A stretch of 64,000 bases of DNA from Lachnospiraceae bacterium A2 (lineage in GTDB: Bacteria; Bacillota; Clostridia; Lachnospirales; Lachnospiraceae), in NCBI GenBank assembly GCA_000403315.2, contig KE159636.1:2383321-2447320 (forward strand), given 5' to 3'. A program made the translations under genes and the position numbers. The notes beneath the pieces are model-generated. The model was not told the origin of the DNA and made no database searches. It saw only the letters and a list, made by a program, of their open reading frames with translations. Shown here piece after piece: positions 1-64,000 of the stretch. Numbering within the stretch: position 1 is the first letter of the stretch; each line of letters begins with the position of its first letter.

Positions 1-37
1 GGGATGAAGCCTAAATTTCTGTCATGAAACAAATGTT

Positions 38-66
38 TTGATTGTTATTTTAATATGTGGTAGAAT
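38..66 (+). promoter_or_regulatory. Sigma-A type promoter
   Basis: TTGATT (38-43) and TAGAAT (61-66) are separated by exactly 17 bases, and a TG one base before the -10 makes it an extended -10. It lies 50 bases before the DUF4367-like gene, which it probably transcribes. Confidence 0.6.
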
Positions 67-117
67 ATCATAGAAACAGGATGAATGATTTCAAGTAAGA
101 AAAGGAGGGGACAGGGA

Positions 118-849
118 ATGGCTGTTGATATGGACAAGCTGTTAAGACAGGCATTTGACCAAATTGCAAAAGAGGAATATGAAAACCGTCCAGTGGAGAT
201 ACCAGAACACAAGTTTTCTTTGAGGTTCCACTGGAAGATGCACAAATTGTTCCGAATGTCAGGTGCAGGGAAGAAAGAAGGGGTTGGAAAAACAGGAGGT
301 TCCCCAATGGAGCTGTTTCGCCCAATACGCTCCAAAAGAAAGATGGCGGCAATCGCATTGTTGATTTTAATGTTGGTGGGAGGAACAACAATTGCCGCAG
401 AGCCATTTATCCGGTGGCTGCAGAATTTCTATATTGAGCAAAATGAAGACCATGTTGTGGTTCAGAACAATGAATTGGATGAAAGTGTGGAACATACGAA
501 GGAGAACTTTAGGAAGTATCGTTTGACGGAGATACCAGAGGGGTACTCATTGGAATCAGAGATATATGAAGATGAATTTCAAAGATATAAACTTACATAT
601 TCAAATACTTCAAAAGATATATTATTTCTTAAACAGACATGGCAAGACGATGAACAGCCAGAGAAACTCACTTCTAATGCGAAGGCATTAAAAAATGTGG
701 GAGTGAGTGGCTTTTCTGGTTATTTTGCAGAGGATGATGGAATAGGTTCATTGATAATTTCTAATGGTGTTTATAAATTAGTGTTAAGTGGGCCATTTTC
801 AGAAGAAGAATTAGTAGAACTAACCAGTAAACTAGAACTTGTTGATTAA
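118..849 (+). CDS. Membrane protein with DUF4367-like C-terminal domain
   Basis: A 243-residue protein with a basic cytoplasmic N-terminus (about 75 residues), one transmembrane helix at about 76-94 and an extracytoplasmic part of about 145 residues. The outer part, with a 'LTEIPEGYSLE' stretch followed by beta-rich sequence, resembles DUF4367, a domain often found in proteins encoded next to ECF sigma factors that act as anti-sigma or signalling partners. I chose ATG 118 because AGGAGGGG (102-109) sits just before it; an upstream ATG at 85 has no ribosome site. No sigma factor gene is visible, but one could lie before the window. Function is inferred from domain architecture only. Confidence 0.6.
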   Translation: MAVDMDKLLRQAFDQIAKEEYENRPVEIPEHKFSLRFHWKMHKLFRMSGAGKKEGVGKTGGSPMELFRPIRSKRKMAAIALLILMLVGGTTIAAEPFIRWLQNFYIEQNEDHVVVQNNELDESVEHTKENFRKYRLTEIPEGYSLESEIYEDEFQRYKLTYSNTSKDILFLKQTWQDDEQPEKLTSNAKALKNVGVSGFSGYFAEDDGIGSLIISNGVYKLVLSGPFSEEELVELTSKLELVD

Positions 850-999
850 TCAAATAATACTATTTGAGTAGAGTTAATTATTTAAAAAAAATATAAAAAA
901 GATGGGAAAAGTGTCATATTCTCCCGCTCTGAATTGTTATATAAATGGGTTATATTATTTATAACTTATTACATAAGAAAAAGGAAGGAGAATATATTT

Positions 1000-1434
1000 A
1001 TGAAAAGAAAAGTAGCAACAATTGTTGCAATGGTATGCCTAGTTTTAAGTATGTCTACTGTAAGCCATGCAGCAGAAGTAGAAAGAAGTAGCGAGGTAAA
1101 TGCTAATGTAGCAGAGGAAGTAGGTGGAATACAGCCTTTCTATGTAAACACTTCAAATATTTCAGCAGGTTTGAAAATAGAAGGAAATACAGCTTATTGC
1201 CTTGCGGAAGTATTTGCAAAAAAAGTATGCGATATTCAGATAATAATGCAATTACAACACAAAGAAAATGGTTCTTGGGTCAATAAAGTTTCTTGGGTTA
1301 CATCAGGCACTGCAGGTTCAAGAAGTTCAAGTCAATCATATCATATATTTGAAAAAGGTTCTTACCGTGTTCATGTAATTGCAACTGTAGGTGGTGAAAA
1401 AGTAACCTGTAACAGTGTTACAAAGACATACTAA
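1000..1434 (+). CDS. Small secreted protein, function unknown
   Basis: A 144-residue protein that starts with a classical signal peptide: basic MKRK, a hydrophobic core and a likely cleavage after 'SHA' near residue 25. The mature part has two cysteines and a C-terminal half that looks like a beta-sandwich ending in 'YRVHVIATVGGEKVT', similar in style to small secreted proteins of gut Clostridia. ATG 1000 is preceded by AAGGAAGGAG (981-990); the open frame extends upstream to 934 but without a ribosome site. The gene is AT-rich compared with the core genes after 2.4 kb. I do not recognise a named family. Confidence 0.65.
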   Translation: MKRKVATIVAMVCLVLSMSTVSHAAEVERSSEVNANVAEEVGGIQPFYVNTSNISAGLKIEGNTAYCLAEVFAKKVCDIQIIMQLQHKENGSWVNKVSWVTSGTAGSRSSSQSYHIFEKGSYRVHVIATVGGEKVTCNSVTKTY

Positions 1435-1446
1435 GAACCGCAGCCT

Positions 1447-1536
1447 ATGAAAAATTTTTTAAAGGGGTGTTTCATCTTAATTATTAGCTTTCTAGGAATT
1501 ATACTCCTAAATTTCCTTGGAATCCTTTTGGAGTAA
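1447..1536 (+). CDS. Possible 29-residue hydrophobic membrane peptide
   Basis: ATG 1447 opens 29 codons ending in TAA. The peptide begins MKNFLKG and continues as almost uninterrupted I/L/F/G sequence, long enough for one membrane helix. It follows the secreted protein by 12 bases. There is no clear Shine-Dalgarno sequence before the ATG, which is the main argument against it. Size and shape recall type I toxin peptides or small membrane regulators, but I see no antisense RNA promoter that would support that. Confidence 0.3.
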   Translation: MKNFLKGCFILIISFLGIILLNFLGILLE

Positions 1537-1784
1537 GGAACATATTTAAGATGTTTGATAAGAGGTAACGAATCATTGCTGTACTTAAGGAAGGGACGGG
1601 CATTGCCAGAAGGCAGAGCCCACCCCATTTCCTTTCTAAAAAATATTCAAAAATCATTTCTGACAGGACATATATCTTTGGATTCTTTTTCAGATCACAT
1701 AAAATTTCACAAAAGAAGCGAAAAATAGGCATAACATAACTGATGGGTTTCAAGCTTTTCCACATTATCGCAGCATAAAGCGGG

Positions 1785-1823
1785 CAAGCCCACTTCAACC
1801 TCCCTTCCCGCGCTCATGAGGGG
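1785..1823 (-). repeat. Second copy of the 3' end of the 35.4-kb structured repeat
   Basis: Read on the minus strand this segment starts CCCCTCATGAG and ends TTGAAGTGGGCTTG. It aligns over 39-40 bases, at roughly 80 percent identity, with 35526-35565. The hairpin is less perfect here. The rest of 1537-1850 holds no gene I can support; it is AT-rich and probably decayed accessory DNA. Confidence 0.55.
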
Positions 1824-1854
1824 ATTGGATAATTCAGAAAAAATATTACTACTG

Positions 1855-1883
1855 TTGTATTTTAGGCAATTTCGGATTATAAT
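1855..1883 (+). promoter_or_regulatory. Sigma-A type promoter
   Basis: TTGTAT (1855-1860), 17 bases, then a perfect TATAAT (1878-1883). It lies 41 bases before the Rpn relic and probably once drove it. Confidence 0.6.
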
Positions 1884-1924
1884 GTAAGAAATTTGCCGGC
1901 CACAGAAAGAGGTGTTTTCCATGA

Positions 1925-2393
1925 ATGGAACAGGACGGCAGAGAAGGGAATGTGCGCGGCAGGAAGAAGGATTTAGTGATTACAGGCTGCCAGACACAGA
2001 AGGATATGAAACGGCTGGTAGGCGCACGTTCTATCTGTTTGGATGTATATGGGAAGGGAATTTGACGATGGGGCGCATATTTTGTATGTAAATGAAAAGT
2101 ATCGCGGTGAATCTGAGATAGGGAAGTTAATGCATGATTTTAGCTGCACCAATGCAGATGATATGAATTTTAGCCTGATGGCAGAGCGCACAAAATATTT
2201 AAAGGAAGATCAGGAAGGAGTACAGGAAATGAGTAAAATTTTGGAAGATTTGAGGAATGAAACGGATTTGGCAGCAAGAACAGAAATTGCACGTTTTCTC
2301 TTAATGGAGGATTTCTCTTATGAGAAAATTGCAGAAGGCACAAAATTACCAATAGAATATATTGAGGAATTAGCAGGAAAAGATATTTTTTAG
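1925..2393 (+). pseudogene. Rpn-family (PD-(D/E)XK) nuclease/transposase relic with internal deletion
   Basis: Two frames carry complementary pieces of one protein family. 1925-2065 encodes a 46-residue head with 'VITGCQTQKDMKRLVG' and 'ICLDVY', the start of the nuclease core of Rpn-family recombination-promoting nucleases. From about 2050 the next frame continues with 'FDDGAHILYVN', 'GKLMHDFSCT' and 'KYLKEDQEGVQEM', the conserved C-terminal part, through to 2393. The region between, which in the family carries the catalytic E-x-Q motif, is missing, about 100 residues by comparison with my memory of the family. The head retains only the first catalytic Asp. The open frame 2043-2393 alone would encode a tail of 116 residues. 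Such genes are common in Lachnospiraceae and often in many copies. Confidence 0.75.
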
Positions 2394-2420
2394 CACAGAG
2401 GGACAAAAGGAACATTTATT

Positions 2421-3755
2421 ATGGAAAAAAATTTAACATCTGGCAGCGTAGCAAAAAACATCCTGTATTTCTCATTGCCCTATCTCCTGTCATATTTTTT
2501 GCAGACATTATATGGGATGGCAGATTTGTATATTATTGGACAGTTCAATGGGGTAGCCCATATCACGGCTGTTTCCATAGGGAGCCAAGTCATGCATATG
2601 CTGACCGTTATGGTAGTAGGGCTTGCCATGGGCACTACCGTGACAATTGGGAAAGCGGTTGGGGGAAAACAGCAGGAGCAGGCTGCGTCTGCTGTTGGAA
2701 ATACGGCTATATTGTTTATGGGGGTGTCCATAGCTGCCACAGCCCTGCTGCTGGCCTTTGTGGGGCAGATTGTGGCGGTGATGGCAACGCCGGAGAAGGC
2801 AGTTTCCGGGACAGTATCCTACCTTACCATCTGTTTTCTGGGGATTCCGTTTATTACGGCATATAATATTATCAGTTCCATTTTTCGGGGGTTAGGGGAC
2901 TCCAGGAGCCCTATGTATTTTATTGCAATTGCCTGTGGTGCAAACATTGCGTTGGACTACCTGCTGATAGGAATATTCCATATGGGTGCGGCTGGGGCTG
3001 CGCTGGGGACGACTTTGTCCCAGACCATTAGCGTAGGGGCAGCACTGTTTGCCATTTTTAAGGGAAAGACGGGGATTGCGCTGAAAAAGCGCCATGTAAG
3101 GCCTAAGATGAAAATTATGGGGCAGATATTGAAAATCGGCATCCCGGTTGCGCTGCAGGATGGGTTTATCCAGATTTCTTTTATTGTGATTACAGTAATT
3201 GCCAACCGGAGGGGGCTAAACGATGCCGCAGCGGTGGGGATTGTGGAAAAAATTATTGGGGTTGTCTTCTTAGTCCCTTCCACGATGCTTTCCACAGTTT
3301 CTGCACTTTCTGCCCAGAATATTGGGGCAGGGAAACACGGCAGGGCAGCGCTGACGCTTCGGTATGCTGTCCTGATAACCGTAGGGTTTGGGCTAGTGGT
3401 ATCTGTTTTGGTACAGTTTATTGCGGAACCAGCAGTTGGGATTTTCACAGGGGATGCGCAGGTTATTGTTTCTGGGGCACAGTATTTGCGGGGCTATATC
3501 TGGGACTGCTTGTTTGCAGGGGTACATTTCAGTTTTAGCGGGTATTTCTGCGCATATGGGATGTCCGGGATTTCATTTTTGCATAATTCCCTGTCAATTG
3601 TATGTGCGCGTATTCCAGGGGCATATTTTGCTTCGGAATATTTTCCGTCAAATTTGTTCCCTATGGGGCTTGCCGCGCCGGTGGGCTCTTTGCTTTCCGT
3701 GGTAATCTGCGCCATTGCATTCTTCTGGATGCGGGGCAGGCATCAGGGGGAATAA
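2421..3755 (+). CDS. MATE family efflux transporter
   Basis: A 444-residue integral membrane protein with about twelve predicted helices in two similar halves. The N-terminal 'SLPYLLSYFLQTLYGMADLYIIGQF' region, abbreviated SLPYLL...MADLYIIGQF, is the hallmark of the MATE exporters (helix 1 and the loop into helix 2). Members export cationic drugs or metabolites against a Na+ or H+ gradient. Length is normal for the family. It starts 27 bases after the Rpn relic with a weak ribosome site (AAAGGAA). Substrate cannot be read from sequence. Confidence 0.85.
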   Translation: MEKNLTSGSVAKNILYFSLPYLLSYFLQTLYGMADLYIIGQFNGVAHITAVSIGSQVMHMLTVMVVGLAMGTTVTIGKAVGGKQQEQAASAVGNTAILFMGVSIAATALLLAFVGQIVAVMATPEKAVSGTVSYLTICFLGIPFITAYNIISSIFRGLGDSRSPMYFIAIACGANIALDYLLIGIFHMGAAGAALGTTLSQTISVGAALFAIFKGKTGIALKKRHVRPKMKIMGQILKIGIPVALQDGFIQISFIVITVIANRRGLNDAAAVGIVEKIIGVVFLVPSTMLSTVSALSAQNIGAGKHGRAALTLRYAVLITVGFGLVVSVLVQFIAEPAVGIFTGDAQVIVSGAQYLRGYIWDCLFAGVHFSFSGYFCAYGMSGISFLHNSLSIVCARIPGAYFASEYFPSNLFPMGLAAPVGSLLSVVICAIAFFWMRGRHQGE

Positions 3756-3781
3756 ATTTTAGGTTTTGCCAAAAGAAAAAC

Positions 3782-3810
3782 TTGTACATAACATATTTCT
3801 TTGGTATAAT
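3782..3810 (+). promoter_or_regulatory. Sigma-A type promoter of the phosphofructokinase gene
   Basis: TTGTAC (3782-3787), 17-base spacer, TATAAT (3805-3810); 44 bases before the start codon. Confidence 0.65.
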
Positions 3811-3854
3811 ATACATTACGAGTTTGCGTAAAATAGAAAATTGGAGGTGCACAT

Positions 3855-5102
3855 ATGAAACGCAACGTTATTGTGGGACAATCAGGGGGGCCGACTGCGG
3901 CCATTAATTCCAGCCTTGCTGGGGTTTACCGTACAGCGAAAGACCGTGGGGCAAATAAGGTCTATGGGATGCTGCACGGGATTCAGGGGCTTCTTCAGGA
4001 GAGGTATATCGACCTTTCCGAACATATTACAAATGAGCTGGATGCAGAGCTTTTAAAGCGTACTCCGGCTGCTTATCTGGGCTCCTGCCGGTATAAACTG
4101 CCGGAAATCCATGAGGATATGGGGGTTTATGAGAAGATATTTGAGATTTTGGAAAAGCTTGACATAGAAGCATTTATTTACATCGGCGGAAATGACTCTA
4201 TGGACACCATTAAGAAACTGTCCGATTATGCGATTATTACTGGCCAGACAGTCAGGTTTATCGGCTGCCCCAAGACCATTGACAATGACCTGGCGTTGAC
4301 AGACCATACACCCGGCTATGGAAGCGCAGCAAAATACATTGGTACTTCCGTAAAGGAAATTATCTGTGATAGCTTCTGCTTGGAATATGAAAAAGGGTTA
4401 GTTACCATTATTGAGATTATGGGGCGTAATGCTGGCTGGCTGACAGGCGCAGCAGCGTTGGCAAAAGGCGAGGACAGCACAGGGCCAGACCTGATTTACT
4501 TGCCGGAATTAGAATTTGATATAGACAAATTCCTTGAGAAAATCCGCAAGCTGCTGGAAAAGAAATCTTCCGTTGTAGTAGCGGTTTCGGAAGGCATTAG
4601 GGTAGCAGGCGGGAAATATGTATGTGAGCTTGGGAACAGCGTAGATTTTGTGGATGCATTTGGCCATAAGCAGCTTTCCGGGACAGCAGCATACTTGGCA
4701 AACTTTATAGCAGGGGAAATCGGCTGCAAGACCCGCGCAATTGAGCTGAGCACTTTACAGCGTTCTGCATCCCATTCCGCATCGCGTGTTGATATTTTGG
4801 AAGCATATCAGGTTGGCGGCGCCGCTGTGAAGGCAGCAGACGAAGGCGACACTGGGAAAATGGTCGTGCTGGAGAGGATTTCTGACGACCCATACCAGAG
4901 CACAACTGCAGTGAAAGATGTACATAAGATTGCAAATGATGAGAAACTGGTGCCAAGGAGCTGGGTAACCAAGGATGGCACATATGTGACAGATGAATTT
5001 GTAACTTATGTAAAACCGCTGATCCAGGGCGATGTGTCACCAGTCATGGTAGATGGAATCCCGCGCCATCTGTATAAGCCGGGGTTTCAGGAGCAGCTTT
5101 AG
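3855..5102 (+). CDS. pfp: 6-phosphofructokinase, probably pyrophosphate-dependent
   Basis: A 415-residue phosphofructokinase of the long clade. It interconverts fructose 6-phosphate and fructose 1,6-bisphosphate. Visible motifs: phosphate-binding GQSGGPTAAIN at the N-terminus, 'GGNDSMDT' and 'PKTIDND'. In ATP enzymes the equivalents are GGDGS and PGTIDND; an Asp in the first and a Lys in the second are the known signature of PPi enzymes, because they block the ATP site. 'EIMGRNAGW' is the sugar-phosphate binding segment. Good ribosome site (GGAGGTG) before ATG 3855. Cofactor choice is inferred from these residues. Confidence 0.85.
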   Translation: MKRNVIVGQSGGPTAAINSSLAGVYRTAKDRGANKVYGMLHGIQGLLQERYIDLSEHITNELDAELLKRTPAAYLGSCRYKLPEIHEDMGVYEKIFEILEKLDIEAFIYIGGNDSMDTIKKLSDYAIITGQTVRFIGCPKTIDNDLALTDHTPGYGSAAKYIGTSVKEIICDSFCLEYEKGLVTIIEIMGRNAGWLTGAAALAKGEDSTGPDLIYLPELEFDIDKFLEKIRKLLEKKSSVVVAVSEGIRVAGGKYVCELGNSVDFVDAFGHKQLSGTAAYLANFIAGEIGCKTRAIELSTLQRSASHSASRVDILEAYQVGGAAVKAADEGDTGKMVVLERISDDPYQSTTAVKDVHKIANDEKLVPRSWVTKDGTYVTDEFVTYVKPLIQGDVSPVMVDGIPRHLYKPGFQEQL

Positions 5103-5225
5103 GATAAATCAGCAGCCCTTGGCAGGCAAATAATTTTTTGGGCGCATCTGGCTGATTAAGGCTGCGTATGCGATGTGCCTAACAGGCAAAAAGATTGAAA
5201 TGCCCATGTCGTGCAAAAAGGGCGG

Positions 5226-5268
5226 ACCCCCGGAAGTATGAGCGGTACATTCGGGGGTTCTTCTTTTC
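5226..5268 (+). terminator. Rho-independent terminator after the phosphofructokinase gene
   Basis: ACCCCCGG pairs with TCGGGGGT around a 16-base loop, followed by TTCTTCTTTT. Confidence 0.7.
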
Positions 5269-5336
5269 TGAAAAAATGATACAGCAAAATGAAAAGGGAT
5301 CCTTTGAGTATATAGCAGAAAGGGAAGTCAAGAAAA

Positions 5337-6800
5337 ATGCATCAAGAAATTGATTTAAGCAATATAAATTTAAATTTGGAACCTCCCACAGAAGAACCAG
5401 CACGCCAATATTATTTTATGGCAAAATGCAGGGAATGGGTACAGGGTTTTGAGCAGGAGCATAAGCGCCGCCCTACTTTTTTCACCCAGACATTTGGATG
5501 CCAAATGAATGCAAGGGATTCCGAAAAGCTGTCAGGGATATTAGAAGCAATAGGGTATGAGGAAGCAGGCAGCGAAGAAGCAGACTTTGTAATTTACAAT
5601 ACCTGCACCGTCCGGGAAAATGCCAATAACAAGGTCTGGGGCCGGCTTGGCTACTTAAATGGCTCCAAGAAGCGCAGCCCCCATAAAAAAATCGCCCTGT
5701 GCGGCTGTATGATGCAGGAACCGGAGGTTATAGAGAAATTACGGAAAAGCTACTCTTTTGTGGACTTGGTGTTCGGCACCCATAATATCTATAAATTTGC
5801 AGAATTGTTGTATGTTTCCTATAGGCAGCAGGGCATGTTAATTGATATTTGGGAAGATACGGATAAAATCGTAGAAGATTTGCCGGCAGACCGGAAATAT
5901 TTTTTTAAATCAGGAATTAATATTATGTTCGGGTGCAATAACTTTTGCAGTTACTGCATTGTGCCGTATGTGCGCGGCAGGGAGCGCAGCCGGAAACCGG
6001 AGGATATCCTGCATGAGGTTGAGCGTTTGGCAAAAGATGGGGTTGTGGAAGTAATGCTGCTGGGGCAAAATGTCAACTCTTATGGGAAAAACTTAAAGGA
6101 ACCCATAACTTTTGCGCAATTGCTGAAAAAAATCGAAACAATAGATGGGATTGAGCGAATCCGTTTTATGACCTCCCATCCCAAGGATTTGTCAGATGAA
6201 CTGATCGAAGTGATGGGAAATTCAAAGAAGATATGCAGGCATCTCCATCTGCCCCTCCAGTCTGGGAGCAGCCGTATTTTAAAAGAGATGAACCGCCGTT
6301 ATAGCAAGGAACAGTATTTGGCGCTGGTGGAAAAACTGCGCCTTGCAGTGCCGGACATTGCCTTGACAACAGACATTATTGTAGGGTTTCCAGGGGAAAC
6401 GGAAGAAGATTTTCTGGAAACCATGGATGTGGTGCAGAAAGTCCGGTTTGACAGCGCTTTTACCTTTCTTTATTCTAAGCGTACCGGAACCCCGGCAGCA
6501 GCAATGGAAGGGCAGGTACCGGAAGAAACGGTAAAAGACAGGTTTCAGCGTTTACTGAAAGAAGTGCAGGAGATTGCCGCCAAAAAGGCAGAAAGCCTTA
6601 CCGGAAAAGTAGAGCCCGTTCTGGTAGAAGAAGTGAATGGGCAGGATGAAGCTCTGGTAACTGGGCGTTTAAGCGGAAATTTTGTCGTGCACCTGCCCGG
6701 GGACAGCAGCATGGTAGGCAAAATCCTTCCCGTGAAGTTAAAGGAATGTAAAGGGTTTTATTTTTATGGCGAAGCAGTAAGCCCCCAACAGGGCTGTTAA
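5337..6800 (+). CDS. miaB: tRNA-2-methylthio-N6-dimethylallyladenosine synthase MiaB
   Basis: A 487-residue radical-SAM methylthiotransferase that adds the 2-methylthio group to i6A37 in tRNAs reading UNN codons. The N-terminal UPF0004 domain has its three cluster cysteines in 'FGCQMNARDSE', 'NTCTVRENA' and 'CGCM'. The radical SAM motif C-x3-C-x2-C is in 'GCNNFCSYCIVPYVRGRERS', and a C-terminal TRAM domain follows. This is MiaB rather than MtaB or RimO by the 'QMNARDSE' and 'IVPYVRGRE' signatures. An N-terminal extension of about 45 residues before the first motif is usual in Clostridia. It heads miaB-ruvA-ruvB. Confidence 0.93.
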   Translation: MHQEIDLSNINLNLEPPTEEPARQYYFMAKCREWVQGFEQEHKRRPTFFTQTFGCQMNARDSEKLSGILEAIGYEEAGSEEADFVIYNTCTVRENANNKVWGRLGYLNGSKKRSPHKKIALCGCMMQEPEVIEKLRKSYSFVDLVFGTHNIYKFAELLYVSYRQQGMLIDIWEDTDKIVEDLPADRKYFFKSGINIMFGCNNFCSYCIVPYVRGRERSRKPEDILHEVERLAKDGVVEVMLLGQNVNSYGKNLKEPITFAQLLKKIETIDGIERIRFMTSHPKDLSDELIEVMGNSKKICRHLHLPLQSGSSRILKEMNRRYSKEQYLALVEKLRLAVPDIALTTDIIVGFPGETEEDFLETMDVVQKVRFDSAFTFLYSKRTGTPAAAMEGQVPEETVKDRFQRLLKEVQEIAAKKAESLTGKVEPVLVEEVNGQDEALVTGRLSGNFVVHLPGDSSMVGKILPVKLKECKGFYFYGEAVSPQQGC

Positions 6801-6817
6801 GCTGCAAAGGAGGCATC

Positions 6818-7429
6818 ATGTATTCATACCTGAAAGGCGAACTGGTTGAGGTTTCAGCAGATACCATAGTAGTGGAAGTGAACAACATTGGCTATAATAT
6901 CCATATCCCGGCTGGCATGGCAGGCCAGTTTACAGGGACGGGACAGACGGTTAAGGTTTATACCTACCTTCATGTAAAAGAAGAACTTATGGAGCTTTAT
7001 GGGTTCCTCACCCGGGATGACCTTACGGTATTCAAGCTGCTGTTAGGCGTCAGCGGCATAGGCCCAAAAGGCGCGCTGGCAATTTTGGCTGTCATGACGC
7101 CGGACGACTTGCGTTTTGCGGTGCTGGGGGAGGATGCAAAGGCCATTTCCAAGGCTCCGGGGATTGGCAGCAAGACGGCGAAGCGGTTAATCCTTGAGTT
7201 AAAGGATAAGTTAAAGCTAGAGGATGCTTTTGAGCTGAAAATGGAACATGCTGCCTCAGAACAGGAAAACTCCCTTGCAGGGGCAAAGAGCGAAGCAGTG
7301 CAGGCCCTGACTGCGCTGGGCTATTCCCCTTCCGAATCCCTAAAGGCCGTAGAAGGCGTAGGGGTTACCCCGGATATGACGGTAGAAGAAGTGCTTAGGG
7401 AAGCCTTAAAGCAGATGTCATTTTTATAA
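6818..7429 (+). CDS. ruvA: Holliday junction branch migration protein RuvA
   Basis: A 203-residue DNA-binding subunit that holds the four-way junction for RuvB. It has the N-terminal OB fold, helix-hairpin-helix repeats ('[16 protein letters not shown]', '[20 protein letters not shown]') and a C-terminal three-helix domain that contacts RuvB. AAAGGAGG precedes ATG 6818. It starts 17 bases after miaB and is followed 23 bases later by ruvB. ruvC is not in the window. Confidence 0.95.
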
Positions 7430-7452
7430 TTAACAGAAAGGAAACGCCACCC

Positions 7453-8445
7453 ATGGAAAAACGTGTCATTTCTACCCAGATTCAGGAAGAAGACCTGAAA
7501 ATAGAAACCAGCCTGCGCCCCCAGAAGCTGGCAGAATACATTGGGCAGGAAAAAGCAAAGAAAACGCTGAAAGTATACATTGAAGCCGCACGGCAGCGGG
7601 GGGAATCCCTGGACCATGTGCTGTTTTACGGGCCTCCTGGGCTGGGGAAAACTACGCTGGCGGGGATTATCGCCAATGAAATGGGCGTACATATGAAAAT
7701 AACCTCCGGGCCTGCCATTGGGAAACCCGGGGAAATGGCGGCCATCTTAAGCGGCCTTCAGGAGGGGGATATCCTGTTTGTGGATGAAATCCACCGCCTG
7801 AACCGCCAGGTGGAAGAAGTGCTTTACCCTGCCATGGAAGATTATGTGATTGACATTATGATTGGGAAAGGCGCGACCGCCCGCTCCATCCGTCTGGATT
7901 TGCCCCATTTTACCTTGGTAGGGGCTACTACCCGGGCAGGGCTTTTGTCCGCCCCATTAAGGGACCGGTTTGGGGTTGTGCACCATCTGGAATTTTATAA
8001 CCCAGAGGAACTAAAGACCATTATCCTCCATTCTGCAAAGAAGCTGGAGGTGGAAATCACGGAAGACGGGGCATTTGAGCTGGCAAGGCGCTCAAGGGGG
8101 ACCCCAAGGCTTGCCAACCGCCTGCTAAAGCGGGTGCGGGATTTTGCGCAGGTAAAGTATGATGGGAAAATCACCATGGAAGTAGCTGTTTTTGCGCTGG
8201 ATTTGCTGGAAGTAGACAAATATGGGCTGGACCAGAATGACCGGAATATCATTATGGCTATGATTGAGAAATTCCAGGGGGGGCCGGTAGGGCTTGACAC
8301 CCTTGCCGCTTCTTTGGGGGAGGACGCCGGGACCATTGAGGACGTATATGAGCCATATTTGGTGAAAAATGGCTTTATCAACCGGACGCCCAAAGGCAGG
8401 GTTGCCACTGATTTTTCTTACAAACATTTTGGAATTTCAAAATAG
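7453..8445 (+). CDS. ruvB: Holliday junction branch migration helicase RuvB
   Basis: A 330-residue AAA+ motor of the RuvAB branch-migration machine. Walker A is '[11 protein letters not shown]', Walker B 'DEIHRL', sensor 1 'GATTRAG', arginine finger region 'LRDRFG', and a C-terminal winged helix ends the protein. Length matches the family. The promoter of the next gene overlaps its 3' end and the following bases. Confidence 0.96.
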
Positions 8446-8448
8446 TAT

Positions 8449-8476
8449 TTGTTTTTCCATGGAAATCAGTTATAAT
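8449..8476 (+). promoter_or_regulatory. Sigma-A type promoter before zapA
   Basis: TTGTTT (8449-8454), 16 bases, TATAAT (8471-8476), starting just after the ruvB stop codon. Confidence 0.55.
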
Positions 8477-8518
8477 GAAGGAAATGGCAGGAAGGCCAGA
8501 AGCAGGAGAGGAAAAAGT

Positions 8519-9388
8519 ATGTCAGCGAAAACCAGCGCCGATGTGTTGATTGGCGGAAAAATTTACACTTTAAGCGGTTACGAAAGTGAAGATTATTTGC
8601 AGCGGGTGGCAAATTATATTAATGGCAAAATAAATGAATTTGACGAAATGGAGCAGTTCCGCCGTTTTCCGGGGGAAATGAAGGCCACGTTGGTGGAACT
8701 GAACATTGCAGACGATTATTTCAAGGCAAGGGAGCAGGCGGAAAAGCTGGATCAGGACGTTAAAGAAAAGGACAGGGAAATCTATGAATTAAAGCATGAA
8801 TTAATTTCTTTAAGGATTAAGGCGGAAAGCAGTGAAAAGACAGCTTCTGAACTGGAAAAGGAAAACCGCCAGCTTTTATTACATAAGGCGAAATTGGAAA
8901 ATGCGCTGGAGGATGCACTGCTGGGGAAAGTAAAAGGGCAGGTTTTGCCGGAAGGGCAAGGTTCACCAAACCAGAAGAATGATGGGAACCAGACAGAGAG
9001 CCAGAAGAATACTGGTAGCCAGCAAGCAAGCCAAAAGAAACATGGCATGGGACAGATGAACCGGGAAAAAGAAAATTTCCAGCCAGCAGGCCAGAATAAA
9101 AACACAGGGAACCAGCCAGCAGGCCAGAACTGGAAGGATGGCGGCAAGCGGAACTGGGAAAAGAGCCAGGAACACAGCCAGAGGACGTCCGAACACCAGG
9201 AAAATGGGCAAATGATATCCGCAGGCCAGGAACACAGCCAAGTGGCATCTGAGCACCAGGAAAATAAGCAGGCGCCATCCGCGGGCCAAAGGCACACAGC
9301 GGGCCAGGAAGAAAGGCAGGCAGTGCCCATAAGCCAGGAAACCGGGCAAACGGCGCCGGAAAACCAAAGGACAGGAGAGCATGAATGA
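8519..9388 (+). CDS. zapA: ZapA-type cell division protein with long Q/N/H-rich tail
   Basis: A 289-residue protein. Residues 1-90 are a ZapA domain ('VLIGGKIYTLSGYESEDYLQRVANYINGK' region; key VLIGGK and YLQRVA), which bundles FtsZ filaments. A coiled coil follows to about residue 145. The remaining 140 or so residues are low-complexity, rich in Gln, Asn, Gly, His and Ser, with degenerate units such as 'GNQPAGQN' and 'EHSQ..SEHQEN'. Typical ZapA proteins are about 90-130 residues, so the tail is an addition. I chose ATG 8519 after GAGAGGAAAAAG; a longer frame from 8369 would overlap ruvB. The tail is probably disordered. Confidence 0.8.
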   Translation: MSAKTSADVLIGGKIYTLSGYESEDYLQRVANYINGKINEFDEMEQFRRFPGEMKATLVELNIADDYFKAREQAEKLDQDVKEKDREIYELKHELISLRIKAESSEKTASELEKENRQLLLHKAKLENALEDALLGKVKGQVLPEGQGSPNQKNDGNQTESQKNTGSQQASQKKHGMGQMNREKENFQPAGQNKNTGNQPAGQNWKDGGKRNWEKSQEHSQRTSEHQENGQMISAGQEHSQVASEHQENKQAPSAGQRHTAGQEERQAVPISQETGQTAPENQRTGEHE

Positions 9389-9438
9389 AAGAGGTACCGA
9401 GATGCCAAAAATGAAAATCATTCCGTCTTTAAGAAGGG

Positions 9439-9479
9439 TGGCTCATGACAAGTCAGTTTGTATGAGCCATCTTTCTTTC
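9439..9479 (+). terminator. Rho-independent terminator after zapA
   Basis: TGGCTCAT (9439-9446) pairs with ATGAGCCA (9462-9469), followed by TCTTTCTTTC. Confidence 0.75.
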
Positions 9480-9493
9480 AGGGAGGGTCTAAG

Positions 9494-11899
9494 ATGCGCC
9501 ATAAAATAAAGAAAAAAACGGAACTCCTGTCGCCGGCAGGTTCTTTTGCTGCTTTACAGGCAGTGGCAGAAGCCGGGGCGGACGCAGTGTATGCGGCTGG
9601 GCAGAAATTTGGGGCAAGGGCTTATGCCAATAACCTGACGGGGGAAGAACTGCTTGAAGGCTTGGATTACCTTCACCTTAAGGGAAAGCACCTTTACCTT
9701 ACCGTAAATACGCTGCTGAAAGGACAGGAGGTCCATGAACTGCTGGAATACCTCCAGCCTCTTTATGAAGCTGGGCTGGATGCAGTGATTGTGCAGGATA
9801 TAGGGGTGCTGCACTTTGTCCGGGAGCAGTTTCCGCTCCTGCCTGTCCATGCCAGCACCCAAATGGCGATTACTGGGGCTTATGGGGCAAAGCTGATGAT
9901 AGAAGCCGGATGCAGCCGGATAGTCACGGCAAGGGAATTGTCATTGGAAGAAATTTCCCATATTTATGCGGAAACCGGGGTAGAAATTGAGAGCTTTGTC
10001 CATGGGGCGCTCTGTTACGGTTACTCCGGCCAGTGCCTGTTAAGCAGCATGATTGGGGGCAGGAGCGGAAACCGCGGCAGGTGCGCCCAGCCCTGCCGTT
10101 TGCCTTACCGCCTGTCCGGCGCCAATGGCAGGCCGGCAGACAGAGGGCATGGGGAATACCTTTTAAGCATGAAAGATTTATGCGCCATTGATTTGCTGCC
10201 CCAGCTAATCCAAAGCGGGGTATATTCCTTTAAAATTGAAGGGCGGATGAAACAGGCCGAATATGCTGCAGGCGTTACCAGAATTTACCGGAAGTACTTG
10301 GACCAATTAACGTTAAGCCCCGGCAAGGAATACCATGTGGCAAAAGAAGATAAAGAGCAGTTACTGAATTTGGGAAACCGGTGTGGGTTTACGGACGGAT
10401 ATTATACCAGAAAAAATGGGAAAGATATGATTACCTTTACCAAGCCTTCCCATGAAAAAGGGAACACGGACCGAAAAGAAGCTGCAATAGGCGGTTTGGG
10501 TGAAACCTCAAAAAGTCCTAAAACCAAAAAACAAGGGAACCTTGGGAGCCATAAAGAAAAAATAAAAGGAATCTTAAGGCTTTGTCAAGAAACTCCAGCC
10601 CAGCTTATGTTACAATATAAAGATATTCAAGTGGAAGCTGCCGGGGAGCAGGTCCAAACAGCCCAAAAACAGCCGTTGTCCAAGGAAACCGTTTTAGAAA
10701 AAATGCAGAAAACAGGGAATACCCCATTTGTATTTGAAGAATTCCAGTTGGAAATGGATGAAAACAGTTTCCTTACAGTAGGGGCTTTAAACCAGCTCCG
10801 CAGGGACGGGCTGGAACGCCTTCAAGAAGAAATTTTGAGAAAATACCGAAGGCCTGCCATTGTTTCTGGACAACAGAAAGAGGTACCCTGTAGCTTAACG
10901 GAAACTTCCAGTTTAACAGGAGCCTCTGGTTTCACAAAAACTTTTGGTTTAACGGAAGATTCCAGCCTGACAGGAACTTCCCCGAACAAACTGCGGTCTG
11001 CTAAGGATTGCCCGGAACTTCGCATTCTGGCAGAAACACCAGGGCAGTTCCAGGCTGCCCGGGACTTTCCGGGAACTTCCCGGATTTATCTGGAAGCTTC
11101 TGCATATCCCAGAACTTCCCTGTCCTGGCGGAAAAAGGCGCAGTGGGGCAGAAGCACCATGCAAGAACCACCCAGTTCCCTGCCCCAGCAGTTAAAAAGG
11201 CTGGTAAGGCAGGCGCATGACTCTGGAAAAGAGTGTTATCTGGCATTGCCTTACATTTTCCGCATGGAAACCGCCCGCTGGTTTTCTGGGAACTGGGAAG
11301 AAATTGCAAAGGCAGGGGCAGACGGGTATTTAGTAAGAAATTATGAGGAGATTCAATTTTTGAAGGAAATGGGGGTAAGCCCGGATTGCGTGCAGGGGGA
11401 TTATAACATCTATGGTTATTCTGACGAAGCCATACAAGGGCTGTCCCTGCTTCCTTTCAGCCAGCGCACCCTTCCAGTTGAATTGAACTTTAAGGAGTTA
11501 AAGGCTTTAAACTGCAAGGGAGGGGAACTGATTGTGTATGGATACCAGCCAGTGATGTTCAGCAGCCAGTGCCTGAAGAAAAACACCTCGGGCTGCACCC
11601 ATAGCCCCGGCATTTCCTGCTTAAAAGACCGTTTTGGCAAGCAGTTCCCGGTGCGGAACGTGTGTGAGGATTGCTTTAACATCATTTATAACACAACCCC
11701 TTTGTCACTGCTGCACCACCTTGCGGAACTCCGCGCCCTCCAGCCAGCAGGAATAAGGCTGTCCTTTACCATTGAGGGCAGGGAGGAAACGGAATATGTG
11801 CTGGAATGTTACAGGAAGGCAAGTTCTTCTGATGCGCCCAGCGGGGAAAAATATTTTGAAGCATATACGAACGGCCATTTTAACCGTGGGGTTGAATAA
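9494..11899 (+). CDS. U32 family protein with DUF3656 domain (RlhA-like)
   Basis: An 801-residue protein of the large U32 class. The N-terminal U32 core carries 'ESFVHGALCYGYSGQCLLSS' and 'GRCAQPCR', with the conserved cysteines of this family, and a middle and C-terminal DUF3656 collagenase-like part. The best-studied relative, E. coli RlhA, is needed for hydroxylation of C2501 of 23S rRNA; older annotation as 'collagenase' or 'peptidase' is not well supported. ATG 9494 follows CAGGGAGGG. Around residues 470-505 a Thr/Ser/Gly-rich insertion ('SLTGASGFTKTFGLTE') interrupts the DUF3656 region. A second U32 protein (TrhP) is at 32.9 kb. Confidence 0.8.
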   Translation: MRHKIKKKTELLSPAGSFAALQAVAEAGADAVYAAGQKFGARAYANNLTGEELLEGLDYLHLKGKHLYLTVNTLLKGQEVHELLEYLQPLYEAGLDAVIVQDIGVLHFVREQFPLLPVHASTQMAITGAYGAKLMIEAGCSRIVTARELSLEEISHIYAETGVEIESFVHGALCYGYSGQCLLSSMIGGRSGNRGRCAQPCRLPYRLSGANGRPADRGHGEYLLSMKDLCAIDLLPQLIQSGVYSFKIEGRMKQAEYAAGVTRIYRKYLDQLTLSPGKEYHVAKEDKEQLLNLGNRCGFTDGYYTRKNGKDMITFTKPSHEKGNTDRKEAAIGGLGETSKSPKTKKQGNLGSHKEKIKGILRLCQETPAQLMLQYKDIQVEAAGEQVQTAQKQPLSKETVLEKMQKTGNTPFVFEEFQLEMDENSFLTVGALNQLRRDGLERLQEEILRKYRRPAIVSGQQKEVPCSLTETSSLTGASGFTKTFGLTEDSSLTGTSPNKLRSAKDCPELRILAETPGQFQAARDFPGTSRIYLEASAYPRTSLSWRKKAQWGRSTMQEPPSSLPQQLKRLVRQAHDSGKECYLALPYIFRMETARWFSGNWEEIAKAGADGYLVRNYEEIQFLKEMGVSPDCVQGDYNIYGYSDEAIQGLSLLPFSQRTLPVELNFKELKALNCKGGELIVYGYQPVMFSSQCLKKNTSGCTHSPGISCLKDRFGKQFPVRNVCEDCFNIIYNTTPLSLLHHLAELRALQPAGIRLSFTIEGREETEYVLECYRKASSSDAPSGEKYFEAYTNGHFNRGVE

Positions 11900-11969
11900 A
11901 GATAGGGAAAATACGGTGCTTTTACTGTCCGAAGATACAAACGGCCATTTTCAATGAGGAGTCAAATAA
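11865..11969 (+). repeat. Imperfect 35-bp direct repeat at the U32 gene 3' end
   Basis: 11865-11899 (the last codons and stop of the U32 gene) and 11935-11969 (just before the next gene) share ATAC-AACGGCCATTTT and both end in AAATAA or GAATAA. This looks like an old partial duplication of the gene end. Confidence 0.5.
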
Positions 11970-11972
11970 TTT

Positions 11973-13733
11973 ATGGTACATTTAATTACTGAGTTATCCA
12001 AGTATACAATGATTTTGCTGTTTGCGCTTTATACTTGGCAATGCTACTCTGCGCTGGGCAAAGGCGTGGATGCAGAAGAAAAGGCATGGAAATTCCAGAA
12101 ACAGGTATTTTATATGTACCTGTTCCATCTCAATGCCTATGCAGTCCTGTTTTTGTCCACGAAAAACCAGGATTTGCTGAAATTTTATCTTGCGCAGGTA
12201 TTGTTTTTTGCTGCGGTGCAGGTATCCTATGGGATTTTCTACCGGCGGGTATCAAAGCTGGTGGTGAATAATATGTGTATGCTGATGTGCATTGGCTTTG
12301 TTGTCCTGACCAGGCTTTCTTATGAACATGCAGTCAAGCAGTTTGTCATCGCCATAGTTTCCATGGTTGCCACTATGCTGATTCCCTATTTCATCAGCCG
12401 CTGGAAATTTGTCCGCAGCCTTACGTGGATGTATGCATTGGCTGGGATTACCCTCCTTGGGGTAGTGGCGGTGCTTGGGGCGGTGTCCCATGGGGCAAAG
12501 CTTTCCTTCTCAGTGGCGGGAATTGCGGTACAGCCCTCAGAATTTATTAAAATAATATTTGTTTTTTTTGTGGCATCCATGTTTTACGAGTCTACAGGGT
12601 TTATACAGGTGGTGAAGGCAACGGTGGTGGCTGCGCTGCATGTGGTAATTCTGGTGCTGTCCAAAGACCTTGGGGCCGCGCTGATTTTCTTTATTGCCTA
12701 TATGGTTATGCTTTATGTGGCTACCCGGAAATTTTATTACTTTGCCGGGGGGCTAGCCTGCGGCGCGGCGGCTTCTGTTGTGGCTTATTTTTTGTTCAGC
12801 CATGTCCGGGTGCGGGTAGTGGCATGGCAGGATCCCCTTGCCGTATTTGAGCGGGAAGGGAACCAGATATCCAATTCCCTGTTTGCCATTGGGACAGGGG
12901 GCTGGTTCGGCATGGGGCTGAACCAGGGGATGCCGTACAAAATACCAGAAGTAAAGCAGGATTTTATTTTTTCGGCAATTGCGGAAGAATTGGGCGGAAT
13001 CTTTGCTGTCTGCCTGATTTTAGTTTGTGTGAGCTGTTTTCTTATGTTTTTAAATATTGCCATGCAGATGAAGGATTTCTTCTATAAATTAGTAGCGTTG
13101 GGGCTGGGAACCATTTATGGTTTCCAGATTTTCCTTTCCATTGGGGGCGATATTAAGTTTATCCCCTCCACGGGGGTTACACTGCCCCTTGTCAGCTATG
13201 GGGGAAGCTCTTTGCTCAGTACGCTGATTATCTTTGCCATTATCCAAGGGCTGTATTTGCTTCGGGAACGTGGGGAGGAGGAGCAGGAATCCCCCAAAAA
13301 GGCTAGGAAGAAACCAGCCGCAGGGGCAGGACAGGGGCGCGGCAGGACGCCTAGGAAAAATCTGGCAGATGCCGGGGGCATGGATCCAGAAACTGGCTGG
13401 CAGCATAGGGCAAATGCAGTAAGCGCTGGGGAACCGCCCCGCCCTGGGGTAGGAAGCCCAAGGGTGATCCGGGAGCCTGGGCCAATCGTTTCCCCGGAGC
13501 TGCGGGAAATAGAGTTGGGCCTGTCCCGGGAATTGCAGGAAATCGGCTTTGAGGATTCCCAAACCATTGGGGAAGCCCCAGTAAGGAGATCTGGGAGCCG
13601 TCCGGCGGGAGATGCCGTTCCAAAAAGTGGGAGCTGGAAGGAACAAGAGGGGAAGAAACGCTTAGGCAGGAAAGGAGGGATTTCATCCCATGAAAAAAAC
13701 ATCCATGGAACGAAAGTCCAGGACTTCGACTGA
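11973..13733 (+). CDS. SEDS family peptidoglycan polymerase (FtsW/RodA/SpoVE type)
   Basis: A 586-residue membrane glycosyltransferase that polymerises lipid II with a partner class B PBP. About ten to twelve helices are visible. The catalytic Asp loop reads 'LSKDLGAALIFF', and the family C-terminal signature is 'STGVTLPLVSYGGSSL'. Two things are unusual: extra N-terminal helices (about the first 150 residues) before the core, and a hydrophilic, Pro/Gly/Arg-rich cytoplasmic tail of about 140 residues. The gene overlaps the PBP gene by 44 bases, so the pair is translationally coupled and very likely works as one synthase. Whether it serves division, elongation or spore cortex cannot be decided here. 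Confidence 0.85.
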   Translation: MVHLITELSKYTMILLFALYTWQCYSALGKGVDAEEKAWKFQKQVFYMYLFHLNAYAVLFLSTKNQDLLKFYLAQVLFFAAVQVSYGIFYRRVSKLVVNNMCMLMCIGFVVLTRLSYEHAVKQFVIAIVSMVATMLIPYFISRWKFVRSLTWMYALAGITLLGVVAVLGAVSHGAKLSFSVAGIAVQPSEFIKIIFVFFVASMFYESTGFIQVVKATVVAALHVVILVLSKDLGAALIFFIAYMVMLYVATRKFYYFAGGLACGAAASVVAYFLFSHVRVRVVAWQDPLAVFEREGNQISNSLFAIGTGGWFGMGLNQGMPYKIPEVKQDFIFSAIAEELGGIFAVCLILVCVSCFLMFLNIAMQMKDFFYKLVALGLGTIYGFQIFLSIGGDIKFIPSTGVTLPLVSYGGSSLLSTLIIFAIIQGLYLLRERGEEEQESPKKARKKPAAGAGQGRGRTPRKNLADAGGMDPETGWQHRANAVSAGEPPRPGVGSPRVIREPGPIVSPELREIELGLSRELQEIGFEDSQTIGEAPVRRSGSRPAGDAVPKSGSWKEQEGKKRLGRKGGISSHEKNIHGTKVQDFD

Positions 13734-15153
13734 TCCTAACCGGAAAAATAACCGGGAATTTGCTGTGATTACCTATTTATTTGTAGGTATGTTCATACTG
13801 ATGATGGGGTACTTCGCTTATTTTCAGGTGTTCCGCAGCGAAGATTTTATCAACAGCCCATACAATGCAAGGCAGAATACTTTTACAGAGCATGTAATCC
13901 GGGGAGAAATCCGTTCTGCGGATGGGAAGGTGCTGGCACAGACCGTTGTAGGGGAGGATGGGAGTGAAACAAGGTATTACCCTTATGGCGGTATGTTTGC
14001 CCATGTGGTGGGGTTTGACAGCAATGGGAAGTCAGGCATTGAGTCTTTTGGGAATTTCACCCTGCTCCGTTCCCACGCTTTTTTTCTGGAACAGGTAGTC
14101 AATGGCCTGCAGGACCAGAAAAATATGGGGGACAGCATCGTGTCTACCTTGGATTATGGCCTGCAGGAAACGGCTTATCATGCTTTGGGCGGGAACCGGG
14201 GCGCAGTCATTGCCATGGATCCATCCACTGGGAAAATCCTTGCCATGGTTTCCAAGCCGGATTTTGACCCGAATACCATCCGCGCAGAGTGGGACAGCAT
14301 TATTTCAAATACTGACAGCGATAATTCTGTGCTGGTTAACCGGGCGACCCAGGGGCTGTACCCGCCCGGATCTACTTTTAAAATTTTAACCACGCTGGAA
14401 TATATCCGGGAACACCCCAATTATCAGGATTACTCTTATGAGTGTACTGGCAGCATTGCCATGGAGCATACGGAAATCCACTGTTACGACCATGCGGTCC
14501 ACGGGGTGGAAAACCTGGAAACTTCTTTTGCCAAGTCCTGCAACACTTCTTATGCCAATATTGGCTTGGGGCTGGATAAGAAAAAATTCCGGCAGCTTTG
14601 CGACGGCATGTTGTTCCATAAAGACCTGCCCATTTCCTACCCTTCGAACCAGAGCAGCTTTGTGCTGACGGAAAGTTCCAATTCGGACGAAGTGACGCAG
14701 ACGGCGATTGGGCAGGGCAAGACGCTGGTAACGCCTATGCACATGGCCCTGGTTACCGCCGCCATTGCCAATAAGGGGATATTAATGCGCCCTTATGTGG
14801 TGGACCATACGGAAAATTATAAAGGAGTTACGGTGAAAAGCTACACAGGTTCCCAGTATGGCCCACTGATGTCGGAGGATGAGGCTGCGAAGCTGCAGGA
14901 ATTTATGTCACTGGTAGTCAGCGAAGGGACTGGCTCGAAGCTGAATGGCCAGCCTTACCAGGCAGCAGGGAAAACAGGTTCCGCGGAATTCAGCAATGAC
15001 AAGTCTGAAAGCCATGCATGGTTTACCGGGTATGCTTCCACAGAGGAAAAGGGAACCATCGTTGTGACAGTTATTGTGGAAAAAGGGGGCGCTGGGAGCA
15101 CGGCTGCAGTCCCGGTTGCAAAGCAGGTATTTGACCGGTATTTTAATCAATAG
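13690..15153 (+). CDS. Class B penicillin-binding protein (transpeptidase)
   Basis: A 487-residue bitopic transpeptidase that cross-links peptidoglycan. One membrane helix lies at about residues 25-47. The catalytic motifs are all present: S-x-x-K as 'STFK' (228-231), S-x-N as 'SCN' (283-285) and KTG (428-430). It is short for a class B PBP because the N-terminal pedestal is reduced; this is the PbpA form often found next to FtsW/RodA in Clostridia and Actinobacteria. It begins inside the end of the SEDS gene. Confidence 0.88.
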   Translation: MKKTSMERKSRTSTDPNRKNNREFAVITYLFVGMFILMMGYFAYFQVFRSEDFINSPYNARQNTFTEHVIRGEIRSADGKVLAQTVVGEDGSETRYYPYGGMFAHVVGFDSNGKSGIESFGNFTLLRSHAFFLEQVVNGLQDQKNMGDSIVSTLDYGLQETAYHALGGNRGAVIAMDPSTGKILAMVSKPDFDPNTIRAEWDSIISNTDSDNSVLVNRATQGLYPPGSTFKILTTLEYIREHPNYQDYSYECTGSIAMEHTEIHCYDHAVHGVENLETSFAKSCNTSYANIGLGLDKKKFRQLCDGMLFHKDLPISYPSNQSSFVLTESSNSDEVTQTAIGQGKTLVTPMHMALVTAAIANKGILMRPYVVDHTENYKGVTVKSYTGSQYGPLMSEDEAAKLQEFMSLVVSEGTGSKLNGQPYQAAGKTGSAEFSNDKSESHAWFTGYASTEEKGTIVVTVIVEKGGAGSTAAVPVAKQVFDRYFNQ

Positions 15154-15163
15154 CAGAAAATTC

Positions 15164-15192
15164 TTGCAAGAAAATGGAAAAAGGGGTATACT
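15164..15192 (+). promoter_or_regulatory. Sigma-A type promoter of the Nudix gene
   Basis: TTGCAA (15164-15169), 17 bases, TATACT (15187-15192), 40 bases before the start codon. Confidence 0.65.
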
Positions 15193-15231
15193 AGTTTCAA
15201 AGTTCTAAAAACCACATCAGGAGGTATTGCA

Positions 15232-15684
15232 ATGATTGAAGCAACAAGTTGTGGTGGTGTGGTAATATTTCGCGGAAAAATTTTGCTTTTATATAAGAAT
15301 TATAAAAACAAATATGAAGGCTGGGTACTTCCAAAAGGGACTGTGGAACCAGGGGAAGAGTACAGGGACACAGCGACAAGAGAGGTGCTGGAAGAAACAG
15401 GGGTGGACGCTTCCATCATAAAGTATGTAGGAAAGAGCCAGTACACTTTTACCGTGCCGGACGATACGGTGGAAAAAGACGTACACTGGTATCTGATGAT
15501 GGCAGACAGTTATTACAGCAAACCACAACGGGAAGAATATTTTGTTGATTCAGGATACTATAAATTCCATGAGGCCTACCATTTGCTCCGGTTTGCCAAT
15601 GAGAAGCAGATATTGGAAAAAGCATATAATGAATATCTGGATTTAAAGAAAAGTAATCTTTGGGGCAACAGAAAATATTTCTAG
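15232..15684 (+). CDS. Nudix hydrolase
   Basis: A 150-residue Nudix fold protein. The Nudix box is complete: G-x5-E-x7-REUxEExGU appears as 'GTVEPGEEY...REVLEETGV' at about residues 37-59, so Mg2+-dependent hydrolysis of a nucleoside diphosphate derivative is expected. The 'GWVLPKGTVEPGE' lead-in resembles the diadenosine polyphosphate and MutT-like group; substrate is not predictable. AGGAGG precedes ATG 15232. The TAG stop lies inside the CTAG end of a palindromic element, so the original C-terminus may have been different. Confidence 0.85.
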   Translation: MIEATSCGGVVIFRGKILLLYKNYKNKYEGWVLPKGTVEPGEEYRDTATREVLEETGVDASIIKYVGKSQYTFTVPDDTVEKDVHWYLMMADSYYSKPQREEYFVDSGYYKFHEAYHLLRFANEKQILEKAYNEYLDLKKSNLWGNRKYF

Positions 15685-15848
15685 AGCATGGCCTGAAAAT
15701 TGCTTTCTGCAACATGTTGTTCCAATTTGCATCAGGTTTTATGCTGAATTTCAGAGATGTAGTGGGCTACATTGATGAAATTCAGCAGGAAAGCTGGTGT
15801 GAAGTGGGGCGGCAGATTGCGGGAATGAATTTTCAGGCCGCGCTCTAG
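15681..15848. mobile_element. 168-bp palindromic MITE-like element, copy 1
   Basis: Starts CTAGAGC and ends GCTCTAG; the outer arms TGAAAATTG/C... and ...ATGAATTTTCAGGC are inverted copies and the whole unit can fold on itself, with a core GTAG-TGGG-CTAC. It is homologous to 27831-27996 (both carry TGAAAATTGCTTTCTG at one end and CGGGAATGAATTTTCAG at the other). It encodes no protein. It provides the stop codon of the Nudix gene. 15849-16076 after it contains only hairpins. Confidence 0.75.
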
Positions 15849-15956
15849 ACGCCCCACCGGGTGGGAAGTTTTGGACTGCCCAGAAGCAGCGCAGCCTTTT
15901 CCCTGTTTTTGCTGTACAGGGCAAGCGGGTTTCTGGCAGTCCCTTACACACAGAAG

Positions 15957-15991
15957 AAGGCGCTCAAGGCAAGAAGGAGTGCCTTTTCTTT
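15957..15991 (+). terminator. Probable rho-independent terminator
   Basis: AAGGCGCTC pairs with GAGTGCCTT (one G-U pair), then TTCTTTT. Confidence 0.5.
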
Positions 15992-16076
15992 TACCAAAGG
16001 CCGTTGATATGCCGCCCGTCCGGGCGTGGAACTGATGTGGATAAAAGCCCCAAAGCAGGGATTTTAGGAGAATTTT

Positions 16077-16433
16077 ATGGACTGGTATAAAGAATTTTAC
16101 GCAGGGGAGGGCGTTGCTGGCAAAAGGATGAGGATAAAATGGAAAATCCTCCGCCATGCGGGAATGGCCGGCGTCTATGTGATTACGCTGAGCAGCAACC
16201 CTAAGAACCTGCTGGACATTATCCCCTCATGGGAGCTCATGCAGGACGATTACCCCAAATCCGGGCTTTTGGTAGTAGGCGTGGACAGGGGATACGAAAA
16301 TGCCATGGAACTGGCAGGGATGATTGTAATGGATGTATATGAAAAGACCGGAACCTTTCAGATACGGGAGTACTTCCTTGAAAAACACAGGAAGAACGTA
16401 AGGAGAAAACACCGATGGAAATCATCTTTGTAA
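16077..16433 (+). CDS. Conserved-looking protein of unknown function
   Basis: A 118-residue soluble protein; I recognise no domain. It has a mixed alpha/beta composition, with 'AGMAGVYVITLSSNPKNLLDIIPSWEL' in the middle (key: VYVITLSSNPKNLLDII) and a very basic C-terminus (KHRKNVRRKHR). TAGGAG precedes ATG 16077. Its last 19 bases overlap the start of the DUF2953 gene, so the two are probably co-translated, which hints at a role near the cell envelope or spore, as inference only. Confidence 0.6.
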   Translation: MDWYKEFYAGEGVAGKRMRIKWKILRHAGMAGVYVITLSSNPKNLLDIIPSWELMQDDYPKSGLLVVGVDRGYENAMELAGMIVMDVYEKTGTFQIREYFLEKHRKNVRRKHRWKSSL

Positions 16434-17470
16434 TTCTCAAAGTTATTGGAGTCCTTCTGGCAATCCTGCTGCTGTTATGCGTTGCGCTGTTTGTGGTTCC
16501 GGTCCGTTATCGCGTCAGTTTGGCAGTGCAGGAGGAGATAGAAGGGAAGGCGGCCATACACTGGCTGCTCCACCTCCTGGATGTGAGGATTTATTATAAG
16601 GAAAAAAAGGTTACTTACCGGCTGCGGGTTTTTGGTATCCCCCTGCCTTTGGGCAAAGGGAAAAACGGCAGGCAAAAGGGAATAAAGACAAGGGAAAAAG
16701 AGAAAAATAGTTCGGGAAAACAGGGAAAGCCCGAAGAACCAGCCCAAATGGATCTGGCGGAACCTGATGGCTCCCCAAAACAGGAATACTCCCCAGAAAA
16801 AGCAGGGACAGAAAATGCCCAGTGGCAAAGCCTTCCAGACAAGGCCCCTATCCAAGGGGAAGATGATTCCCCGGGAAATGGGCGTCCTTCCCAAGCGGAG
16901 GAACCCAATAACAGCCGGGAAACAGAAAAAAGAAAAAAATCGAAAGAAAAAAAGAAAAAAAGAAAAGGACAAGCAAATAAAGAGTTTGGTTCTAAAATCA
17001 AAACAAAGTTTAATAAATTTAAGCGCAAGGGGAAAGCCGTAACCCAGAATTTCCAGCAAGGGGAAACAGCCAGGGAAGACAGGGGGCCTTCTTTGAAGGG
17101 GCAGTTCACGAAAATCAAAGATATGGTAACAGAAGAAACAAACCAAGCGGCGTTTTTCCACGTCCTGCGTGAAATCCGCTGCCTTGTAGGCCATTATATC
17201 CCGGGGACGGTTTCCGGGAACCTGAGATTTTCCATGGGGAACCCGGAGCTGACAGGGAAGGCATTAGGCACACTGAGCCTGCTGCCATTCTGGGCAAGGT
17301 CGCGGATGGTAATTATGCCGGATTTCCTTTCCGAAGCCTTTTATGCAAAGGGGATCCTCTATGTGGCAGGGCATATCCGGTTCCTGCACCTGCCAGTGTT
17401 GGGAATCCGGCTGCTGGCTGACAAGAACATCCGGAAATTAGTAAAAGATATCAGAAACCAGTTATTATAA
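16415..17470 (+). CDS. DUF2953 membrane protein (YtfI-like)
   Basis: A 351-residue protein. It has an N-terminal membrane helix (about 5-28), a short beta domain, then a charged insertion of roughly 130 residues full of Lys, Glu, Pro and Gln ('KSKEKKKKRKGQ'), and a C-terminal part with 'GTVSGNLRFSMGNPELTG' typical of DUF2953. In Bacillus the DUF2953 gene ytfI directly precedes ytfJ (gerW), and the same order occurs here, which supports a sporulation or spore-germination role. The charged insertion is much longer than the core domain needs and is likely disordered. Confidence 0.75.
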   Translation: MEIIFVILKVIGVLLAILLLLCVALFVVPVRYRVSLAVQEEIEGKAAIHWLLHLLDVRIYYKEKKVTYRLRVFGIPLPLGKGKNGRQKGIKTREKEKNSSGKQGKPEEPAQMDLAEPDGSPKQEYSPEKAGTENAQWQSLPDKAPIQGEDDSPGNGRPSQAEEPNNSRETEKRKKSKEKKKKRKGQANKEFGSKIKTKFNKFKRKGKAVTQNFQQGETAREDRGPSLKGQFTKIKDMVTEETNQAAFFHVLREIRCLVGHYIPGTVSGNLRFSMGNPELTGKALGTLSLLPFWARSRMVIMPDFLSEAFYAKGILYVAGHIRFLHLPVLGIRLLADKNIRKLVKDIRNQLL

Positions 17471-17477
17471 TGGAAAT

Positions 17478-17506
17478 TTGAAACCAACAAATAGTAAAAA
17501 TAAGAA
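17478..17506 (+). promoter_or_regulatory. Possible promoter of gerW
   Basis: TTGAAA (17478-17483), 17 bases, TAAGAA (17501-17506). The -10 is poor. In Bacillus ytfJ is made under a sporulation sigma factor, which I cannot confirm here. Confidence 0.3.
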
Positions 17507-17542
17507 ATATACAAATATAAGGAATAACAGGAGGGCTATGCC

Positions 17543-17983
17543 ATGCAGGAAAATAATTTTAACACAACCGTCCAGTCATTATTCAAAGGGATGGACAGCT
17601 TTATTACCACAAAAACCGTCGTAGGGGAGGCCGTAAACATTGGGGATACCATTATCCTTCCGCTGATAGAGGTTTCTTTCGGGGTAGGCGCCGGGGCGTT
17701 CTGCCATGATAAGAAGAACAACGCTGCCGGAGGGATGGGCGGGCGCATTACCCCAAGCGCAGTCCTTGTTATCCAGAACGGCACCACAAAACTGGTAAAT
17801 ATTAAGAACCAGGACAGCATTACCAAGATACTGGATATGGTTCCGGAATTGGTAAATAAATTTACAGACAGGAAATCCGCCAAGAAGCAGCCGAAAGGGG
17901 ACGAAGCGGCAAGGGAAGCGGCGGCACAGGAGCTGGCCGAAAAACTCAATGTCCCGAAAGAAGATGGGAAAGCAGGGGAATAA
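17543..17983 (+). CDS. gerW: Spore protein GerW/YtfJ
   Basis: A 146-residue member of the GerW family, needed in Bacillus subtilis for L-alanine-type germination. The family features are clear: 'VVGEAVNIGDTIILPLIEVSFGVGAG' region (key GDTIILPLIEVSFG), a glycine-rich 'AAGGMGGRITPSAVLVI' and a C-terminal hydrophilic tail of Ala, Lys and Glu. AGGAGGGC precedes ATG 17543. It follows the DUF2953 gene as in Bacillus. Confidence 0.88.
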   Translation: MQENNFNTTVQSLFKGMDSFITTKTVVGEAVNIGDTIILPLIEVSFGVGAGAFCHDKKNNAAGGMGGRITPSAVLVIQNGTTKLVNIKNQDSITKILDMVPELVNKFTDRKSAKKQPKGDEAAREAAAQELAEKLNVPKEDGKAGE

Positions 17984-18090
17984 GGCGCTGCCAGAAACTA
18001 AGTTAAAAACAAAAAGAAATTTTTAGCAAGCAAAAGATACCATAAGATAAAGATATTGCAGAAAGACAGGGAACAGGAATCTTTTTTGGG

Positions 18091-18126
18091 AGAGGGCATA
18101 TATTAAGTAGTAATATATGCTCTTTT
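18091..18126 (+). terminator. Rho-independent terminator after gerW
   Basis: AGAGGGCATATATTA folds onto TAATATATGCTCT around AGTAG, followed by TTTT. Confidence 0.75.
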
Positions 18127-18137
18127 CTGGTGATGGC

Positions 18138-18275
18138 ATGAAACGACTCATCGGTTTTATTCTGTTTTGGATCGCAGTGGGAATGGCAATTATGATTTTC
18201 CTGCCCAATGAAGTGCTGGGGATATTGATTATCCTCGTCTTGCTGTTGCTGGGATATAATCTGTTCTGCTGCTGA
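18138..18275 (+). CDS. Small 45-residue membrane protein
   Basis: ATG 18138 opens a 45-residue peptide (MKRLIGFILFW...) with two hydrophobic helices separated by a short 'LPNEVLG' turn and ending in Cys-Cys. GGTGAT six bases before the ATG can act as a ribosome site. It lies directly downstream of the gerW terminator and before the convergent rpmB gene. Such short hairpin membrane proteins are frequent in Lachnospiraceae; function unknown. The good codon structure and clean two-helix layout favour a real gene. Confidence 0.5.
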   Translation: MKRLIGFILFWIAVGMAIMIFLPNEVLGILIILVLLLLGYNLFCC

Positions 18276-18318
18276 AACAAAAAGAAGCCAAACAAGCAAA
18301 CATTTCCATAAACAAACA

Positions 18319-18350
18319 GAAGCAGCCCATTGTCCCACAACGGCTGCTTC
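18319..18350. terminator. Bidirectional hairpin between the small membrane gene and rpmB
   Basis: GAAGCAGCC (18319-18327) pairs with GGCTGCTTC (18342-18350). T-rich sequence follows on both strands, more convincingly for rpmB transcription on the minus strand. Confidence 0.6.
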
Positions 18351-18373
18351 CTTATTTCCCATAAAACTCAGGC

Positions 18374-18565
18374 CTAAGCCCTCTCAACTTTTCCGCTTCT
18401 CAAGCAAGAAGTACAAACATACATCTTCTTAGAGTTAGGGCTTCCAGCTACCTTGCACCTTACGGATTTAATGTTAGCTCTCCACATCCTTCTGGTCTTT
18501 TTATGAGAATGGCTGACATTGTTCCCGAAATGCGCGCCTTTTCCGCAAATGCTGCATTTTGCCAT
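18374..18565 (-). CDS. rpmB: 50S ribosomal protein L28
   Basis: A 63-residue L28. It begins MAKCSICGKGAHFGNNVSHS and contains 'KKTRRMWRANI', diagnostic of L28. Two C-x2-C pairs (CSIC and CTSC) make this the zinc-binding form. I start it at ATG 18565, preceded by AAGGAGGTG; an upstream in-frame ATG at 18601 would add 12 unrelated residues. Confidence 0.95.
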   Translation of the reverse strand: MAKCSICGKGAHFGNNVSHSHKKTRRMWRANIKSVRCKVAGSPNSKKMYVCTSCLRSGKVERA

Positions 18566-18621
18566 AATAGCACCTCCTTGCACCGTACTAAGCCCGTACA
18601 AAACGAACTCACAACAAGGCT

Positions 18622-18650
18622 ATTCTAACAGAAAGGGAAGAAGATTGCAA
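18622..18650 (-). promoter_or_regulatory. Sigma-A type promoter of rpmB
   Basis: On the minus strand TTGCAA (18650-18645), 17 bases, TAGAAT (18627-18622), about 57 bases before the L28 start. Confidence 0.65.
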
Positions 18651-18688
18651 GGGAAAAATGAATTTTTTGTAAAAAGAGAAAATATGTG

Positions 18689-18717
18689 TTTCATTTTTCC
18701 GGAAAAGCGGTTATAAT
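18689..18717 (+). promoter_or_regulatory. Probable promoter of the Asp23/FakA-like/recG run
   Basis: A perfect TATAAT (18712-18717) with a weak TTTCAT (18689-18694) 17 bases upstream. Confidence 0.5.
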
Positions 18718-18753
18718 AAAAACAATGAGGATATGAATTTGGAGGTTATGTTT

Positions 18754-19110
18754 ATGAAAGGACAAGTGGACACACAATATGGCAGGGTGTTAATTGATAC
18801 AGATGTAATTGCAATCTATGCAGGTTCCGTGGCAGTGGAATGTTTCGGGATTGTAGGCATGGCTGCCGTAAATATGAAAGACGGCCTGGTAAAGCTGTTA
18901 AAGCGCGATTATCTCAACCATGGGATTAATGTCACATTGAACAATAATAAGATTACGCTGGATTTCCATGTAATCGTTTCTTATGGGGTTAGTATTTCTA
19001 CTGTTTCTGATAACCTGATCAGCACGGTGAAGTACCGGGTAGAGGAGTTTACCGGTATGGAAATCGAAAAAATCAACATCTTTGTTGAAGGTGTCAGAGT
19101 GATTGATTAA
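18754..19110 (+). CDS. Asp23/Gls24 family envelope stress protein (YloU-like)
   Basis: A 118-residue Asp23-family protein ('GSVAVECFGIVGMAAVNMKDG' region; key AVECFGIVGM, and 'HVIVSYGVSI'). Relatives sit at the membrane and respond to envelope stress. In Firmicutes the yloU-yloV order (Asp23-like then DAK2/FakA-like) is conserved, and recG follows, exactly as here. I chose ATG 18754, eight bases after GGAGG (18741-18745). Confidence 0.85.
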   Translation: MKGQVDTQYGRVLIDTDVIAIYAGSVAVECFGIVGMAAVNMKDGLVKLLKRDYLNHGINVTLNNNKITLDFHVIVSYGVSISTVSDNLISTVKYRVEEFTGMEIEKINIFVEGVRVID

Positions 19111-19123
19111 GGAGGAAAGAAAA

Positions 19124-20827
19124 GTGGCAATAACTACAATAGATGCACCGATGCTTGCGAAAATGTTTTTGGCAGGCGCGAAGAACCTGGATGCGAAAAA
19201 AGAATGGATTAACGAGTTAAACGTATTTCCCGTGCCGGACGGGGACACCGGGACCAACATGACAATGACGATTATGTCGGCAGCCGGAGAGGTCAGCGCC
19301 CTTGGGGAATCCCCAGACATGGCTTCTTTGGCAAAAGCGATTTCTTCTGGTTCCCTCCGGGGGGCAAGGGGGAATTCCGGGGTTATTTTATCCCAGTTAT
19401 TCCGTGGGTTCACCAAGGGAATCAGCAAATATGAAATGGTTGACGTGGTGATTTTATGCGATGCGCTCCAGAAGGCAGTGGAAACAGCCTATAAGGCAGT
19501 TATGAAGCCCAAGGAAGGCACCATCCTTACCGTTGCCAAGGGGGGCGCAGACAAGGCGCTGGAGCTGATCGGGGAAACGGACGACCTTGTGGTATTCTTA
19601 GATGAGGTCATCAAGCATGCCAATTATGTGCTGAGCCAGACGCCGGAAATGCTCCCGGTATTGAAGCAGGCAGGGGTAGTGGACTCCGGCGGCCAGGGAC
19701 TGATGACGGTATTGGAAGGGGCTTATAACGCGCTGATTGGGAAAGAGGTTGACATTTCCATTACGCCTTCCGGCACTGGCAGCGGTGTGGTTAAGATTTC
19801 CCAGCAGGCAGAGCAGGACATTAAATTTGGGTATTGTACAGAGTTCATCGTTGTGCTGAACCGCCCATTGGAAGAAAAAGATGAGATGGATTTCAAGGCT
19901 TACCTTGAATCTATCGGAGATTCCATTGTAGTGGTTGCAGACGACGACGTGACAAAGGTCCATGTACATACCAACGATCCGGGATTGGCAATCCAGCGGG
20001 CATTGGAATATGGATCTTTGAGCAAAATTAAGATTGACAATATGCGGGAGGAGCATCAGGAGAAATTAATTAAGGATGCCGAGAAAGCCGCAGCAGAACA
20101 GAAAGAAGCAGATGAAAAGAAGCGTTCTGAAAAAGACGCATTGGCGGAAGCGCAGAAAGCCCCCAAGAAAGACATGGGATTTATTTCCGTTTCCATCGGG
20201 GAAGGGATCAATGAGATTTTCAAAGGGCTGGGGGTAGATTACATTATTGCCGGCGGCCAGACCATGAACCCCAGCACGGAAGATATGCTCAACGCCATTG
20301 AGGATGTAAACGCAGACAATATTTTCATCCTTCCGAATAACAAAAATATTATCCTTGCGGCAAACCAGGCAGCTTCCTTAATAGAGGAGAAAAATATTTT
20401 CGTTATCCCCAGCAAGACCGTGCCCCAGGGCATTACTGCATTGATTAATTTCATGCCGGATAGTAGCCCGGAGGAAAATGCGGCGCGGATGACAGAGGAA
20501 TTGTCCAGCGTAAAGACCGGGCAGGTGACGTATGCCGTAAGGGACACCCTGATTGACGATAAATCCATCAAGCAGGGGGATTATATGGGCATGGGCGACA
20601 GCTCCATCCTTTCCGTAGGCAAGGATATGGATGCAGTCATCAAGGATTTGGTAGCCCAATTGGTGGATGAGGATTCCGCAATTATTAGCATTTACTATGG
20701 GGAAGAAATCGACGAGCCTGCTGCACAGAAGTTGGGCGCTGAGCTGGAAGAAGCTTACCCGGACTGCGAAGTGGAAGTGCATCTTGGCGGGCAGCCCATT
20801 TACTATTATGTCATTTCCGTAGAATAA
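19124..20827 (+). CDS. DAK2 domain fatty acid kinase FakA-like protein (YloV)
   Basis: A 567-residue protein. The N-terminal DAK2 domain (about 1-200) carries the nucleotide-binding 'NVFPVPDGDTGTNM' with its Mg-binding Asp residues and 'GARGNSGVILSQ'. A middle domain and a C-terminal DegV-like region ('IIAGGQTMNPSTEDM') follow. In Staphylococcus FakA phosphorylates fatty acids bound to FakB (DegV-family) proteins. No FakB gene is in the window. Start is GTG 19124, eight bases after GGAGG (19111-19115); an ATG at 19103 overlaps the upstream stop and lacks a ribosome site. A Lys/Glu/Ala-rich linker sits at about 325-355. Confidence 0.85.
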   Translation: MAITTIDAPMLAKMFLAGAKNLDAKKEWINELNVFPVPDGDTGTNMTMTIMSAAGEVSALGESPDMASLAKAISSGSLRGARGNSGVILSQLFRGFTKGISKYEMVDVVILCDALQKAVETAYKAVMKPKEGTILTVAKGGADKALELIGETDDLVVFLDEVIKHANYVLSQTPEMLPVLKQAGVVDSGGQGLMTVLEGAYNALIGKEVDISITPSGTGSGVVKISQQAEQDIKFGYCTEFIVVLNRPLEEKDEMDFKAYLESIGDSIVVVADDDVTKVHVHTNDPGLAIQRALEYGSLSKIKIDNMREEHQEKLIKDAEKAAAEQKEADEKKRSEKDALAEAQKAPKKDMGFISVSIGEGINEIFKGLGVDYIIAGGQTMNPSTEDMLNAIEDVNADNIFILPNNKNIILAANQAASLIEEKNIFVIPSKTVPQGITALINFMPDSSPEENAARMTEELSSVKTGQVTYAVRDTLIDDKSIKQGDYMGMGDSSILSVGKDMDAVIKDLVAQLVDEDSAIISIYYGEEIDEPAAQKLGAELEEAYPDCEVEVHLGGQPIYYYVISVE

Positions 20828-20843
20828 GAAAGGAGCAATCCCT

Positions 20844-23078
20844 ATGGATAAGACGTCCAGCATTGGGGCGCTGAAAGGGATTGGCGCGAAAACAGAACAG
20901 TTATTCCACAATTTAGGAGTATACACCATTGGTGATATACTCCTTCATTATCCGCGGGATTACGACAGGCTGCCGCCAATCACCCCATTGGCTGGCTTGG
21001 CTGGGCTTATGGAAGGCAAGCCCATACCGGGCCATGGAACAGATTTAGAGCAGAAGGAAGAAGGGCATTGCCAAAGGATGGGAGAAGCCACCGCGGCAGT
21101 GGCCGCCCAGATAAAGAAAACGCCTTCTGTCCGGGCGGGCAGGAATATGCAGGTAACTTCCTTAATACTGCAGGAGCAGGGGGTGACCCTGGATTTGGTA
21201 TGGTTCCGTATGCCATACCTGAGAAGCACGCTGAAGCCAGGGGAATGGTTCCTGTTCCTTGGGAAAGTGACCCGGAAAGGGAACCAGTTCCATATGGAAC
21301 AGCCCCAGATTTTCCAGCCGGAAAAATATGCGGCTATGCAGGAATCCCTGTGGCCCTGCTATGCCCTGACGGCGGGGCTTGGCAAAAATAAAGTTTCCAA
21401 GGCCATCAAGCAGGCCTTGGAAGCGCTGGATTTGTCTGTGGATTACCTGCCGGAAGAAATCCGTGCCCGCCGCGGCTTGGCAGAGTATCATTTCGCCATC
21501 GAAAACATTCATTTCCCGGAGAGCGAGGAGGCCTTGGCCCAGGCGAGGAACCGGCTGATTTTTGATGAATTTTTCCAGTTTATCCTTTCAGCAGGTATCC
21601 AGAAAGGGCAGATGGAGGAAGTTCTGAATGGGTTTTCCTTCCTTCCCCTTGTGGAAGGCCCTATCTGCCAAGTTTCCGAGGAACCGCAGGAGGATCCACA
21701 GGGGCAGCTTGCGGAAGGGCTGCCGGGGCAGGAGCAGCCCATGCAGCCCCTATGGGCAGATATGGTAATACAGCACCTTCCCTACCGGCTGACAGGAGCC
21801 CAGCAGCGCACCTTGCAGGAAATACGCAGGGATTTGCGGGGCAGGAAGGTAATGCAGCGGCTGGTGCAGGGGGATGTAGGCTCCGGGAAAACGATTCTGG
21901 CTTTCCTTGCCATGCTGGATGTATCACAGTCCGGCTACCAGTCGGCCTTGATGGCGCCAACGGAAGTCCTTGCAGTGCAGCATTTCCAGACCTTTACGGA
22001 ACTCTGCGGGGACAATGGGCTGCAAATCCCAATCATCCTGCTGACGGGGACTTTGACACAGAAGGAAAAGCGCAGGGCGTATGAGCGGATGCAGCTTTAC
22101 CCCAACGCCATGGTAATTGGGACCCATGCCCTGATACAGGAGCGCGCCCTGTATGACAGCCTTGCCCTAGTCATTACGGACGAGCAGCACCGGTTTGGGG
22201 TGAAGCAGCGGGAAAGCCTGTTTTTAAAGGGTTCTCAGCCCCATATCTTGGTAATGAGCGCGACGCCCATTCCCAGGACCCTTGCCATTATCCTCTATGG
22301 GGATCTGGACATTTCTGTGGTGGACGAGGTCCCGGCCAAACGGCTGCCTATAAAAAGCTGCGTAGTGGGGAAAAGCTCCCGCAAAGCTTCCTATGATTTC
22401 CTGAAAAAAGAAATAGCCCTTGGACACCAGGCCTATGTGATCTGCCCGTTGGTGGAAGAAAGCGAAGGGCTGGAGGCTGAAAATGTCACAGACTATGCCG
22501 AGGCTTTAAGGGGGCAGTTCCCCCCAGGCATTGTGGTGGAAACCCTGCATGGGAAAATGAAATCAGGGCGGAAAAACCTAGTTATGGAACAGTTTGCACG
22601 GAATGAGATACAGGTGCTGGTATCCACCACAGTGGTGGAGGTAGGGGTCAATGTGCCAAACGCCACCGTGATGATGGTAGAGGACGCCCAGCGGTTTGGG
22701 CTTGCCCAGCTCCACCAGCTCCGGGGCCGGGTAGGCCGGGGGGACGCCCAGTCCTATTGCATCATGGTAAACACCACGGATTCCAGCAAGGCAAAAAAAC
22801 GCCTGGAAATCCTGAACCGGTCCAACGACGGTTTTTTCATTGCAGGGGAAGATTTGAAGCTGCGGGGGCCGGGAGATTTTTTTGGTATCCGCCAAAGCGG
22901 CCTTTTAGAATTCCGCCTGGGGGATATCTACCAGAATTCAGATTTGCTTAAGCAGGCGTCGGAGGAAGCGAACCGTCTTCTTTTGGAAGACAGGATGCTG
23001 GAATTGCCAGAGCATAGGAACATAAAAGAACAGATTCAGCTTTTCCTGGACAGGCAGGGGGAAACTGTGAATTTATGA
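20844..23078 (+). CDS. recG: ATP-dependent DNA helicase RecG
   Basis: A 744-residue superfamily 2 helicase that remodels stalled forks and branched DNA. The N-terminal wedge domain starts with a helix-hairpin-helix-like 'ALKGIGAKTEQLFHNLGV'. The motor has Walker A 'GDVGSGKT', the DEQH box 'DEQHRFG', 'MSATPIPRTLA', and motif VI 'QLRGRVGRG'. Within the wedge an extra Gly/Glu/Lys-rich stretch (about residues 55-95) is longer than usual. It follows the YloV-like gene by 16 bases. Confidence 0.95.
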   Translation: MDKTSSIGALKGIGAKTEQLFHNLGVYTIGDILLHYPRDYDRLPPITPLAGLAGLMEGKPIPGHGTDLEQKEEGHCQRMGEATAAVAAQIKKTPSVRAGRNMQVTSLILQEQGVTLDLVWFRMPYLRSTLKPGEWFLFLGKVTRKGNQFHMEQPQIFQPEKYAAMQESLWPCYALTAGLGKNKVSKAIKQALEALDLSVDYLPEEIRARRGLAEYHFAIENIHFPESEEALAQARNRLIFDEFFQFILSAGIQKGQMEEVLNGFSFLPLVEGPICQVSEEPQEDPQGQLAEGLPGQEQPMQPLWADMVIQHLPYRLTGAQQRTLQEIRRDLRGRKVMQRLVQGDVGSGKTILAFLAMLDVSQSGYQSALMAPTEVLAVQHFQTFTELCGDNGLQIPIILLTGTLTQKEKRRAYERMQLYPNAMVIGTHALIQERALYDSLALVITDEQHRFGVKQRESLFLKGSQPHILVMSATPIPRTLAIILYGDLDISVVDEVPAKRLPIKSCVVGKSSRKASYDFLKKEIALGHQAYVICPLVEESEGLEAENVTDYAEALRGQFPPGIVVETLHGKMKSGRKNLVMEQFARNEIQVLVSTTVVEVGVNVPNATVMMVEDAQRFGLAQLHQLRGRVGRGDAQSYCIMVNTTDSSKAKKRLEILNRSNDGFFIAGEDLKLRGPGDFFGIRQSGLLEFRLGDIYQNSDLLKQASEEANRLLLEDRMLELPEHRNIKEQIQLFLDRQGETVNL

Positions 23079-23130
23079 TAACGTTTTTTGTGAATTAAGA
23101 GTCTGGCGAGCCAGACTTTCGCGCCCGCTT

Positions 23131-23179
23131 CAAAAAGATGGCCCAGCCACATCTTAACTTCCAATGTGGCTGGGCCATC
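23131..23179 (-). terminator. Rho-independent terminator of the spore protein gene
   Basis: GATGGCCCAGCCACAT (23137-23152) and ATGTGGCTGGGCCATC (23164-23179) are perfect 16-bp arms. On the minus strand the hairpin is followed by TTTTTG. A smaller hairpin, AGTCTGG-CGAG-CCAGACT, just upstream at about 23099-23117 may end recG. Confidence 0.75.
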
Positions 23180-23231
23180 CTGCCCGCTGATACCTGGGCG
23201 TCTTTCTGATATCTGGCTAATCTTTTGCTGC

Positions 23232-23435
23232 TTAGTTCCCAGACATCTGTCTTTCCTGGGCTTCGATCATTTTCTTCACCATATACCCGCCGACAGAACC
23301 ATTCTGCTTCGAGGTTAAGTCACCGTTGTAGCCTTCCTTCAATGGCACCCCGATCTCGTTTGCAACTTCGAACTTAAACTTATCCAATGCGCTTTTTGCT
23401 TCTGGTACTACCGCTTTGTTAGATGAATTAGACAT
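23232..23435 (-). CDS. Alpha/beta-type small acid-soluble spore protein
   Basis: A 67-residue SASP that coats and protects spore DNA. The two family signatures are visible: 'KFEVANEIGV' with the germination-protease cleavage site, and 'GDLTSKQNGSVGGYMVKKMIE'-type C-terminal segment (key LTSKQNGSVGG and MVKKMIE). ACAGGAGGTAAC precedes ATG 23435. The gene stands alone between terminators and RqcH. Direct evidence that the organism belongs to a spore-forming lineage. Confidence 0.95.
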   Translation of the reverse strand: MSNSSNKAVVPEAKSALDKFKFEVANEIGVPLKEGYNGDLTSKQNGSVGGYMVKKMIEAQERQMSGN

Positions 23436-23610
23436 ATCGTTACCTCCTGTTGTCTTTTGTTATTGGCATTATGGCAATGCCGCCTGCCGCATGGGAACCA
23501 TACAGCGTGTTTTTGTAACTCATTTGTTACAACGATAGTATATGCACCAGAAGCCAGTTTAGACATGCATTTGTTTCCGTTTTTTGAAAAATATTCCATC
23601 TGGCAGGAAT

Positions 23611-25350
23611 CTAATCCGCAATAACCTGTATTCCGGAAATATCAGGGGAAGCCACAAGAGAGTAGTTGGTGTAATAGACTACAAACCCGGGTTTGCTCCC
23701 ATTGGGCTTCTTTACGTTTTTCTTTTGAAGGTAGTCGATTTCCACCTTGTCGTTTTCCCTGCCTTTGGAATAGTAGGCGGCCAGCCGCCCAGCTTCTTCG
23801 AAAGCGCGGTCAGGCAGCTCGTCCCCATTGGTTTTTACTACCACATGGGAGCCGGGGATTCCCTTGGCATGGAACCACCAGTCGTTCCCTACGGCAAATT
23901 TGAAGGTGAGCTCCTCATTCTGGAAATTATTTTTTCCCACATACATATGGTAGCCGTCGGAAGAAAGATAGTGGAAGGGCTTGCTTTTTGTTTTCGTTTT
24001 TTTGCCAGCCGCCCTTTTCTTGATATAGCCAAACTGGATCAGTTCTTCCTTGATTTGGGCCAGGTCGTCTTCTGAGGTGGCAATGTCCAGGGAGGTGGAA
24101 ACAGACTCAAGATGGAGGATTTCCTCCTTGGTTTCCTGGGTCAGTTCTGCCAATGCTTCAAACGTACGCTTTAACTTGTTGTATTTGTCAAAGTATTTCT
24201 GGGCGTTTTCCTGGGGCGTAAGCTGGGGGTCCAAGGGGATGGAAACCATTTCGTTGGTGTAGTAATTCAGCGCTTCCAGCTTTTTGGCGTTTTCTGTAAG
24301 GCCATACCCATAGGTATTAATCAATTCCCCATATACCTTGTACTTTTCCCTTTTTTCCGTGTCCTTTAGCTGTTTTAGCTGCAAATCGTATTTTTTCCGG
24401 CTGCGGTCCAGGACTGTGGAAACCACTTTCCGCAGGTCCACGGATTTCTGGCGGATGCGGGTGTAAACGTTTTTCGCTGCATAGAAGGTTTCCAGTACTT
24501 CGGAGATGGAGCCAAAGGGGGCAGCTTCCAGGTCTGCATACTGTGTAAGCTCCACCGCCGCAAAGTCAATGGGCTCTTTGCCTTTTTTTACAATATTCGG
24601 GGCGAAGTTCCCTTCCCTGACGTCCTCCATCATCCAGGAAAAGTGGTGGTAAAGGTGGAGCTTTTCATCCTCGGACAAAGCTTCCGCCGGACGGCCCCCA
24701 TCCACATTTGCCCGGTGGCAAAGCTCCGAAGCAATGGCGGGGCTGATGCCGGTGTATGAGGTATAGATGGCTTTCTGCACCGGCATGGGCTTGCGGTAAG
24801 CAGTTTCCCAGAAGGATTCCCTGCCTGCTTCCAGGGGATTGGATTTTTCCTGTGTTTCCGGGATAAAATAATCCCTTCCCGGCAGCACCTCCCGGACTGA
24901 GCTGACTTGGGCGGAAATATGCTTGATGCTGTCGATAATCATGCCGTCTTCCCGGCAGAAAATAATGTTGCTGTGCTTGCCCATGATTTCCACAACCAGC
25001 GTTTTCCGGCAGAGATCCCCCAATTCATTCAGGTGCTCGATTTCAAAATTAATGATGCGCTCCATATGGGGCTGGGAAATCTTTATAATCCGCCCGTTGG
25101 CAATGTGCTTCCGCAGCAGCATACAGAAATTTGGCGCGTTCATAGGGCTTGGCTTGTTGGTTTTGGTCAGGTAAACCAAGGGCAGGGAAGCGCTTGCAGA
25201 CAGGACAAGGCGCACCTGCCCGCTGTTCCCTTTGATGGTAAGCAGGAGCTCGTCGTGTTCCGGCTGGGCAATTTTGCTGATCCTGCCGTTTAGGATGGTT
25301 CCATTTAATTCTTTTACTAAATTTGCAATTACGATTCCGTCAAAAGCCAT
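23611..25350 (-). CDS. rqcH: Rqc2 homolog RqcH (NFACT family)
   Basis: A 579-residue NFACT protein of bacterial ribosome-associated quality control, which adds C-terminal alanine tails to stalled nascent chains on 50S subunits. Domains in order: NFACT-N starting 'MAFDGIVIANLVKEL' (with an Asp and later Arg that bind tRNA in the family), helical and coiled-coil middle ('KKYDLQLKQLKDTEKREKYK'), and C-terminal NFACT-R with 'WWFHAKGIPGSHVVVK'. Older annotation calls it fibronectin-binding protein FbpA. Length is normal. Confidence 0.92.
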   Translation of the reverse strand: MAFDGIVIANLVKELNGTILNGRISKIAQPEHDELLLTIKGNSGQVRLVLSASASLPLVYLTKTNKPSPMNAPNFCMLLRKHIANGRIIKISQPHMERIINFEIEHLNELGDLCRKTLVVEIMGKHSNIIFCREDGMIIDSIKHISAQVSSVREVLPGRDYFIPETQEKSNPLEAGRESFWETAYRKPMPVQKAIYTSYTGISPAIASELCHRANVDGGRPAEALSEDEKLHLYHHFSWMMEDVREGNFAPNIVKKGKEPIDFAAVELTQYADLEAAPFGSISEVLETFYAAKNVYTRIRQKSVDLRKVVSTVLDRSRKKYDLQLKQLKDTEKREKYKVYGELINTYGYGLTENAKKLEALNYYTNEMVSIPLDPQLTPQENAQKYFDKYNKLKRTFEALAELTQETKEEILHLESVSTSLDIATSEDDLAQIKEELIQFGYIKKRAAGKKTKTKSKPFHYLSSDGYHMYVGKNNFQNEELTFKFAVGNDWWFHAKGIPGSHVVVKTNGDELPDRAFEEAGRLAAYYSKGRENDKVEIDYLQKKNVKKPNGSKPGFVVYYTNYSLVASPDISGIQVIAD

Positions 25351-25401
25351 TGGTTTCTCCTCTGTCTGGTTTCTTTCAAATGATTTTACTAAGTTCTTTT
25401 T

Positions 25402-27546
25402 TTATGTCTGCTTCAGGTGGAAACGGTTTACCAGCTCATGCAGGCACTTGGACTGGCTGGATAATTCTGCGCTGGTGGAAGCGCTGCTCTGGGCAGAAGA
25501 TGAGTTGGACTGGACTACTTTGCTGATGGAATCCACATGCTCCGTAAGGCGCTCCAGCGCCGCTTTCTGGTTCTGGGAAGCATGGCTGATTTTGTCCATG
25601 GAATTTAAAATTTCTTCGGACCCTTCTACCACGGCTACCAGTGACTTTGCCGTGTTGTCTGCAATCCCTATGCCGTTTTCCACTGCGTTCTGGGATGTTT
25701 CAATTAATTCTGCCGCCTGGTTGACAGCTTCTGCGCTTTTTGACGCTAACTCGCGGATTTCATTTGCCACCACGGCAAACCCTTTCCCGGCTTCCCCAGC
25801 CCTTGCCGCTTCGATAGAAGCGTTTAGGGAAAGGAGGTTGGTTTGGTCTGCAATTTCCTCAATTGTCCCGACAATTTCCCCGATTTTGCTGGAGGAGCGG
25901 CTGATATCGGACATAGCCTTGATTAAAAGCCCCATTTCCTGGTTGCTTTCCTTGATGTCCTGGCTCATCTCGGAAATGCTGGTATTTACGGCCTGGGCGT
26001 CATTGGCGTTCCCCGCCACGTCGAGGGCCAGGTTTTCAATGGAAGCTGCCAGCTGGTCGATGGCTGCGGCCTGTTCTGCGGCGCCGTCGGAAAGGGCCTG
26101 GGCGCCGGAGGACACGTCATCGGAGCTGGCGGACACTTCATCGGCAGAAAGGACAATCTGGTGCAGCGTGTCGTTTAAGGACTGGGCAATTTTTTCGATG
26201 GATTCCTGGATTGGGATAAAATCCCCAATATAGTTCTGGGCAATGGAAATATCCATATGGTTATCCGCCATTTGGGATAGCTGCCCGGAAATATCCTCCA
26301 CATAGCTGCTCATGGTTGTGCTGATATGGTTGAAGGCCTGGGAAAGCTTGCCCAGTTCGTCCTCAGACTGGATATCTATGTGGATGTTCAAATCCCCGGC
26401 TTCCAGCTTTGCAGCCCCTTCTGCAATTACCTGGATGGGGTCTAAGGATTTTTTGATAATGCGGTTTACGGCAGCTAAAAGCAGGACGCCAAATAATACT
26501 ACCAAAAAGGTAAGCTTCCCCGCCCCTTCTATAATCGCCCCATAGTATTCGCTTTTGTTGACGGACAGGTGCAGGGTCCAGTGGGTTTTCCCATTGGTGG
26601 ACAGGGGGACTGCCACAGAAACCCCGCTTTTCCCTGTGCCGAAATTTTTGCCGCCCCGGATGGTGAAACGGCTGTTTTCCTGTTCCCCTTCCGGCATGGA
26701 CTGGATGGTTTCGGCGTCTTCCATCAGCGCGCCGTAGCCGACGTCAGAAGCAAGCTGGCCCACTTTGGAGCCGTCTGCGGAATCCACCAGCACGGTGCCG
26801 TCTTCTGCAAGGGCAACTAAATGGGCGGACTGGTAATCCCGGCTGACTAATAATTGTTCCTGCATTTTGTCCAATGCCACATCCACCCCGGATACCCCGA
26901 GGAATTCCCCCTGGGCATCCCAGACAGGGGAAATAATGCTGATCATCATAATGTTTTTCCCCATTAGCTCATAGACGTATGGGTCCATAACATAAGGTTC
27001 CCCGGTTTCCTTAATCTGCATGTAATATTCTTTTTCGTAATTGTCAAATGCGTCCTCGTGCTTTTCAAATACATACCCTGTTTTTTCTTCGTTTAAATAG
27101 ACCACTGACTCATATGCAATGTCCCGCTTGTGGACGCTGTAAGGTTCCCCATTCCCGTCGGCAATAGTGTTCTGCTCGAAATAAGCAAAGGCGGTGGGGA
27201 ACCCGTCCCCTTCTTCCTGGAGCCCCACAAGGGCTGTGTCAATGGCGTCCCGCTGTTCTTTTGGGTCCAATGAGGTGATGTTCCGCAGGGAACCTGCAAA
27301 CCCTACTGCCTTCCCATAGGAATTCTCAATGTCGTTTGCAATTTGGAATGCATTTTCGTAGGCGACTGCCACCAGCTTCTGCTTATTCACCTGGATCAGC
27401 GACCTTGCGGAAAGGACAGCAGACATGAGAATAATTAATAGGAAAATAGCAGCGACAATGCAGGCCATTTTAGAAATTATTTTTTTGCTCAGGCTGTCGC
27501 TGCTGTCAAAAGAGAAAATTTTTTTAGCCGCTCCTTTGTGTAACAT
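25402..27546 (-). CDS. Methyl-accepting chemotaxis protein with dCache-type sensor
   Basis: A 714-residue transmembrane receptor. Helix 1 at about 28-47, an extracytoplasmic Cache-type domain to about 330 ('[10 protein letters not shown]' is the dCache signature region), helix 2 at about 342-362, a HAMP domain, then a long signalling coiled coil with the conserved tip '[21 protein letters not shown]'. It should relay a small-molecule signal to CheA/CheW. No other chemotaxis or flagellar gene is nearby. Ligand unknown. ACGGAGGATATTTT precedes ATG 27546. Long apparent frames on the opposite strand are shadows of the heptad pattern. Confidence 0.92.
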
Positions 27547-27585
27547 AAAATATCCTCCGTAGTATATTTTTTTGCAATTTCTTCC

Positions 27586-27614
27586 ATTATATCTTCATTC
27601 CCGGCAGAAGTCAA
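27586..27614 (-). promoter_or_regulatory. Strong sigma-A promoter of the chemoreceptor gene
   Basis: On the minus strand TTGACT (27614-27609), 17 bases, perfect TATAAT (27591-27586), 40 bases before the start codon. Confidence 0.75.
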
Positions 27615-27680
27615 TTTTCTGGAAAAATTTGAGTTTCCCTATTTGTTTAATAGCCGATATGATAGGGCTAATATGGTTAC

Positions 27681-27809
27681 TTGTTCAAAAAGTCTTGCCG
27701 CTTATGCGCAAAGACAGAATGCACAAAAAATATCTTGGGAAGCCAGCTTCCCAAGATATTTTTTGTGCATTTTGTTTGCATTGCTTTGCAATGTAAACTT
27801 TTTGAACAA
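27681..27809. repeat. Nested palindrome with a perfect 24-bp inner hairpin
   Basis: Outer arms TTGTTCAAAAAGT (27681-27693) and ACTTTTTGAACAA (27797-27809) are perfect inverted repeats. Inside, 27720-27743 and 27746-27769 are perfect 24-bp arms around CA. The inner hairpin ends in A/T runs so it can terminate transcription on both strands, but no convergent genes need it: it lies between divergent promoters. The rest of 27547-28202 holds the two promoters and a MITE-like element. Confidence 0.8.
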
Positions 27810-27830
27810 ATTTATGTATTTTAATTTACG

Positions 27831-27996
27831 TTAGAGCGTGTCTGAAAATTCATTCCCGCCATCTGCATCCCCTAATTTGCGGCATATTTCTGCCAAATTC
27901 AGTCAACGTAGCCCGCTACGCCTCCTTCATTTGGCAAAAATCTCCCACAAATTGTAGAATACATCTGTCAGAAAGCAATTTTCAGACACGCTCTAG
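27831..27996. mobile_element. 166-bp palindromic MITE-like element, copy 2
   Basis: Runs from TTAGAGCGTGTCTGAAAATT to its inverted copy ending AGACACGCTCTAG. The centre has CGTAG-CC-CGCTACG. Homologous to 15681-15848 in the opposite orientation and similar in length and core to 49163-49329. No coding capacity. It lies 23 bases after the nested palindrome and about 110 bases before the ireB promoter. Confidence 0.8.
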
Positions 27997-28106
27997 TACG
28001 GCAGCCCCATCTTGCGCAAAAAGCGCCTGAAAAATAATTTTCCCCGCCAAACCGCCCAATCTGCCTGCCAAACCACAAATATTTTCCAAACAATAAAAAA
28101 TATAGA

Positions 28107-28135
28107 TTGAATTTTCCGAACATTTGTATTAAAAT
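28107..28135 (+). promoter_or_regulatory. Sigma-A promoter of the ireB operon
   Basis: TTGAAT (28107-28112), 17 bases, TAAAAT (28130-28135). It is the only good promoter before the ten-gene run that ends at 35318. Confidence 0.65.
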
Positions 28136-28202
28136 AGAAAAAAGGAATATTTTAAGAACGAAAGAACAGAAAGCAGTTGCTATTCAATGAGGACGTGAAA
28201 AA

Positions 28203-28466
28203 ATGCAGGATAAAAACAATACCCAATATTTTAAAGTAGAAAAGGAACAGCAGATAAAGGTGGACGACGTGCTGGAACTTGTCTATAGCGCTCTGCGTGA
28301 GAAAGGCTATAACCCAGTGAACCAGATTGTGGGATACATTATGTCTGGGGACCCTACCTACATTACCAGCCACCGGAACGCAAGGAGCATGATTATGAAG
28401 GTAGAGCGGGACGAGCTGGTGGAAGAAGTCCTTCGCCAGTATATTAAGGGCAACGCTTGGGAATAG
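28203..28466 (+). CDS. ireB: IreB family regulatory protein (UPF0297/DUF965)
   Basis: An 87-residue protein of the IreB family. In Enterococcus, IreB is a substrate of the Ser/Thr kinase IreK and negatively regulates cephalosporin resistance. Family features: 'LELVYSALREKGYNPVNQIVGYIMSGDPTYITSH' (key YNPVNQIVGY and SGDPTYI) and 'ARSMIMKVERDELVEEVL'. It heads the operon ireB-ruvX-DUF1292, an order conserved in Firmicutes (Bacillus yrzL-yrrK-yrzB). Confidence 0.92.
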   Translation: MQDKNNTQYFKVEKEQQIKVDDVLELVYSALREKGYNPVNQIVGYIMSGDPTYITSHRNARSMIMKVERDELVEEVLRQYIKGNAWE

Positions 28467-28475
28467 GAGGCAGGT

Positions 28476-28922
28476 ATGCGCATTATGGGCCTTGATTACG
28501 GTTCCAAGACAGTAGGCGTTGCGGTAAGCGACCCCCTGAAGGTGACTGCCCAGGGGATAGAAACTATACAGCGGAAGTCCGAGGGGAAGCTCCGGCAGAC
28601 GCTTGCCCGGATCCAGGAGCTGGCAGGGGAGTACCAGGTAGGGGGATTTGTGCTGGGCTTCCCAAAGAACATGGACAATACGGAAGGCGAGCGGTGCGAA
28701 AAGACATTGGAGTTTAAGGAACTGCTGGAAAAAAGGTGCGGCATGCCAGTTGTCCTCTGGGACGAACGGCTGACGACAGTTGCAGCAGAACGGAGCCTGA
28801 TGGAAGGAGGCGTCCGCAGGGAAAACCGGAAAAAGCATTTAGACCGGATTGCGGCAGTTTTAATTCTGCAGGGCTATCTGGATTCGCTTGCGTTTCAGGC
28901 AGAAAAAAATCTGGAAGGATAA
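28476..28922 (+). CDS. ruvX: Putative pre-16S rRNA nuclease YqgF/RuvX
   Basis: A 148-residue RNase H-like protein. '[20 protein letters not shown]' holds the first catalytic Asp; '[12 protein letters not shown]' and '[18 protein letters not shown]' with the DE(R) and the final '[14 protein letters not shown]' complete the YqgF active site. In E. coli YqgF processes the 5' end of 16S rRNA precursors. It starts nine bases after ireB. Confidence 0.92.
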
Positions 28923-28926
28923 GAAA

Positions 28927-29187
28927 ATGGAAAAAATAGAATTTCAGGCTCCCCAGGATGGAGAGTCTATTGAGTTTTATATTATGGAGCAGACGAAGAT
29001 TAACGGGATTAATTACCTGTTGGTAACCGAAGAAGAAGACGGGGACTGCGACGCCTATATATTAAAAGAACTTTCACAGGGCGAAGATGAGGATTCCACG
29101 TATGAAATGGTGGAATCTGAGGAAGAATTGGAATATATGTCCAGAATTTTCGGGGAGATTCTGGATGATGTAGACGTAATGGTGTAA
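28927..29187 (+). CDS. DUF1292 acidic protein (YrzB-like)
   Basis: An 86-residue, very acidic beta-rich protein with 'EFYIMEQTKINGINYLLVTE' (key VTEE, INYLLV) typical of DUF1292. Function unknown across Firmicutes, but its position after ruvX is strongly conserved. ATG 28927 starts five bases after the ruvX stop, with GGAAGGAT overlapping the ruvX end. Confidence 0.85.
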   Translation: MEKIEFQAPQDGESIEFYIMEQTKINGINYLLVTEEEDGDCDAYILKELSQGEDEDSTYEMVESEEELEYMSRIFGEILDDVDVMV

Positions 29188-29214
29188 CTAGGAATTTTTC
29201 AGGAAGGTGTTGCG

Positions 29215-29673
29215 ATGCTCCGGGAAGATTTTGAAAGAATTTTGAAAGAACACGGATTGAAAAAGACCAAACAGAGGGTTTTGGTATTGGAAGCATTGGC
29301 GTCCTGCGGGGACGAACACCTGACTGCGGAAGAAATATATGAAATAGTAAAGGCAGAGTTCCCGGAAATTGGGCTGGCTACTGTTTACCGGACAATACAG
29401 TTGCTTTCAGGGCTTGGCTTGGTGGAAAGCATCCAGCTTGGGGATGGCTATGTGCGCTATGAAATTGGGAAGATTGGTGGAACAGAAGCACATCACCACC
29501 ATCATTTAATATGCTTGGAATGTGGGAAAATCATATCATTCCGGGATGATTTGCTGGATGAACTGGAAAAACGGATTAAGGAATCTGTTTCCTTCCAGGT
29601 CATTAACCATGAAGTAAAGCTCTATGGCTATTGTGAAGCATGTTTGGGGCAGAAATGCCGGATAGAAAGATAG
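29215..29673 (+). CDS. Fur family metal-dependent transcriptional regulator
   Basis: A 152-residue Fur-family repressor. The winged helix is at about 1-85 ('LKKTKQRVLVLEAL', 'LTAEEIYEIVK', 'LATVYRTIQLLSGLGLV'). The metal site is the His-rich 'EAHHHHHLICLECG', and two C-x2-C pairs (CLEC and CEAC) bind structural zinc. Whether it answers to iron, zinc, manganese or peroxide cannot be settled; the sequence is closest in style to clostridial Fur. I see no Fur box in the immediate upstream region. Confidence 0.88.
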   Translation: MLREDFERILKEHGLKKTKQRVLVLEALASCGDEHLTAEEIYEIVKAEFPEIGLATVYRTIQLLSGLGLVESIQLGDGYVRYEIGKIGGTEAHHHHHLICLECGKIISFRDDLLDELEKRIKESVSFQVINHEVKLYGYCEACLGQKCRIER

Positions 29674-29703
29674 GGGAACCTGCACAGCATTTGGAGGTGC
29701 AAG

Positions 29704-31368
29704 TTGAAGAAAGAACAAAACTCAAAACTGAAAATCATCCCGTTAGGCGGATTGGAGCAGATTGGGATGAACATGACTGCCTTTGAATACGAAGACAGTA
29801 TTATTGTGGTGGACTGCGGGCTGTCATTCCCAGAAAATGACATGCTGGGCATTGACCTGGTAATTCCAGACACGACGTATTTGAAGAACAACATTGAAAA
29901 AGTGAAAGGGTTTTTCATTACCCATGGCCATGAGGACCATATCGGCGCAATCCCTTATGTGCTGAGGGACGTCAATGTGCCGATTTATGCCACAAAGCTG
30001 ACGATAGGCATTATTGACAATAAGCTGCGGGAGCACAACATGCTTTCGAAGGTGAAGCGCAAGGTAGTGAAGTATGGGCAGCATATCAACCTTGGCTGCT
30101 TCCGCGTGGAATTTATAAAGACGAACCACAGCATCCAGGACGCTGCCGCGCTGGCAATCTATTCCCCGGCAGGGATCGTGGTGCACACCGGGGACTTTAA
30201 GGTAGATTATACGCCGGTATTTGGGGACGCCATTGACTTGCAGCGGTTTGGGGAAATCGGCAAGAAGGGCGTGCTGGCCCTGATGTGTGACAGCACAAAT
30301 GCAGAACGGCCGGGATTTACCAATTCCGAGCGGACTGTTGGGAAAACCTTTGACAATATATTTGCAGACCATTCCAATACAAGGATTATCATTGCTACCT
30401 TTGCTTCAAATGTGGACAGGGTGCAGCAGATTATCAATTCCGCATATAAATTCGGGCGGAAGGTCGTAGTGGAAGGCCGCAGCATGGTAAATATCATTAC
30501 CACGGCCACGGAGCTGGGGTATTTGCAGATACCGGAAAATACCTTGATTGACATTGAGCAGCTAAAAAATTACCCGGACGAGAAAACCGTGCTGATTACC
30601 ACCGGGAGCCAGGGGGAGTCCATGGCAGCCCTTTCCCGTATGGCGGCCAGCCTTCATAAAAAGGTGACAATTAAGCCGGGGGACACCATTATTTTCAGTT
30701 CCAACCCAATCCCCGGGAATGAGAAGGCAGTTTCCAATGTCATTAATGAACTGTTCCGCAAAGGGGCGGAGGTAATTTTCCAGGACGCCCACGTGTCCGG
30801 CCATGCCTGCCGGGAGGAAATCAAGCTGATTTATTCCCTGGTAAAGCCCAGGTATGCAGTCCCTGTCCATGGGGAGTACAAGCATCTCAGGGCGCATGCC
30901 ACCATTGCGGAGGAGCTGGGATTCCAGAAGGACGACATTTTTATCCTTTCCTCCGGGAATGTGCTGGAGTTGGATGGGAACGGCGCTGCAGTTACCGGGC
31001 AGGTCCCGGTAGGGTCTGTGCTGGTGGACGGCCTTGGGGTAGGCGATGTTGGGAATATCGTCCTGCGGGACAGGCAGCACCTGGCAGAAGACGGCATTAT
31101 CATTGTAGTCATGACATTGGAATCCGGCAGCGGCCAGGTCCTTGCAGGGCCTGACATTGTAAGCCGCGGCTTCGTCTATGTTCGGGGATCCGAGAGCCTG
31201 ATGGACGAAGCGAAAAAATTGCTGGACGACACCATGGGCTACTGCATGGAGAAAAGGATTACGGACTGGGGCAAAATCAAGACAGAAATCAAGGAAGAAC
31301 TGGGAGAGTTTGTCTGGAAAAAAACGAAAAGACGGCCTATGATAATGCCGATTATCATGGAAGTCTGA
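29704..31368 (+). CDS. rnj: Ribonuclease J
   Basis: A 554-residue metallo-beta-lactamase/beta-CASP ribonuclease with 5'-3' exo and endo activity, central to Firmicute mRNA decay and rRNA maturation. The zinc motif is 'THGHEDHIG'; 'HTGDFKVD', 'CDSTNAERPG' and 'VHGEYKHLRAHA' complete the active site, followed by the small C-terminal domain. Translation starts at TTG 29704 with GGAGGTG seven bases before; no ATG or GTG fits as well. The rare start may reduce its expression. Confidence 0.93.
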   Translation: MKKEQNSKLKIIPLGGLEQIGMNMTAFEYEDSIIVVDCGLSFPENDMLGIDLVIPDTTYLKNNIEKVKGFFITHGHEDHIGAIPYVLRDVNVPIYATKLTIGIIDNKLREHNMLSKVKRKVVKYGQHINLGCFRVEFIKTNHSIQDAAALAIYSPAGIVVHTGDFKVDYTPVFGDAIDLQRFGEIGKKGVLALMCDSTNAERPGFTNSERTVGKTFDNIFADHSNTRIIIATFASNVDRVQQIINSAYKFGRKVVVEGRSMVNIITTATELGYLQIPENTLIDIEQLKNYPDEKTVLITTGSQGESMAALSRMAASLHKKVTIKPGDTIIFSSNPIPGNEKAVSNVINELFRKGAEVIFQDAHVSGHACREEIKLIYSLVKPRYAVPVHGEYKHLRAHATIAEELGFQKDDIFILSSGNVLELDGNGAAVTGQVPVGSVLVDGLGVGDVGNIVLRDRQHLAEDGIIIVVMTLESGSGQVLAGPDIVSRGFVYVRGSESLMDEAKKLLDDTMGYCMEKRITDWGKIKTEIKEELGEFVWKKTKRRPMIMPIIMEV

Positions 31369-31396
31369 AGAAATAGGCTGATGTGGAGATAGATTT

Positions 31397-31732
31397 ATGA
31401 ACCGGGTAGAAGAAAAGCTGGACGCGCTGGTGCGCGTAGTGAAGGAAAGCCCTGAATACAGGGAATATCAGAGGGTGCGGGAACTGGTCCATCAGGACCC
31501 GGAGAAGGAAAAGGCAGTCCATGAATTCCGCAGGAGGAATTTTGAACTGCACCAGCGCCGGGATGTGGACCTGTATTCGGAGATGGACCGTCTGGAAAAG
31601 GAATTTGCCCCCCTGCGGGCAGAGCCCTATGTAAACGAATATCTGTCGGCGGAGCTTGCCGTATGCCGCATGGTACAGAACATTAATTACCGCCTGATGG
31701 AAGAAATAGAATTTGACTTAGGGTTTGAATAA
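31397..31732 (+). CDS. YlbF family protein (DUF964)
   Basis: A 111-residue helical protein of the YlbF/YmcA group ('ESPEYREYQRVRELVHQDPE' and 'RRNFELHQ'). In Bacillus, YlbF, YmcA and YaaT form the Y-complex that acts with RNase Y in mRNA maturation. Its position right after RNase J fits an RNA-processing theme, as inference. Cysteines that bind Fe-S in the Bacillus Y-complex are not obvious; only one Cys is present. Confidence 0.75.
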   Translation: MNRVEEKLDALVRVVKESPEYREYQRVRELVHQDPEKEKAVHEFRRRNFELHQRRDVDLYSEMDRLEKEFAPLRAEPYVNEYLSAELAVCRMVQNINYRLMEEIEFDLGFE

Positions 31733-31784
31733 GCGGCTGTAGGGCCGTGGCAGACGGGAATTTAACTGGAAGTTGGGGATACTT

Positions 31785-32171
31785 ATGAGAAGCAGCAAAG
31801 TGGTACTGAATATCTTAAGCAGCGTATTGAGCATATTGTTCTTTGCCTTAATCCTGATTGTAGTGCTTCGGGCAGGGAGAGGGGCGTATGACCTTGGGTA
31901 CCGGATATTTACGGAGCCGGCCATGGACAGGGAGCCGGGACGGGACGTGTCAGTCCGGGTAACAGGCCATATGTCCGGCAGCGAGCTGGGGAGCCTTTTG
32001 GAAGAAAAAAGGCTTGTGGATAATGGGTTCCTCTTTGCCATCCAGCTAAAGCTGTCCTCTTACGAAGGCAAGCTGAAAGCTGGGAGCTATACCCTCAATA
32101 CGTCCCAGACTGCGGAGGAAATGATACAGATCCTTGCAGGGGAGGAGGAAGAAGAAGCGGAGAAAGACTGA
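31785..32171 (+). CDS. Short MltG/YceG-like membrane protein lacking the catalytic domain
   Basis: A 128-residue protein with an N-terminal membrane helix (about 5-28) and an outer domain matching the N-terminal LysM-like subdomain of MltG: 'GHMSGSELGSLLEEKRLVDNGFLFAIQLKLSSYEGKLKAGSY' (key GSELGSLLEEKRLV and LKAGSYTL). It ends in an acidic tail, without the lytic transglycosylase domain and its catalytic Glu. The gene occupies the place of yrrL (mltG) before yrrM in Bacillus. It is therefore a trimmed relative that may bind glycan but should not cleave it. Confidence 0.72.
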   Translation: MRSSKVVLNILSSVLSILFFALILIVVLRAGRGAYDLGYRIFTEPAMDREPGRDVSVRVTGHMSGSELGSLLEEKRLVDNGFLFAIQLKLSSYEGKLKAGSYTLNTSQTAEEMIQILAGEEEEEAEKD

Positions 32172-32185
32172 GGAAGGGCAGAAGG

Positions 32186-32905
32186 ATGGTAGTGAAGGAG
32201 CGCTTAGTTACTTATATTAATTCTTTGAATATGGGAAATGGGCTTTTTCTGGAGGGGCTGGAGGAAGATGCAAAGCAGGCCCGCATACCGATCATCCGAA
32301 AGGAAACCCAGCAGCTTTTGAAGCTTCTGCTGGCCATGAACTGCCCGGAACGTATTCTGGAAATCGGGACTGCCGTTGGTTTTTCTGCATTGCTGATGGA
32401 ATTGGGCAACCCAAGGGCTTGCCATATCACCACGGTGGAAAATTATGGGAAAAGAATTCCTGCTGCAAAAGCAAATTTTTTGCGCGCAGGGAAGGAAAAT
32501 GTGATAGAATTATTGGAAGGGGATGCCAGCCAAGTAATGAAGGGGCTGGCAGGACCATATGATTTTATTTTTATGGATGCGGCGAAGGGGCAGTATATCC
32601 ATTTTCTCCCGGAGGTTATGCGCCTGTTAAGCCCGGGAGGCGTACTGGTGTCCGACAATGTGCTGCAGGACGGGGACATCATTGAATCGCGCTTTGCAGT
32701 AACAAGGAGGAACCGGACCATCCATAAGCGGATGCGGGAGTACCTCTATGAGCTGACCCATATGGAATCGCTGACAACTTCCATCCTCCCCATTGGGGAC
32801 GGGGTGACAGTCAGCGTGAAGGCAGGGGGCAAGGGATGGGAAAAGGATCCCAAAGCATCCCTTGCAGACGTAGCGGGCAACGTGAAAGGGAGTGACAGGG
32901 AATGA
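32186..32905 (+). CDS. trmR: tRNA 5-hydroxyuridine methyltransferase TrmR (O-methyltransferase)
   Basis: A 239-residue SAM-dependent O-methyltransferase family 3 protein. The SAM site is 'ILEIGTAVGFSALLM'; 'DFIFMDAAKGQY' carries the metal-binding Asp, and 'LLSPGGVLVSDNVL' the second acid. In Bacillus, TrmR (YrrM) methylates ho5U34 to mo5U34 in tRNA, and is encoded just before the U32 hydroxylation proteins YrrN/YrrO. The same order here makes TrmR the best assignment. The C-terminal 25 residues extend past the domain. It overlaps the next gene by four bases. Confidence 0.85.
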   Translation: MVVKERLVTYINSLNMGNGLFLEGLEEDAKQARIPIIRKETQQLLKLLLAMNCPERILEIGTAVGFSALLMELGNPRACHITTVENYGKRIPAAKANFLRAGKENVIELLEGDASQVMKGLAGPYDFIFMDAAKGQYIHFLPEVMRLLSPGGVLVSDNVLQDGDIIESRFAVTRRNRTIHKRMREYLYELTHMESLTTSILPIGDGVTVSVKAGGKGWEKDPKASLADVAGNVKGSDRE

Positions 32906-34146
32906 AGAAGCCGGAGTTGCTTGTGCCGGCAAGCAGCCTTGAGGTATTGAAGGTTGCCGTGATATTTGGCGCGGACGCAGTATATATCGGCGGGGAAGCC
33001 TTTGGCCTGCGGGCGAAAGCAAAGAATTTTTCGCTGGAAGATATGGAAGCCGGCATCCAGTTTGCCCACGCCCGTCAGGTGAAGGTCTATGTGACGGCAA
33101 ATATCCTGGCCCACAACGGTGATCTGGCGGGGGCACGGGAATATTTTATGGAACTGAAACGGATAAGGCCGGACGCATTGATTATTTCAGACCCGGGGAT
33201 ATTCGAGATTGCAAAGGAAGTGTGCCCGGAACTTGAGGTACATATTTCCACGCAGGCAAATAATACCAATTATGGCACTTACCGGTTCTGGCACAAGCTA
33301 GGGGCAAAGCGGGTTGTTTCTGCAAGGGAGCTTTCCTTACAGGAGATTGCGGAAATCCGGGAAAATATCCCAGAAGAATTGGAAATTGAAACGTTTATCC
33401 ATGGGGCTATGTGCATTTCCTATTCCGGCCGGTGCCTGCTCAGCAATTATTTTACTGGGCGCGACGCAAACCAAGGGGCCTGCACCCATCCCTGCCGTTG
33501 GAAATATGCGGTGGTGGAGGAAACCAGGCCAGGGGAATATTTCCCTGTCTATGAAAATGACAGGGGAACTTACATTTTTAACTCCAAAGACTTATGCATG
33601 GTCGGCCATATCCCGGAACTGGTAAAAGCCGGGATTGACAGCTTTAAAATAGAAGGAAGGATGAAAACAGCCCTGTATGCGGCAACGGTAGCGCGGACTT
33701 ACCGGAAGGCAATTGACGACTATTTCTGTTCGGAAGAAACCTGGCGGGCAAACCTGCCTTGGTATTTAGAGCAAATCCGGGGCTGCACCTACCGGCAGTT
33801 TACCACAGGGTTTTTCTTTGGGAAGCCAGATGGGACCTCCCAGATTTATGGCGAAAGTACTTACGCCAAGGATTATACGTATCTGGGGCTGGTAGGCAAA
33901 AGGAATGAAGAAGGGCTGTACCAGATTGAGCAGCGGAATAAATTTTCCGTTGGGGAAATCATTGAAGTAATGAAACCGGATGGGTCGAACATTCAGGTGG
34001 CAGTAAAGAAAATCCAGGACGAAAACGGCAACGGGATGGAGTCAGCACCCCATCCCAAACAAGTGTTATATATAGATTTAGGGCAGCCGTTGGCAGAATT
34101 TGATATTCTGCGCAGACAGGAAAAGGAGGAGCAGTCAAATGAGTGA
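32902..34146 (+). CDS. trhP: U32 family tRNA hydroxylation protein TrhP
   Basis: A 414-residue U32 protein. 'ETFIHGAMCISYSGRCLLSNYF' and 'GACTHPCRW' hold the conserved cysteines, and 'GIDSFKIEGRMKT' follows. TrhP (YegQ) uses prephenate to hydroxylate U34 in tRNA; TrmR next door then methylates it. Bacillus splits this into two proteins (YrrN, YrrO); here one gene covers it. The start overlaps trmR and the end overlaps the lactonase gene, so the three are tightly coupled. Confidence 0.87.
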   Translation: MKKPELLVPASSLEVLKVAVIFGADAVYIGGEAFGLRAKAKNFSLEDMEAGIQFAHARQVKVYVTANILAHNGDLAGAREYFMELKRIRPDALIISDPGIFEIAKEVCPELEVHISTQANNTNYGTYRFWHKLGAKRVVSARELSLQEIAEIRENIPEELEIETFIHGAMCISYSGRCLLSNYFTGRDANQGACTHPCRWKYAVVEETRPGEYFPVYENDRGTYIFNSKDLCMVGHIPELVKAGIDSFKIEGRMKTALYAATVARTYRKAIDDYFCSEETWRANLPWYLEQIRGCTYRQFTTGFFFGKPDGTSQIYGESTYAKDYTYLGLVGKRNEEGLYQIEQRNKFSVGEIIEVMKPDGSNIQVAVKKIQDENGNGMESAPHPKQVLYIDLGQPLAEFDILRRQEKEEQSNE

Positions 34147-35194
34147 AGAAAAATATGTAGCGTACGTGGGGACGTATACCCACGGGAACAGCGTAGGCAT
34201 CCACATTTTTGATATGAATGTGGAAGAAGGGAGTATGAAGGAGCGCAAGGTGGTACCCATTAATAACCCATCCCACCTGACCGTTTCGGCAAATGGGAAA
34301 TTTCTGTATTCCATCGCCGACGAAGGGGTTGCTGCGTTTAAAATCCTGCCAGACGGGGATTTGGAGCTTATCAATGATAAATGGATTGGCGGCATGCGCG
34401 GGTGCTACGTAGACGTGGACAAGGAAAACCGGTATCTGTTTGTGGGGGGCTACCATGACGGCCGGGTTACCATGATGCGGCTCAATCAGGATGGGAGCAT
34501 TGGAGAAATTGCCGACGGCATTTTCCATACAGGCATGGGCAGGAGCATCGCAGAACGGAATTACCGCCCCCATGTGAACTGCGTGAAGCTGACGCCTCAG
34601 CAAAGGTTCCTCTGTGCCGTAGACGGAGGCCTGGACCAGGTAAAGATTTACCAGATTGACTATGAAAAAGGGAAACTGAAGATTGCGGACATCCTGCGGG
34701 AGCATCTGGAATCTTCCCCGAGGATGATCCGGTTTAGCCGGGACGGGCGGTTTGCTTTTGTTCTGTGTGAAGAAAGAAATGTTGTAGACGTGTATACGTA
34801 TGAATGTACCCCGCAGGGGCCGGAATTTGAAAAAATCCAGAGCATCCCTACTGTGGAGGAGGAAGAAAAGCGCAACTGCGGCGCTTCTGGCATGGAAGTC
34901 AGCAAGGATGGGAAATACCTGTTCTGCTCGAATGCAGGGGCTAACTCCGTGATTGTGTATTCCATTAATCAGGAAACCGGGGAGCTGGCGGTAGTATGCG
35001 ACTCGAAAATCAGCGGGGACTATCCCAAGTCCATTGCTATTTTCCCAGATGGCCGGCATTTCCTGAGCCTGAACCATGATACCAATGAAATTATGACATT
35101 CCGTGTGAATTATGAGAAAAATTATTTCCTGATGAAAGGCAAGCCAATTGCCATTGACCAGCCGAACTGCATCCGGATCCATAAGCTGGCGTAG
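34139..35194 (+). CDS. Lactonase family beta-propeller protein (6-phosphogluconolactonase-like)
   Basis: A 351-residue seven-bladed propeller of the YbhE/LPL family. Blade motifs 'VAYVGTYTHGNSVGIH', 'NPSHLTVSANGKFLY', 'RMIRFSRDGRFAFV', 'GMEVSKDGKYLFCSN' and 'YPKSIAIFPDGRHFLS' repeat. E. coli Pgl hydrolyses 6-phosphogluconolactone; many relatives have no known substrate. ATG 34139 overlaps trhP by eight bases with AAAGGAGG before it. It is the last gene of the operon. Confidence 0.85.
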   Translation: MSEEKYVAYVGTYTHGNSVGIHIFDMNVEEGSMKERKVVPINNPSHLTVSANGKFLYSIADEGVAAFKILPDGDLELINDKWIGGMRGCYVDVDKENRYLFVGGYHDGRVTMMRLNQDGSIGEIADGIFHTGMGRSIAERNYRPHVNCVKLTPQQRFLCAVDGGLDQVKIYQIDYEKGKLKIADILREHLESSPRMIRFSRDGRFAFVLCEERNVVDVYTYECTPQGPEFEKIQSIPTVEEEEKRNCGASGMEVSKDGKYLFCSNAGANSVIVYSINQETGELAVVCDSKISGDYPKSIAIFPDGRHFLSLNHDTNEIMTFRVNYEKNYFLMKGKPIAIDQPNCIRIHKLA

Positions 35195-35277
35195 GCTTTA
35201 CAGATGGAACGCGCCAAAAAGGATGCCGGCATGTAGGAGGAAAGAGGGCAGATGGATGCAGCCGTCTGGAAGGGTAG

Positions 35278-35318
35278 GGGAGCACCTTGTGAATCGTTGG
35301 CAGGGTGCTCCCTTTTTT
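35278..35318 (+). terminator. Rho-independent terminator of the ireB-lactonase operon
   Basis: GGGAGCACC (35278-35286) pairs with GGTGCTCCC (35304-35312), then six Ts. Confidence 0.85.
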
Positions 35319-35390
35319 CTTCTATCAGGAAAGGCTTTGTCACGCTAAAGCGTGAAAGTACCTTCCTATAAAAGAAAAAATAATATGCAC

Positions 35391-35565
35391 AGGGTCTGCC
35401 CCAACGAAGCGAGGGTACTCGTGCGAATAGAAGATGTCACTGCGTGACCGCACTCGGTGCAGCAAAGGTTCTAAGCGCCAGTGGCGCTTGTTCAGAACAG
35501 ACCAAAACGGAGTGTAGACGGCAAGCCCCTCATGAGTGAGGGGTAGGGGAGCTGAAGTGGGCTTG
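35391..35565 (+). ncRNA. Multi-hairpin structured repeat, RNA-like, identity unknown
   Basis: GGTCTG (35393-35398) pairs with CAGACC (35498-35503) and encloses three hairpins: CGAG-GGTA-CTCG (35410-35421), TGCG-TGAC-CGCA (35441-35452) and a long one, GTTCT plus AAGCGCCA against TGGCGCTT plus AGAAC (35468-35498). Then CCCCTCA-TGAG-TGAGGGG (35526-35543) is enclosed by CAAGCCC (35522-35528) against GGGCTTG (35559-35565). A smaller hairpin, TCACGCT-AA-AGCGTGA, precedes at 35339-35354. The 3' part recurs at 1785-1823. A terminal hairpin followed by GGGGAG recalls the right ends of IS200/IS605-type elements and their omega RNAs; no transposase or TnpB is present. Strand is my guess from that resemblance. 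The remaining gap sequence 35195-35599 has no gene. Confidence 0.5.
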
Positions 35566-35599
35566 TTCACTTTGTTCCCGTGGGTTACTATGCCAGGTT

Positions 35600-36727
35600 T
35601 TACTTTTTATAAAGCCGTTCCAAATAGGAGAACTGGCTTCCCATATTTTCCAGCATTAAGTCTAACAGCGTCAGCGCAGCCATGGCTTCTACTACAACCA
35701 CAGCCCGGGGCACAATCACTGGGTCGTGCCGCCCATGGATGGAAATTTCTTTATCTTCCCCTTGCCGGGTAATGGTATTCTGGGCAGATGCAATGGAGGG
35801 GGTGGGCTTTATGGCAGCACGGAATATGATGGGCGCGCCGCTGCTGATGCCCCCTAAGATCCCCCCGGAATGGTTGGTGGAGAGGGCTGGTTTCCCATCT
35901 TTCATGGCGAAGCTGTCATTGTTTTCAGAGCCCAAAGCGGCTGCGGCGGCAAAGCCGTCCCCAATTTCAAAGCCTTTGACGGCGCCAATGGAGAAAATGG
36001 CTTTTGCCAGGTTTGCATCTAATTTATCAAATACGGGTTCCCCGATTCCGGCAGGGACCCCGGTAATGATACATTCAATCATTCCCCCGGCAGAATCCTT
36101 TTTTTCCATGCAGGCGCCCAGAAATTCCTGGGCTTTCTGGCAGGGGAGGGGTTCCGGCATGTACAGGGGGCTTGCAAGGATTTCCCTGCGGGTGTCGGCA
36201 AGGTTCCCCCGGAGCAATTCTTCTGGGGTTTTCCCAATAGAAACCGGGCCGATGGAACGGGCGTAAGTCAGGAAGGAAATGCCGAGCTGCCCCAGCAGTT
36301 TGGCGGCGACAGCCCCTGCGGCCACCCGGCCAATGGTTTCCCGGCCAGAGGAACGGCCACCGCCCCGGTAATCCCGGAACCCATATTTCATGTCAAAGGT
36401 ATAGTCTGCATGGCCCGGGCGGTAGTAGGATGCAATGTCCCCATAATCCCTTGAACGCTGGTCTTGATTAAAAACCAGAAGGCTGATAGGGGTTCCTGTG
36501 GTTTTCCCTTCAAAAACGCCAGATAAGAGTTCCGCAGTATCTGGCTCATTCCTCTGGGTGGAAAATTTATTCTGCCCGGGCCTGCGCCTGTTTAAGTATT
36601 CCTGTATATCTGCTTCTGTAAGGGGAAGGCCTGCAGGGCATCCGTCGATGACAACGCCGATGCCTTTCCCATGGGATTCCCCCCAAGTTGTGATTTTAAA
36701 TTGACTGCCAAGTGTTGAACCTGCCAT
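35600..36727 (-). CDS. aroC: Chorismate synthase
   Basis: A 375-residue enzyme that converts EPSP to chorismate, the last common step to aromatic amino acids; it needs reduced FMN. Signatures: 'TTWGESHGKGIGVVIDGCPAGLPL' (key GESHG), 'GGGRSSGRETIGRVAAGAVA' (key GRSSGRETIGR) and 'HDPVIVPRAVVVVEAMAALTL' (key RHDPVIVPRA). Length is normal. CAGGAGGTC precedes ATG 36727. It stands alone here; other shikimate genes are not in the window. Confidence 0.96.
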   Translation of the reverse strand: MAGSTLGSQFKITTWGESHGKGIGVVIDGCPAGLPLTEADIQEYLNRRRPGQNKFSTQRNEPDTAELLSGVFEGKTTGTPISLLVFNQDQRSRDYGDIASYYRPGHADYTFDMKYGFRDYRGGGRSSGRETIGRVAAGAVAAKLLGQLGISFLTYARSIGPVSIGKTPEELLRGNLADTRREILASPLYMPEPLPCQKAQEFLGACMEKKDSAGGMIECIITGVPAGIGEPVFDKLDANLAKAIFSIGAVKGFEIGDGFAAAAALGSENNDSFAMKDGKPALSTNHSGGILGGISSGAPIIFRAAIKPTPSIASAQNTITRQGEDKEISIHGRHDPVIVPRAVVVVEAMAALTLLDLMLENMGSQFSYLERLYKK

Positions 36728-36833
36728 AATGGACCTCCTGATGGTTTATCCTTAAAATTTGTTTGCTGTGAACACCATGGGTGTGAACAGTAACAATTAT
36801 AACGGACCTTCCCCAAAAAAGAAAGTATTTTAT

Positions 36834-36862
36834 TTGAGAAAAGAGGGAGATTCTGCTATACT
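36834..36862 (+). promoter_or_regulatory. Sigma-A promoter of the pyrophosphatase-like gene
   Basis: TTGAGA (36834-36839), 17 bases, TATACT (36857-36862), 30 bases before the start. Confidence 0.65.
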
Positions 36863-36891
36863 GGGTTTACAGCAAGGGAAAGGAGCAAGAA

Positions 36892-37365
36892 ATGAAACTG
36901 GCAGATGGAAAAGACGCTGTCCGTGATTGGATTAATCTGTGCCTTTCGAAAGCCCCAAAGGAAGTGGACGGCGAGAAAATCCCAGATGGCAGGGAGTATG
37001 GGTGTATTATCGGAAGATTGGTAAGGGGAACCATTGACAGGCCGGCAGGGACATCCCATCCCCGCTACCCAGCATTGGTTTACCCCATCAATTACGGGTA
37101 CGTAGATGGCATATTTGCTGGTGATGGCGCGGAGCAGGATGTGTATTTGTTTGGGACAGAGGAGCCTTTGGAACAATTTGAAGGCAAGGTAATAGCAGTG
37201 TGGCACCGTTTTGACGACGTGGAGGATAAATGGATTGTGTCTTTGGACGGAAAAGATATTGCGGATGATGAAATTTTAAGGGGCATTTTTTTCCAAGAGC
37301 GGTTTTTTTGCGGAAAATTGTATCGGCAGCGTCACAGGATGGGATTACCACGGGATATATGCTAA
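36892..37365 (+). CDS. Inorganic pyrophosphatase-like protein
   Basis: A 157-residue protein whose core, 'YPINYGYVDGIFAGDGAEQDVYLFG' (key NYGYVDG and GDGAEQDVY), follows the family I pyrophosphatase pattern Y-G-(F/Y) ... D-G-D-x2-D-V. An Arg/Lys-containing strand with 'GTIDRP' comes before it and 'DKWIV' after. The N-terminus is divergent from E. coli Ppa and some metal-ligand positions are not clearly conserved, so hydrolysis of PPi is likely but not certain. Its last 30 residues are basic and poorly conserved-looking. AAAGGAG precedes ATG 36892. Confidence 0.7.
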   Translation: MKLADGKDAVRDWINLCLSKAPKEVDGEKIPDGREYGCIIGRLVRGTIDRPAGTSHPRYPALVYPINYGYVDGIFAGDGAEQDVYLFGTEEPLEQFEGKVIAVWHRFDDVEDKWIVSLDGKDIADDEILRGIFFQERFFCGKLYRQRHRMGLPRDIC

Positions 37366-37421
37366 AAAAGCTTCCCACATCCTAAAAATAGAGATTTCAG
37401 TTAAGAAAGGAAACCAACCCA

Positions 37422-38567
37422 ATGTATAAACTATTAAAACAAGAAGGCCGTGCCAAGCGCGGCGAATTCCATACGGTGCATGGGGTGATCCAAACCCCGG
37501 TTTTTATGAACGTAGGCACAGCGGCAGCCATCAAAGGCGCCGTGTCCACACAGGATTTGCAGCAGATTAAGACCCAGGTGCAGCTTTCCAACACCTACCA
37601 TCTCCACGTCCGCCCGGGGGACCAAGTAGTAAAGGAACTGGGCGGGCTCCACAAATTTATGGTCTGGGACAAGCCCATCCTGACAGATTCCGGCGGGTTC
37701 CAGGTCTTTTCCTTGGCGGGCCTGCGGAAAATCAAGGAGGAGGGGGTGTATTTCCATTCCCATATTGACGGGAAAAAGATTTTTATGGGGCCGGAAGAAA
37801 GCATGCAGATCCAGTCCAATTTGGCTTCTACCATTGCCATGGCTTTTGACGAGTGCCCTTCCAGCGTGGCAGACCGCGGCTATGTGGAGCATTCCGTTGC
37901 AAGGACTTACCGCTGGCTGAAACGGTGCAAAAAGGAGATGGCAAGGCTGAATGGGCTGGAGTCCACCATTAACCGGGACCAGATGCTTTTTGGCATTAAC
38001 CAGGGGGCTGTTTTTGACGATATCCGGGTGGAACATGCCAAGCAGATAGCGGAACTTGGTTTGGACGGGTATGCCATCGGGGGGCTGGCCGTAGGTGAGA
38101 GCCATGAAGAAATGTACCATATTTTGGACGTCACCGTGCCGCACCTGCCTTTGGAAAAGCCTACCTACCTGATGGGGGTTGGGACGCCAGCCAATATTTT
38201 GGAAGGGGTGGAGCGGGGCGTAGACTTTTTTGACTGCGTATACCCCAGCCGGAACGGACGCCATGGCCACCTTTACACCAACCAGGGGAAAATTAATTTA
38301 TTTAACCAGAAATATGAGCGCGATCCCAAGCCCATTGAGGAAGGATGCCAGTGCCCAGCGTGCCAGCATTACAGCAGGGCATATATCCGCCACCTCCTGA
38401 AAGCCAAGGAAATGCTGGGAATGCGGCTGTGCGTGCTCCATAACCTGTATTTTTACAACACCATGATGGAGGAAATCCGAGATGCCTTGGACGGGGGGCG
38501 GTTCCATTCTTATAAGGAAGAAAAGCTTTACGGCATGGGGCAGATAAAAGAGGGAAGGCGCCCATAA
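37422..38567 (+). CDS. tgt: Queuine tRNA-ribosyltransferase (TGT)
   Basis: A 381-residue enzyme that exchanges guanine 34 for preQ1 in tRNAs with GUN anticodons. 'LTDSGGFQVFSLA' holds the base-binding Asp, 'VDFFDCVYPSRNGRHG' the nucleophilic Asp, and 'CQCPACQHYSRAYIRHLL...LHN' the zinc site. Length matches bacterial TGT. Starts with AAAGGAAACC before ATG 37422. yajC follows, a common neighbour pair, although here yajC has its own promoter. Confidence 0.95.
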   Translation: MYKLLKQEGRAKRGEFHTVHGVIQTPVFMNVGTAAAIKGAVSTQDLQQIKTQVQLSNTYHLHVRPGDQVVKELGGLHKFMVWDKPILTDSGGFQVFSLAGLRKIKEEGVYFHSHIDGKKIFMGPEESMQIQSNLASTIAMAFDECPSSVADRGYVEHSVARTYRWLKRCKKEMARLNGLESTINRDQMLFGINQGAVFDDIRVEHAKQIAELGLDGYAIGGLAVGESHEEMYHILDVTVPHLPLEKPTYLMGVGTPANILEGVERGVDFFDCVYPSRNGRHGHLYTNQGKINLFNQKYERDPKPIEEGCQCPACQHYSRAYIRHLLKAKEMLGMRLCVLHNLYFYNTMMEEIRDALDGGRFHSYKEEKLYGMGQIKEGRRP

Positions 38568-38644
38568 AAGGGAGCCATTCCCACTGCCATGCCCAAGAGA
38601 ACTGGCGATATTCTATAAAATTTTTATAAAACCTTGAAAATAGC

Positions 38645-38673
38645 TTGCCCTTAGCCATTATTTTGTGTACAAT
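38645..38673 (+). promoter_or_regulatory. Sigma-A promoter of yajC
   Basis: TTGCCC (38645-38650), 17 bases, TACAAT (38668-38673). It leaves a leader of about 150 bases before yajC, in which I see no clear riboswitch. Confidence 0.6.
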
Positions 38674-38825
38674 GGTATAAGCGCGTAAAAAAGTGCAGTA
38701 AGAGAAAATAGAGCGGACTGCAGCAGGGGGGATAAGAACTGCAGGATATGGTATCCCACGGGGGATTTCCCTGTATCCTGTTTCGTTCCTGCCCGAACGG
38801 CAGTTCCAATTTAGGAGGAAAAGAA

Positions 38826-39143
38826 ATGTCTATTTTAGCCCAAACAGAGGCGGCGGCCGGATTTTCCATTATTTGGATTGTAATCATGCTGGTAGCTCTT
38901 TATTTCATGATGATACGTCCGCAGCAGAAGGAAGCCAAGAGGAAAAATGCAATGCTATCCGAGCTGAGGGTAGGGGATACTGTCCTGACTACCAGCGGAT
39001 TTTATGGGATGGTGATTGATATTACAGACGATACCGTGATTATGGAATTTGGGAACAACAAGAATTGCCGGATTCCCATGCAGAAAGCGGCGATTGCAAT
39101 GGTGGAAAAGCCAGAAGATGCAGTGGAAAAAGAAAGCAAATAA
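38826..39143 (+). CDS. yajC: Preprotein translocase subunit YajC
   Basis: A 105-residue single-pass membrane protein that associates with SecDF and YidC. The helix is at about 15-35, followed by the hallmark 'MIRPQQKEAKRKNAML' and 'LRVGDTVLTTSGFYGMV'. TTTAGGAGGAAAAGAA precedes ATG 38826; the frame is open further upstream but without a ribosome site. secD/secF do not follow, unlike in many Clostridia. Confidence 0.93.
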   Translation: MSILAQTEAAAGFSIIWIVIMLVALYFMMIRPQQKEAKRKNAMLSELRVGDTVLTTSGFYGMVIDITDDTVIMEFGNNKNCRIPMQKAAIAMVEKPEDAVEKESK

Positions 39144-39174
39144 AAAGGGGCTGTTGCAAAATACAGCCCCTTTT
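39143..39174. terminator. Bidirectional terminator between yajC and the OYE reductase
   Basis: AAAAGGGGCTGT and ACAGCCCCTTTT form the stem, with A and T runs on both sides for use by both convergent genes. Twenty bases of it, from AAAGGGGCTG to CAAAATA, recur exactly at the right end of the palindrome at 54286-54384. Confidence 0.8.
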
Positions 39175-39176
39175 GG

Positions 39177-41141
39177 TTATTGATTGATTTCCAAAACAGT
39201 GTGGTAAGCGTCGTGGATGGCGTTCAGCGCCATGCCCGGAGCTTTTTTTGCATCTCCGACCAGGTATGCGGGGATGCCCAATTTTTGGCATACCTCCTGC
39301 AATGCCGTTGTTTCTGTGGATTTGGTTCCTACTGCCATGATAACCAGGTCGGCCTGTAAGGAAATCTCTTTTCCTTCTTTTTGGGCAATCACTTTGTTCC
39401 CTTCAATGGCCTTGCAGACGGTATCTGTATGTACCGTTATTGGCAGTTTTGCCAGTGAGGACTGTGACGCAATCTTACGGAGCTGTCCCAGTTCGGTAAG
39501 TACCTCATGTTTCATTTCCAGGATATCTGCCTGTATGCCTTTGTCTGCCAGGTATTCTGCACACTCAAATCCTACCAGCCCTCCGCCAATTACCACTGCA
39601 GTTTTTCCAGAGATTTCCCTGCCTTCAAGGAGGGTATGGGATTTTATTACAATCTCATTGCCACTCCCTTTTATATCAGGGACAATAGGAACAGAGCCCG
39701 CGGAAATAATCACTGCATCTGGATGCATTTCTTCGATCATCCCTGGTGTAACCTCTGTATTCAGATGCACCTCAATTCCCTGGTCCGTTACATTTGCTGC
39801 GGCCTTCGCTGCCGCGTACCCAAAATCGCTTTTCCCAGGCGCTGCGCCGGCAAGGACGAACTGCCCTCCCAGACTATTTTCTTTCTCAAAGATTACTGGC
39901 TCATTTCCTGTTTTTTTCAGGTCTAATGCCGCTTCGATCCCAGCAATGCCCCCACCTATCACCATAACCTTTTTCGGGGTATGCGTCTGCTTTAGCGCCC
40001 ATGCTTCTTCTTCCAGCAGGGCCGGATTCCTCATACAAGTAATGTGCTTTACGTTTGGGTCGTATAAGGAAGCAACGAAATAATCATAGCACCCCTGATT
40101 ACAGCCGATGCAATAGCGAATGTCGTTGAGCCGCCCTTCCTGTGCTTTGTTACAAAAGTCGGGATCTGCCAACTGCGCCCGTGCCATAACAATTAAGTCT
40201 GCTTTGTCTTCCTGTAAGATTTGTTCAGCGTATTCCGGGGTATTGATCCGGCCGCAGGGCATAGTCAGCATTCCAGTTTCTTTGCGGATACGGGCGGCGT
40301 CTTCTACATTGAAGCCTTTTGGAATATCCACAGGAGCAACTTCATAGATCGTTGCATCTGTCACAATATTCCCCCTGGAAATATTAAGGATATCTACGCC
40401 GGCTTCCTTTGCATCTTTGCAGAATGCGATGACGTCTTCTAATGTCAGCCCTCCTTTCAGCATGTCGTCGTGGCAGCCAATCCGCATCAGCAGCGGCATT
40501 CCTTCCGGCATACTTTCCCGGATTGCCCGGATACATGCCAGTGGGAATTTTTTCCTGTTTTCAAAGCTGCCGCCCCAGCCATCGGTCCTGTGGTTCAGCC
40601 CGCCAGACAGCATGGAATGCGGAAGGTAATTATGTGCGCAGTGGAACTCCAGGCAATCAAAGCCAGCTTCTACGGCTCTTTTTGCAGCCGTCTGGAACGC
40701 ATCAATAATAGAATAGAGCCGTTCTTCTGTAATCCCCGGTATGGTGTATTCTGCAGATACAGGCATGTCATTTGGGACAAGAACCTGTACGGTCTGGTCG
40801 CTGGCCACTGCAAGGCCGCCCTGCCAAAGCTGTACACAGGTCTTTCCGCCTGCGGCATGGACAGCGTCGTTTAAGTTCCGCAATCCCGGAATATACTTAT
40901 CCTCTGCAATGGATAAGAATCCGCGGGGAGCGCTTGCGGCGTCTATCGAGGTTACCTCTATTGTATTCAGGCCGCAGCCGCCTTTTGCACGGGCCACGTG
41001 GTACGCAATCAGTTTGTCAGTAACCCCTTTGCCGTCTTCGCTCTCTGCGCTTTCGTGGGTTCCCATGGCACTCATAACTACGCGGTTTTTCAGTTCCAGA
41101 TCTCTGATTTTAATGGGTGAAAATAATTTTTCAAATGGCAT
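39177..41141 (-). CDS. FAD/FMN/Fe-S enoate reductase of the Old Yellow Enzyme family
   Basis: A 654-residue, two-part flavoenzyme. Residues 1-350 are the OYE barrel ('LKNRVVMSAMGTHES', 'EFHCAHNYLPHSML', 'VMARAQLADPDF'). A 4Fe-4S motif 'CIGCNQGCYDY...CMRNP' joins it to a C-terminal FAD/NAD(P) reductase half with two Rossmann motifs ('VIGGGIAGIEAALDL' and 'VVIGGGLVGFECAEYL'). This is the layout of 2,4-dienoyl-CoA reductase FadH, bile-acid BaiCD/BaiH, 2-enoate and cinnamate reductases and daidzein reductase. The gene stands alone, so the substrate, an alpha,beta-unsaturated acid, ketone or aromatic, is open. AAAGGAGGAATACAA precedes ATG 41141. Confidence 0.85.
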   Translation of the reverse strand: MPFEKLFSPIKIRDLELKNRVVMSAMGTHESAESEDGKGVTDKLIAYHVARAKGGCGLNTIEVTSIDAASAPRGFLSIAEDKYIPGLRNLNDAVHAAGGKTCVQLWQGGLAVASDQTVQVLVPNDMPVSAEYTIPGITEERLYSIIDAFQTAAKRAVEAGFDCLEFHCAHNYLPHSMLSGGLNHRTDGWGGSFENRKKFPLACIRAIRESMPEGMPLLMRIGCHDDMLKGGLTLEDVIAFCKDAKEAGVDILNISRGNIVTDATIYEVAPVDIPKGFNVEDAARIRKETGMLTMPCGRINTPEYAEQILQEDKADLIVMARAQLADPDFCNKAQEGRLNDIRYCIGCNQGCYDYFVASLYDPNVKHITCMRNPALLEEEAWALKQTHTPKKVMVIGGGIAGIEAALDLKKTGNEPVIFEKENSLGGQFVLAGAAPGKSDFGYAAAKAAANVTDQGIEVHLNTEVTPGMIEEMHPDAVIISAGSVPIVPDIKGSGNEIVIKSHTLLEGREISGKTAVVIGGGLVGFECAEYLADKGIQADILEMKHEVLTELGQLRKIASQSSLAKLPITVHTDTVCKAIEGNKVIAQKEGKEISLQADLVIMAVGTKSTETTALQEVCQKLGIPAYLVGDAKKAPGMALNAIHDAYHTVLEINQ

Positions 41142-41583
41142 TTGTATTCCTCCTTTGTAAAAATAAGATTAAATTAAGTATGCGCACCTGCACAAGGGCC
41201 CGTTTTGTACCCTGTATGGAAGCATATGCGTTTCCCTTCCATTGGGTGGTTAGCAGATATTAGCATTTTACCATATATTTTTTCGTTTGAACAGCTTGTG
41301 AAACAAGGGCATAGGGTTTGCTGCCCAAATGGGGCTGAGAAAGCCCCTCCCATATCTGCATATCATAGTATAAAATCACATCATAACCGCAGCTTATAAA
41401 AGCCATGAAAAAGAAAAATGCCTTTTTTAGTTGAAATCCGCGGTTAAATATAATATAGTAGTACTTGTAATTTTTTATCAGGACTAGAGCGTGTTTGCGG
41501 GATTCACTGGCAGCCGGGACGGATAAGCCAGCAGCAGGAAGGCAGGGGCGCCGGAACATAGAACAGCAGGGAGGAATAGAAGC
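41142..41583. other. Intergenic region between the OYE reductase and leuB
   Basis: This 442-base gap holds the leuB promoter (41431-41459), an inverted repeat TAACCGC ... GCGGTTA (about 41383-41446) around an A/T-rich hairpin, and at 41483-41493 the sequence CTAGAGCGTGT, identical to the end of the palindromic elements at 15.7 and 27.8 kb, with no other arm. I see no T-box or leader peptide for leucine control. Confidence 0.5.
41431..41459 (+). promoter_or_regulatory. Promoter of the leuB-ilvB-serC operon
   Basis: TTGAAA (41431-41436), 17 bases, TATAGT (41454-41459), giving a leader of about 115 bases. Confidence 0.55.
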
Positions 41584-42690
41584 ATGGATTATAAAATTGG
41601 AGTGATTTCCGGGGACGGCATCGGGCCGGAAATCGTAACAGAAGCAAAAAAAGTACTGGTCAAAGTAGGGGAGGTATATGGCCATGCCTTTTCCTATGAG
41701 GAAATATTGATGGGGGGCGTATCCATTGACGCCACGGGAGTCCCGCTGACGGAAGAAGCCATTGCGCAGGCAAAGGCGGCAGACGCAGTGCTGATGGGCT
41801 CCATCGGTGGGAACACAAGCACCTCCCCATGGTACCAATTACCGCCAGGGCTAAGGCCGGAAGCAGGGCTGTTAAAGCTGCGCAAGTCCTTAAACCTGTT
41901 TGCAAACTTAAGGCCTGCATATTTATATGAAGAACTGAAAGAAGCATGCCCTTTGCGGGACGACATTATTGGCGAAGGGTTTGACATGATGATCATGCGG
42001 GAGCTGACGGGAGGCCTGTATTTCGGGAACCGGGTGACGGAAGAACGGGACGGGGTGCTGACGGCGGAAGACACCCTGACTTACAATGAACATGAAATCC
42101 GGCGGATTGCAAAGCGCGGGTTTGACATTGCCAGGAAGCGCAGGAAAAAAGTTACCAGCGTGGACAAGGCAAATGTGCTGGATTCCTCAAGGCTTTGGCG
42201 GAAAGTTGTAGAAGAAGTGGCAAAAGAGTACCCGGACGTGGCATTGGAGCATATGCTGGTAGATAACTGTGCCATGCAGCTAGTAAAAGACCCAAGGCAG
42301 TTTGACGTGATCCTGACAGAAAATATGTTTGGCGATATTTTGTCCGATGAAGCAAGCATGGTGACAGGCTCCATTGGGATGCTTTCCTCCGCCAGCTTAA
42401 ACGATACCAAATTTGGGCTGTATGAACCAAGCGGCGGTTCTGCGCCGGATATTGCCGGGAAAGGGATTGCCAACCCAATTGCCACAATCTTAAGCGCGGC
42501 AATGCTCCTGCGTTACTCCTTTGATTTGGACCAGGAAGCAGACGCGGTAGAGTCTGCCGTTAAGCAGGTCTTAAAGGAAGGCTACCGCACCATTGACATT
42601 ATGCCCCAGGAGGAAGGGAAAAAATCCTCCGTTACCCAAGTCGGCACCGTGCAGATGGGCAGCCTGATTGCAGAGAGGATAACAAAATAG
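41584..42690 (+). CDS. leuB: 3-isopropylmalate dehydrogenase
   Basis: A 368-residue NAD-dependent decarboxylating dehydrogenase of leucine synthesis. 'GDGIGPEIV' starts the fold; '[14 protein letters not shown]' has the substrate arginines; '[13 protein letters not shown]' and '[21 protein letters not shown]' bind Mg and substrate; '[19 protein letters not shown]' is the NAD site typical of LeuB rather than isocitrate dehydrogenase. leuA, leuC and leuD are not adjacent. GGGAGGAATAGAAGC precedes ATG 41584. Confidence 0.95.
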
Positions 42691-42706
42691 AAAGAGAGGA
42701 GAAACT

Positions 42707-44407
42707 ATGCAGCTGACAGGAGCGCAAATTGTTATTGAATGTCTGAAAGAGCAAGGCGTGGATACTGTCTTTGGCTACCCGGGAGGAGCCATTTTAAATG
42801 TGTATGACGAGTTATACCAGCATAGGGAAGAAATCCACCATGTGCTGACTTCCCACGAACAGGGGGCAAGCCACGCAGCGGACGGGTATGCCCGTTCCAC
42901 CGGGAAGGTAGGGGTATGCTTTGCGACCTCCGGGCCCGGGGCTACCAACCTTGTGACAGGGATTGCCACCGCATACATGGATTCTGTCCCCATGGTAGCC
43001 ATTACCTGCAATGTAGGCGTATCCCTGCTTGGGAAAGACAGTTTCCAGGAAATTGACATTGCGGGAATCACAACCCCTATTACCAAGCATAATTTTATTG
43101 TAAAAGACGTAGGGAAGCTTGCGGAAACCATACGCCGTGCCTTCCGCATTGCCCAGAAAGGCAGGCCAGGGCCGGTATTGGTGGATATCCCCAAGGACGT
43201 GACGGCAAATAAGGCGGAATTTACCCCGGTTTCCATAGAAAAAGAAAAACGCTGCTGTGAAAGCATCACAGAAGAAGCCCTGGAACAGGCTGTGAAAATG
43301 ATCGGGAAATCCAAGAAGCCCTACCTGTTCGTAGGGGGCGGGGCAGTCATTTCCGGGGCCAGCAAAGAGCTGCTGGAATTTGTGGAAAAGGTGCAGGCCC
43401 CAGTGGCCGATTCCCTGATGGGGAAAGGGGCATTTGACGGGAACCACCGGCTGTACACCGGGATGCTGGGCATGCATGGGACGAAGACCTCCAATTATGG
43501 GGTCAGCGAGTGCGACCTCCTGATTGCAGTAGGGGTCAGGTTCAGCGACCGCGTAACCGGGAATGCCAGGAAATTTGCACCCCATGGGAAAATCCTGCAG
43601 TTTGACATAGACCCGGCAGAAATCAATAAAAATATTGTGACGGACGCCCATATCATCGGGGATATCAAAGAAATCCTGCTCCGCTTAAACCAAAGGGTTG
43701 CCCAGCAGGACCATGGGGAATGGATCCAGAAAATCATGGACTACAAGGAGAAATTCCCGTTGAAATACCAGCAGGAAGGCTTAAGCGGCCCCTGCCTGGT
43801 CGAAGAAATTTACCGCCAGACAAAAGGGGACGCCATACTGGTGACGGAAGTAGGGCAGCACCAGATGTGGGCGGCGCAGTTCTATAAATTCAAGCAGCCG
43901 CGTACATTGATTACATCGGGGGGCCTTGGGACCATGGGCTATGGCCTTGGGGCAGCCATCGGGGCGCAGATGGCAAACCCGGGGAAACGCGTCATCAATA
44001 TTGCCGGGGACGGGTGTTTCCGCATGAACATGAATGAGATTGCCACGGCAGTGCGCCAGAAGCTGCCTTTGATCCAGGTGGTAGTAAACAACCATGTGCT
44101 GGGGATGGTGCGCCAGTGGCAGACCCTGTTTTATGAACAGCATTATTCTGCAACCATACTCAATGACAGCGTAGATTTTGTAAAGCTGGCAGAAGCCCTT
44201 GGGGCAGAAGGCATCCGTGCCGCCACAAAGGAGGAATTCAGCAAGGCTTTTGCCAAAGCGCTGGAAAGCAAAATGCCAGTTGTCATTGACTGTATCATAG
44301 GCAGTGATGATAAAGTGTGGCCCATGGTAGCGCCAGGGGCTGCAATCAGTGAAGTGTTTAGTGAAGAAGACATCAAAGAGGAGGAAAACAATGAGCAGAG
44401 TGTATAA
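42707..44407 (+). CDS. ilvB: Acetolactate synthase, large subunit
   Basis: A 566-residue TPP enzyme that makes acetolactate or acetohydroxybutyrate, the first common step to branched-chain amino acids. 'GYPGGAILNVYDEL', the catalytic Glu in 'SHEQGASHAADGYAR', and the TPP motif 'GDGCFRMNMNEIATAV...VVNN' are all present. 'MVRQWQTLFYEQHYS' marks the anabolic AHAS type. No small regulatory subunit gene (ilvN/ilvH) follows; serC overlaps its end by 17 bases instead. The small subunit must be elsewhere or absent. Confidence 0.95.
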   Translation: MQLTGAQIVIECLKEQGVDTVFGYPGGAILNVYDELYQHREEIHHVLTSHEQGASHAADGYARSTGKVGVCFATSGPGATNLVTGIATAYMDSVPMVAITCNVGVSLLGKDSFQEIDIAGITTPITKHNFIVKDVGKLAETIRRAFRIAQKGRPGPVLVDIPKDVTANKAEFTPVSIEKEKRCCESITEEALEQAVKMIGKSKKPYLFVGGGAVISGASKELLEFVEKVQAPVADSLMGKGAFDGNHRLYTGMLGMHGTKTSNYGVSECDLLIAVGVRFSDRVTGNARKFAPHGKILQFDIDPAEINKNIVTDAHIIGDIKEILLRLNQRVAQQDHGEWIQKIMDYKEKFPLKYQQEGLSGPCLVEEIYRQTKGDAILVTEVGQHQMWAAQFYKFKQPRTLITSGGLGTMGYGLGAAIGAQMANPGKRVINIAGDGCFRMNMNEIATAVRQKLPLIQVVVNNHVLGMVRQWQTLFYEQHYSATILNDSVDFVKLAEALGAEGIRAATKEEFSKAFAKALESKMPVVIDCIIGSDDKVWPMVAPGAAISEVFSEEDIKEEENNEQSV

Positions 44408-45473
44408 TTTTTCCGCAGGGCCAGCCGTCTTGCCAGAGGAAGTTTTGCGTGAGGCAGCAGAGGAAATGCTGGATTACAAAGGGAGCGGCATGTCCGTGAT
44501 GGAAATGAGCCACCGTTCCAAGGTATATGACGGGATCATCAAGGAAGCAGAAGCAGACCTGCGGGAACTGATGGGCATTCCGGATAACTATAAGGTGCTG
44601 TTTTTGCAGGGCGGGGCGTCCCAGCAGTTTGCCATGATTCCCATGAACCTGATGAAACATAAAAAGGCAGCCTATATCGTAACAGGCCAATGGGCGAAAA
44701 AAGCCTTCCAGGAAGCCCAGAATTACGGGCAAGCCGTGAAAGTAGCTTCTTCCGAGGATGAAACATTTTCCTATATCCCGGACTGTTCAGACCTGGATAT
44801 CCCGGAGGATGCAGACTATGTCTATATCTGTGAAAACAATACTATTTACGGGACGAAATATAAAACCCTGCCCAACACCAAAGGCCATACTTTAGTGGCA
44901 GACGTGTCCTCCTGCTTTTTATCCGAACCGGTGGATGTGTCAAAATATGGGATTATTTACGGCGGCGTCCAGAAAAATATCGGCCCTGCCGGGGTAGTGA
45001 TTGTGGTGATCCGGGAGGACTTAATTACTGAGGATACCTTACCGGGAACACCCACCATGCTCAAATATAAGACTCATGCAGACGCAGACTCCCTTTACAA
45101 TACGCCCCCTGCATATGGCATTTATATCTGCGGGAAGGTGTTCCAATGGCTGAAAAAGCAGGGCGGCTTAACCGCCATGAAGCAGCACAATGAGGAAAAA
45201 GCCAAAATCCTGTATGATTTCCTGGATGGGAGCAGCATGTTCCGTGGGACTGTGCGCAAAGAGGACCGCTCCCTGATGAACGTGCCTTTCGTTACCGGGG
45301 ATAAGGAACTGGACGCTAAATTTGTCAAAGAAGCAGAAGCAGCAGGCTTTGTCAACCTGAAAGGCCACAGGACCGTTGGGGGCATGAGGGCAAGCATTTA
45401 CAACGCAATGCCAAAGGAAGGCGTGGAACAATTAGTGGCCTTTATGAAAAAATTTGAAGAAGAAAACCAATAA
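44391..45473 (+). CDS. serC: Phosphoserine aminotransferase
   Basis: A 360-residue PLP enzyme that makes 3-phosphoserine from 3-phosphohydroxypyruvate. 'YNFSAGPAVLPEEVL' at the start is diagnostic, and the PLP lysine is in 'GGVQKNIGPAG'. 'GGMRASIYNAMP' closes the active site. ATG 44391 is preceded by GAGGAGGAAAAC inside the ilvB 3' end, so translation is coupled to ilvB. serA follows after 87 bases. Confidence 0.95.
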   Translation: MSRVYNFSAGPAVLPEEVLREAAEEMLDYKGSGMSVMEMSHRSKVYDGIIKEAEADLRELMGIPDNYKVLFLQGGASQQFAMIPMNLMKHKKAAYIVTGQWAKKAFQEAQNYGQAVKVASSEDETFSYIPDCSDLDIPEDADYVYICENNTIYGTKYKTLPNTKGHTLVADVSSCFLSEPVDVSKYGIIYGGVQKNIGPAGVVIVVIREDLITEDTLPGTPTMLKYKTHADADSLYNTPPAYGIYICGKVFQWLKKQGGLTAMKQHNEEKAKILYDFLDGSSMFRGTVRKEDRSLMNVPFVTGDKELDAKFVKEAEAAGFVNLKGHRTVGGMRASIYNAMPKEGVEQLVAFMKKFEEENQ

Positions 45474-45477
45474 GATC

Positions 45478-45505
45478 AGGGCGTCAAAAGTGCTTTTGAC
45501 ACCCT
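45478..45505 (+). terminator. Hairpin between serC and serA
   Basis: AGGGCGTCAAAAG and CTTTTGACACCCT pair around TG with one G-U pair. There is no T-run after it, so it may be an mRNA processing or partial attenuation structure rather than a full terminator. Confidence 0.45.
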
Positions 45506-45560
45506 AATCCAATAGGAAAAATAAGGCTCCCATGCAGCCAAATGAAAGGAATGTGTTAAA

Positions 45561-46724
45561 ATGTTCAGATATCATTGCTTAAATCCCATTGCAAATGTGG
45601 GTTTGGATTTATTCAGCCAGGAATACCAGAAAACAGACGACATAAAGGAAGCGCAGGCCGTGCTGGTAAGGAGCGCCGCCATGCACGAGATGGAACTGCC
45701 CGAAGGGCTTTGCGCCGTTGCCCGTGCAGGGGCAGGGGTAAACAACATCCCCTTGGAAAAATGCGCGGAGCAGGGCATTGTCGTATTCAATACCCCCGGG
45801 GCCAACGCCAACGGCGTAAAGGAATTGGTATTTGCAGGGATGCTCCTTGCTTCCCGCGACATTACCGGGGGCATCCAGTGGGTGCTGGAACACCAGGGCA
45901 GCGAAACCGTTGGCAAAGACGCGGAGAAAGCGAAAAAAGCCTTTGCAGGCTGCGAGATTTCCGGGAAGAAATTAGGCGTTATCGGCCTTGGGGCCATCGG
46001 CGTGAAGGTAGCGAATGCCGCAACCCACCTTGGCATGGAAGTATACGGATACGACCCCTTTATTTCCGTCAATGCCGCATGGAGCCTGTCCCGGAATGTA
46101 AAGCACATCAGCAATGTGGAAGACATTTACCGGGAATGCGACTATATTACCATCCATGTGCCCCTGATGGAGGACACGAAAAAAATGCTGGGCAAAGAAG
46201 CGTTTGGCATGATGAAGGATGGGGTAGTGGTCCTAAATTTTGCAAGGGATTTGCTGGTAGATGAGGAAGAAATCTTACATGCCATTGCAGCAGGGAAAGT
46301 GAAAAAATATGTGTCTGACTTCCCAACGCCTGTTACGGCTGGGAAAGAAGGCTGCATTGTGATCCCGCACCTTGGGGCTTCCACAGAGGAATCCGAGGAT
46401 AACTGCGCCATGATGGCAGTGGAAGAAGTGAAGGACTACCTGGAAAATGGGAATATCCGCAATTCCGTCAATTTCCCAAGATGCGACATGGGCGTTTGCT
46501 CCGGCGCAGGCCGTATTGCAATCCTCCACAAGAATGTAAAGGGGATTATCGGGAAATATACCGCAGTCATGGGCGAGAATAACATCAATATTTCCGACAT
46601 GACAAATAAGAGCCGGGGGGATTTTGCCTACTCCCTTCTGGATATTGATTCCCCGGTGACAGACGCAGCCATTGAGCAGTTAAAGCAAATCAAAAGCGTA
46701 CTTAAGGTCAGGGTCATAAAATAA
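45561..46724 (+). CDS. serA: D-3-phosphoglycerate dehydrogenase
   Basis: A 387-residue NAD-dependent dehydrogenase, first step of serine synthesis. The Rossmann motif is 'GVIGLGAIGVKVANAA', the catalytic Arg/Glu/His region includes 'NFARDLLVDEEEI' and 'VIPHLGASTEESEDNCA', and a C-terminal ACT domain of about 70 residues ('AVMGENNINISDMTNKS') may bind serine. It lacks the large intervening domain of long SerA forms. It follows serC, giving two of the three serine-pathway steps; serB is not seen. Confidence 0.93.
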   Translation: MFRYHCLNPIANVGLDLFSQEYQKTDDIKEAQAVLVRSAAMHEMELPEGLCAVARAGAGVNNIPLEKCAEQGIVVFNTPGANANGVKELVFAGMLLASRDITGGIQWVLEHQGSETVGKDAEKAKKAFAGCEISGKKLGVIGLGAIGVKVANAATHLGMEVYGYDPFISVNAAWSLSRNVKHISNVEDIYRECDYITIHVPLMEDTKKMLGKEAFGMMKDGVVVLNFARDLLVDEEEILHAIAAGKVKKYVSDFPTPVTAGKEGCIVIPHLGASTEESEDNCAMMAVEEVKDYLENGNIRNSVNFPRCDMGVCSGAGRIAILHKNVKGIIGKYTAVMGENNINISDMTNKSRGDFAYSLLDIDSPVTDAAIEQLKQIKSVLKVRVIK

Positions 46725-46757
46725 TACGCCAGATGGCCCTCCCGTAAAAAGTATTAA

Positions 46758-46826
46758 GCCCAACAGGGCAGCAAGGCCAAAGAATCCTGCAAAGCAGGAT
46801 TCTTTGCCATGCCGCGGCTGTTGGGC
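46758..46826. terminator. Double-stem bidirectional terminator
   Basis: Outer arms GCCCAACAG (46758-46766) and CTGTTGGGC (46818-46826) enclose an inner perfect stem AAAGAATCCTGC-AAA-GCAGGATTCTTT (46779-46805). It separates serA from the convergent HD-domain gene. Confidence 0.65.
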
Positions 46827-46835
46827 AGCTTGCAG

Positions 46836-48107
46836 TCAGAACTTATATTTGACATTGTAATTAAGGAGCACTGTTCTCAGGTAATGGTACTCATCCATGA
46901 CATGGTGGTAAGTCCGGGCAACGGCGACACAGGAAGACTGGGTCTGCTGGATAATCTGGCGCAGGTATTTTTCAAGGGCCAGAAGGATGGTGTCGTCCAT
47001 ATTGCAGCGTTGGTATTTTTCTTTCAGGTACCCAATTAATCCCGGATGGTGGGTAAGTTCCATGTCGTAAGCCAAAATATTGCTGAGCACATAGGAGAGT
47101 GCAACAATCTCAGCCGAGGGAGCCAATGTACGGGACAACGGCTGGTTTTGGGACCAGCGTTCCAGGATTAGGAACGACTCGTCTATGATTTTGATAATCT
47201 GTGGGTCTACTGCGCCGGAAAGGATTTCCTTTGTGGCATCCCGTGTGGAATTCTGGTATAATTCATTCAGGTAATGGTTATAGTTATCCGTGCTGCCGAT
47301 ATCGGAGGGAATGCATGTTTTTCCAATATTGTGGAGCGCAGCGGCTAACTGGATGGCTTTGCAGGTAGCCGGGGCCAAATGCAGCGTATTGGAAAAATTT
47401 TCGCTTAAATGCACGGCATAACTGGTGTGGAGCGCAGTATATTCATTCCTGAAATCCACTGAAAAAATAAATGCCATCAGGTATTTATGTATCTGTTCTT
47501 CGGACAGGATGATTTCCTCCTTTGCATAGCGTTCTACTTCTTCCTGATAGGAGCCGTCCTGAATGGCTTCAAGGATATGGTATTTCTGGTCCGCATCTTT
47601 AAACCAGCGGATGCTGGCTGCAGAGAACGTGGACTCGCTGTACCTGTCCGGGAAGGAATCCGGGCATTCCATTTGGTTTACCACGTAGTAAATATCAATG
47701 CGGTCGGCAAGGTAAATCAGGCGTGCCATGTCCCTGTGGTAATTCCCAATGGGGGCTGGGTAATACTGTGCATTGCAATGGTGATGGTAAAGGATGACGT
47801 CAGCATATTCTGGAAGGGGAGAAAAATGCTGGAACAAAAGGTATCCGAAAACGGAATGTTCCATCGTGTCGTCCATGTCAAAGCTTAACATGGAATCAAT
47901 TTCTTCTTCCTTATAGGCGCCAATATCGTGAAGCAGCCCCAGCATAAAAATGTCCTGTTTCTCCTGTTTGGTGTAATAGCTCGTGTCTGCCAGCATTTTC
48001 ATCAGAATATATGCAACACGTTCCCCATGATTGATAAGGCGTGGATCCAGATGCCGGAAAGAGTGGCAAATGACGTCCACAATACTGATAAGTTGAGAAC
48101 CGCCCAT
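46836..48107 (-). CDS. HD domain protein with two HD-type repeats
   Basis: A 423-residue cytosolic protein. The first HD phosphohydrolase motif is intact ('HGERVAYILMKM', 'GLLHDIGAYK', 'HSVFGYLLFQ', 'YHHHCN', 'YLADRID'). The second, near residue 270, reads 'ALHNIGKTCIP': the HD pair has become HN, so this half is probably not catalytic, although 'LHNIGKTCIP' resembles HD-GYP proteins that cleave cyclic di-GMP. I use ATG 48107, eight bases after GGAGG; an ATG two codons earlier is too close to it. A cyclic-nucleotide or signalling role is inference. Confidence 0.72.
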   Translation of the reverse strand: MGGSQLISIVDVICHSFRHLDPRLINHGERVAYILMKMLADTSYYTKQEKQDIFMLGLLHDIGAYKEEEIDSMLSFDMDDTMEHSVFGYLLFQHFSPLPEYADVILYHHHCNAQYYPAPIGNYHRDMARLIYLADRIDIYYVVNQMECPDSFPDRYSESTFSAASIRWFKDADQKYHILEAIQDGSYQEEVERYAKEEIILSEEQIHKYLMAFIFSVDFRNEYTALHTSYAVHLSENFSNTLHLAPATCKAIQLAAALHNIGKTCIPSDIGSTDNYNHYLNELYQNSTRDATKEILSGAVDPQIIKIIDESFLILERWSQNQPLSRTLAPSAEIVALSYVLSNILAYDMELTHHPGLIGYLKEKYQRCNMDDTILLALEKYLRQIIQQTQSSCVAVARTYHHVMDEYHYLRTVLLNYNVKYKF

Positions 48108-48161
48108 ACACATACCTCCACTTCGTCGTTCGTTTGCTTTCCTGAGATGGAAAAATATTAT

Positions 48162-48190
48162 TTGCCTTTACACTGTAAATATTATACTAT
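48162..48190 (+). promoter_or_regulatory. Promoter of the mscS gene
   Basis: TTGCCT (48162-48167), 17 bases, TACTAT (48185-48190); overlapping TATACT and TATAAT alternatives occur nearby. Confidence 0.55.
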
Positions 48191-48255
48191 AATTATAGTG
48201 AATTTGGGGCTGGGTGTCAACAGGAATGGGGCGCAGTTCTTGAAAGGAGGTTCAC

Positions 48256-49185
48256 ATGCCGTTACAAAACATAAAATCCCCCCTGCTTGCAGAAAGCATT
48301 ACCGACAACCTGGCGGAACTGCAGGAACTGGAAAAAGTCACGAAGCCCGGCTTCCTAACGGGGTACCTGAAAGAAATATCCCCCTACTTTGCAGATTTTG
48401 CCATCCGTGCCGCCATTGCAGCCTTAATCTACCTGATAGGGAGGAAGATCATAAAGTGGCTCCGCAAAATGCTGCGCCGCGCATTGGAGCGTTCCGGCGC
48501 AGATGAAGGGGTGCGGCAGTTTCTGGACTCGGCTGCGAAAATTACCTTGTACTTTATCTTAGGGATTGCAGTTGTAAACCAACTTGGGGTAGAAACCTCC
48601 TCCGTGGTGGCAGTCCTTGGGTCGGCAGGGCTTACCTTAGGCCTTGCGCTCCAGGGGAGCCTTTCCAACTTTGCCGGAGGGGTCCTGATTTTGCTGTTTA
48701 AACCATTTAAAGTAGGGGATTATATTATTGAAGATACCCATGGGAATGAAGGGACGGTTTCAGAAATCATGATTTTCTACACAAAGCTGTCAACGGCGGA
48801 TAACCGGACAGCCATTATCCCAAATGGAATACTGGCAAATTCCAGCCTGACCAACGTAACCCAGCAGGATAAGCGGAGGCTGGATGTGTATGTGGGGATT
48901 TCCTATGAAGCAGACTTGCAGAAAGCCAAGGGGATTCTGGCCGGGCTGCTGGACAGGGAAGGGGCAGCCCTTAAGGAAGAAGGGGTTTCGGTTTTTGTAG
49001 ACGCGCTGGAGGACAGCAGCGTAAGGCTTGGGTGCCGCTTTTGGGTAGCAACCGGGGACTACTGGCAGGTAAAATGGAGGCTCAATGAGCAGATTAAAGA
49101 AGCGTTTGACGCAAACCACATTGAAATCCCTTATAACCAGCTTGCCATCACGGTAAAAGAGCCTAGTACAACGAATATTAAGTAA
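48256..49185 (+). CDS. mscS: Small-conductance mechanosensitive channel (MscS family)
   Basis: A 309-residue MscS-like channel that opens on hypo-osmotic shock. Helices at about 33-52, 85-105 and the pore-lining helix 'VVAVLGSAGLTLGLALQGSLSNFAGGVLILLFKPFKVGDYI' (key GLALQGSLSNFAGG and FKVGDYI), then a beta domain ('VSEIMIFYTKLSTADNRTAIIPNG' region) and C-terminal vestibule. Its final codons 'PSTTNIK' and the stop come from the start of a palindromic element, so the natural C-terminus was probably altered by insertion. Confidence 0.9.
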   Translation: MPLQNIKSPLLAESITDNLAELQELEKVTKPGFLTGYLKEISPYFADFAIRAAIAALIYLIGRKIIKWLRKMLRRALERSGADEGVRQFLDSAAKITLYFILGIAVVNQLGVETSSVVAVLGSAGLTLGLALQGSLSNFAGGVLILLFKPFKVGDYIIEDTHGNEGTVSEIMIFYTKLSTADNRTAIIPNGILANSSLTNVTQQDKRRLDVYVGISYEADLQKAKGILAGLLDREGAALKEEGVSVFVDALEDSSVRLGCRFWVATGDYWQVKWRLNEQIKEAFDANHIEIPYNQLAITVKEPSTTNIK

Positions 49186-49329
49186 TTGGCAGTTTGACTT
49201 GCCTATTTTCCTGATAGCACTACTCCCCAAGCCTCGACGTAGCCACCGCTACGCCTGCGTTTGTGAAGCAGCACTCTCAGAAAAATATTCTGCGTCAAAC
49301 TATCCAAAACTTAATTTTCGTTGTACTAG
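49163..49329. mobile_element. 167-bp palindromic MITE-like element, copy 3 (variant)
   Basis: Starts CTAGTACAACGAATATTAAGT and ends with the inverted form (abbreviated ACTTAATTTTCGTTGTACTAG at 49309-49329). The second pair of arms is AGTTTGAC / GTCAAACT, and the core is CGTAG-CCAC-CGCTACG. Its ends differ from copies 1 and 2, but the length, CTAG boundary and CGTAGC...GCTACG core agree. It supplies the last codons and stop of mscS. Confidence 0.75.
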
Positions 49330-49365
49330 CGGGAATAAAATATTCATAAGGAAGGAATCGAAGAA

Positions 49366-52281
49366 ATGAATCTGGAAAATTGCAAAGCATATGAATTGCT
49401 GGAGGAAAAAAACCTCGCAGACATTAAATCCAAAGGCTTCTTGCTCCGGCACAAAAAGAGCGGGGCAAGGATCTGCCTGATTTCCAACGAGGACGACAAC
49501 AAGGTGTTTTATGTGGGGTTCCGCACCCCGTCCCTGGACAGCACCGGGGCGGCGCATATTTTGGAGCATTCCGTACTGTGCGGCTCCGAAAAATACCCCG
49601 TAAAGGATCCGTTTATTGAACTGGAAAAAAGCTCCCTGAATACGTTTTTAAACGCCATGACGTACCCAGACAAAACCATTTACCCGGTGGCAAGCTGCAA
49701 TGGCAGGGATTTCCAGAACCTGATAGGGGTATATATGGACGCGGTATTCCACCCGAATATTTACCAGCACAAGGAAATTTTTGCCCAGGAGGGCTGGCAT
49801 TATGAACTGGAGGATTTAGATGCCCCGCTTACGATTAATGGGGTGGTTTACAATGAAATGAAAGGGGCTTTTTCCTCCCCGGACGGCGTGTTGGAGCGGG
49901 AAATTTTAAGCAGCCTTTACCCGGATACTTCCTATGCCTTTGAGTCCGGCGGGAACCCGGAAAATATCCCGGAGCTGACATATGATCAGTTTTTGGCGTT
50001 CCACCAGAAATATTACCATCCCTGCAATTCCTACATTTACCTCTATGGTGATATGGACATGGAGGAAAAATTGGAGTGGATGGATCGGGAATACTTAAGC
50101 AACTATGAAAAAATCACAGTAGACTCAGCGGTGAAGTTCCAGGAGCCCTTTCAGGAGTGCAGGGAAGTGGTAATCCCTTACCATATTGCAAGCGGGGAAA
50201 GCCTTAAAGACAATACGTATCTGTCCTATAACGTCAGCGTAGGGAGCATTTTGGACAGAACCTTATACGTGGCTTTTGACATTTTAGATTATGCCTTGCT
50301 CAGCGCCCCCGGCGCCCCTTTGAAGCAGGCTTTGCTGGACGCTAAAATAGGGAAGGATATTTTATCTTCCTATGACTGCAGCAGTTTACAGCCCATGTTT
50401 TCCATTATCGCCAAAAACAGCAATATGGACCGGAAAGACGAGTTCTTAGGGATTATCCGGTCGGTATTGAAGGAGCAGGCGGAGCAGGGCATCCACAGGA
50501 AATCCCTGATGGCAGGGCTGAACAGCTTTGAATTCCGCTACCGGGAAGCAGATTACGGCTCTTTCCCGAAGGGGCTGCTCCTTGGAATTAAATGCCTGGA
50601 TAGCTGGATTTACGATGGGAGCCAGCCATTTTTGCATCTGGAAGAACTGGAAATCATTGAATTTTTGAAAAAACAGGTGGACACAGGGTATTTTGAAGGG
50701 TTGGTGCAAAAATATTTTCTGGACAACACCCATGCGTCCGTGGTGGCTGCAGAGCCTAAATATGGGCTGAATACGGAAAAAGAAGAAGCCCTGGCAAAGG
50801 AGCTTGCAGCCTATAAGGCATCCTTAAGCAAGGAGGAACTGCAGGAACTGGCAGACTTTACCCGCCACTTAAAGCAGTATCAGGAGGAACCCTCCCGGCC
50901 GGAAGATTTGGCAAAAATACCCATGCTTTCCAGAAGCGACATCAAAAAAACAGGGGAGCCGCTGTATATCCGGGAGCATAAAGCCGGGGACACGCTGATG
51001 CTCTGCCACGACGTTGACACCAACGGGATTGCCTATTTCAGCCTGATGTTTAACTTCCAGGGGCTGCCGGCAGAGGATATCCCTTACCTTGGCATTTTAA
51101 AATCCGTCCTTGGCTATGTGGATACCGGGCGGTATAATTTCCGGGAACTTGCCAATGAAATCAACCTCCATACAGGGGGGATTTTCAGCAATATCGGGAT
51201 TTATCCCCGGGTGGACAGCGACAGCATCCGGCTGGAGTATGAAGTGAAGATTAAGGCCCTGTACCATGAAATCCCAAAGGCCATGGAGCTTGTGAAAGAA
51301 ATCCTGGTGGGCAGCAATTTCCGCAAGGAGGACCGGCTGTATGAAATCCTTGCACAGTTAAAGTCAAGGCTGCAGATGACGTTAAGCTCTGCAGGCCATT
51401 CCATTTCCTCCATGCGGGCCATGTCCTATTTTTCGGAAAGCGCGAATTACACAGACATGACGCAGGGCATCGCTTTTTACCAGCTTGTGAAGGACTTGGA
51501 GGAGCATTTCGGGGAAAAGAAGGAATTCTTAATGGAAAAGCTGGAAGGGCTTATGCCAAAAATTTTCTGCAAGGAAGGCTTCATGGTAAGCGCCGGCGCA
51601 GAGCCGGAAGGCCAGAAGCTGATAGAGCAGGAGCTCCCGGCCATCCGGGCAGCCCTTTCCGGGAACCCGGCAGGGAAGGGGCGGGCAGCCCTCCCATTGG
51701 GACGGAAAAACGAAGGCTTTTTAGATGCATCCCAAGTCCAGTATGTGTCGCGGGCTGGCAATTTCCAGAAAGCAGGATACCAGTACACCGGCGCGCTGCG
51801 TATCTTAAAGGTGCTGCTGGGCTATGATTACCTTTGGATGAACGTCAGGGTGAAAGGCGGGGCGTATGGGTGTATGAGCGGCTTTACACGCCGGGGGGAC
51901 GGCTATTTTGCTTCCTACCGGGACCCGAATTTAGCAAGGACCAATGAAGTATATGAAGGGATCCCCGCTTATTTGGAACAGTTCCAGGCAGATGAAACAG
52001 AGATGGCAAAATACATTATCGGGACATTCAGCAGCGTGGACGCCCCACTTACCCCGGCAGGGAAAACCGGCCGCAGCGCAACCGCATGGCTGACCGGCAT
52101 AACGGAAGGAATGCTCCAGAAGGAACGGGAGGATATCCTGTCTGCCACCCAGGAGGACATCCGGGCGCTTTCTGGCCTTGTGGCAGCAGTTTTGGAGGAC
52201 AACATGCTCTGCGTCATTGGGAACGAGGAAAAGTTAAAAGAAGAAAAAGGGATGTTCCTGTCATTGGAACACTTAATGTAA
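49366..52281 (+). CDS. M16C family zinc metalloprotease (presequence protease-like)
   Basis: A 971-residue clam-shell peptidase in four domains. The inverted zinc motif H-x2-E-H is 'HILEHSVLCG' near residue 67, with the distal Glu in 'NEMKGAFSSPDGVLERE'. The C-terminal half lacks the motif but keeps 'GGAYGC' as in the family. Relatives such as Cym1/PreP and falcilysin digest peptides inside a closed chamber; the bacterial role is likely turnover of free peptides in the cytosol since no signal peptide is present. AAGGAAGGAATCGAAGA precedes ATG 49366; era follows 18 bases later. Confidence 0.9.
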   Translation: MNLENCKAYELLEEKNLADIKSKGFLLRHKKSGARICLISNEDDNKVFYVGFRTPSLDSTGAAHILEHSVLCGSEKYPVKDPFIELEKSSLNTFLNAMTYPDKTIYPVASCNGRDFQNLIGVYMDAVFHPNIYQHKEIFAQEGWHYELEDLDAPLTINGVVYNEMKGAFSSPDGVLEREILSSLYPDTSYAFESGGNPENIPELTYDQFLAFHQKYYHPCNSYIYLYGDMDMEEKLEWMDREYLSNYEKITVDSAVKFQEPFQECREVVIPYHIASGESLKDNTYLSYNVSVGSILDRTLYVAFDILDYALLSAPGAPLKQALLDAKIGKDILSSYDCSSLQPMFSIIAKNSNMDRKDEFLGIIRSVLKEQAEQGIHRKSLMAGLNSFEFRYREADYGSFPKGLLLGIKCLDSWIYDGSQPFLHLEELEIIEFLKKQVDTGYFEGLVQKYFLDNTHASVVAAEPKYGLNTEKEEALAKELAAYKASLSKEELQELADFTRHLKQYQEEPSRPEDLAKIPMLSRSDIKKTGEPLYIREHKAGDTLMLCHDVDTNGIAYFSLMFNFQGLPAEDIPYLGILKSVLGYVDTGRYNFRELANEINLHTGGIFSNIGIYPRVDSDSIRLEYEVKIKALYHEIPKAMELVKEILVGSNFRKEDRLYEILAQLKSRLQMTLSSAGHSISSMRAMSYFSESANYTDMTQGIAFYQLVKDLEEHFGEKKEFLMEKLEGLMPKIFCKEGFMVSAGAEPEGQKLIEQELPAIRAALSGNPAGKGRAALPLGRKNEGFLDASQVQYVSRAGNFQKAGYQYTGALRILKVLLGYDYLWMNVRVKGGAYGCMSGFTRRGDGYFASYRDPNLARTNEVYEGIPAYLEQFQADETEMAKYIIGTFSSVDAPLTPAGKTGRSATAWLTGITEGMLQKEREDILSATQEDIRALSGLVAAVLEDNMLCVIGNEEKLKEEKGMFLSLEHLM

Positions 52282-52299
52282 ACTAGATATGGAGAGGAT

Positions 52300-53205
52300 A
52301 TGGAAAAAAATTTTAAATCAGGGTTTGTAACTTTAATCGGAAGGCCCAACGTGGGGAAATCTACGTTAATGAACCGCCTGATCGGGCAGAAAATTGCAAT
52401 TACCTCCAAAAAGCCCCAGACCACCAGGAACCGGATACAGACCGTATATACATTGCCGGAAAAAGGGCAGATTGTCTTTCTGGACACGCCGGGCATCCAT
52501 AAGGCTAAGAACAAGCTGGGGGAATTTATGGTAAATGCGGCTGAACAGACGCTGCGTGACGTGGACGTGGTCCTGTGGCTGGTGGAGCCCACCACTTTTA
52601 TCGGGGCAGGGGAACGTCATATTCTGGAAAAGCTGAAAAAGGTGAAAACCCCAGTTATTTTAGTCATTAACAAGACGGATACCATAAAAAAAGAAGATGT
52701 CCTGCCATGCATTGCAGCCTACCAGAAGGAGTATGATTTTGCAGAGGTAGTCCCCCTTTCCGCCCTCCGCGGGGAGCATACGGAGGAACTGGCAGGGCTG
52801 ATTTTCAAATACCTGCCTTATGGCCCTATGTTTTATGACGAAGATACTGTAACCGACCAGCCAGAACGCCAGATTGTGGCGGAGCTCATCCGGGAAAAGT
52901 CCCTCCATGCCCTGGATGAGGAGGTCCCCCATGGGATTGCCGTCACCATTGAGCGGATGAAGGAGCGGAAGAAAGGCGGCATTGTGGATATTGAAGCGAC
53001 CATTATCTGCGAACGGGATTCCCACAAGGGGATTATTATTGGGAAGGGCGGCGCAATGCTAAAGAAAATCGGCACCAACGCCCGGTTTGAGATTGAGAAG
53101 ATGCTGGAACGCAAGGTGAACTTAAAGCTGTGGGTGAAGGTGAAGAAAGACTGGAGGGACAGCGATTTCCTGATTAAGAACTTTGGATACCGGGAAGACG
53201 AGTAG
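52300..53205 (+). CDS. era: GTPase Era
   Basis: A 301-residue essential GTPase that helps 30S assembly by binding near the 16S rRNA 3' end. G1 'GRPNVGKSTLMN', G2 around 'KPQTTRNRIQT', G3 'DTPGIH', G4 'NKTD', and a KH domain with 'IIIGKGGAMLKKIGTNAR'. Length is normal. It is part of the M16C protease-era-yqzL-recO run. Confidence 0.97.
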   Translation: MEKNFKSGFVTLIGRPNVGKSTLMNRLIGQKIAITSKKPQTTRNRIQTVYTLPEKGQIVFLDTPGIHKAKNKLGEFMVNAAEQTLRDVDVVLWLVEPTTFIGAGERHILEKLKKVKTPVILVINKTDTIKKEDVLPCIAAYQKEYDFAEVVPLSALRGEHTEELAGLIFKYLPYGPMFYDEDTVTDQPERQIVAELIREKSLHALDEEVPHGIAVTIERMKERKKGGIVDIEATIICERDSHKGIIIGKGGAMLKKIGTNARFEIEKMLERKVNLKLWVKVKKDWRDSDFLIKNFGYREDE

Positions 53206-53348
53206 CCGTCCTGCAGCAGCCCATTTCCATTTCTGCCATTTTTTATCTGGTATATCTGCCGCCTTGGAAGGACAACCTAACATTAATTACAGTAAGTTCC
53301 GGGAAATTTGCTGTAAGGGACCAACAGAAGAATAAGGGGGACATCCAG

Positions 53349-53564
53349 ATGGTAGAACAGAAATGGACGAAATTTGCGAGCACGGGAAGTATTGAGGATT
53401 ACTTAAGCTACAAATGCTGCCATGGCAGGGAAGGGATGGGCGGGGATGCGACCCGTTCCCTGATGGCAGGCATGGAATACCGGAATGGGGGCATGGAACG
53501 ATATGGGGCAGAACATAATGCTGACGGGCATGGTGCTTTCCGCAGCCCCGGTGGGCGAATATGA
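53349..53564 (+). CDS. YqzL family small protein
   Basis: A 71-residue protein. Residues 4-23 ('KWTKFASTGSIEDYLSYK') match the YqzL pattern W-x2-F-x2-TG-x-(I/V)-x2-YL-x-YK. In Firmicutes yqzL lies between era and recO, exactly as here. Bacillus YqzL has about 47 residues; the last 45 residues here are low-complexity (Gly, Met, Arg, His) and overlap recO in another frame for about 60 bases, so the tail may have grown by stop-codon loss. AAGGGGGACATCC precedes ATG 53349. Confidence 0.7.
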   Translation: MVEQKWTKFASTGSIEDYLSYKCCHGREGMGGDATRSLMAGMEYRNGGMERYGAEHNADGHGAFRSPGGRI

Positions 53565-54276
53565 CAGGAGGGTGACGCTCCTTACCAGGGAAAGAGGGAA
53601 AATTTCAGCTTTTGCCCGTGGGGCAAGGCGTCCGGGCAGCCAACTGATGGCGGCTGGCAGCCCATTTTCCTTCGGGAAATTTGAAGTTTATGAGGGGCGC
53701 AGCTCCTATTCCATCGGAAAGGCAGAAATCAGCAATTATTTCCGGGAACTGGCAGAGGACGTCGCAAACGCCTGCTATGGGTTTTATTTCCTGGAGGTTG
53801 CTGATTATTATGCGCGGGAAAATACCGATGAAATACATATGCTTAAGCTCCTGTACCAGTCCCTGCGGGCGCTGGAAAAGGAAAGCCTGGGCAACCGGCT
53901 GGTCCGCCGGGTCTTCGAGTTAAAGGCCATGGCAATCAACGGGGAAGGCCCCAATGTGTTTTCTTGCTTAAGCTGCGGCAGCGAAGAAGGGCTCCCGTGG
54001 TTCCATGTAAGGCGCGGGGGGACTCTGTGCGGGAACTGCCTGAAGGGCGGGAAAGCCGTCCCATTGGACGCTTCCGCCCTGTATGCCATGCAGTTTATCT
54101 TAACCTCAAGCATTGAAAAGCTCTATACCTTTACCCTTTCGGAACAGGCGTTGTGCAGCCTGGAACAGGTTTTGGATGAATATATGGGATTCTATGTGGA
54201 CAGAAGGTTCCATGCCTTGAAGGTGCTGGAGGAGAACTTCATGTTTGCTACGCAGGCGGCGGGGAAGGATATTTGA
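53503..54276 (+). CDS. recO: DNA repair protein RecO
   Basis: A 257-residue recombination mediator that loads RecA with RecR. The N-terminal OB fold ('TGMVLSAAPVGEYDRRVTLLTRERGKISAFARGARRP'; key GEYDRRV and LLTRERGKISAFARG) is followed by a helical domain with a C4 zinc finger, 'CLSCGS' and 'CGNCLKGG'. The start is uncertain: in-frame ATGs at 53485, 53503 and 53518 all lack a good ribosome site, probably because the gene is translated by coupling with yqzL; 53503 gives the length closest to relatives. Confidence 0.88.
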   Translation: MGQNIMLTGMVLSAAPVGEYDRRVTLLTRERGKISAFARGARRPGSQLMAAGSPFSFGKFEVYEGRSSYSIGKAEISNYFRELAEDVANACYGFYFLEVADYYARENTDEIHMLKLLYQSLRALEKESLGNRLVRRVFELKAMAINGEGPNVFSCLSCGSEEGLPWFHVRRGGTLCGNCLKGGKAVPLDASALYAMQFILTSSIEKLYTFTLSEQALCSLEQVLDEYMGFYVDRRFHALKVLEENFMFATQAAGKDI

Positions 54277-54285
54277 TAAATTTAC

Positions 54286-54384
54286 GGGGCTGTTGCAACA
54301 TGCAGCTTATATACCAGATATGGATGGGATTCTTGAGTCCCGAATGCCATATTTTGTATATAGCGGCTATTTTGCAACAGCCCC
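54286..54384. repeat. 99-bp imperfect palindrome with GGGGCTGTTGCAA ends
   Basis: Ends GGGGCTGTTGCAA (54286-54298) and TTGCAACAGCCCC (54372-54384) are exact inverted copies; pairing continues with mismatches (CTTATATAC against TATATAGCG, ATATGG against CCATAT) to a loop near 54335. It lies just after recO and can end both recO and the convergent unknown gene. Its right end, including flanking A residues, is identical over 20 bases to the yajC terminator at 39.1 kb. Confidence 0.7.
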
Positions 54385-54456
54385 TTTGCTTTTTAGCATC
54401 TAACACTTTTTTAAGATAACCCTGCAAATCAGCCATAGAAATAAACATGGATTCTA

Positions 54457-55449
54457 TTAGTTTTTATATTTGGAGTTGAGATACATTTCAGCTTCTTCCA
54501 AAGTTTTCTCAAATTCTGTAGTGTCTATGGAATTACATTCTGAGAGGATTACTTGGTTCATGCGGGCGTTGCTATAGTCCCCTGCCATACGGTATGTTTT
54601 CCCATCTACGGTATCTTTGCCTTCTTTCCGGAATTCTTCCTGAAAGCAGAAGCGCAGGTAATCCACGGTGTCGCTGATCCGGAAGAAGCCTTTTGCGGAC
54701 TGCTGGATGTGTTCTTCCAAGGTTGTGCCGCAATTCTTATATTCCTGACCTTCGGCGCTGTCGTTCTTTTGGCCCTTTGCTGCGCGAATCCGTTCCGCAG
54801 TGAGTTCTTCGTAACTATCATCTGGAATCCCATAGCCATTTTCAGAAGCATATTGGTAAATCCGGTATTGCCATAATAATTCTGCTTTGGCGCTTTCCAT
54901 AATTTCTGGTTCTGGGTATCCCTCCGCTATTTTTTTCTGTACCGTGCAGTAAAGCCAGTATCTGGTATCGTACCCAGTATCTAATGCGCACATCAGGGCT
55001 TCGGCATTTGTTGCGGATAAGGTTTCCAGACCTCTCGGGACTGGGAACCAGCCGTTTTTTGCAGTAAGGTATCCCTCCATAAAATCAGCATTTTTGTACA
55101 AATCCCCTTGATCCGTTTCCATATAGCAGATGCCGTCTGCGCAAAAGAATTGGAAACTTTTCCGTCCTCCATCTTTCTCAACGAACGACAGAATAAAATC
55201 CTGTTTTGGCCTGCTGACCTGCATGGATTCCAGTTTCGTTACCGGCATCAATGTTTCCATGTTTTCTAAAAATTCCTCTAACTGTGCTTTGCCAAAGCTT
55301 TCCGCATCTATTTTTACGGTATCCAGTTGGATTTGCACAATATTTCCTGGGGCTGGCAGGATTACGGCAGGTGGTTTGCTTAAGGTTATGGCAGCGGTTA
55401 GCAGCAGAAGGGCAGACAATAAGGTTCCGGCAGATATTATTTTTTTCAT
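54457..55449 (-). CDS. Exported or membrane-anchored protein of unknown function
   Basis: A 330-residue protein with an N-terminal hydrophobic segment (about 5-24) that may be a signal anchor; there is no lipobox cysteine. The rest is acidic, alpha-helical, with a 'RYWLYCTVQKKIAEGYPEPEI' region and several aromatic residues. I recognise no domain. I start at the second ATG (55449), seven bases after GAGGAGGG; the first ATG, two codons earlier, sits right on the ribosome site. No neighbour suggests a role. Confidence 0.6.
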   Translation of the reverse strand: MKKIISAGTLLSALLLLTAAITLSKPPAVILPAPGNIVQIQLDTVKIDAESFGKAQLEEFLENMETLMPVTKLESMQVSRPKQDFILSFVEKDGGRKSFQFFCADGICYMETDQGDLYKNADFMEGYLTAKNGWFPVPRGLETLSATNAEALMCALDTGYDTRYWLYCTVQKKIAEGYPEPEIMESAKAELLWQYRIYQYASENGYGIPDDSYEELTAERIRAAKGQKNDSAEGQEYKNCGTTLEEHIQQSAKGFFRISDTVDYLRFCFQEEFRKEGKDTVDGKTYRMAGDYSNARMNQVILSECNSIDTTEFEKTLEEAEMYLNSKYKN

Positions 55450-55455
55450 TCCCAT

Positions 55456-56210
55456 CCCTCCTCAAATGCTATGCAGGTTATAATCATGGTGTAAGCTGTG
55501 CAGCCGTTTAGTTATTTTTACTTTTTTATAGTAAATGAACTTTTGAATTTGCCATAATTTATTGTAAAAAACACACCCGTATCAGATATAATTGTGACCG
55601 TAAGGTTTCCGTTGTATGTTTATGTAATGGAAGTACCATTGTCATGGTATGAAGTTGAACTTGATGAAATTGTTAATGCTGCTGGTCCTACTGAAAGTCG
55701 CTTTTTATTTAAAAAATGTGTTTTTACCATCTCCACATATTTATTTGTCATAAACTATACATTGAGTATATGTTAATAAGTGTATTTTGTCAATTATTTG
55801 TATAAATTTTTCTATAAAAAATATATATTTAAATAAAATATTGATAATACAATATAAAAATTTTATTTTCTGAATATAAATGATTAATTTTGAAGAACAA
55901 TTTAAAATCAGGGTAACATAATCTGAAATTATAAAGAAGTTCATAAACTTATTCATTCATACATTTGTCATGGAAGATTTTTTTTAAAGATAAAATTTCC
56001 CGTTTCATTTGATAAGTATCTGATGTAAAATGAACCACAGGGAATCCTCCTTCTTTTTGTTTCGTATGGTTTTTTTGTGGTGATTAAATTTTACATCAAA
56101 ATGGAATAGGATTCCTTATATTTTGGGCGTTTTTTGAAAGTTGTGTATAATCCGCATAGCCAATCGACGGTTTTGTGGACAGAACTGCGGAAACCCAAGA
56201 AATTCAGAGG
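55456..56210. other. AT-rich gap without a supported gene
   Basis: About 750 bases, strikingly AT-rich against the core genes. A GTG-started frame of 60 codons at 55594-55776 has no ribosome site and no recognised similarity. An inverted repeat, TGATGTAAAATGAACCACA against TGTGGTGATTAAATTTTACATCA (about 56020-56099), surrounds 40-odd bases and may be a hairpin or a decayed element. I see nothing else. Confidence 0.5.
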
Positions 56211-56239
56211 TTGCAATAATTGCCAGAAAAGAGTATAAT
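56211..56239 (+). promoter_or_regulatory. Strong sigma-A promoter of the lipoprotein gene
   Basis: TTGCAA (56211-56216), 17 bases, TATAAT (56234-56239), 38 bases before the start codon. Confidence 0.7.
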
Positions 56240-56277
56240 ATTTGGGATTCACGTATAAGACTTTGAGGAGGTTGAGC

Positions 56278-56898
56278 ATGAAAAAATTATTTTCCATCTG
56301 CCTGGTGTGTTTGGCAGCCGCCGGGCTTATGACAGGATGTGGAAAATCTTTGGAGGCAGATCGTGATACCGTATACGTACAGAAAAAAGGCTCAGTAACC
56401 AGTGCGGCTATCGCAGATTTTGACAAAGATTACTATGACGAAGAAGAACTGAAAAAATACGTTGATGAGCGGGTAGCGGATTATCAGGAGCAGCACGGGG
56501 AGGACAGCGTAAGCATTGATAAATTTTCCGTGGAAGAAGGCGTTGCAAAGCTGTATATCAACTACAAGGGATACGAGGAATATCAGGATTTCAACGAGGT
56601 GACATTATTTTCCGGGACTGTGCCGCAGGCGTTGGCCGAAGGGTTTGATTTCAATACAGAATTTACAGAAATTAAGGGCGGCGAAGCAGCCGGGACTGTT
56701 TCTAAGGATAAGATAACAGATACAGACGCAAAGGTAATTATTTTAAGCGAAAAAGTGGATGTGAAAGTGGACGGGACGATCCAGTATGTATCTTCCCAGT
56801 ACACCACCATAAAGGCAAAGGATACGGTATCCATCCAGCTCCCGGAAGACGCAGCGGACGGGGAGGAATCCACGCTGGTGTATGTAGTCTACCAATAA
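56278..56898 (+). CDS. Lipoprotein of unknown function
   Basis: A 206-residue protein with a lipoprotein signal: MKKLFSICL, hydrophobic core and lipobox 'LMTGC' with the modified Cys near residue 21. The mature part is acidic with repeated strands ('[21 protein letters not shown]', '[24 protein letters not shown]'), probably a small beta-rich surface domain. The Clostridia have many such proteins next to housekeeping genes. GAGGAGGTTGAGC precedes ATG 56278. It is followed by glyQS 58 bases later and may share its transcript. Confidence 0.7.
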
Positions 56899-56956
56899 CC
56901 ACCCTGCTATAGGACAGAGAAAAATATCCAAATTTAATAAAGAAAGAGGTAGCAAT

Positions 56957-58354
56957 ATGGAAAAAACCATGGAAAAAATCGTTGCGTTGGCAAAAGCAAG
57001 AGGATTTGTATACCCCGGGTCTGAAATTTACGGCGGCCTTGCAAATACGTGGGATTATGGAAATCTTGGCGTGGAACTGAAGAACAATGTAAAACAGGCA
57101 TGGTGGAAAAAATTTGTCACAGAAAACCCACATAATGTGGGCGTAGACTGCGCCATCCTGATGAACCCACAGACATGGGTGGCTTCCGGGCATCTGGGCG
57201 GCTTTTCCGACCCTCTGATGGACTGCCGGGACTGCCATGAAAGGTTCCGGGCGGATAAGCTGATTGAGGATTTTGCAGAGGAAAAAGGCATGGAGCTTAA
57301 TGGCAGCGTGGACGGGTGGAGCCAGGAGCAGATGGTATCCTTTATTGAGGAACACCAAATCCCCTGCCCAACCTGCGGGAAACATAATTTTACTGATATC
57401 CGCCAGTTTAACCTGATGTTTAAGACCTTCCAGGGTGTTACGGAGGATGCGAAAAATACCGTTTACTTAAGGCCGGAAACAGCCCAGGGCATTTTTGTGA
57501 ATTTTAAAAATGTCCAGAGGACTTCCAGGAAAAAAGTACCCTTCGGCATCTGCCAGATTGGGAAGTCCTTCCGGAATGAAATTACCCCTGGGAACTTTAC
57601 CTTCCGTACCAGGGAATTTGAGCAAATGGAGCTGGAATTTTTCTGCGTGCCAGGGACAGACCTGGAATGGTTCCAGTACTGGAGGAGCTATTGCCATAAC
57701 TGGCTGCTGAGCCTTGGCATGAAGGACGAGGAACTGCGTTTAAGGGACCATGATCCGGAAGAACTGTCCTTTTACAGCAAGGCAACTACGGACTTTGAAT
57801 TCCTGTTCCCCTTTGGCTGGGGCGAGCTTTGGGGGATTGCAGACCGTACCGACTACGACCTGACACGCCATCAGGAAACCTCCAAGCAGGACATGAGCTA
57901 TTTTGACGACGAGAAAAAAGAAAAATACATCCCATACGTCATTGAGCCATCCCTTGGGGCAGACCGGGTGGTGCTGGCATTCCTCTGTTCCGCTTATGAC
58001 GAGGAAAACCTTGGCACCGAGGAGAAGCCTGACATGCGTACCGTGCTCCGGTTCCACCCAGCCCTTGCGCCTGTGAAAATCGGTGTCCTCCCGCTTTCCA
58101 AGAAATTAAGCGAAGGGGCAGAGAAAATATTTGCCCAGCTTTCCAAAAAATACAACTGTGAGTACGACGACCGGGGAAATATCGGGAAACGCTACCGCAG
58201 GCAGGATGAAATCGGGACGCCTTTCTGCGTGACTTACGATTTTGATTCCGAAAATGACGGGGCAGTTACCGTCCGGTTCCGTGACAGCATGGAGCAGGAA
58301 CGGGTGAAGATTGAGGAATTAGACCATTATTTTGCAGATAAGTTTGACTTTTAA
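56957..58354 (+). CDS. glyQS: Glycine--tRNA ligase (dimeric type)
   Basis: A 465-residue class II synthetase of the single-chain, eukaryote-like dimeric type. '[20 protein letters not shown]' at the start, motif 2 '[26 protein letters not shown]' (key FRNEITP and REFEQME), '[15 protein letters not shown]' for glycine recognition, and motif 3 '[14 protein letters not shown]' are all clear; the anticodon-binding domain ends the protein. AAAGAGGTAGCAAT precedes ATG 56957. The 58-base gap upstream is too short for a T-box. Confidence 0.95.
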
Positions 58355-58458
58355 GCCAAAGTGTGCCCTTGGCATTGCGCCGGAAGAATACAAAATGTAA
58401 CATGGAACCAATGACTGCCATAATAAAAAAGGCTGCATTGGTTTCCATGAACAGGAGA

Positions 58459-58941
58459 TTATAAGGATAATTCCATAAGGATATACTTGGTTTGGCCTGT
58501 TACAAGGAACCCATTCTTTTTCCAAAAAGCATTGCTTTGGGGGTTGCCCCTGTCAACGGCAAGGCGTATGCTGCGGAAGCCTGACATCCGCAGACACCCG
58601 GCGCATTCCGTGATAATTTTTGAGCCAATGCTTCTCTTCTGGTAGCCCACGTCCACCATGAACAGCCCAACGTAAGCAATATCTTTTTCCGGATAGCCAA
58701 GGATTAAGTCCATAATTGCTGCCAATACCCCGTTTTCAAAAAATCCAATATAATACTTGTCCTTGTAATCCTTTCCTGGAGGAAGTGCGGCCATATCCTC
58801 CAGGATGCCCTCCCTTGTGGGGGACGGCGGATGGTATTGGTAAAAAATCTTGTTTTTGCAGCATAACTTGTATATCAGTTCGGTATCTTTTTCCTGCAGC
58901 CTCCGTACAGTAAATATAGAAGATAATGTTCCTGGTTCCAT
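58459..58941 (-). CDS. GNAT family N-acetyltransferase
   Basis: A 160-residue GNAT protein. The acetyl-CoA region is 'VGLFMVDVGYQKRSIGSKII' (pattern V..QxxGIG-like, here QKRSIGSK), followed by 'IRLAVDRGNPQSNAFWKKNGFLVTGQ', the typical strand 6/7 signature. Substrate unknown. I start at ATG 58941 (MEPGTLSS); the frame is open for 29 more codons upstream but the sequence there is not GNAT-like. It is convergent with glyQS. Confidence 0.75.
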   Translation of the reverse strand: MEPGTLSSIFTVRRLQEKDTELIYKLCCKNKIFYQYHPPSPTREGILEDMAALPPGKDYKDKYYIGFFENGVLAAIMDLILGYPEKDIAYVGLFMVDVGYQKRSIGSKIITECAGCLRMSGFRSIRLAVDRGNPQSNAFWKKNGFLVTGQTKYILMELSL

Positions 58942-59095
58942 ATACTTCCCATTCCTTTCCAATTTACTATAGTTGCAAACAGCATGGAAACGCCATGTTC
59001 CAATCCAAATCCAAGCTGCCTGTCCCATCTGGATACCATGATACCTTACGATAGGAATAAATGCAATGGCAATGCGTGGGCCAGAACAAACATAA

Positions 59096-60237
59096 CGGCA
59101 ACATTTCTATTTCAAATATTTTAATTTTTTTATTGGGATCATTGGTGATTTGAGCGGGCAAAAAATAGAAATGCCTGCGGCAGAATTGCCAATTGGCATT
59201 TCTTTTTTTACATTCCAAGCTTTGTCCTATGTGATTGACTTATATCGGAACCAATATAAAGCCCAACGGAATATCATAAACCTTGCTTTGTACATTTCTT
59301 TTTTCCCTCAATTGATTGCGGGGCCAATCGTAAAATATAAGGATATTAATGAACAGCTTAACAACCGTTCCGTGACTTCTGAAAAGATGGCGGAAGGGAT
59401 CCGGAGGTTTATTTATGGGCTTGGAAAGAAAGTAATTATTGCTAACACGGTTGCACAGTGCGTAGACAAAATTTATGCATTGGATTATGGACATTTAACA
59501 GGGATTTTGGCTTGGGCTGGGGCAATTTTGTACACGCTTCAAATATATTACGATTTTTCTGGATATTCTGATATGTCAATTGGGTTAGGAAAAATGTTTG
59601 GATTTGAATTTTTGGAAAATTTCCAGTATCCATATCTGTCAAAATCAATACAGGAATTTTGGAGAAGGTGGCATATTTCCCTTGGGACATGGTTCCGGGA
59701 ATATTTGTATATCCCTTTGGGAGGAAACAGAAAGGGCACAGCCCGTACTTATGCCAACCTTTTTCTTGTTTTTTTATGACAGGTTTATGGCATGGGGCAA
59801 ATTATACCTTTATTCTTTGGGGGCTCTACCATGGCGTGTTCCAGATTATAGAAAGGGCTTGCTTTGGAAAAACATTAGAAAGGCATAAGCTGGCAGCCCA
59901 TTTTTATGCTGCTGTTGTGTTTGTATTTGGGTGGGTATTATTCCGGGCGGACAATCTGGTTCAGGCTGGGGTGATGGTGAAACGCATGATATTTCCATGG
60001 CAATATACAGAAAGTACCTTATTGCTTGGGCAATTATTTGGTGCGAAGACGGTCTTGGTTATTATTTGTGGGGGTTTAGGATGCGGATTTGTGCAGGAAA
60101 TGTTTCAGGGCTGCAAAAAATCGTTTAACTGGAAAAATTCCTATCTTGAGTTAGGATTTTGCACGCTTATGTTTGTATTTTCTATCGTTATGCTGGCAAG
60201 CAATACGTATAACCCATTTATTTATTTTCGTTTTTAA
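59096..60237 (+). pseudogene. MBOAT family O-acyltransferase, N-terminally truncated and frameshifted
   Basis: Two frames together give the last three quarters of an AlgI-like MBOAT protein. Frame 1 (about 59096-59779) has 'FKYFNFF', 'ELPIGISFFTFQALSYVIDLYR', 'FFPQLIAGPIVKY' and 'QEFWRRWHISLGTWFREYLYIPLGGN'. At a run of seven Ts (59769-59775) one base is missing, and the next frame continues with 'MTGLWHGANYTFILWGLYHG', holding the catalytic His, to 60237. One extra T restores the reading frame. About 110 N-terminal residues are absent; the frame upstream is closed by a stop at 59093. The gene is AT-rich. The partner at 60248 follows 10 bases later. Confidence 0.82.
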
Positions 60238-60247
60238 GGAGGAAATT

Positions 60248-61603
60248 ATGAAAAAGATAAAACCCGTTCTTTGGAATATTTGTTTCTTTTTTATCATTCT
60301 AACACCTAATGTTGCATATTTTCTTTTTGGGAAAAATGTCGATGCTGCAAATTACGAAAATAGGAATATGGCGGTAAAACCTGTGATTTCTCCCGAAAAT
60401 TATGAGAATTTTTCGGAAGAATATGAAAACTATTTTAATGACAGCCTTCCCTTCCGGAATCAGATGATTGAGTTCCATAATTCCATAGATTATTATTTGT
60501 TTCAGCAGTCTTCCAGTAAAAAAGTGGCAATTGGGTCGGATGGATGGCTGTTTTATTGCGATGATGAGGATAGTAACCCATTGGAACAATCTTTGGGGTA
60601 TTGGAACTTCACAGAAGGCCAATTAGAAAAAATTGCAGATAATTTGACCTCTACCCAAAGGGTGCTTGAAAGCCTTGGTATTGAGTTTGTATTATTTATC
60701 CCACCTAATAAAGAAACTATTTATATGGAATTCCTGCCAGATTATTATACTGTCCAAAATAAAGTGACTTCTGTCGAACAGCTTGTGGCATATTTACAGG
60801 AACATACAAGCATACGGGTAGTTTATCCCAAGGCGGACCTGCTGGCTGCGAAAGCTAAATATCCTGATGTACTATTCTACCATAAATTAGATACCCATTG
60901 GAACATGGCAGGGGCATACATAGGAGCAGTGAGTTTAGCGAATGAGCTAGGGGTTAAAATGCCGCCGTTTCATGCAGTCAATTTAGAAAAAAAGTTAAGT
61001 TCAGGCGGTGACCTTGCAAATATGCTGAATATTTCTATCAAAGACGGAAATGTTGACTATGGTATTTCTGGAATTAATGGGCTTATAACAGAATGTAAAA
61101 CCTGGGACTTTAATACAGAATTTTTGTACTATACAGCAGGTGCAGATAAAAGGAACCTATTTGTATGGAGGGATTCCTTTTCATCAGCATTAGCCCCAAC
61201 CTTGGCAACACAGTTTGAAAATAGTAAGTTTGTGCATTATGGTTCTTTTCAGCAACAGCAACTTTTTGATTTCCAACCAGATATTTTTGTAGGGGAAGTG
61301 GTGGAAAGAAAACTGAACCGATTGGAGGACTTTAGGGTAACTTATATTTCCTCTGGCGTTACAGAAACAAAACATACAAAAGATATTTCAGTCACTACAG
61401 CAATAAATGGGAAGTATCCAAAGTATGTATCAATCGAAAAGAAAGAGAACGCTTCAACAGCAACGGAACAGATACAAACTATTACAGAATTGGCAGATAC
61501 CTTGATCCAAGTGCCGAAAGAGGAAACGGGGGTAATATCTATTTACATTTATAAAGACGGATTGGGAAAAGAGATGATCGAAGAAGTGAATATCCCCTAT
61601 TAA
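60248..61603 (+). CDS. DHHW/AlgX-AlgJ-type SGNH acyltransferase-like protein
   Basis: A 451-residue protein with one N-terminal membrane helix (about 8-28) and an extracytoplasmic SGNH hydrolase-like domain. The D-x-H of the catalytic triad is 'KLDTHWN' (215-218) and the serine is in 'WRDSFSSAL' (Ser 310). Such proteins work with an MBOAT partner, which brings acyl groups across the membrane, to O-acetylate cell-surface polysaccharide, as AlgI with AlgJ/AlgX. Here the MBOAT gene next door is broken while this gene is complete, so it may use another MBOAT or be on its way to loss. AAGGAGG precedes ATG 60248. AT-rich. Confidence 0.8.
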   Translation: MKKIKPVLWNICFFFIILTPNVAYFLFGKNVDAANYENRNMAVKPVISPENYENFSEEYENYFNDSLPFRNQMIEFHNSIDYYLFQQSSSKKVAIGSDGWLFYCDDEDSNPLEQSLGYWNFTEGQLEKIADNLTSTQRVLESLGIEFVLFIPPNKETIYMEFLPDYYTVQNKVTSVEQLVAYLQEHTSIRVVYPKADLLAAKAKYPDVLFYHKLDTHWNMAGAYIGAVSLANELGVKMPPFHAVNLEKKLSSGGDLANMLNISIKDGNVDYGISGINGLITECKTWDFNTEFLYYTAGADKRNLFVWRDSFSSALAPTLATQFENSKFVHYGSFQQQQLFDFQPDIFVGEVVERKLNRLEDFRVTYISSGVTETKHTKDISVTTAINGKYPKYVSIEKKENASTATEQIQTITELADTLIQVPKEETGVISIYIYKDGLGKEMIEEVNIPY

Positions 61604-61682
61604 GAAATATATGGAAGGAAGGTCCGTTTTAAGCCGCCGTCCAGTGCAAAAAAATGTCTTGATATTTTACCATCTAGAGGCG

Positions 61683-61850
61683 TCAATTACACATAACCCT
61701 CCCGAAATTTTTACAGAAATTCTTATATTGCCCATTCAGTTCCCCGCAATCCGGGCAATACCACATCCCGTCTTCCCGGGGGCAGATTTTCACCAGTGTT
61801 TTATGGACAGTAATTTCCCAAAAATCCTTACTTTGGTTTTCAGTTGCCAT
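61683..61850 (-). pseudogene. Possible 55-residue zinc-ribbon remnant
   Basis: On the minus strand ATG 61850 opens 55 codons ending 'MWYCPDCGELNGQYKNFCKNFGRV' (key YCPDCG and FCKNFG). The pattern of C-x2-C ... F-C-x2-C-G zinc ribbons is visible, but the last cysteine reads Phe. GGGGG before the ATG is a poor ribosome site. The fragment is probably a relic of a larger protein; it shares the gap 61604-62137 with the ppdK promoter and nothing else I recognise. Confidence 0.35.
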
Positions 61851-61976
61851 AGCCCCCAGCGGCGTGATAGAGGAACCCTTGTGCCCAAGCCCTGCAAAAA
61901 TCCTTTTTGAAATGCCGAAACATGTTTGCAGCAGCCTTTTTCTTCCATTGTAACAGCAAAAAACAAAAAAATGGAC

Positions 61977-62004
61977 TTGCTATTCTACCAAAATATGTTA
62001 AGAT
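61977..62004 (+). promoter_or_regulatory. Probable promoter of ppdK
   Basis: TTGCTA (61977-61982), 16 bases, TAAGAT (61999-62004). It would give a leader of about 125 bases, in which I see no known riboswitch. Confidence 0.5.
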
Positions 62005-62137
62005 ATATATGTGCGCTTTGCAATCGTGCGCTGCCTCATTGTGTAATGGCAGGATAAGGAAAGAGATGGGGCAGTTCCCAATCGGCAATCCGTATCCGCA
62101 TAACAATAAACCAAAGTAAATTTTAGGAGGAATTCAA

Positions 62138-64000
62138 ATGGCAAACAAATGGGTTTATCTCTTCAAAGAGGGAAATGCAAGCATGCGTGAACTTCTTGGA
62201 GGAAAAGGCGCGAACCTTGCTGAAATGACCAGCTTAGGTCTTCCGGTACCACAGGGTTTTACTATCACAACAGAAGCATGTACTCAGTATTATGAAGATG
62301 GACGTCAGATTAATGATGAGATTCAGTCACAGATCAATGAGTACATTGGCAAAATGGAAGATATCACAGGAAAGAAATTCGGCGATAAAGAGAACCCACT
62401 TCTGGTATCTGTACGTTCCGGTGCAAGAGCTTCCATGCCTGGTATGATGGACACCATCCTGAATCTGGGTCTGAATGAGACTGTTGTAAATGTAATTGCT
62501 GAGAAATCAGGAAATGCTCGTTGGGCATGGGATTGCTACAGAAGATTTATCCAGATGTATTCTGACGTAGTTATGGAAGTTGGCAAGAAATATTTCGAAG
62601 AGCTGATTGATAAAATGAAAGCTGACAAGGGCGTAACACAAGACGTTGACCTGACAGCAGAAGATTTGAAAGAGCTTGCATCTCAGTTTAAGGCTGAATA
62701 TAAAGAGAAAATTGGTGAAGATTTCCCAGATGATCCGAAGGAACAGTTAATGGGAGCAGTAAAAGCTGTATTCCGTTCTTGGGACAACCCTCGTGCAAAT
62801 GTGTACCGTCGTGACAATGATATTCCTTATTCCTGGGGTACTGCTGTAAACGTACAGAGTATGGCATTTGGTAATATGGGCGATGACTGCGGTACAGGTG
62901 TTGCATTTACTCGTGACCCAGCTACTGGCGAGAAGAAACTGATGGGAGAATTCCTGACAAATGCACAAGGTGAAGACGTAGTTGCAGGTGTTCGTACTCC
63001 AATGCCGATTGCTCAGATGGAAGAAAAATTCCCAGCAGCATACAAACAGTTTACAGAAGTTTGTGCTACATTGGAAAATCACTATAGAGATATGCAGGAT
63101 ATGGAGTTTACTGTAGAAAATGAAAAGCTCTATATGCTTCAGACACGTAATGGTAAGAGAACTGCTCAGGCTGCTCTGAAAATTGCCTGCGATTTGGTAG
63201 ACGAAGGTATGAGAACAGAAGAAGAAGCAGTTGCTATGATTGATCCACGTAACCTTGATACTTTACTGCATCCTCAGTTTGATGCTGCTGCATTGAAAGC
63301 GGCAACACCTGCTGGTAAAGGACTTGGCGCTTCTCCAGGAGCAGCATGTGGTAAAGTTGTGTTCTCTGCTGATGATGCTGTGGCATGGGCAGAAAAGGGT
63401 GAAAAGGTTGTATTAGTACGTCTTGAAACTTCTCCAGAAGATATCACAGGAATGAAAGCTGCTCAGGGTATTCTGACTGTTCGTGGAGGTATGACCAGCC
63501 ATGCAGCCGTTGTTGCACGTGGTATGGGAACCTGTTGTGTATCTGGATGTGGAGACATTGCTATGGATGAAGAAAATAAGAAATTCACCTTAGCAGGAAA
63601 AGAATACCATGAAGGAGATCCGATCTCAATTGATGGTACTACAGGTAACATTTATGATGGTCTGATTCCTACTGTTGACGCAACGATCGCAGGCGAATTC
63701 GGAAGAATTATGGCATGGGCTGATAAATACAGAACCTTAAAAGTTCGTACCAATGCAGATACACCTGCTGATGCTAAGAAAGCACGTGAGTTGGGTGCAG
63801 AAGGTATTGGACTTTGCCGTACTGAGCATATGTTCTTTGAGGAGGACAGAATTGCTGCATTCCGTGAAATGATTTGTGCAGATACTGTAGAAGAAAGAGA
63901 AGCTGCTCTGGATAAGATTCTTCCGTATCAGCAGGGAGACTTTGAAAAATTATACGAAGCTTTGGAAGGCAACCCTGTTACCATCCGTTTCCTGGATCCT
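62138..64000 (+). CDS. ppdK: Pyruvate, phosphate dikinase (3' end beyond the window)
   Basis: The first 621 codons of an enzyme usually near 875 residues; it interconverts pyruvate, ATP and Pi with PEP, AMP and PPi. The N-terminal ATP-grasp part has 'LLGGKGANLAEMTSLGLPVPQGF' (key GGKGANLAEM) and 'SVRSGARASMPGMMDT'; the phosphohistidine is in 'GGMTSHAAVVARGMG' near residue 455; the PEP-binding domain begins with 'GIGLCRTEHMFFEEDR'. TTTTAGGAGGAATTCAA precedes ATG 62138. Codon use differs from the neighbours: GCT, CGT and other T-ending codons are frequent and GGG is rare, as in very highly expressed genes. Confidence 0.95.
   Translation, partial: MANKWVYLFKEGNASMRELLGGKGANLAEMTSLGLPVPQGFTITTEACTQYYEDGRQINDEIQSQINEYIGKMEDITGKKFGDKENPLLVSVRSGARASMPGMMDTILNLGLNETVVNVIAEKSGNARWAWDCYRRFIQMYSDVVMEVGKKYFEELIDKMKADKGVTQDVDLTAEDLKELASQFKAEYKEKIGEDFPDDPKEQLMGAVKAVFRSWDNPRANVYRRDNDIPYSWGTAVNVQSMAFGNMGDDCGTGVAFTRDPATGEKKLMGEFLTNAQGEDVVAGVRTPMPIAQMEEKFPAAYKQFTEVCATLENHYRDMQDMEFTVENEKLYMLQTRNGKRTAQAALKIACDLVDEGMRTEEEAVAMIDPRNLDTLLHPQFDAAALKAATPAGKGLGASPGAACGKVVFSADDAVAWAEKGEKVVLVRLETSPEDITGMKAAQGILTVRGGMTSHAAVVARGMGTCCVSGCGDIAMDEENKKFTLAGKEYHEGDPISIDGTTGNIYDGLIPTVDATIAGEFGRIMAWADKYRTLKVRTNADTPADAKKARELGAEGIGLCRTEHMFFEEDRIAAFREMICADTVEEREAALDKILPYQQGDFEKLYEALEGNPVTIRFLDP

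Follow-up and report, generated by a model that had tools for sequence, protein, structure and literature searches.

Between two convergent genes of Lachnospiraceae bacterium A2 lies a gap in which several hairpins can be drawn, and the question raised by this locus is whether the gap holds a structured RNA, the remains of a transposon or an element of some other kind. The gap belongs to a 64,000-nucleotide stretch of DNA, which we refer to as the window. A preliminary description of the window confined the feature to 35391-35565, gave it no coding role, drew six stems in it, and considered an orphan guide-RNA scaffold, a transposon relic and a new structured RNA. Here, we argue that the feature is likely to belong to a modular, palindromic DNA repeat without autonomy of movement, of which this is one copy among many dispersed over Lachnospiraceae genomes.

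Anatomy of the copy in the window

The gene upstream of the feature ends at 35194, and its intrinsic terminator is visible on the plus strand as an inverted repeat with 12-nt arms (35278-35289/35301-35312) and a T-run (35313-35318). A simple consensus scan with a loop limit of 8 did not flag this terminator (35278-35318). The terminator is a part of the host and not of the element, and the repeat is joined to it: the copy occupies about 35312-35577, directly 3' of the terminator, and the downstream gene (35600-36727, minus strand) is convergent to the upstream one. The proposed extent of 35391-35565 was therefore part of the feature, lacking hairpin A and the last 12 bases. That the segment has no coding role was borne out, since it is not covered by any ORF of at least 80 aa.

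The basic unit of the repeat starts with hairpin A, from which a short linker leads to hairpin B, and it closes with a 3' module of hairpins C and D. The order in the window copy is terminator, hairpin A, hairpin B (split), a second insert and the 3' module, all described here on the plus strand. Hairpin A (35313-35380) is built from two inverted repeats, with lower arms at 35313-35325/35368-35380 and upper arms at 35331-35346/35349-35364; in its lower stem the T-run of the terminator is base-paired to an A-run. Hairpin B (35386-35461) was delimited by model alignment and by its three covarying helices, namely the outer helix TGCAC/GGTGCA (35386-35390/35456-35461), GTGCG/CGCAC (35421-35425/35449-35453) and GTCAC/GTGAC (35436-35440/35444-35448). 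The 3' module (35522-35577), recognised by model alignment, covariation and inverted repeats, comprises hairpin C (CCCCTCA/TGAGGGG, 35526-35532/35537-35543), the segment GGGGAGCTGA, the terminator-like hairpin D (35555-35561/35566-35572) and TTTGTTC. Two long-range helices are alternatives to hairpin D, CAAGCCC/GGGCTTG (35522-35528/35559-35565) and CAAAG/CTTTG (35463-35467/35570-35574). The perfect 8-bp stem and the CAAGCCC/GGGCTTG and CCCCTCA/TGAGGGG stems that had been drawn earlier are indeed present as inverted repeats.

Two optional modules were found in the window copy. Comparison of copies identified a 26-base module, AGGGTCTGCCCC...GAGGGT (35391-35416), that interrupts hairpin B on its 5' strand; some copies have it and others lack it, and of two orthologous copies it is found in L147 and missing from L234. 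The other module (35468-35521), which carries the perfect 8-bp stem (35473-35480/35482-35489), was present in 10 own-genome copies (L061-L069, L088) among the copies listed and absent from the others, and most copies have about four bases in its place. Further inserts occur elsewhere: GTCCTAAGGAATCCCCC...GGTACCCCTTAGGACAAATCC within hairpin B in several species (L141, L150, L157, L182), and GTCTACGCTTCGCTTCGGTCCG... before hairpin C (L119, L154, L158, L182, L249). The window module at 35468-35521 matched the L154 module on the minus strand with 24 of 30 bases identical (E 1e-4) and that of L158 with E 0.02, the three others being at chance level. As a lead, the 3' half of the GTCTACGCTTCGCTTCGGTCCG module may be an inverted relative of the window module. 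The genus also has a different hairpin repeat, TTATCGCACTGCGGCGGGTATGAAATCTGTCGC...GGAGAATCCTGC.AAGCAGGATTC, which stands beside the present repeat or replaces parts of it; the TTATCGCACTGCGGCGGGTATGAAATCTGTCGC repeat was seen upstream of the element in L075, L083 and L166, and also at the aroC locus of a related genome (L093, G023).

Dispersal, terminator context and turnover

The 3' third of the feature had been noted to recur at 1785-1823. This recurrence is real and belongs to a second, degraded copy on the minus strand (1884-1773; model match of 36.4 bits, E 5.8e-8), which matches well only at about 1773-1835, corresponding to the 3' module. That the unit is dispersed proved true far beyond these two places. 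When the own genome was searched with a 321-base query, at least 60 matching pieces were found (best 40 of 132 candidates scored), seven of them near full length; the 3' module alone gave at least 41 pieces (best 40 of 69 candidates scored). Merging the pieces of both searches, with those within 300 bases joined into one place, yielded at least 54 places, which is a lower bound. In two near-identical sister genomes of the same genus, G017 and G028, the model gave 66 and 68 matches, respectively, with E no greater than 1e-3; a part of these matches is weak.

More widely, a DNA search found matches in 33 of 99 relatives, and a covariance model, for which no more than 11 candidates were scored per genome, matched in 108 of the 299 genomes by which the family was sampled. 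Named carriers, all Lachnospiraceae, include Anaerostipes hominis, Eubacterium sp. 14-2, Lachnospiraceae bacterium 3-1, Lachnoclostridium An181 and Mediterraneibacter. Sampling across the order gave matches in 23 of 295 genomes, eight of which lie outside the family (E 1e-7 to 5e-4). Three of the out-of-family loci (L294, L295, L301) have a terminator-like start, hairpins A and B and a plain terminal hairpin, and one (L300) has the C-D part only. The C-D module was also seen alone, with hairpins A and B missing, at L284 and L298 as at L300. Collections of phages, plasmids and viral contigs gave no match to the repeat, which counts against the reading as a mobile DNA repeat.

To characterise the sites, 15 truncated, weak or second copies among 97 model matches were left out before the terminator test, so that 82 copies were typed and 81 analysed; three more were dropped before the neighbour-gene analysis, leaving 79. 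A T-run of four or more marked the start of 60 of the 81 copies. In 32 of the 60, the T-run directly followed a hairpin with a folding energy of at most -8 kcal/mol, compared with 65 of 592 control T-runs taken from the same loci (Fisher p about 1e-13). The T-run was absent at the detected start of the other 21 copies, and 28 of the 60 had no strong hairpin before the start; both observations count against the DNA-repeat reading. The nearest upstream ORF within 400 bases was on the same strand for 52 of the 79 copies and on the other strand for 14, far away for eight and missing for five, and mechanical ORFs of at least 80 aa overlapped 21 of the 79. In 10 of 65 cases the 3' end of a copy was followed, at a distance of no more than 18 bases, by the start of another hairpin A, compared with 61 of 3250 spots chosen at random. 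In G028, four copies form a head-to-tail array. Judging by these two observations, a following copy seems to treat the end of the preceding one as a terminator.

The repeat family is widespread and recently amplified. Among 62 copies, mean identity was 0.80 within genomes and 0.66 between genomes, a difference reached in none of 1000 permutations. Across the genus, the element was present at one of 28 aroC loci, that of its own genome; 21 of the 27 element-free loci retain both neighbours, and no junction was readable at the site because the intergenic DNA is too diverged. In G017 and G028, the inside of the copy differs at two sites while the flanks are about 99-100% identical. At one site the 49-base hairpin B, lying between ATGCGCA repeats, is absent from one strain, and at the other hairpin B together with a module was exchanged or lost. 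Pairs with module turnover in near-identical strains were L253/L217 and L249/G017. In general, copies acquire or lose whole hairpin modules, and they do so at fixed sites.

No clean empty site was found, which counts against the DNA-repeat reading; G017 and G028 have nearly all compared copies in common. Of four G028 flank sets compared with G017, two were unmatched, one ran into contig ends within the array region, and for the fourth the copy at that site was shorter. When all flanks were compared against one another, L183/L167 gave a rough presence/absence pair with unalignable flanks, and L132/L120 did not align. Taken as a whole, the turnover of sites fits dispersal, and the turnover of modules fits recombination between copies.

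Folding and covariation of the hairpins

How good is the evidence for the stems? Folded singly and compared with 200 shuffles, the window sequence gave a z of -1.19 on the plus strand (25 of 200 shuffles as good) and -1.60 on the minus strand (11 of 200). As the fold is not clearly better than that of shuffles, the mere fact that six stems can be drawn is weak evidence. The comparison of copies provides strong evidence for the stems, as judged from the aligned sequences. In alignment A1 (30 diverse copies), pairing holds in 93.7% of cells and two-sided changes occur in 12 of 29 pairs, with 86 two-sided-change cells compared with 13-20 when slid. In alignment A2 (94 distinct copies), 95.7% of cells pair and 24 of 29 pairs have two-sided changes, with 410 such cells compared with 19-74 for slid controls; A2 was fitted to the model and includes the A1 rows, so that its counts lean towards structure. 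The A1 rows were collected with an exact 3' pattern; copies with inserts were left out and the remainder was thinned to 90% identity. Owing to the exact pattern, helix D was unable to vary in A1, and hairpin D covaries in loci found independently of that pattern. The sequences of hairpins B, C and D vary while pairing is kept. The lower arms of hairpin A are likewise variable and mostly complementary across copies, in a comparison of 110 rows that include some false starts. The alternative long-range helices covary in 8 of 14 pairs (37 cells compared with 3-18 for slid controls). The stems drawn earlier exist and covariation among copies is abundant, so that the outcome named beforehand as a refutation, a lack of covariation, did not occur.

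Wobble pairs were counted as a test of strand. In genome-level events, hairpin B had 18 G-U and 29 A-C wobbles (two-sided binomial p 0.14), with no G-U event in its inner helix, and neither hairpin A nor hairpin B has a plus-strand preference. The numbers were 34 G-U and 15 A-C for hairpin C (p 0.009), 11 and 2 for hairpin D (p 0.02; both two-sided binomial), and 43 and 21 for the alternative helices. The wobbles of C and D favour a plus-strand RNA and count against the DNA-repeat reading. If a plus-strand RNA were selected, an excess of G-U would be expected throughout; since the excess is confined to the 3' part, hairpins A and B are read as DNA hairpins. We infer, within the limit set by the fit of A2 to the model, that the 3' end would at least partly act as an RNA terminator.

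Rfam holds no family for the repeat: at the gathering threshold, tRNAs and a SAM riboswitch were the sole matches in the window and in 17 loci of other genomes, and with E relaxed to 10 only microRNA models at chance level appeared.

Rival readings and likeness to known systems

That the repeat works as a cis-acting RNA in 3' UTRs is conceivable, in that a read-through transcript could fold either into hairpin D or into CAAAGTG/CACTTTG together with CAAGCCC/GGGCTTG, and so serve as a back-up terminator or a switch. Hairpin D and the alternative helices are mutually exclusive, yet both covary; the plus-strand wobbles of C, D and the alternative helices agree with this reading, as does the orientation of the copies along the upstream gene. 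However, the strand-neutral hairpins A and B do not, and a simple consensus scan found no promoter-like site. Moreover, module variation at the same site in near-identical strains and absence at orthologous sites fit poorly with a needed regulator, and we consider this reading unlikely for the repeat as a whole; it may hold for the 3' module. An RNA could also have been copied rather than kept: a structured transcript might be reverse-transcribed in trans into the T-run behind terminators, as group IIC introns are. These introns, according to the available part of PMC3898094, recognise terminator-type DNA hairpins, so that insertion at such hairpins is common to both, and a reverse transcriptase (PF00078) was found in 18 of 22 element-rich genomes, the own genome included. 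We regard a retroelement as rather improbable, because four copy carriers (G024, G302, G236, G324) are devoid of a reverse transcriptase and the wobbles of hairpin B are strand-neutral. Unlike group IIC introns, the repeat has no intron core (domain V) by Rfam scans, encodes no reverse transcriptase and measures about 190-270 bases.

Could a resident transposase move the repeat instead? A REP/BIME system driven by a RAYT (Y1) transposase would account for extragenic palindromes in high copy, and Y1 transposases were found in 175 of the 299 family genomes, with five matches in the own genome. We find such a system quite improbable, since three genomes without a Y1 match (G021, G029, G030) carry model matches (at least 11 in G021, 8 in G029 and 7 in G030), and no RAYT gene was seen flanked by copies of the repeat. 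The own genome also contains three Y1-transposase elements that are almost the same (G000:C1:510888, 609387 and 888799; L273-L275); they share a block of about 650 bases and have no significant likeness to the repeat. The preliminary lead towards TnpB or IscB, with the feature as their orphaned omega RNA or guide-RNA scaffold, came from the layout of the 3' end, a likeness that turned out to be loose: GGGGAG.TGAAG is followed by a conserved hairpin and not by a variable guide. TnpB (PF07282) has no match in the own genome and is absent from 17 of the 22 element-rich genomes (found in 5), IscB (PF14239) passed the cut-off in none of the 22, and the covariance model of the repeat gave nothing at E up to 10 in eight TnpB loci and three Y1-transposase loci. 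We give this lead almost no credence. Among 244 neighbour proteins none recurs at more than a few loci; the most shared, at four loci, is response-regulator-like and is not a mobile gene. This, and the failure of TnpB, IscB, Y1 and reverse transcriptase as universal partners, counts against the DNA-repeat reading. The trans-acting partner may have been lost, or may come from a protein family other than those searched.

The repeat is probably a small mobile element with no enzyme of its own, which is nearest to the transposon relic or new structured unit suggested before, except that it is a widespread, recently amplified family and not a single orphan. We propose that the unit would spread as DNA, with its hairpins recognised by shape and the enzyme supplied in trans. 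The landing site would be a terminator hairpin with its T-run, and since hairpin D followed by TTTGTTC could imitate a terminator, each copy would become a landing site for the next, and modules would be swapped through recombination between copies. More tentatively, the repeat might be a shape-addressed, family-wide mobile DNA element whose single-stranded hairpins are recognised by the enzyme, which lands on terminators, whose own 3' end is the next landing site and may also be an RNA terminator/antiterminator pair; we think of this fuller scheme as possible rather than likely. To the host, a copy would at most be useful as a back-up terminator or as a tag of the 3' end.

Several repeats of bacteria offer a comparison. 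BIMEs, or REP elements, are extragenic mosaic palindromes behind genes that are linked to RAYT transposases; the present unit is larger, has another structure and has no constant Y1 transposase. EFAR (Efa) repeats are said to be palindromic, built from many sequence types and targeted to stem-loops, with parts of the stem left at their ends, and empty sites have reportedly been shown for them. The present repeat resides in another host family and lacks a clean empty site, and its likeness to EFAR is by description only. The available part of PMC1590033 places the Efa repeats of Enterococcus faecalis near gene 3' ends. In Streptococcus pneumoniae, BOX elements, as far as described in the available part of PMC3049150, are small modular stem-loop repeats (boxA-boxB(n)-boxC) at intergenic sites, with over 100 per genome, a strain-variable number of modules and no enzyme of their own. 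On that description the present repeat resembles BOX in its modularity, stem-loops, intergenic sites and enzyme-less state; it differs in being family-wide and terminator-joined and in having other hairpins, a comparison made by description and not with BOX models. SPRITE of the same species, in the same part of that source, is a terminator-like hairpin repeat near gene 3' ends with a single hairpin and a T-rich tract, whereas the present unit, which shares such a hairpin near 3' ends, has four hairpins and optional modules. Integron attC sites have only a general likeness, in that structure is kept while sequence is free.

High copy number, intergenic location, no coding capacity and variable assembly of modules are all found in the repeat, as in BOX, EFAR and BIME. 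By its anatomy, the repeat appears to work like BOX, SPRITE and Efa/EFAR of other Firmicutes and like BIMEs, and since this anatomy is shared, it is not new as a kind; none of the tests made here assigns it to any of these families. A literature search whose coverage excluded subscription journals and supplementary tables found no description of this repeat family.

We would like to point out that covariation alone is no proof of RNA function. If our interpretation is right, the strong covariation makes the repeat liable to be mistaken for a regulatory RNA in screens for structured RNAs. It would also provide a natural series of terminator-coupled insertions from which rules of structure-guided insertion could be read, and many Lachnospiraceae would harbour an undescribed repeat, present dozens of times wherever a count was possible, by which the 3' ends of their genes are reshaped.
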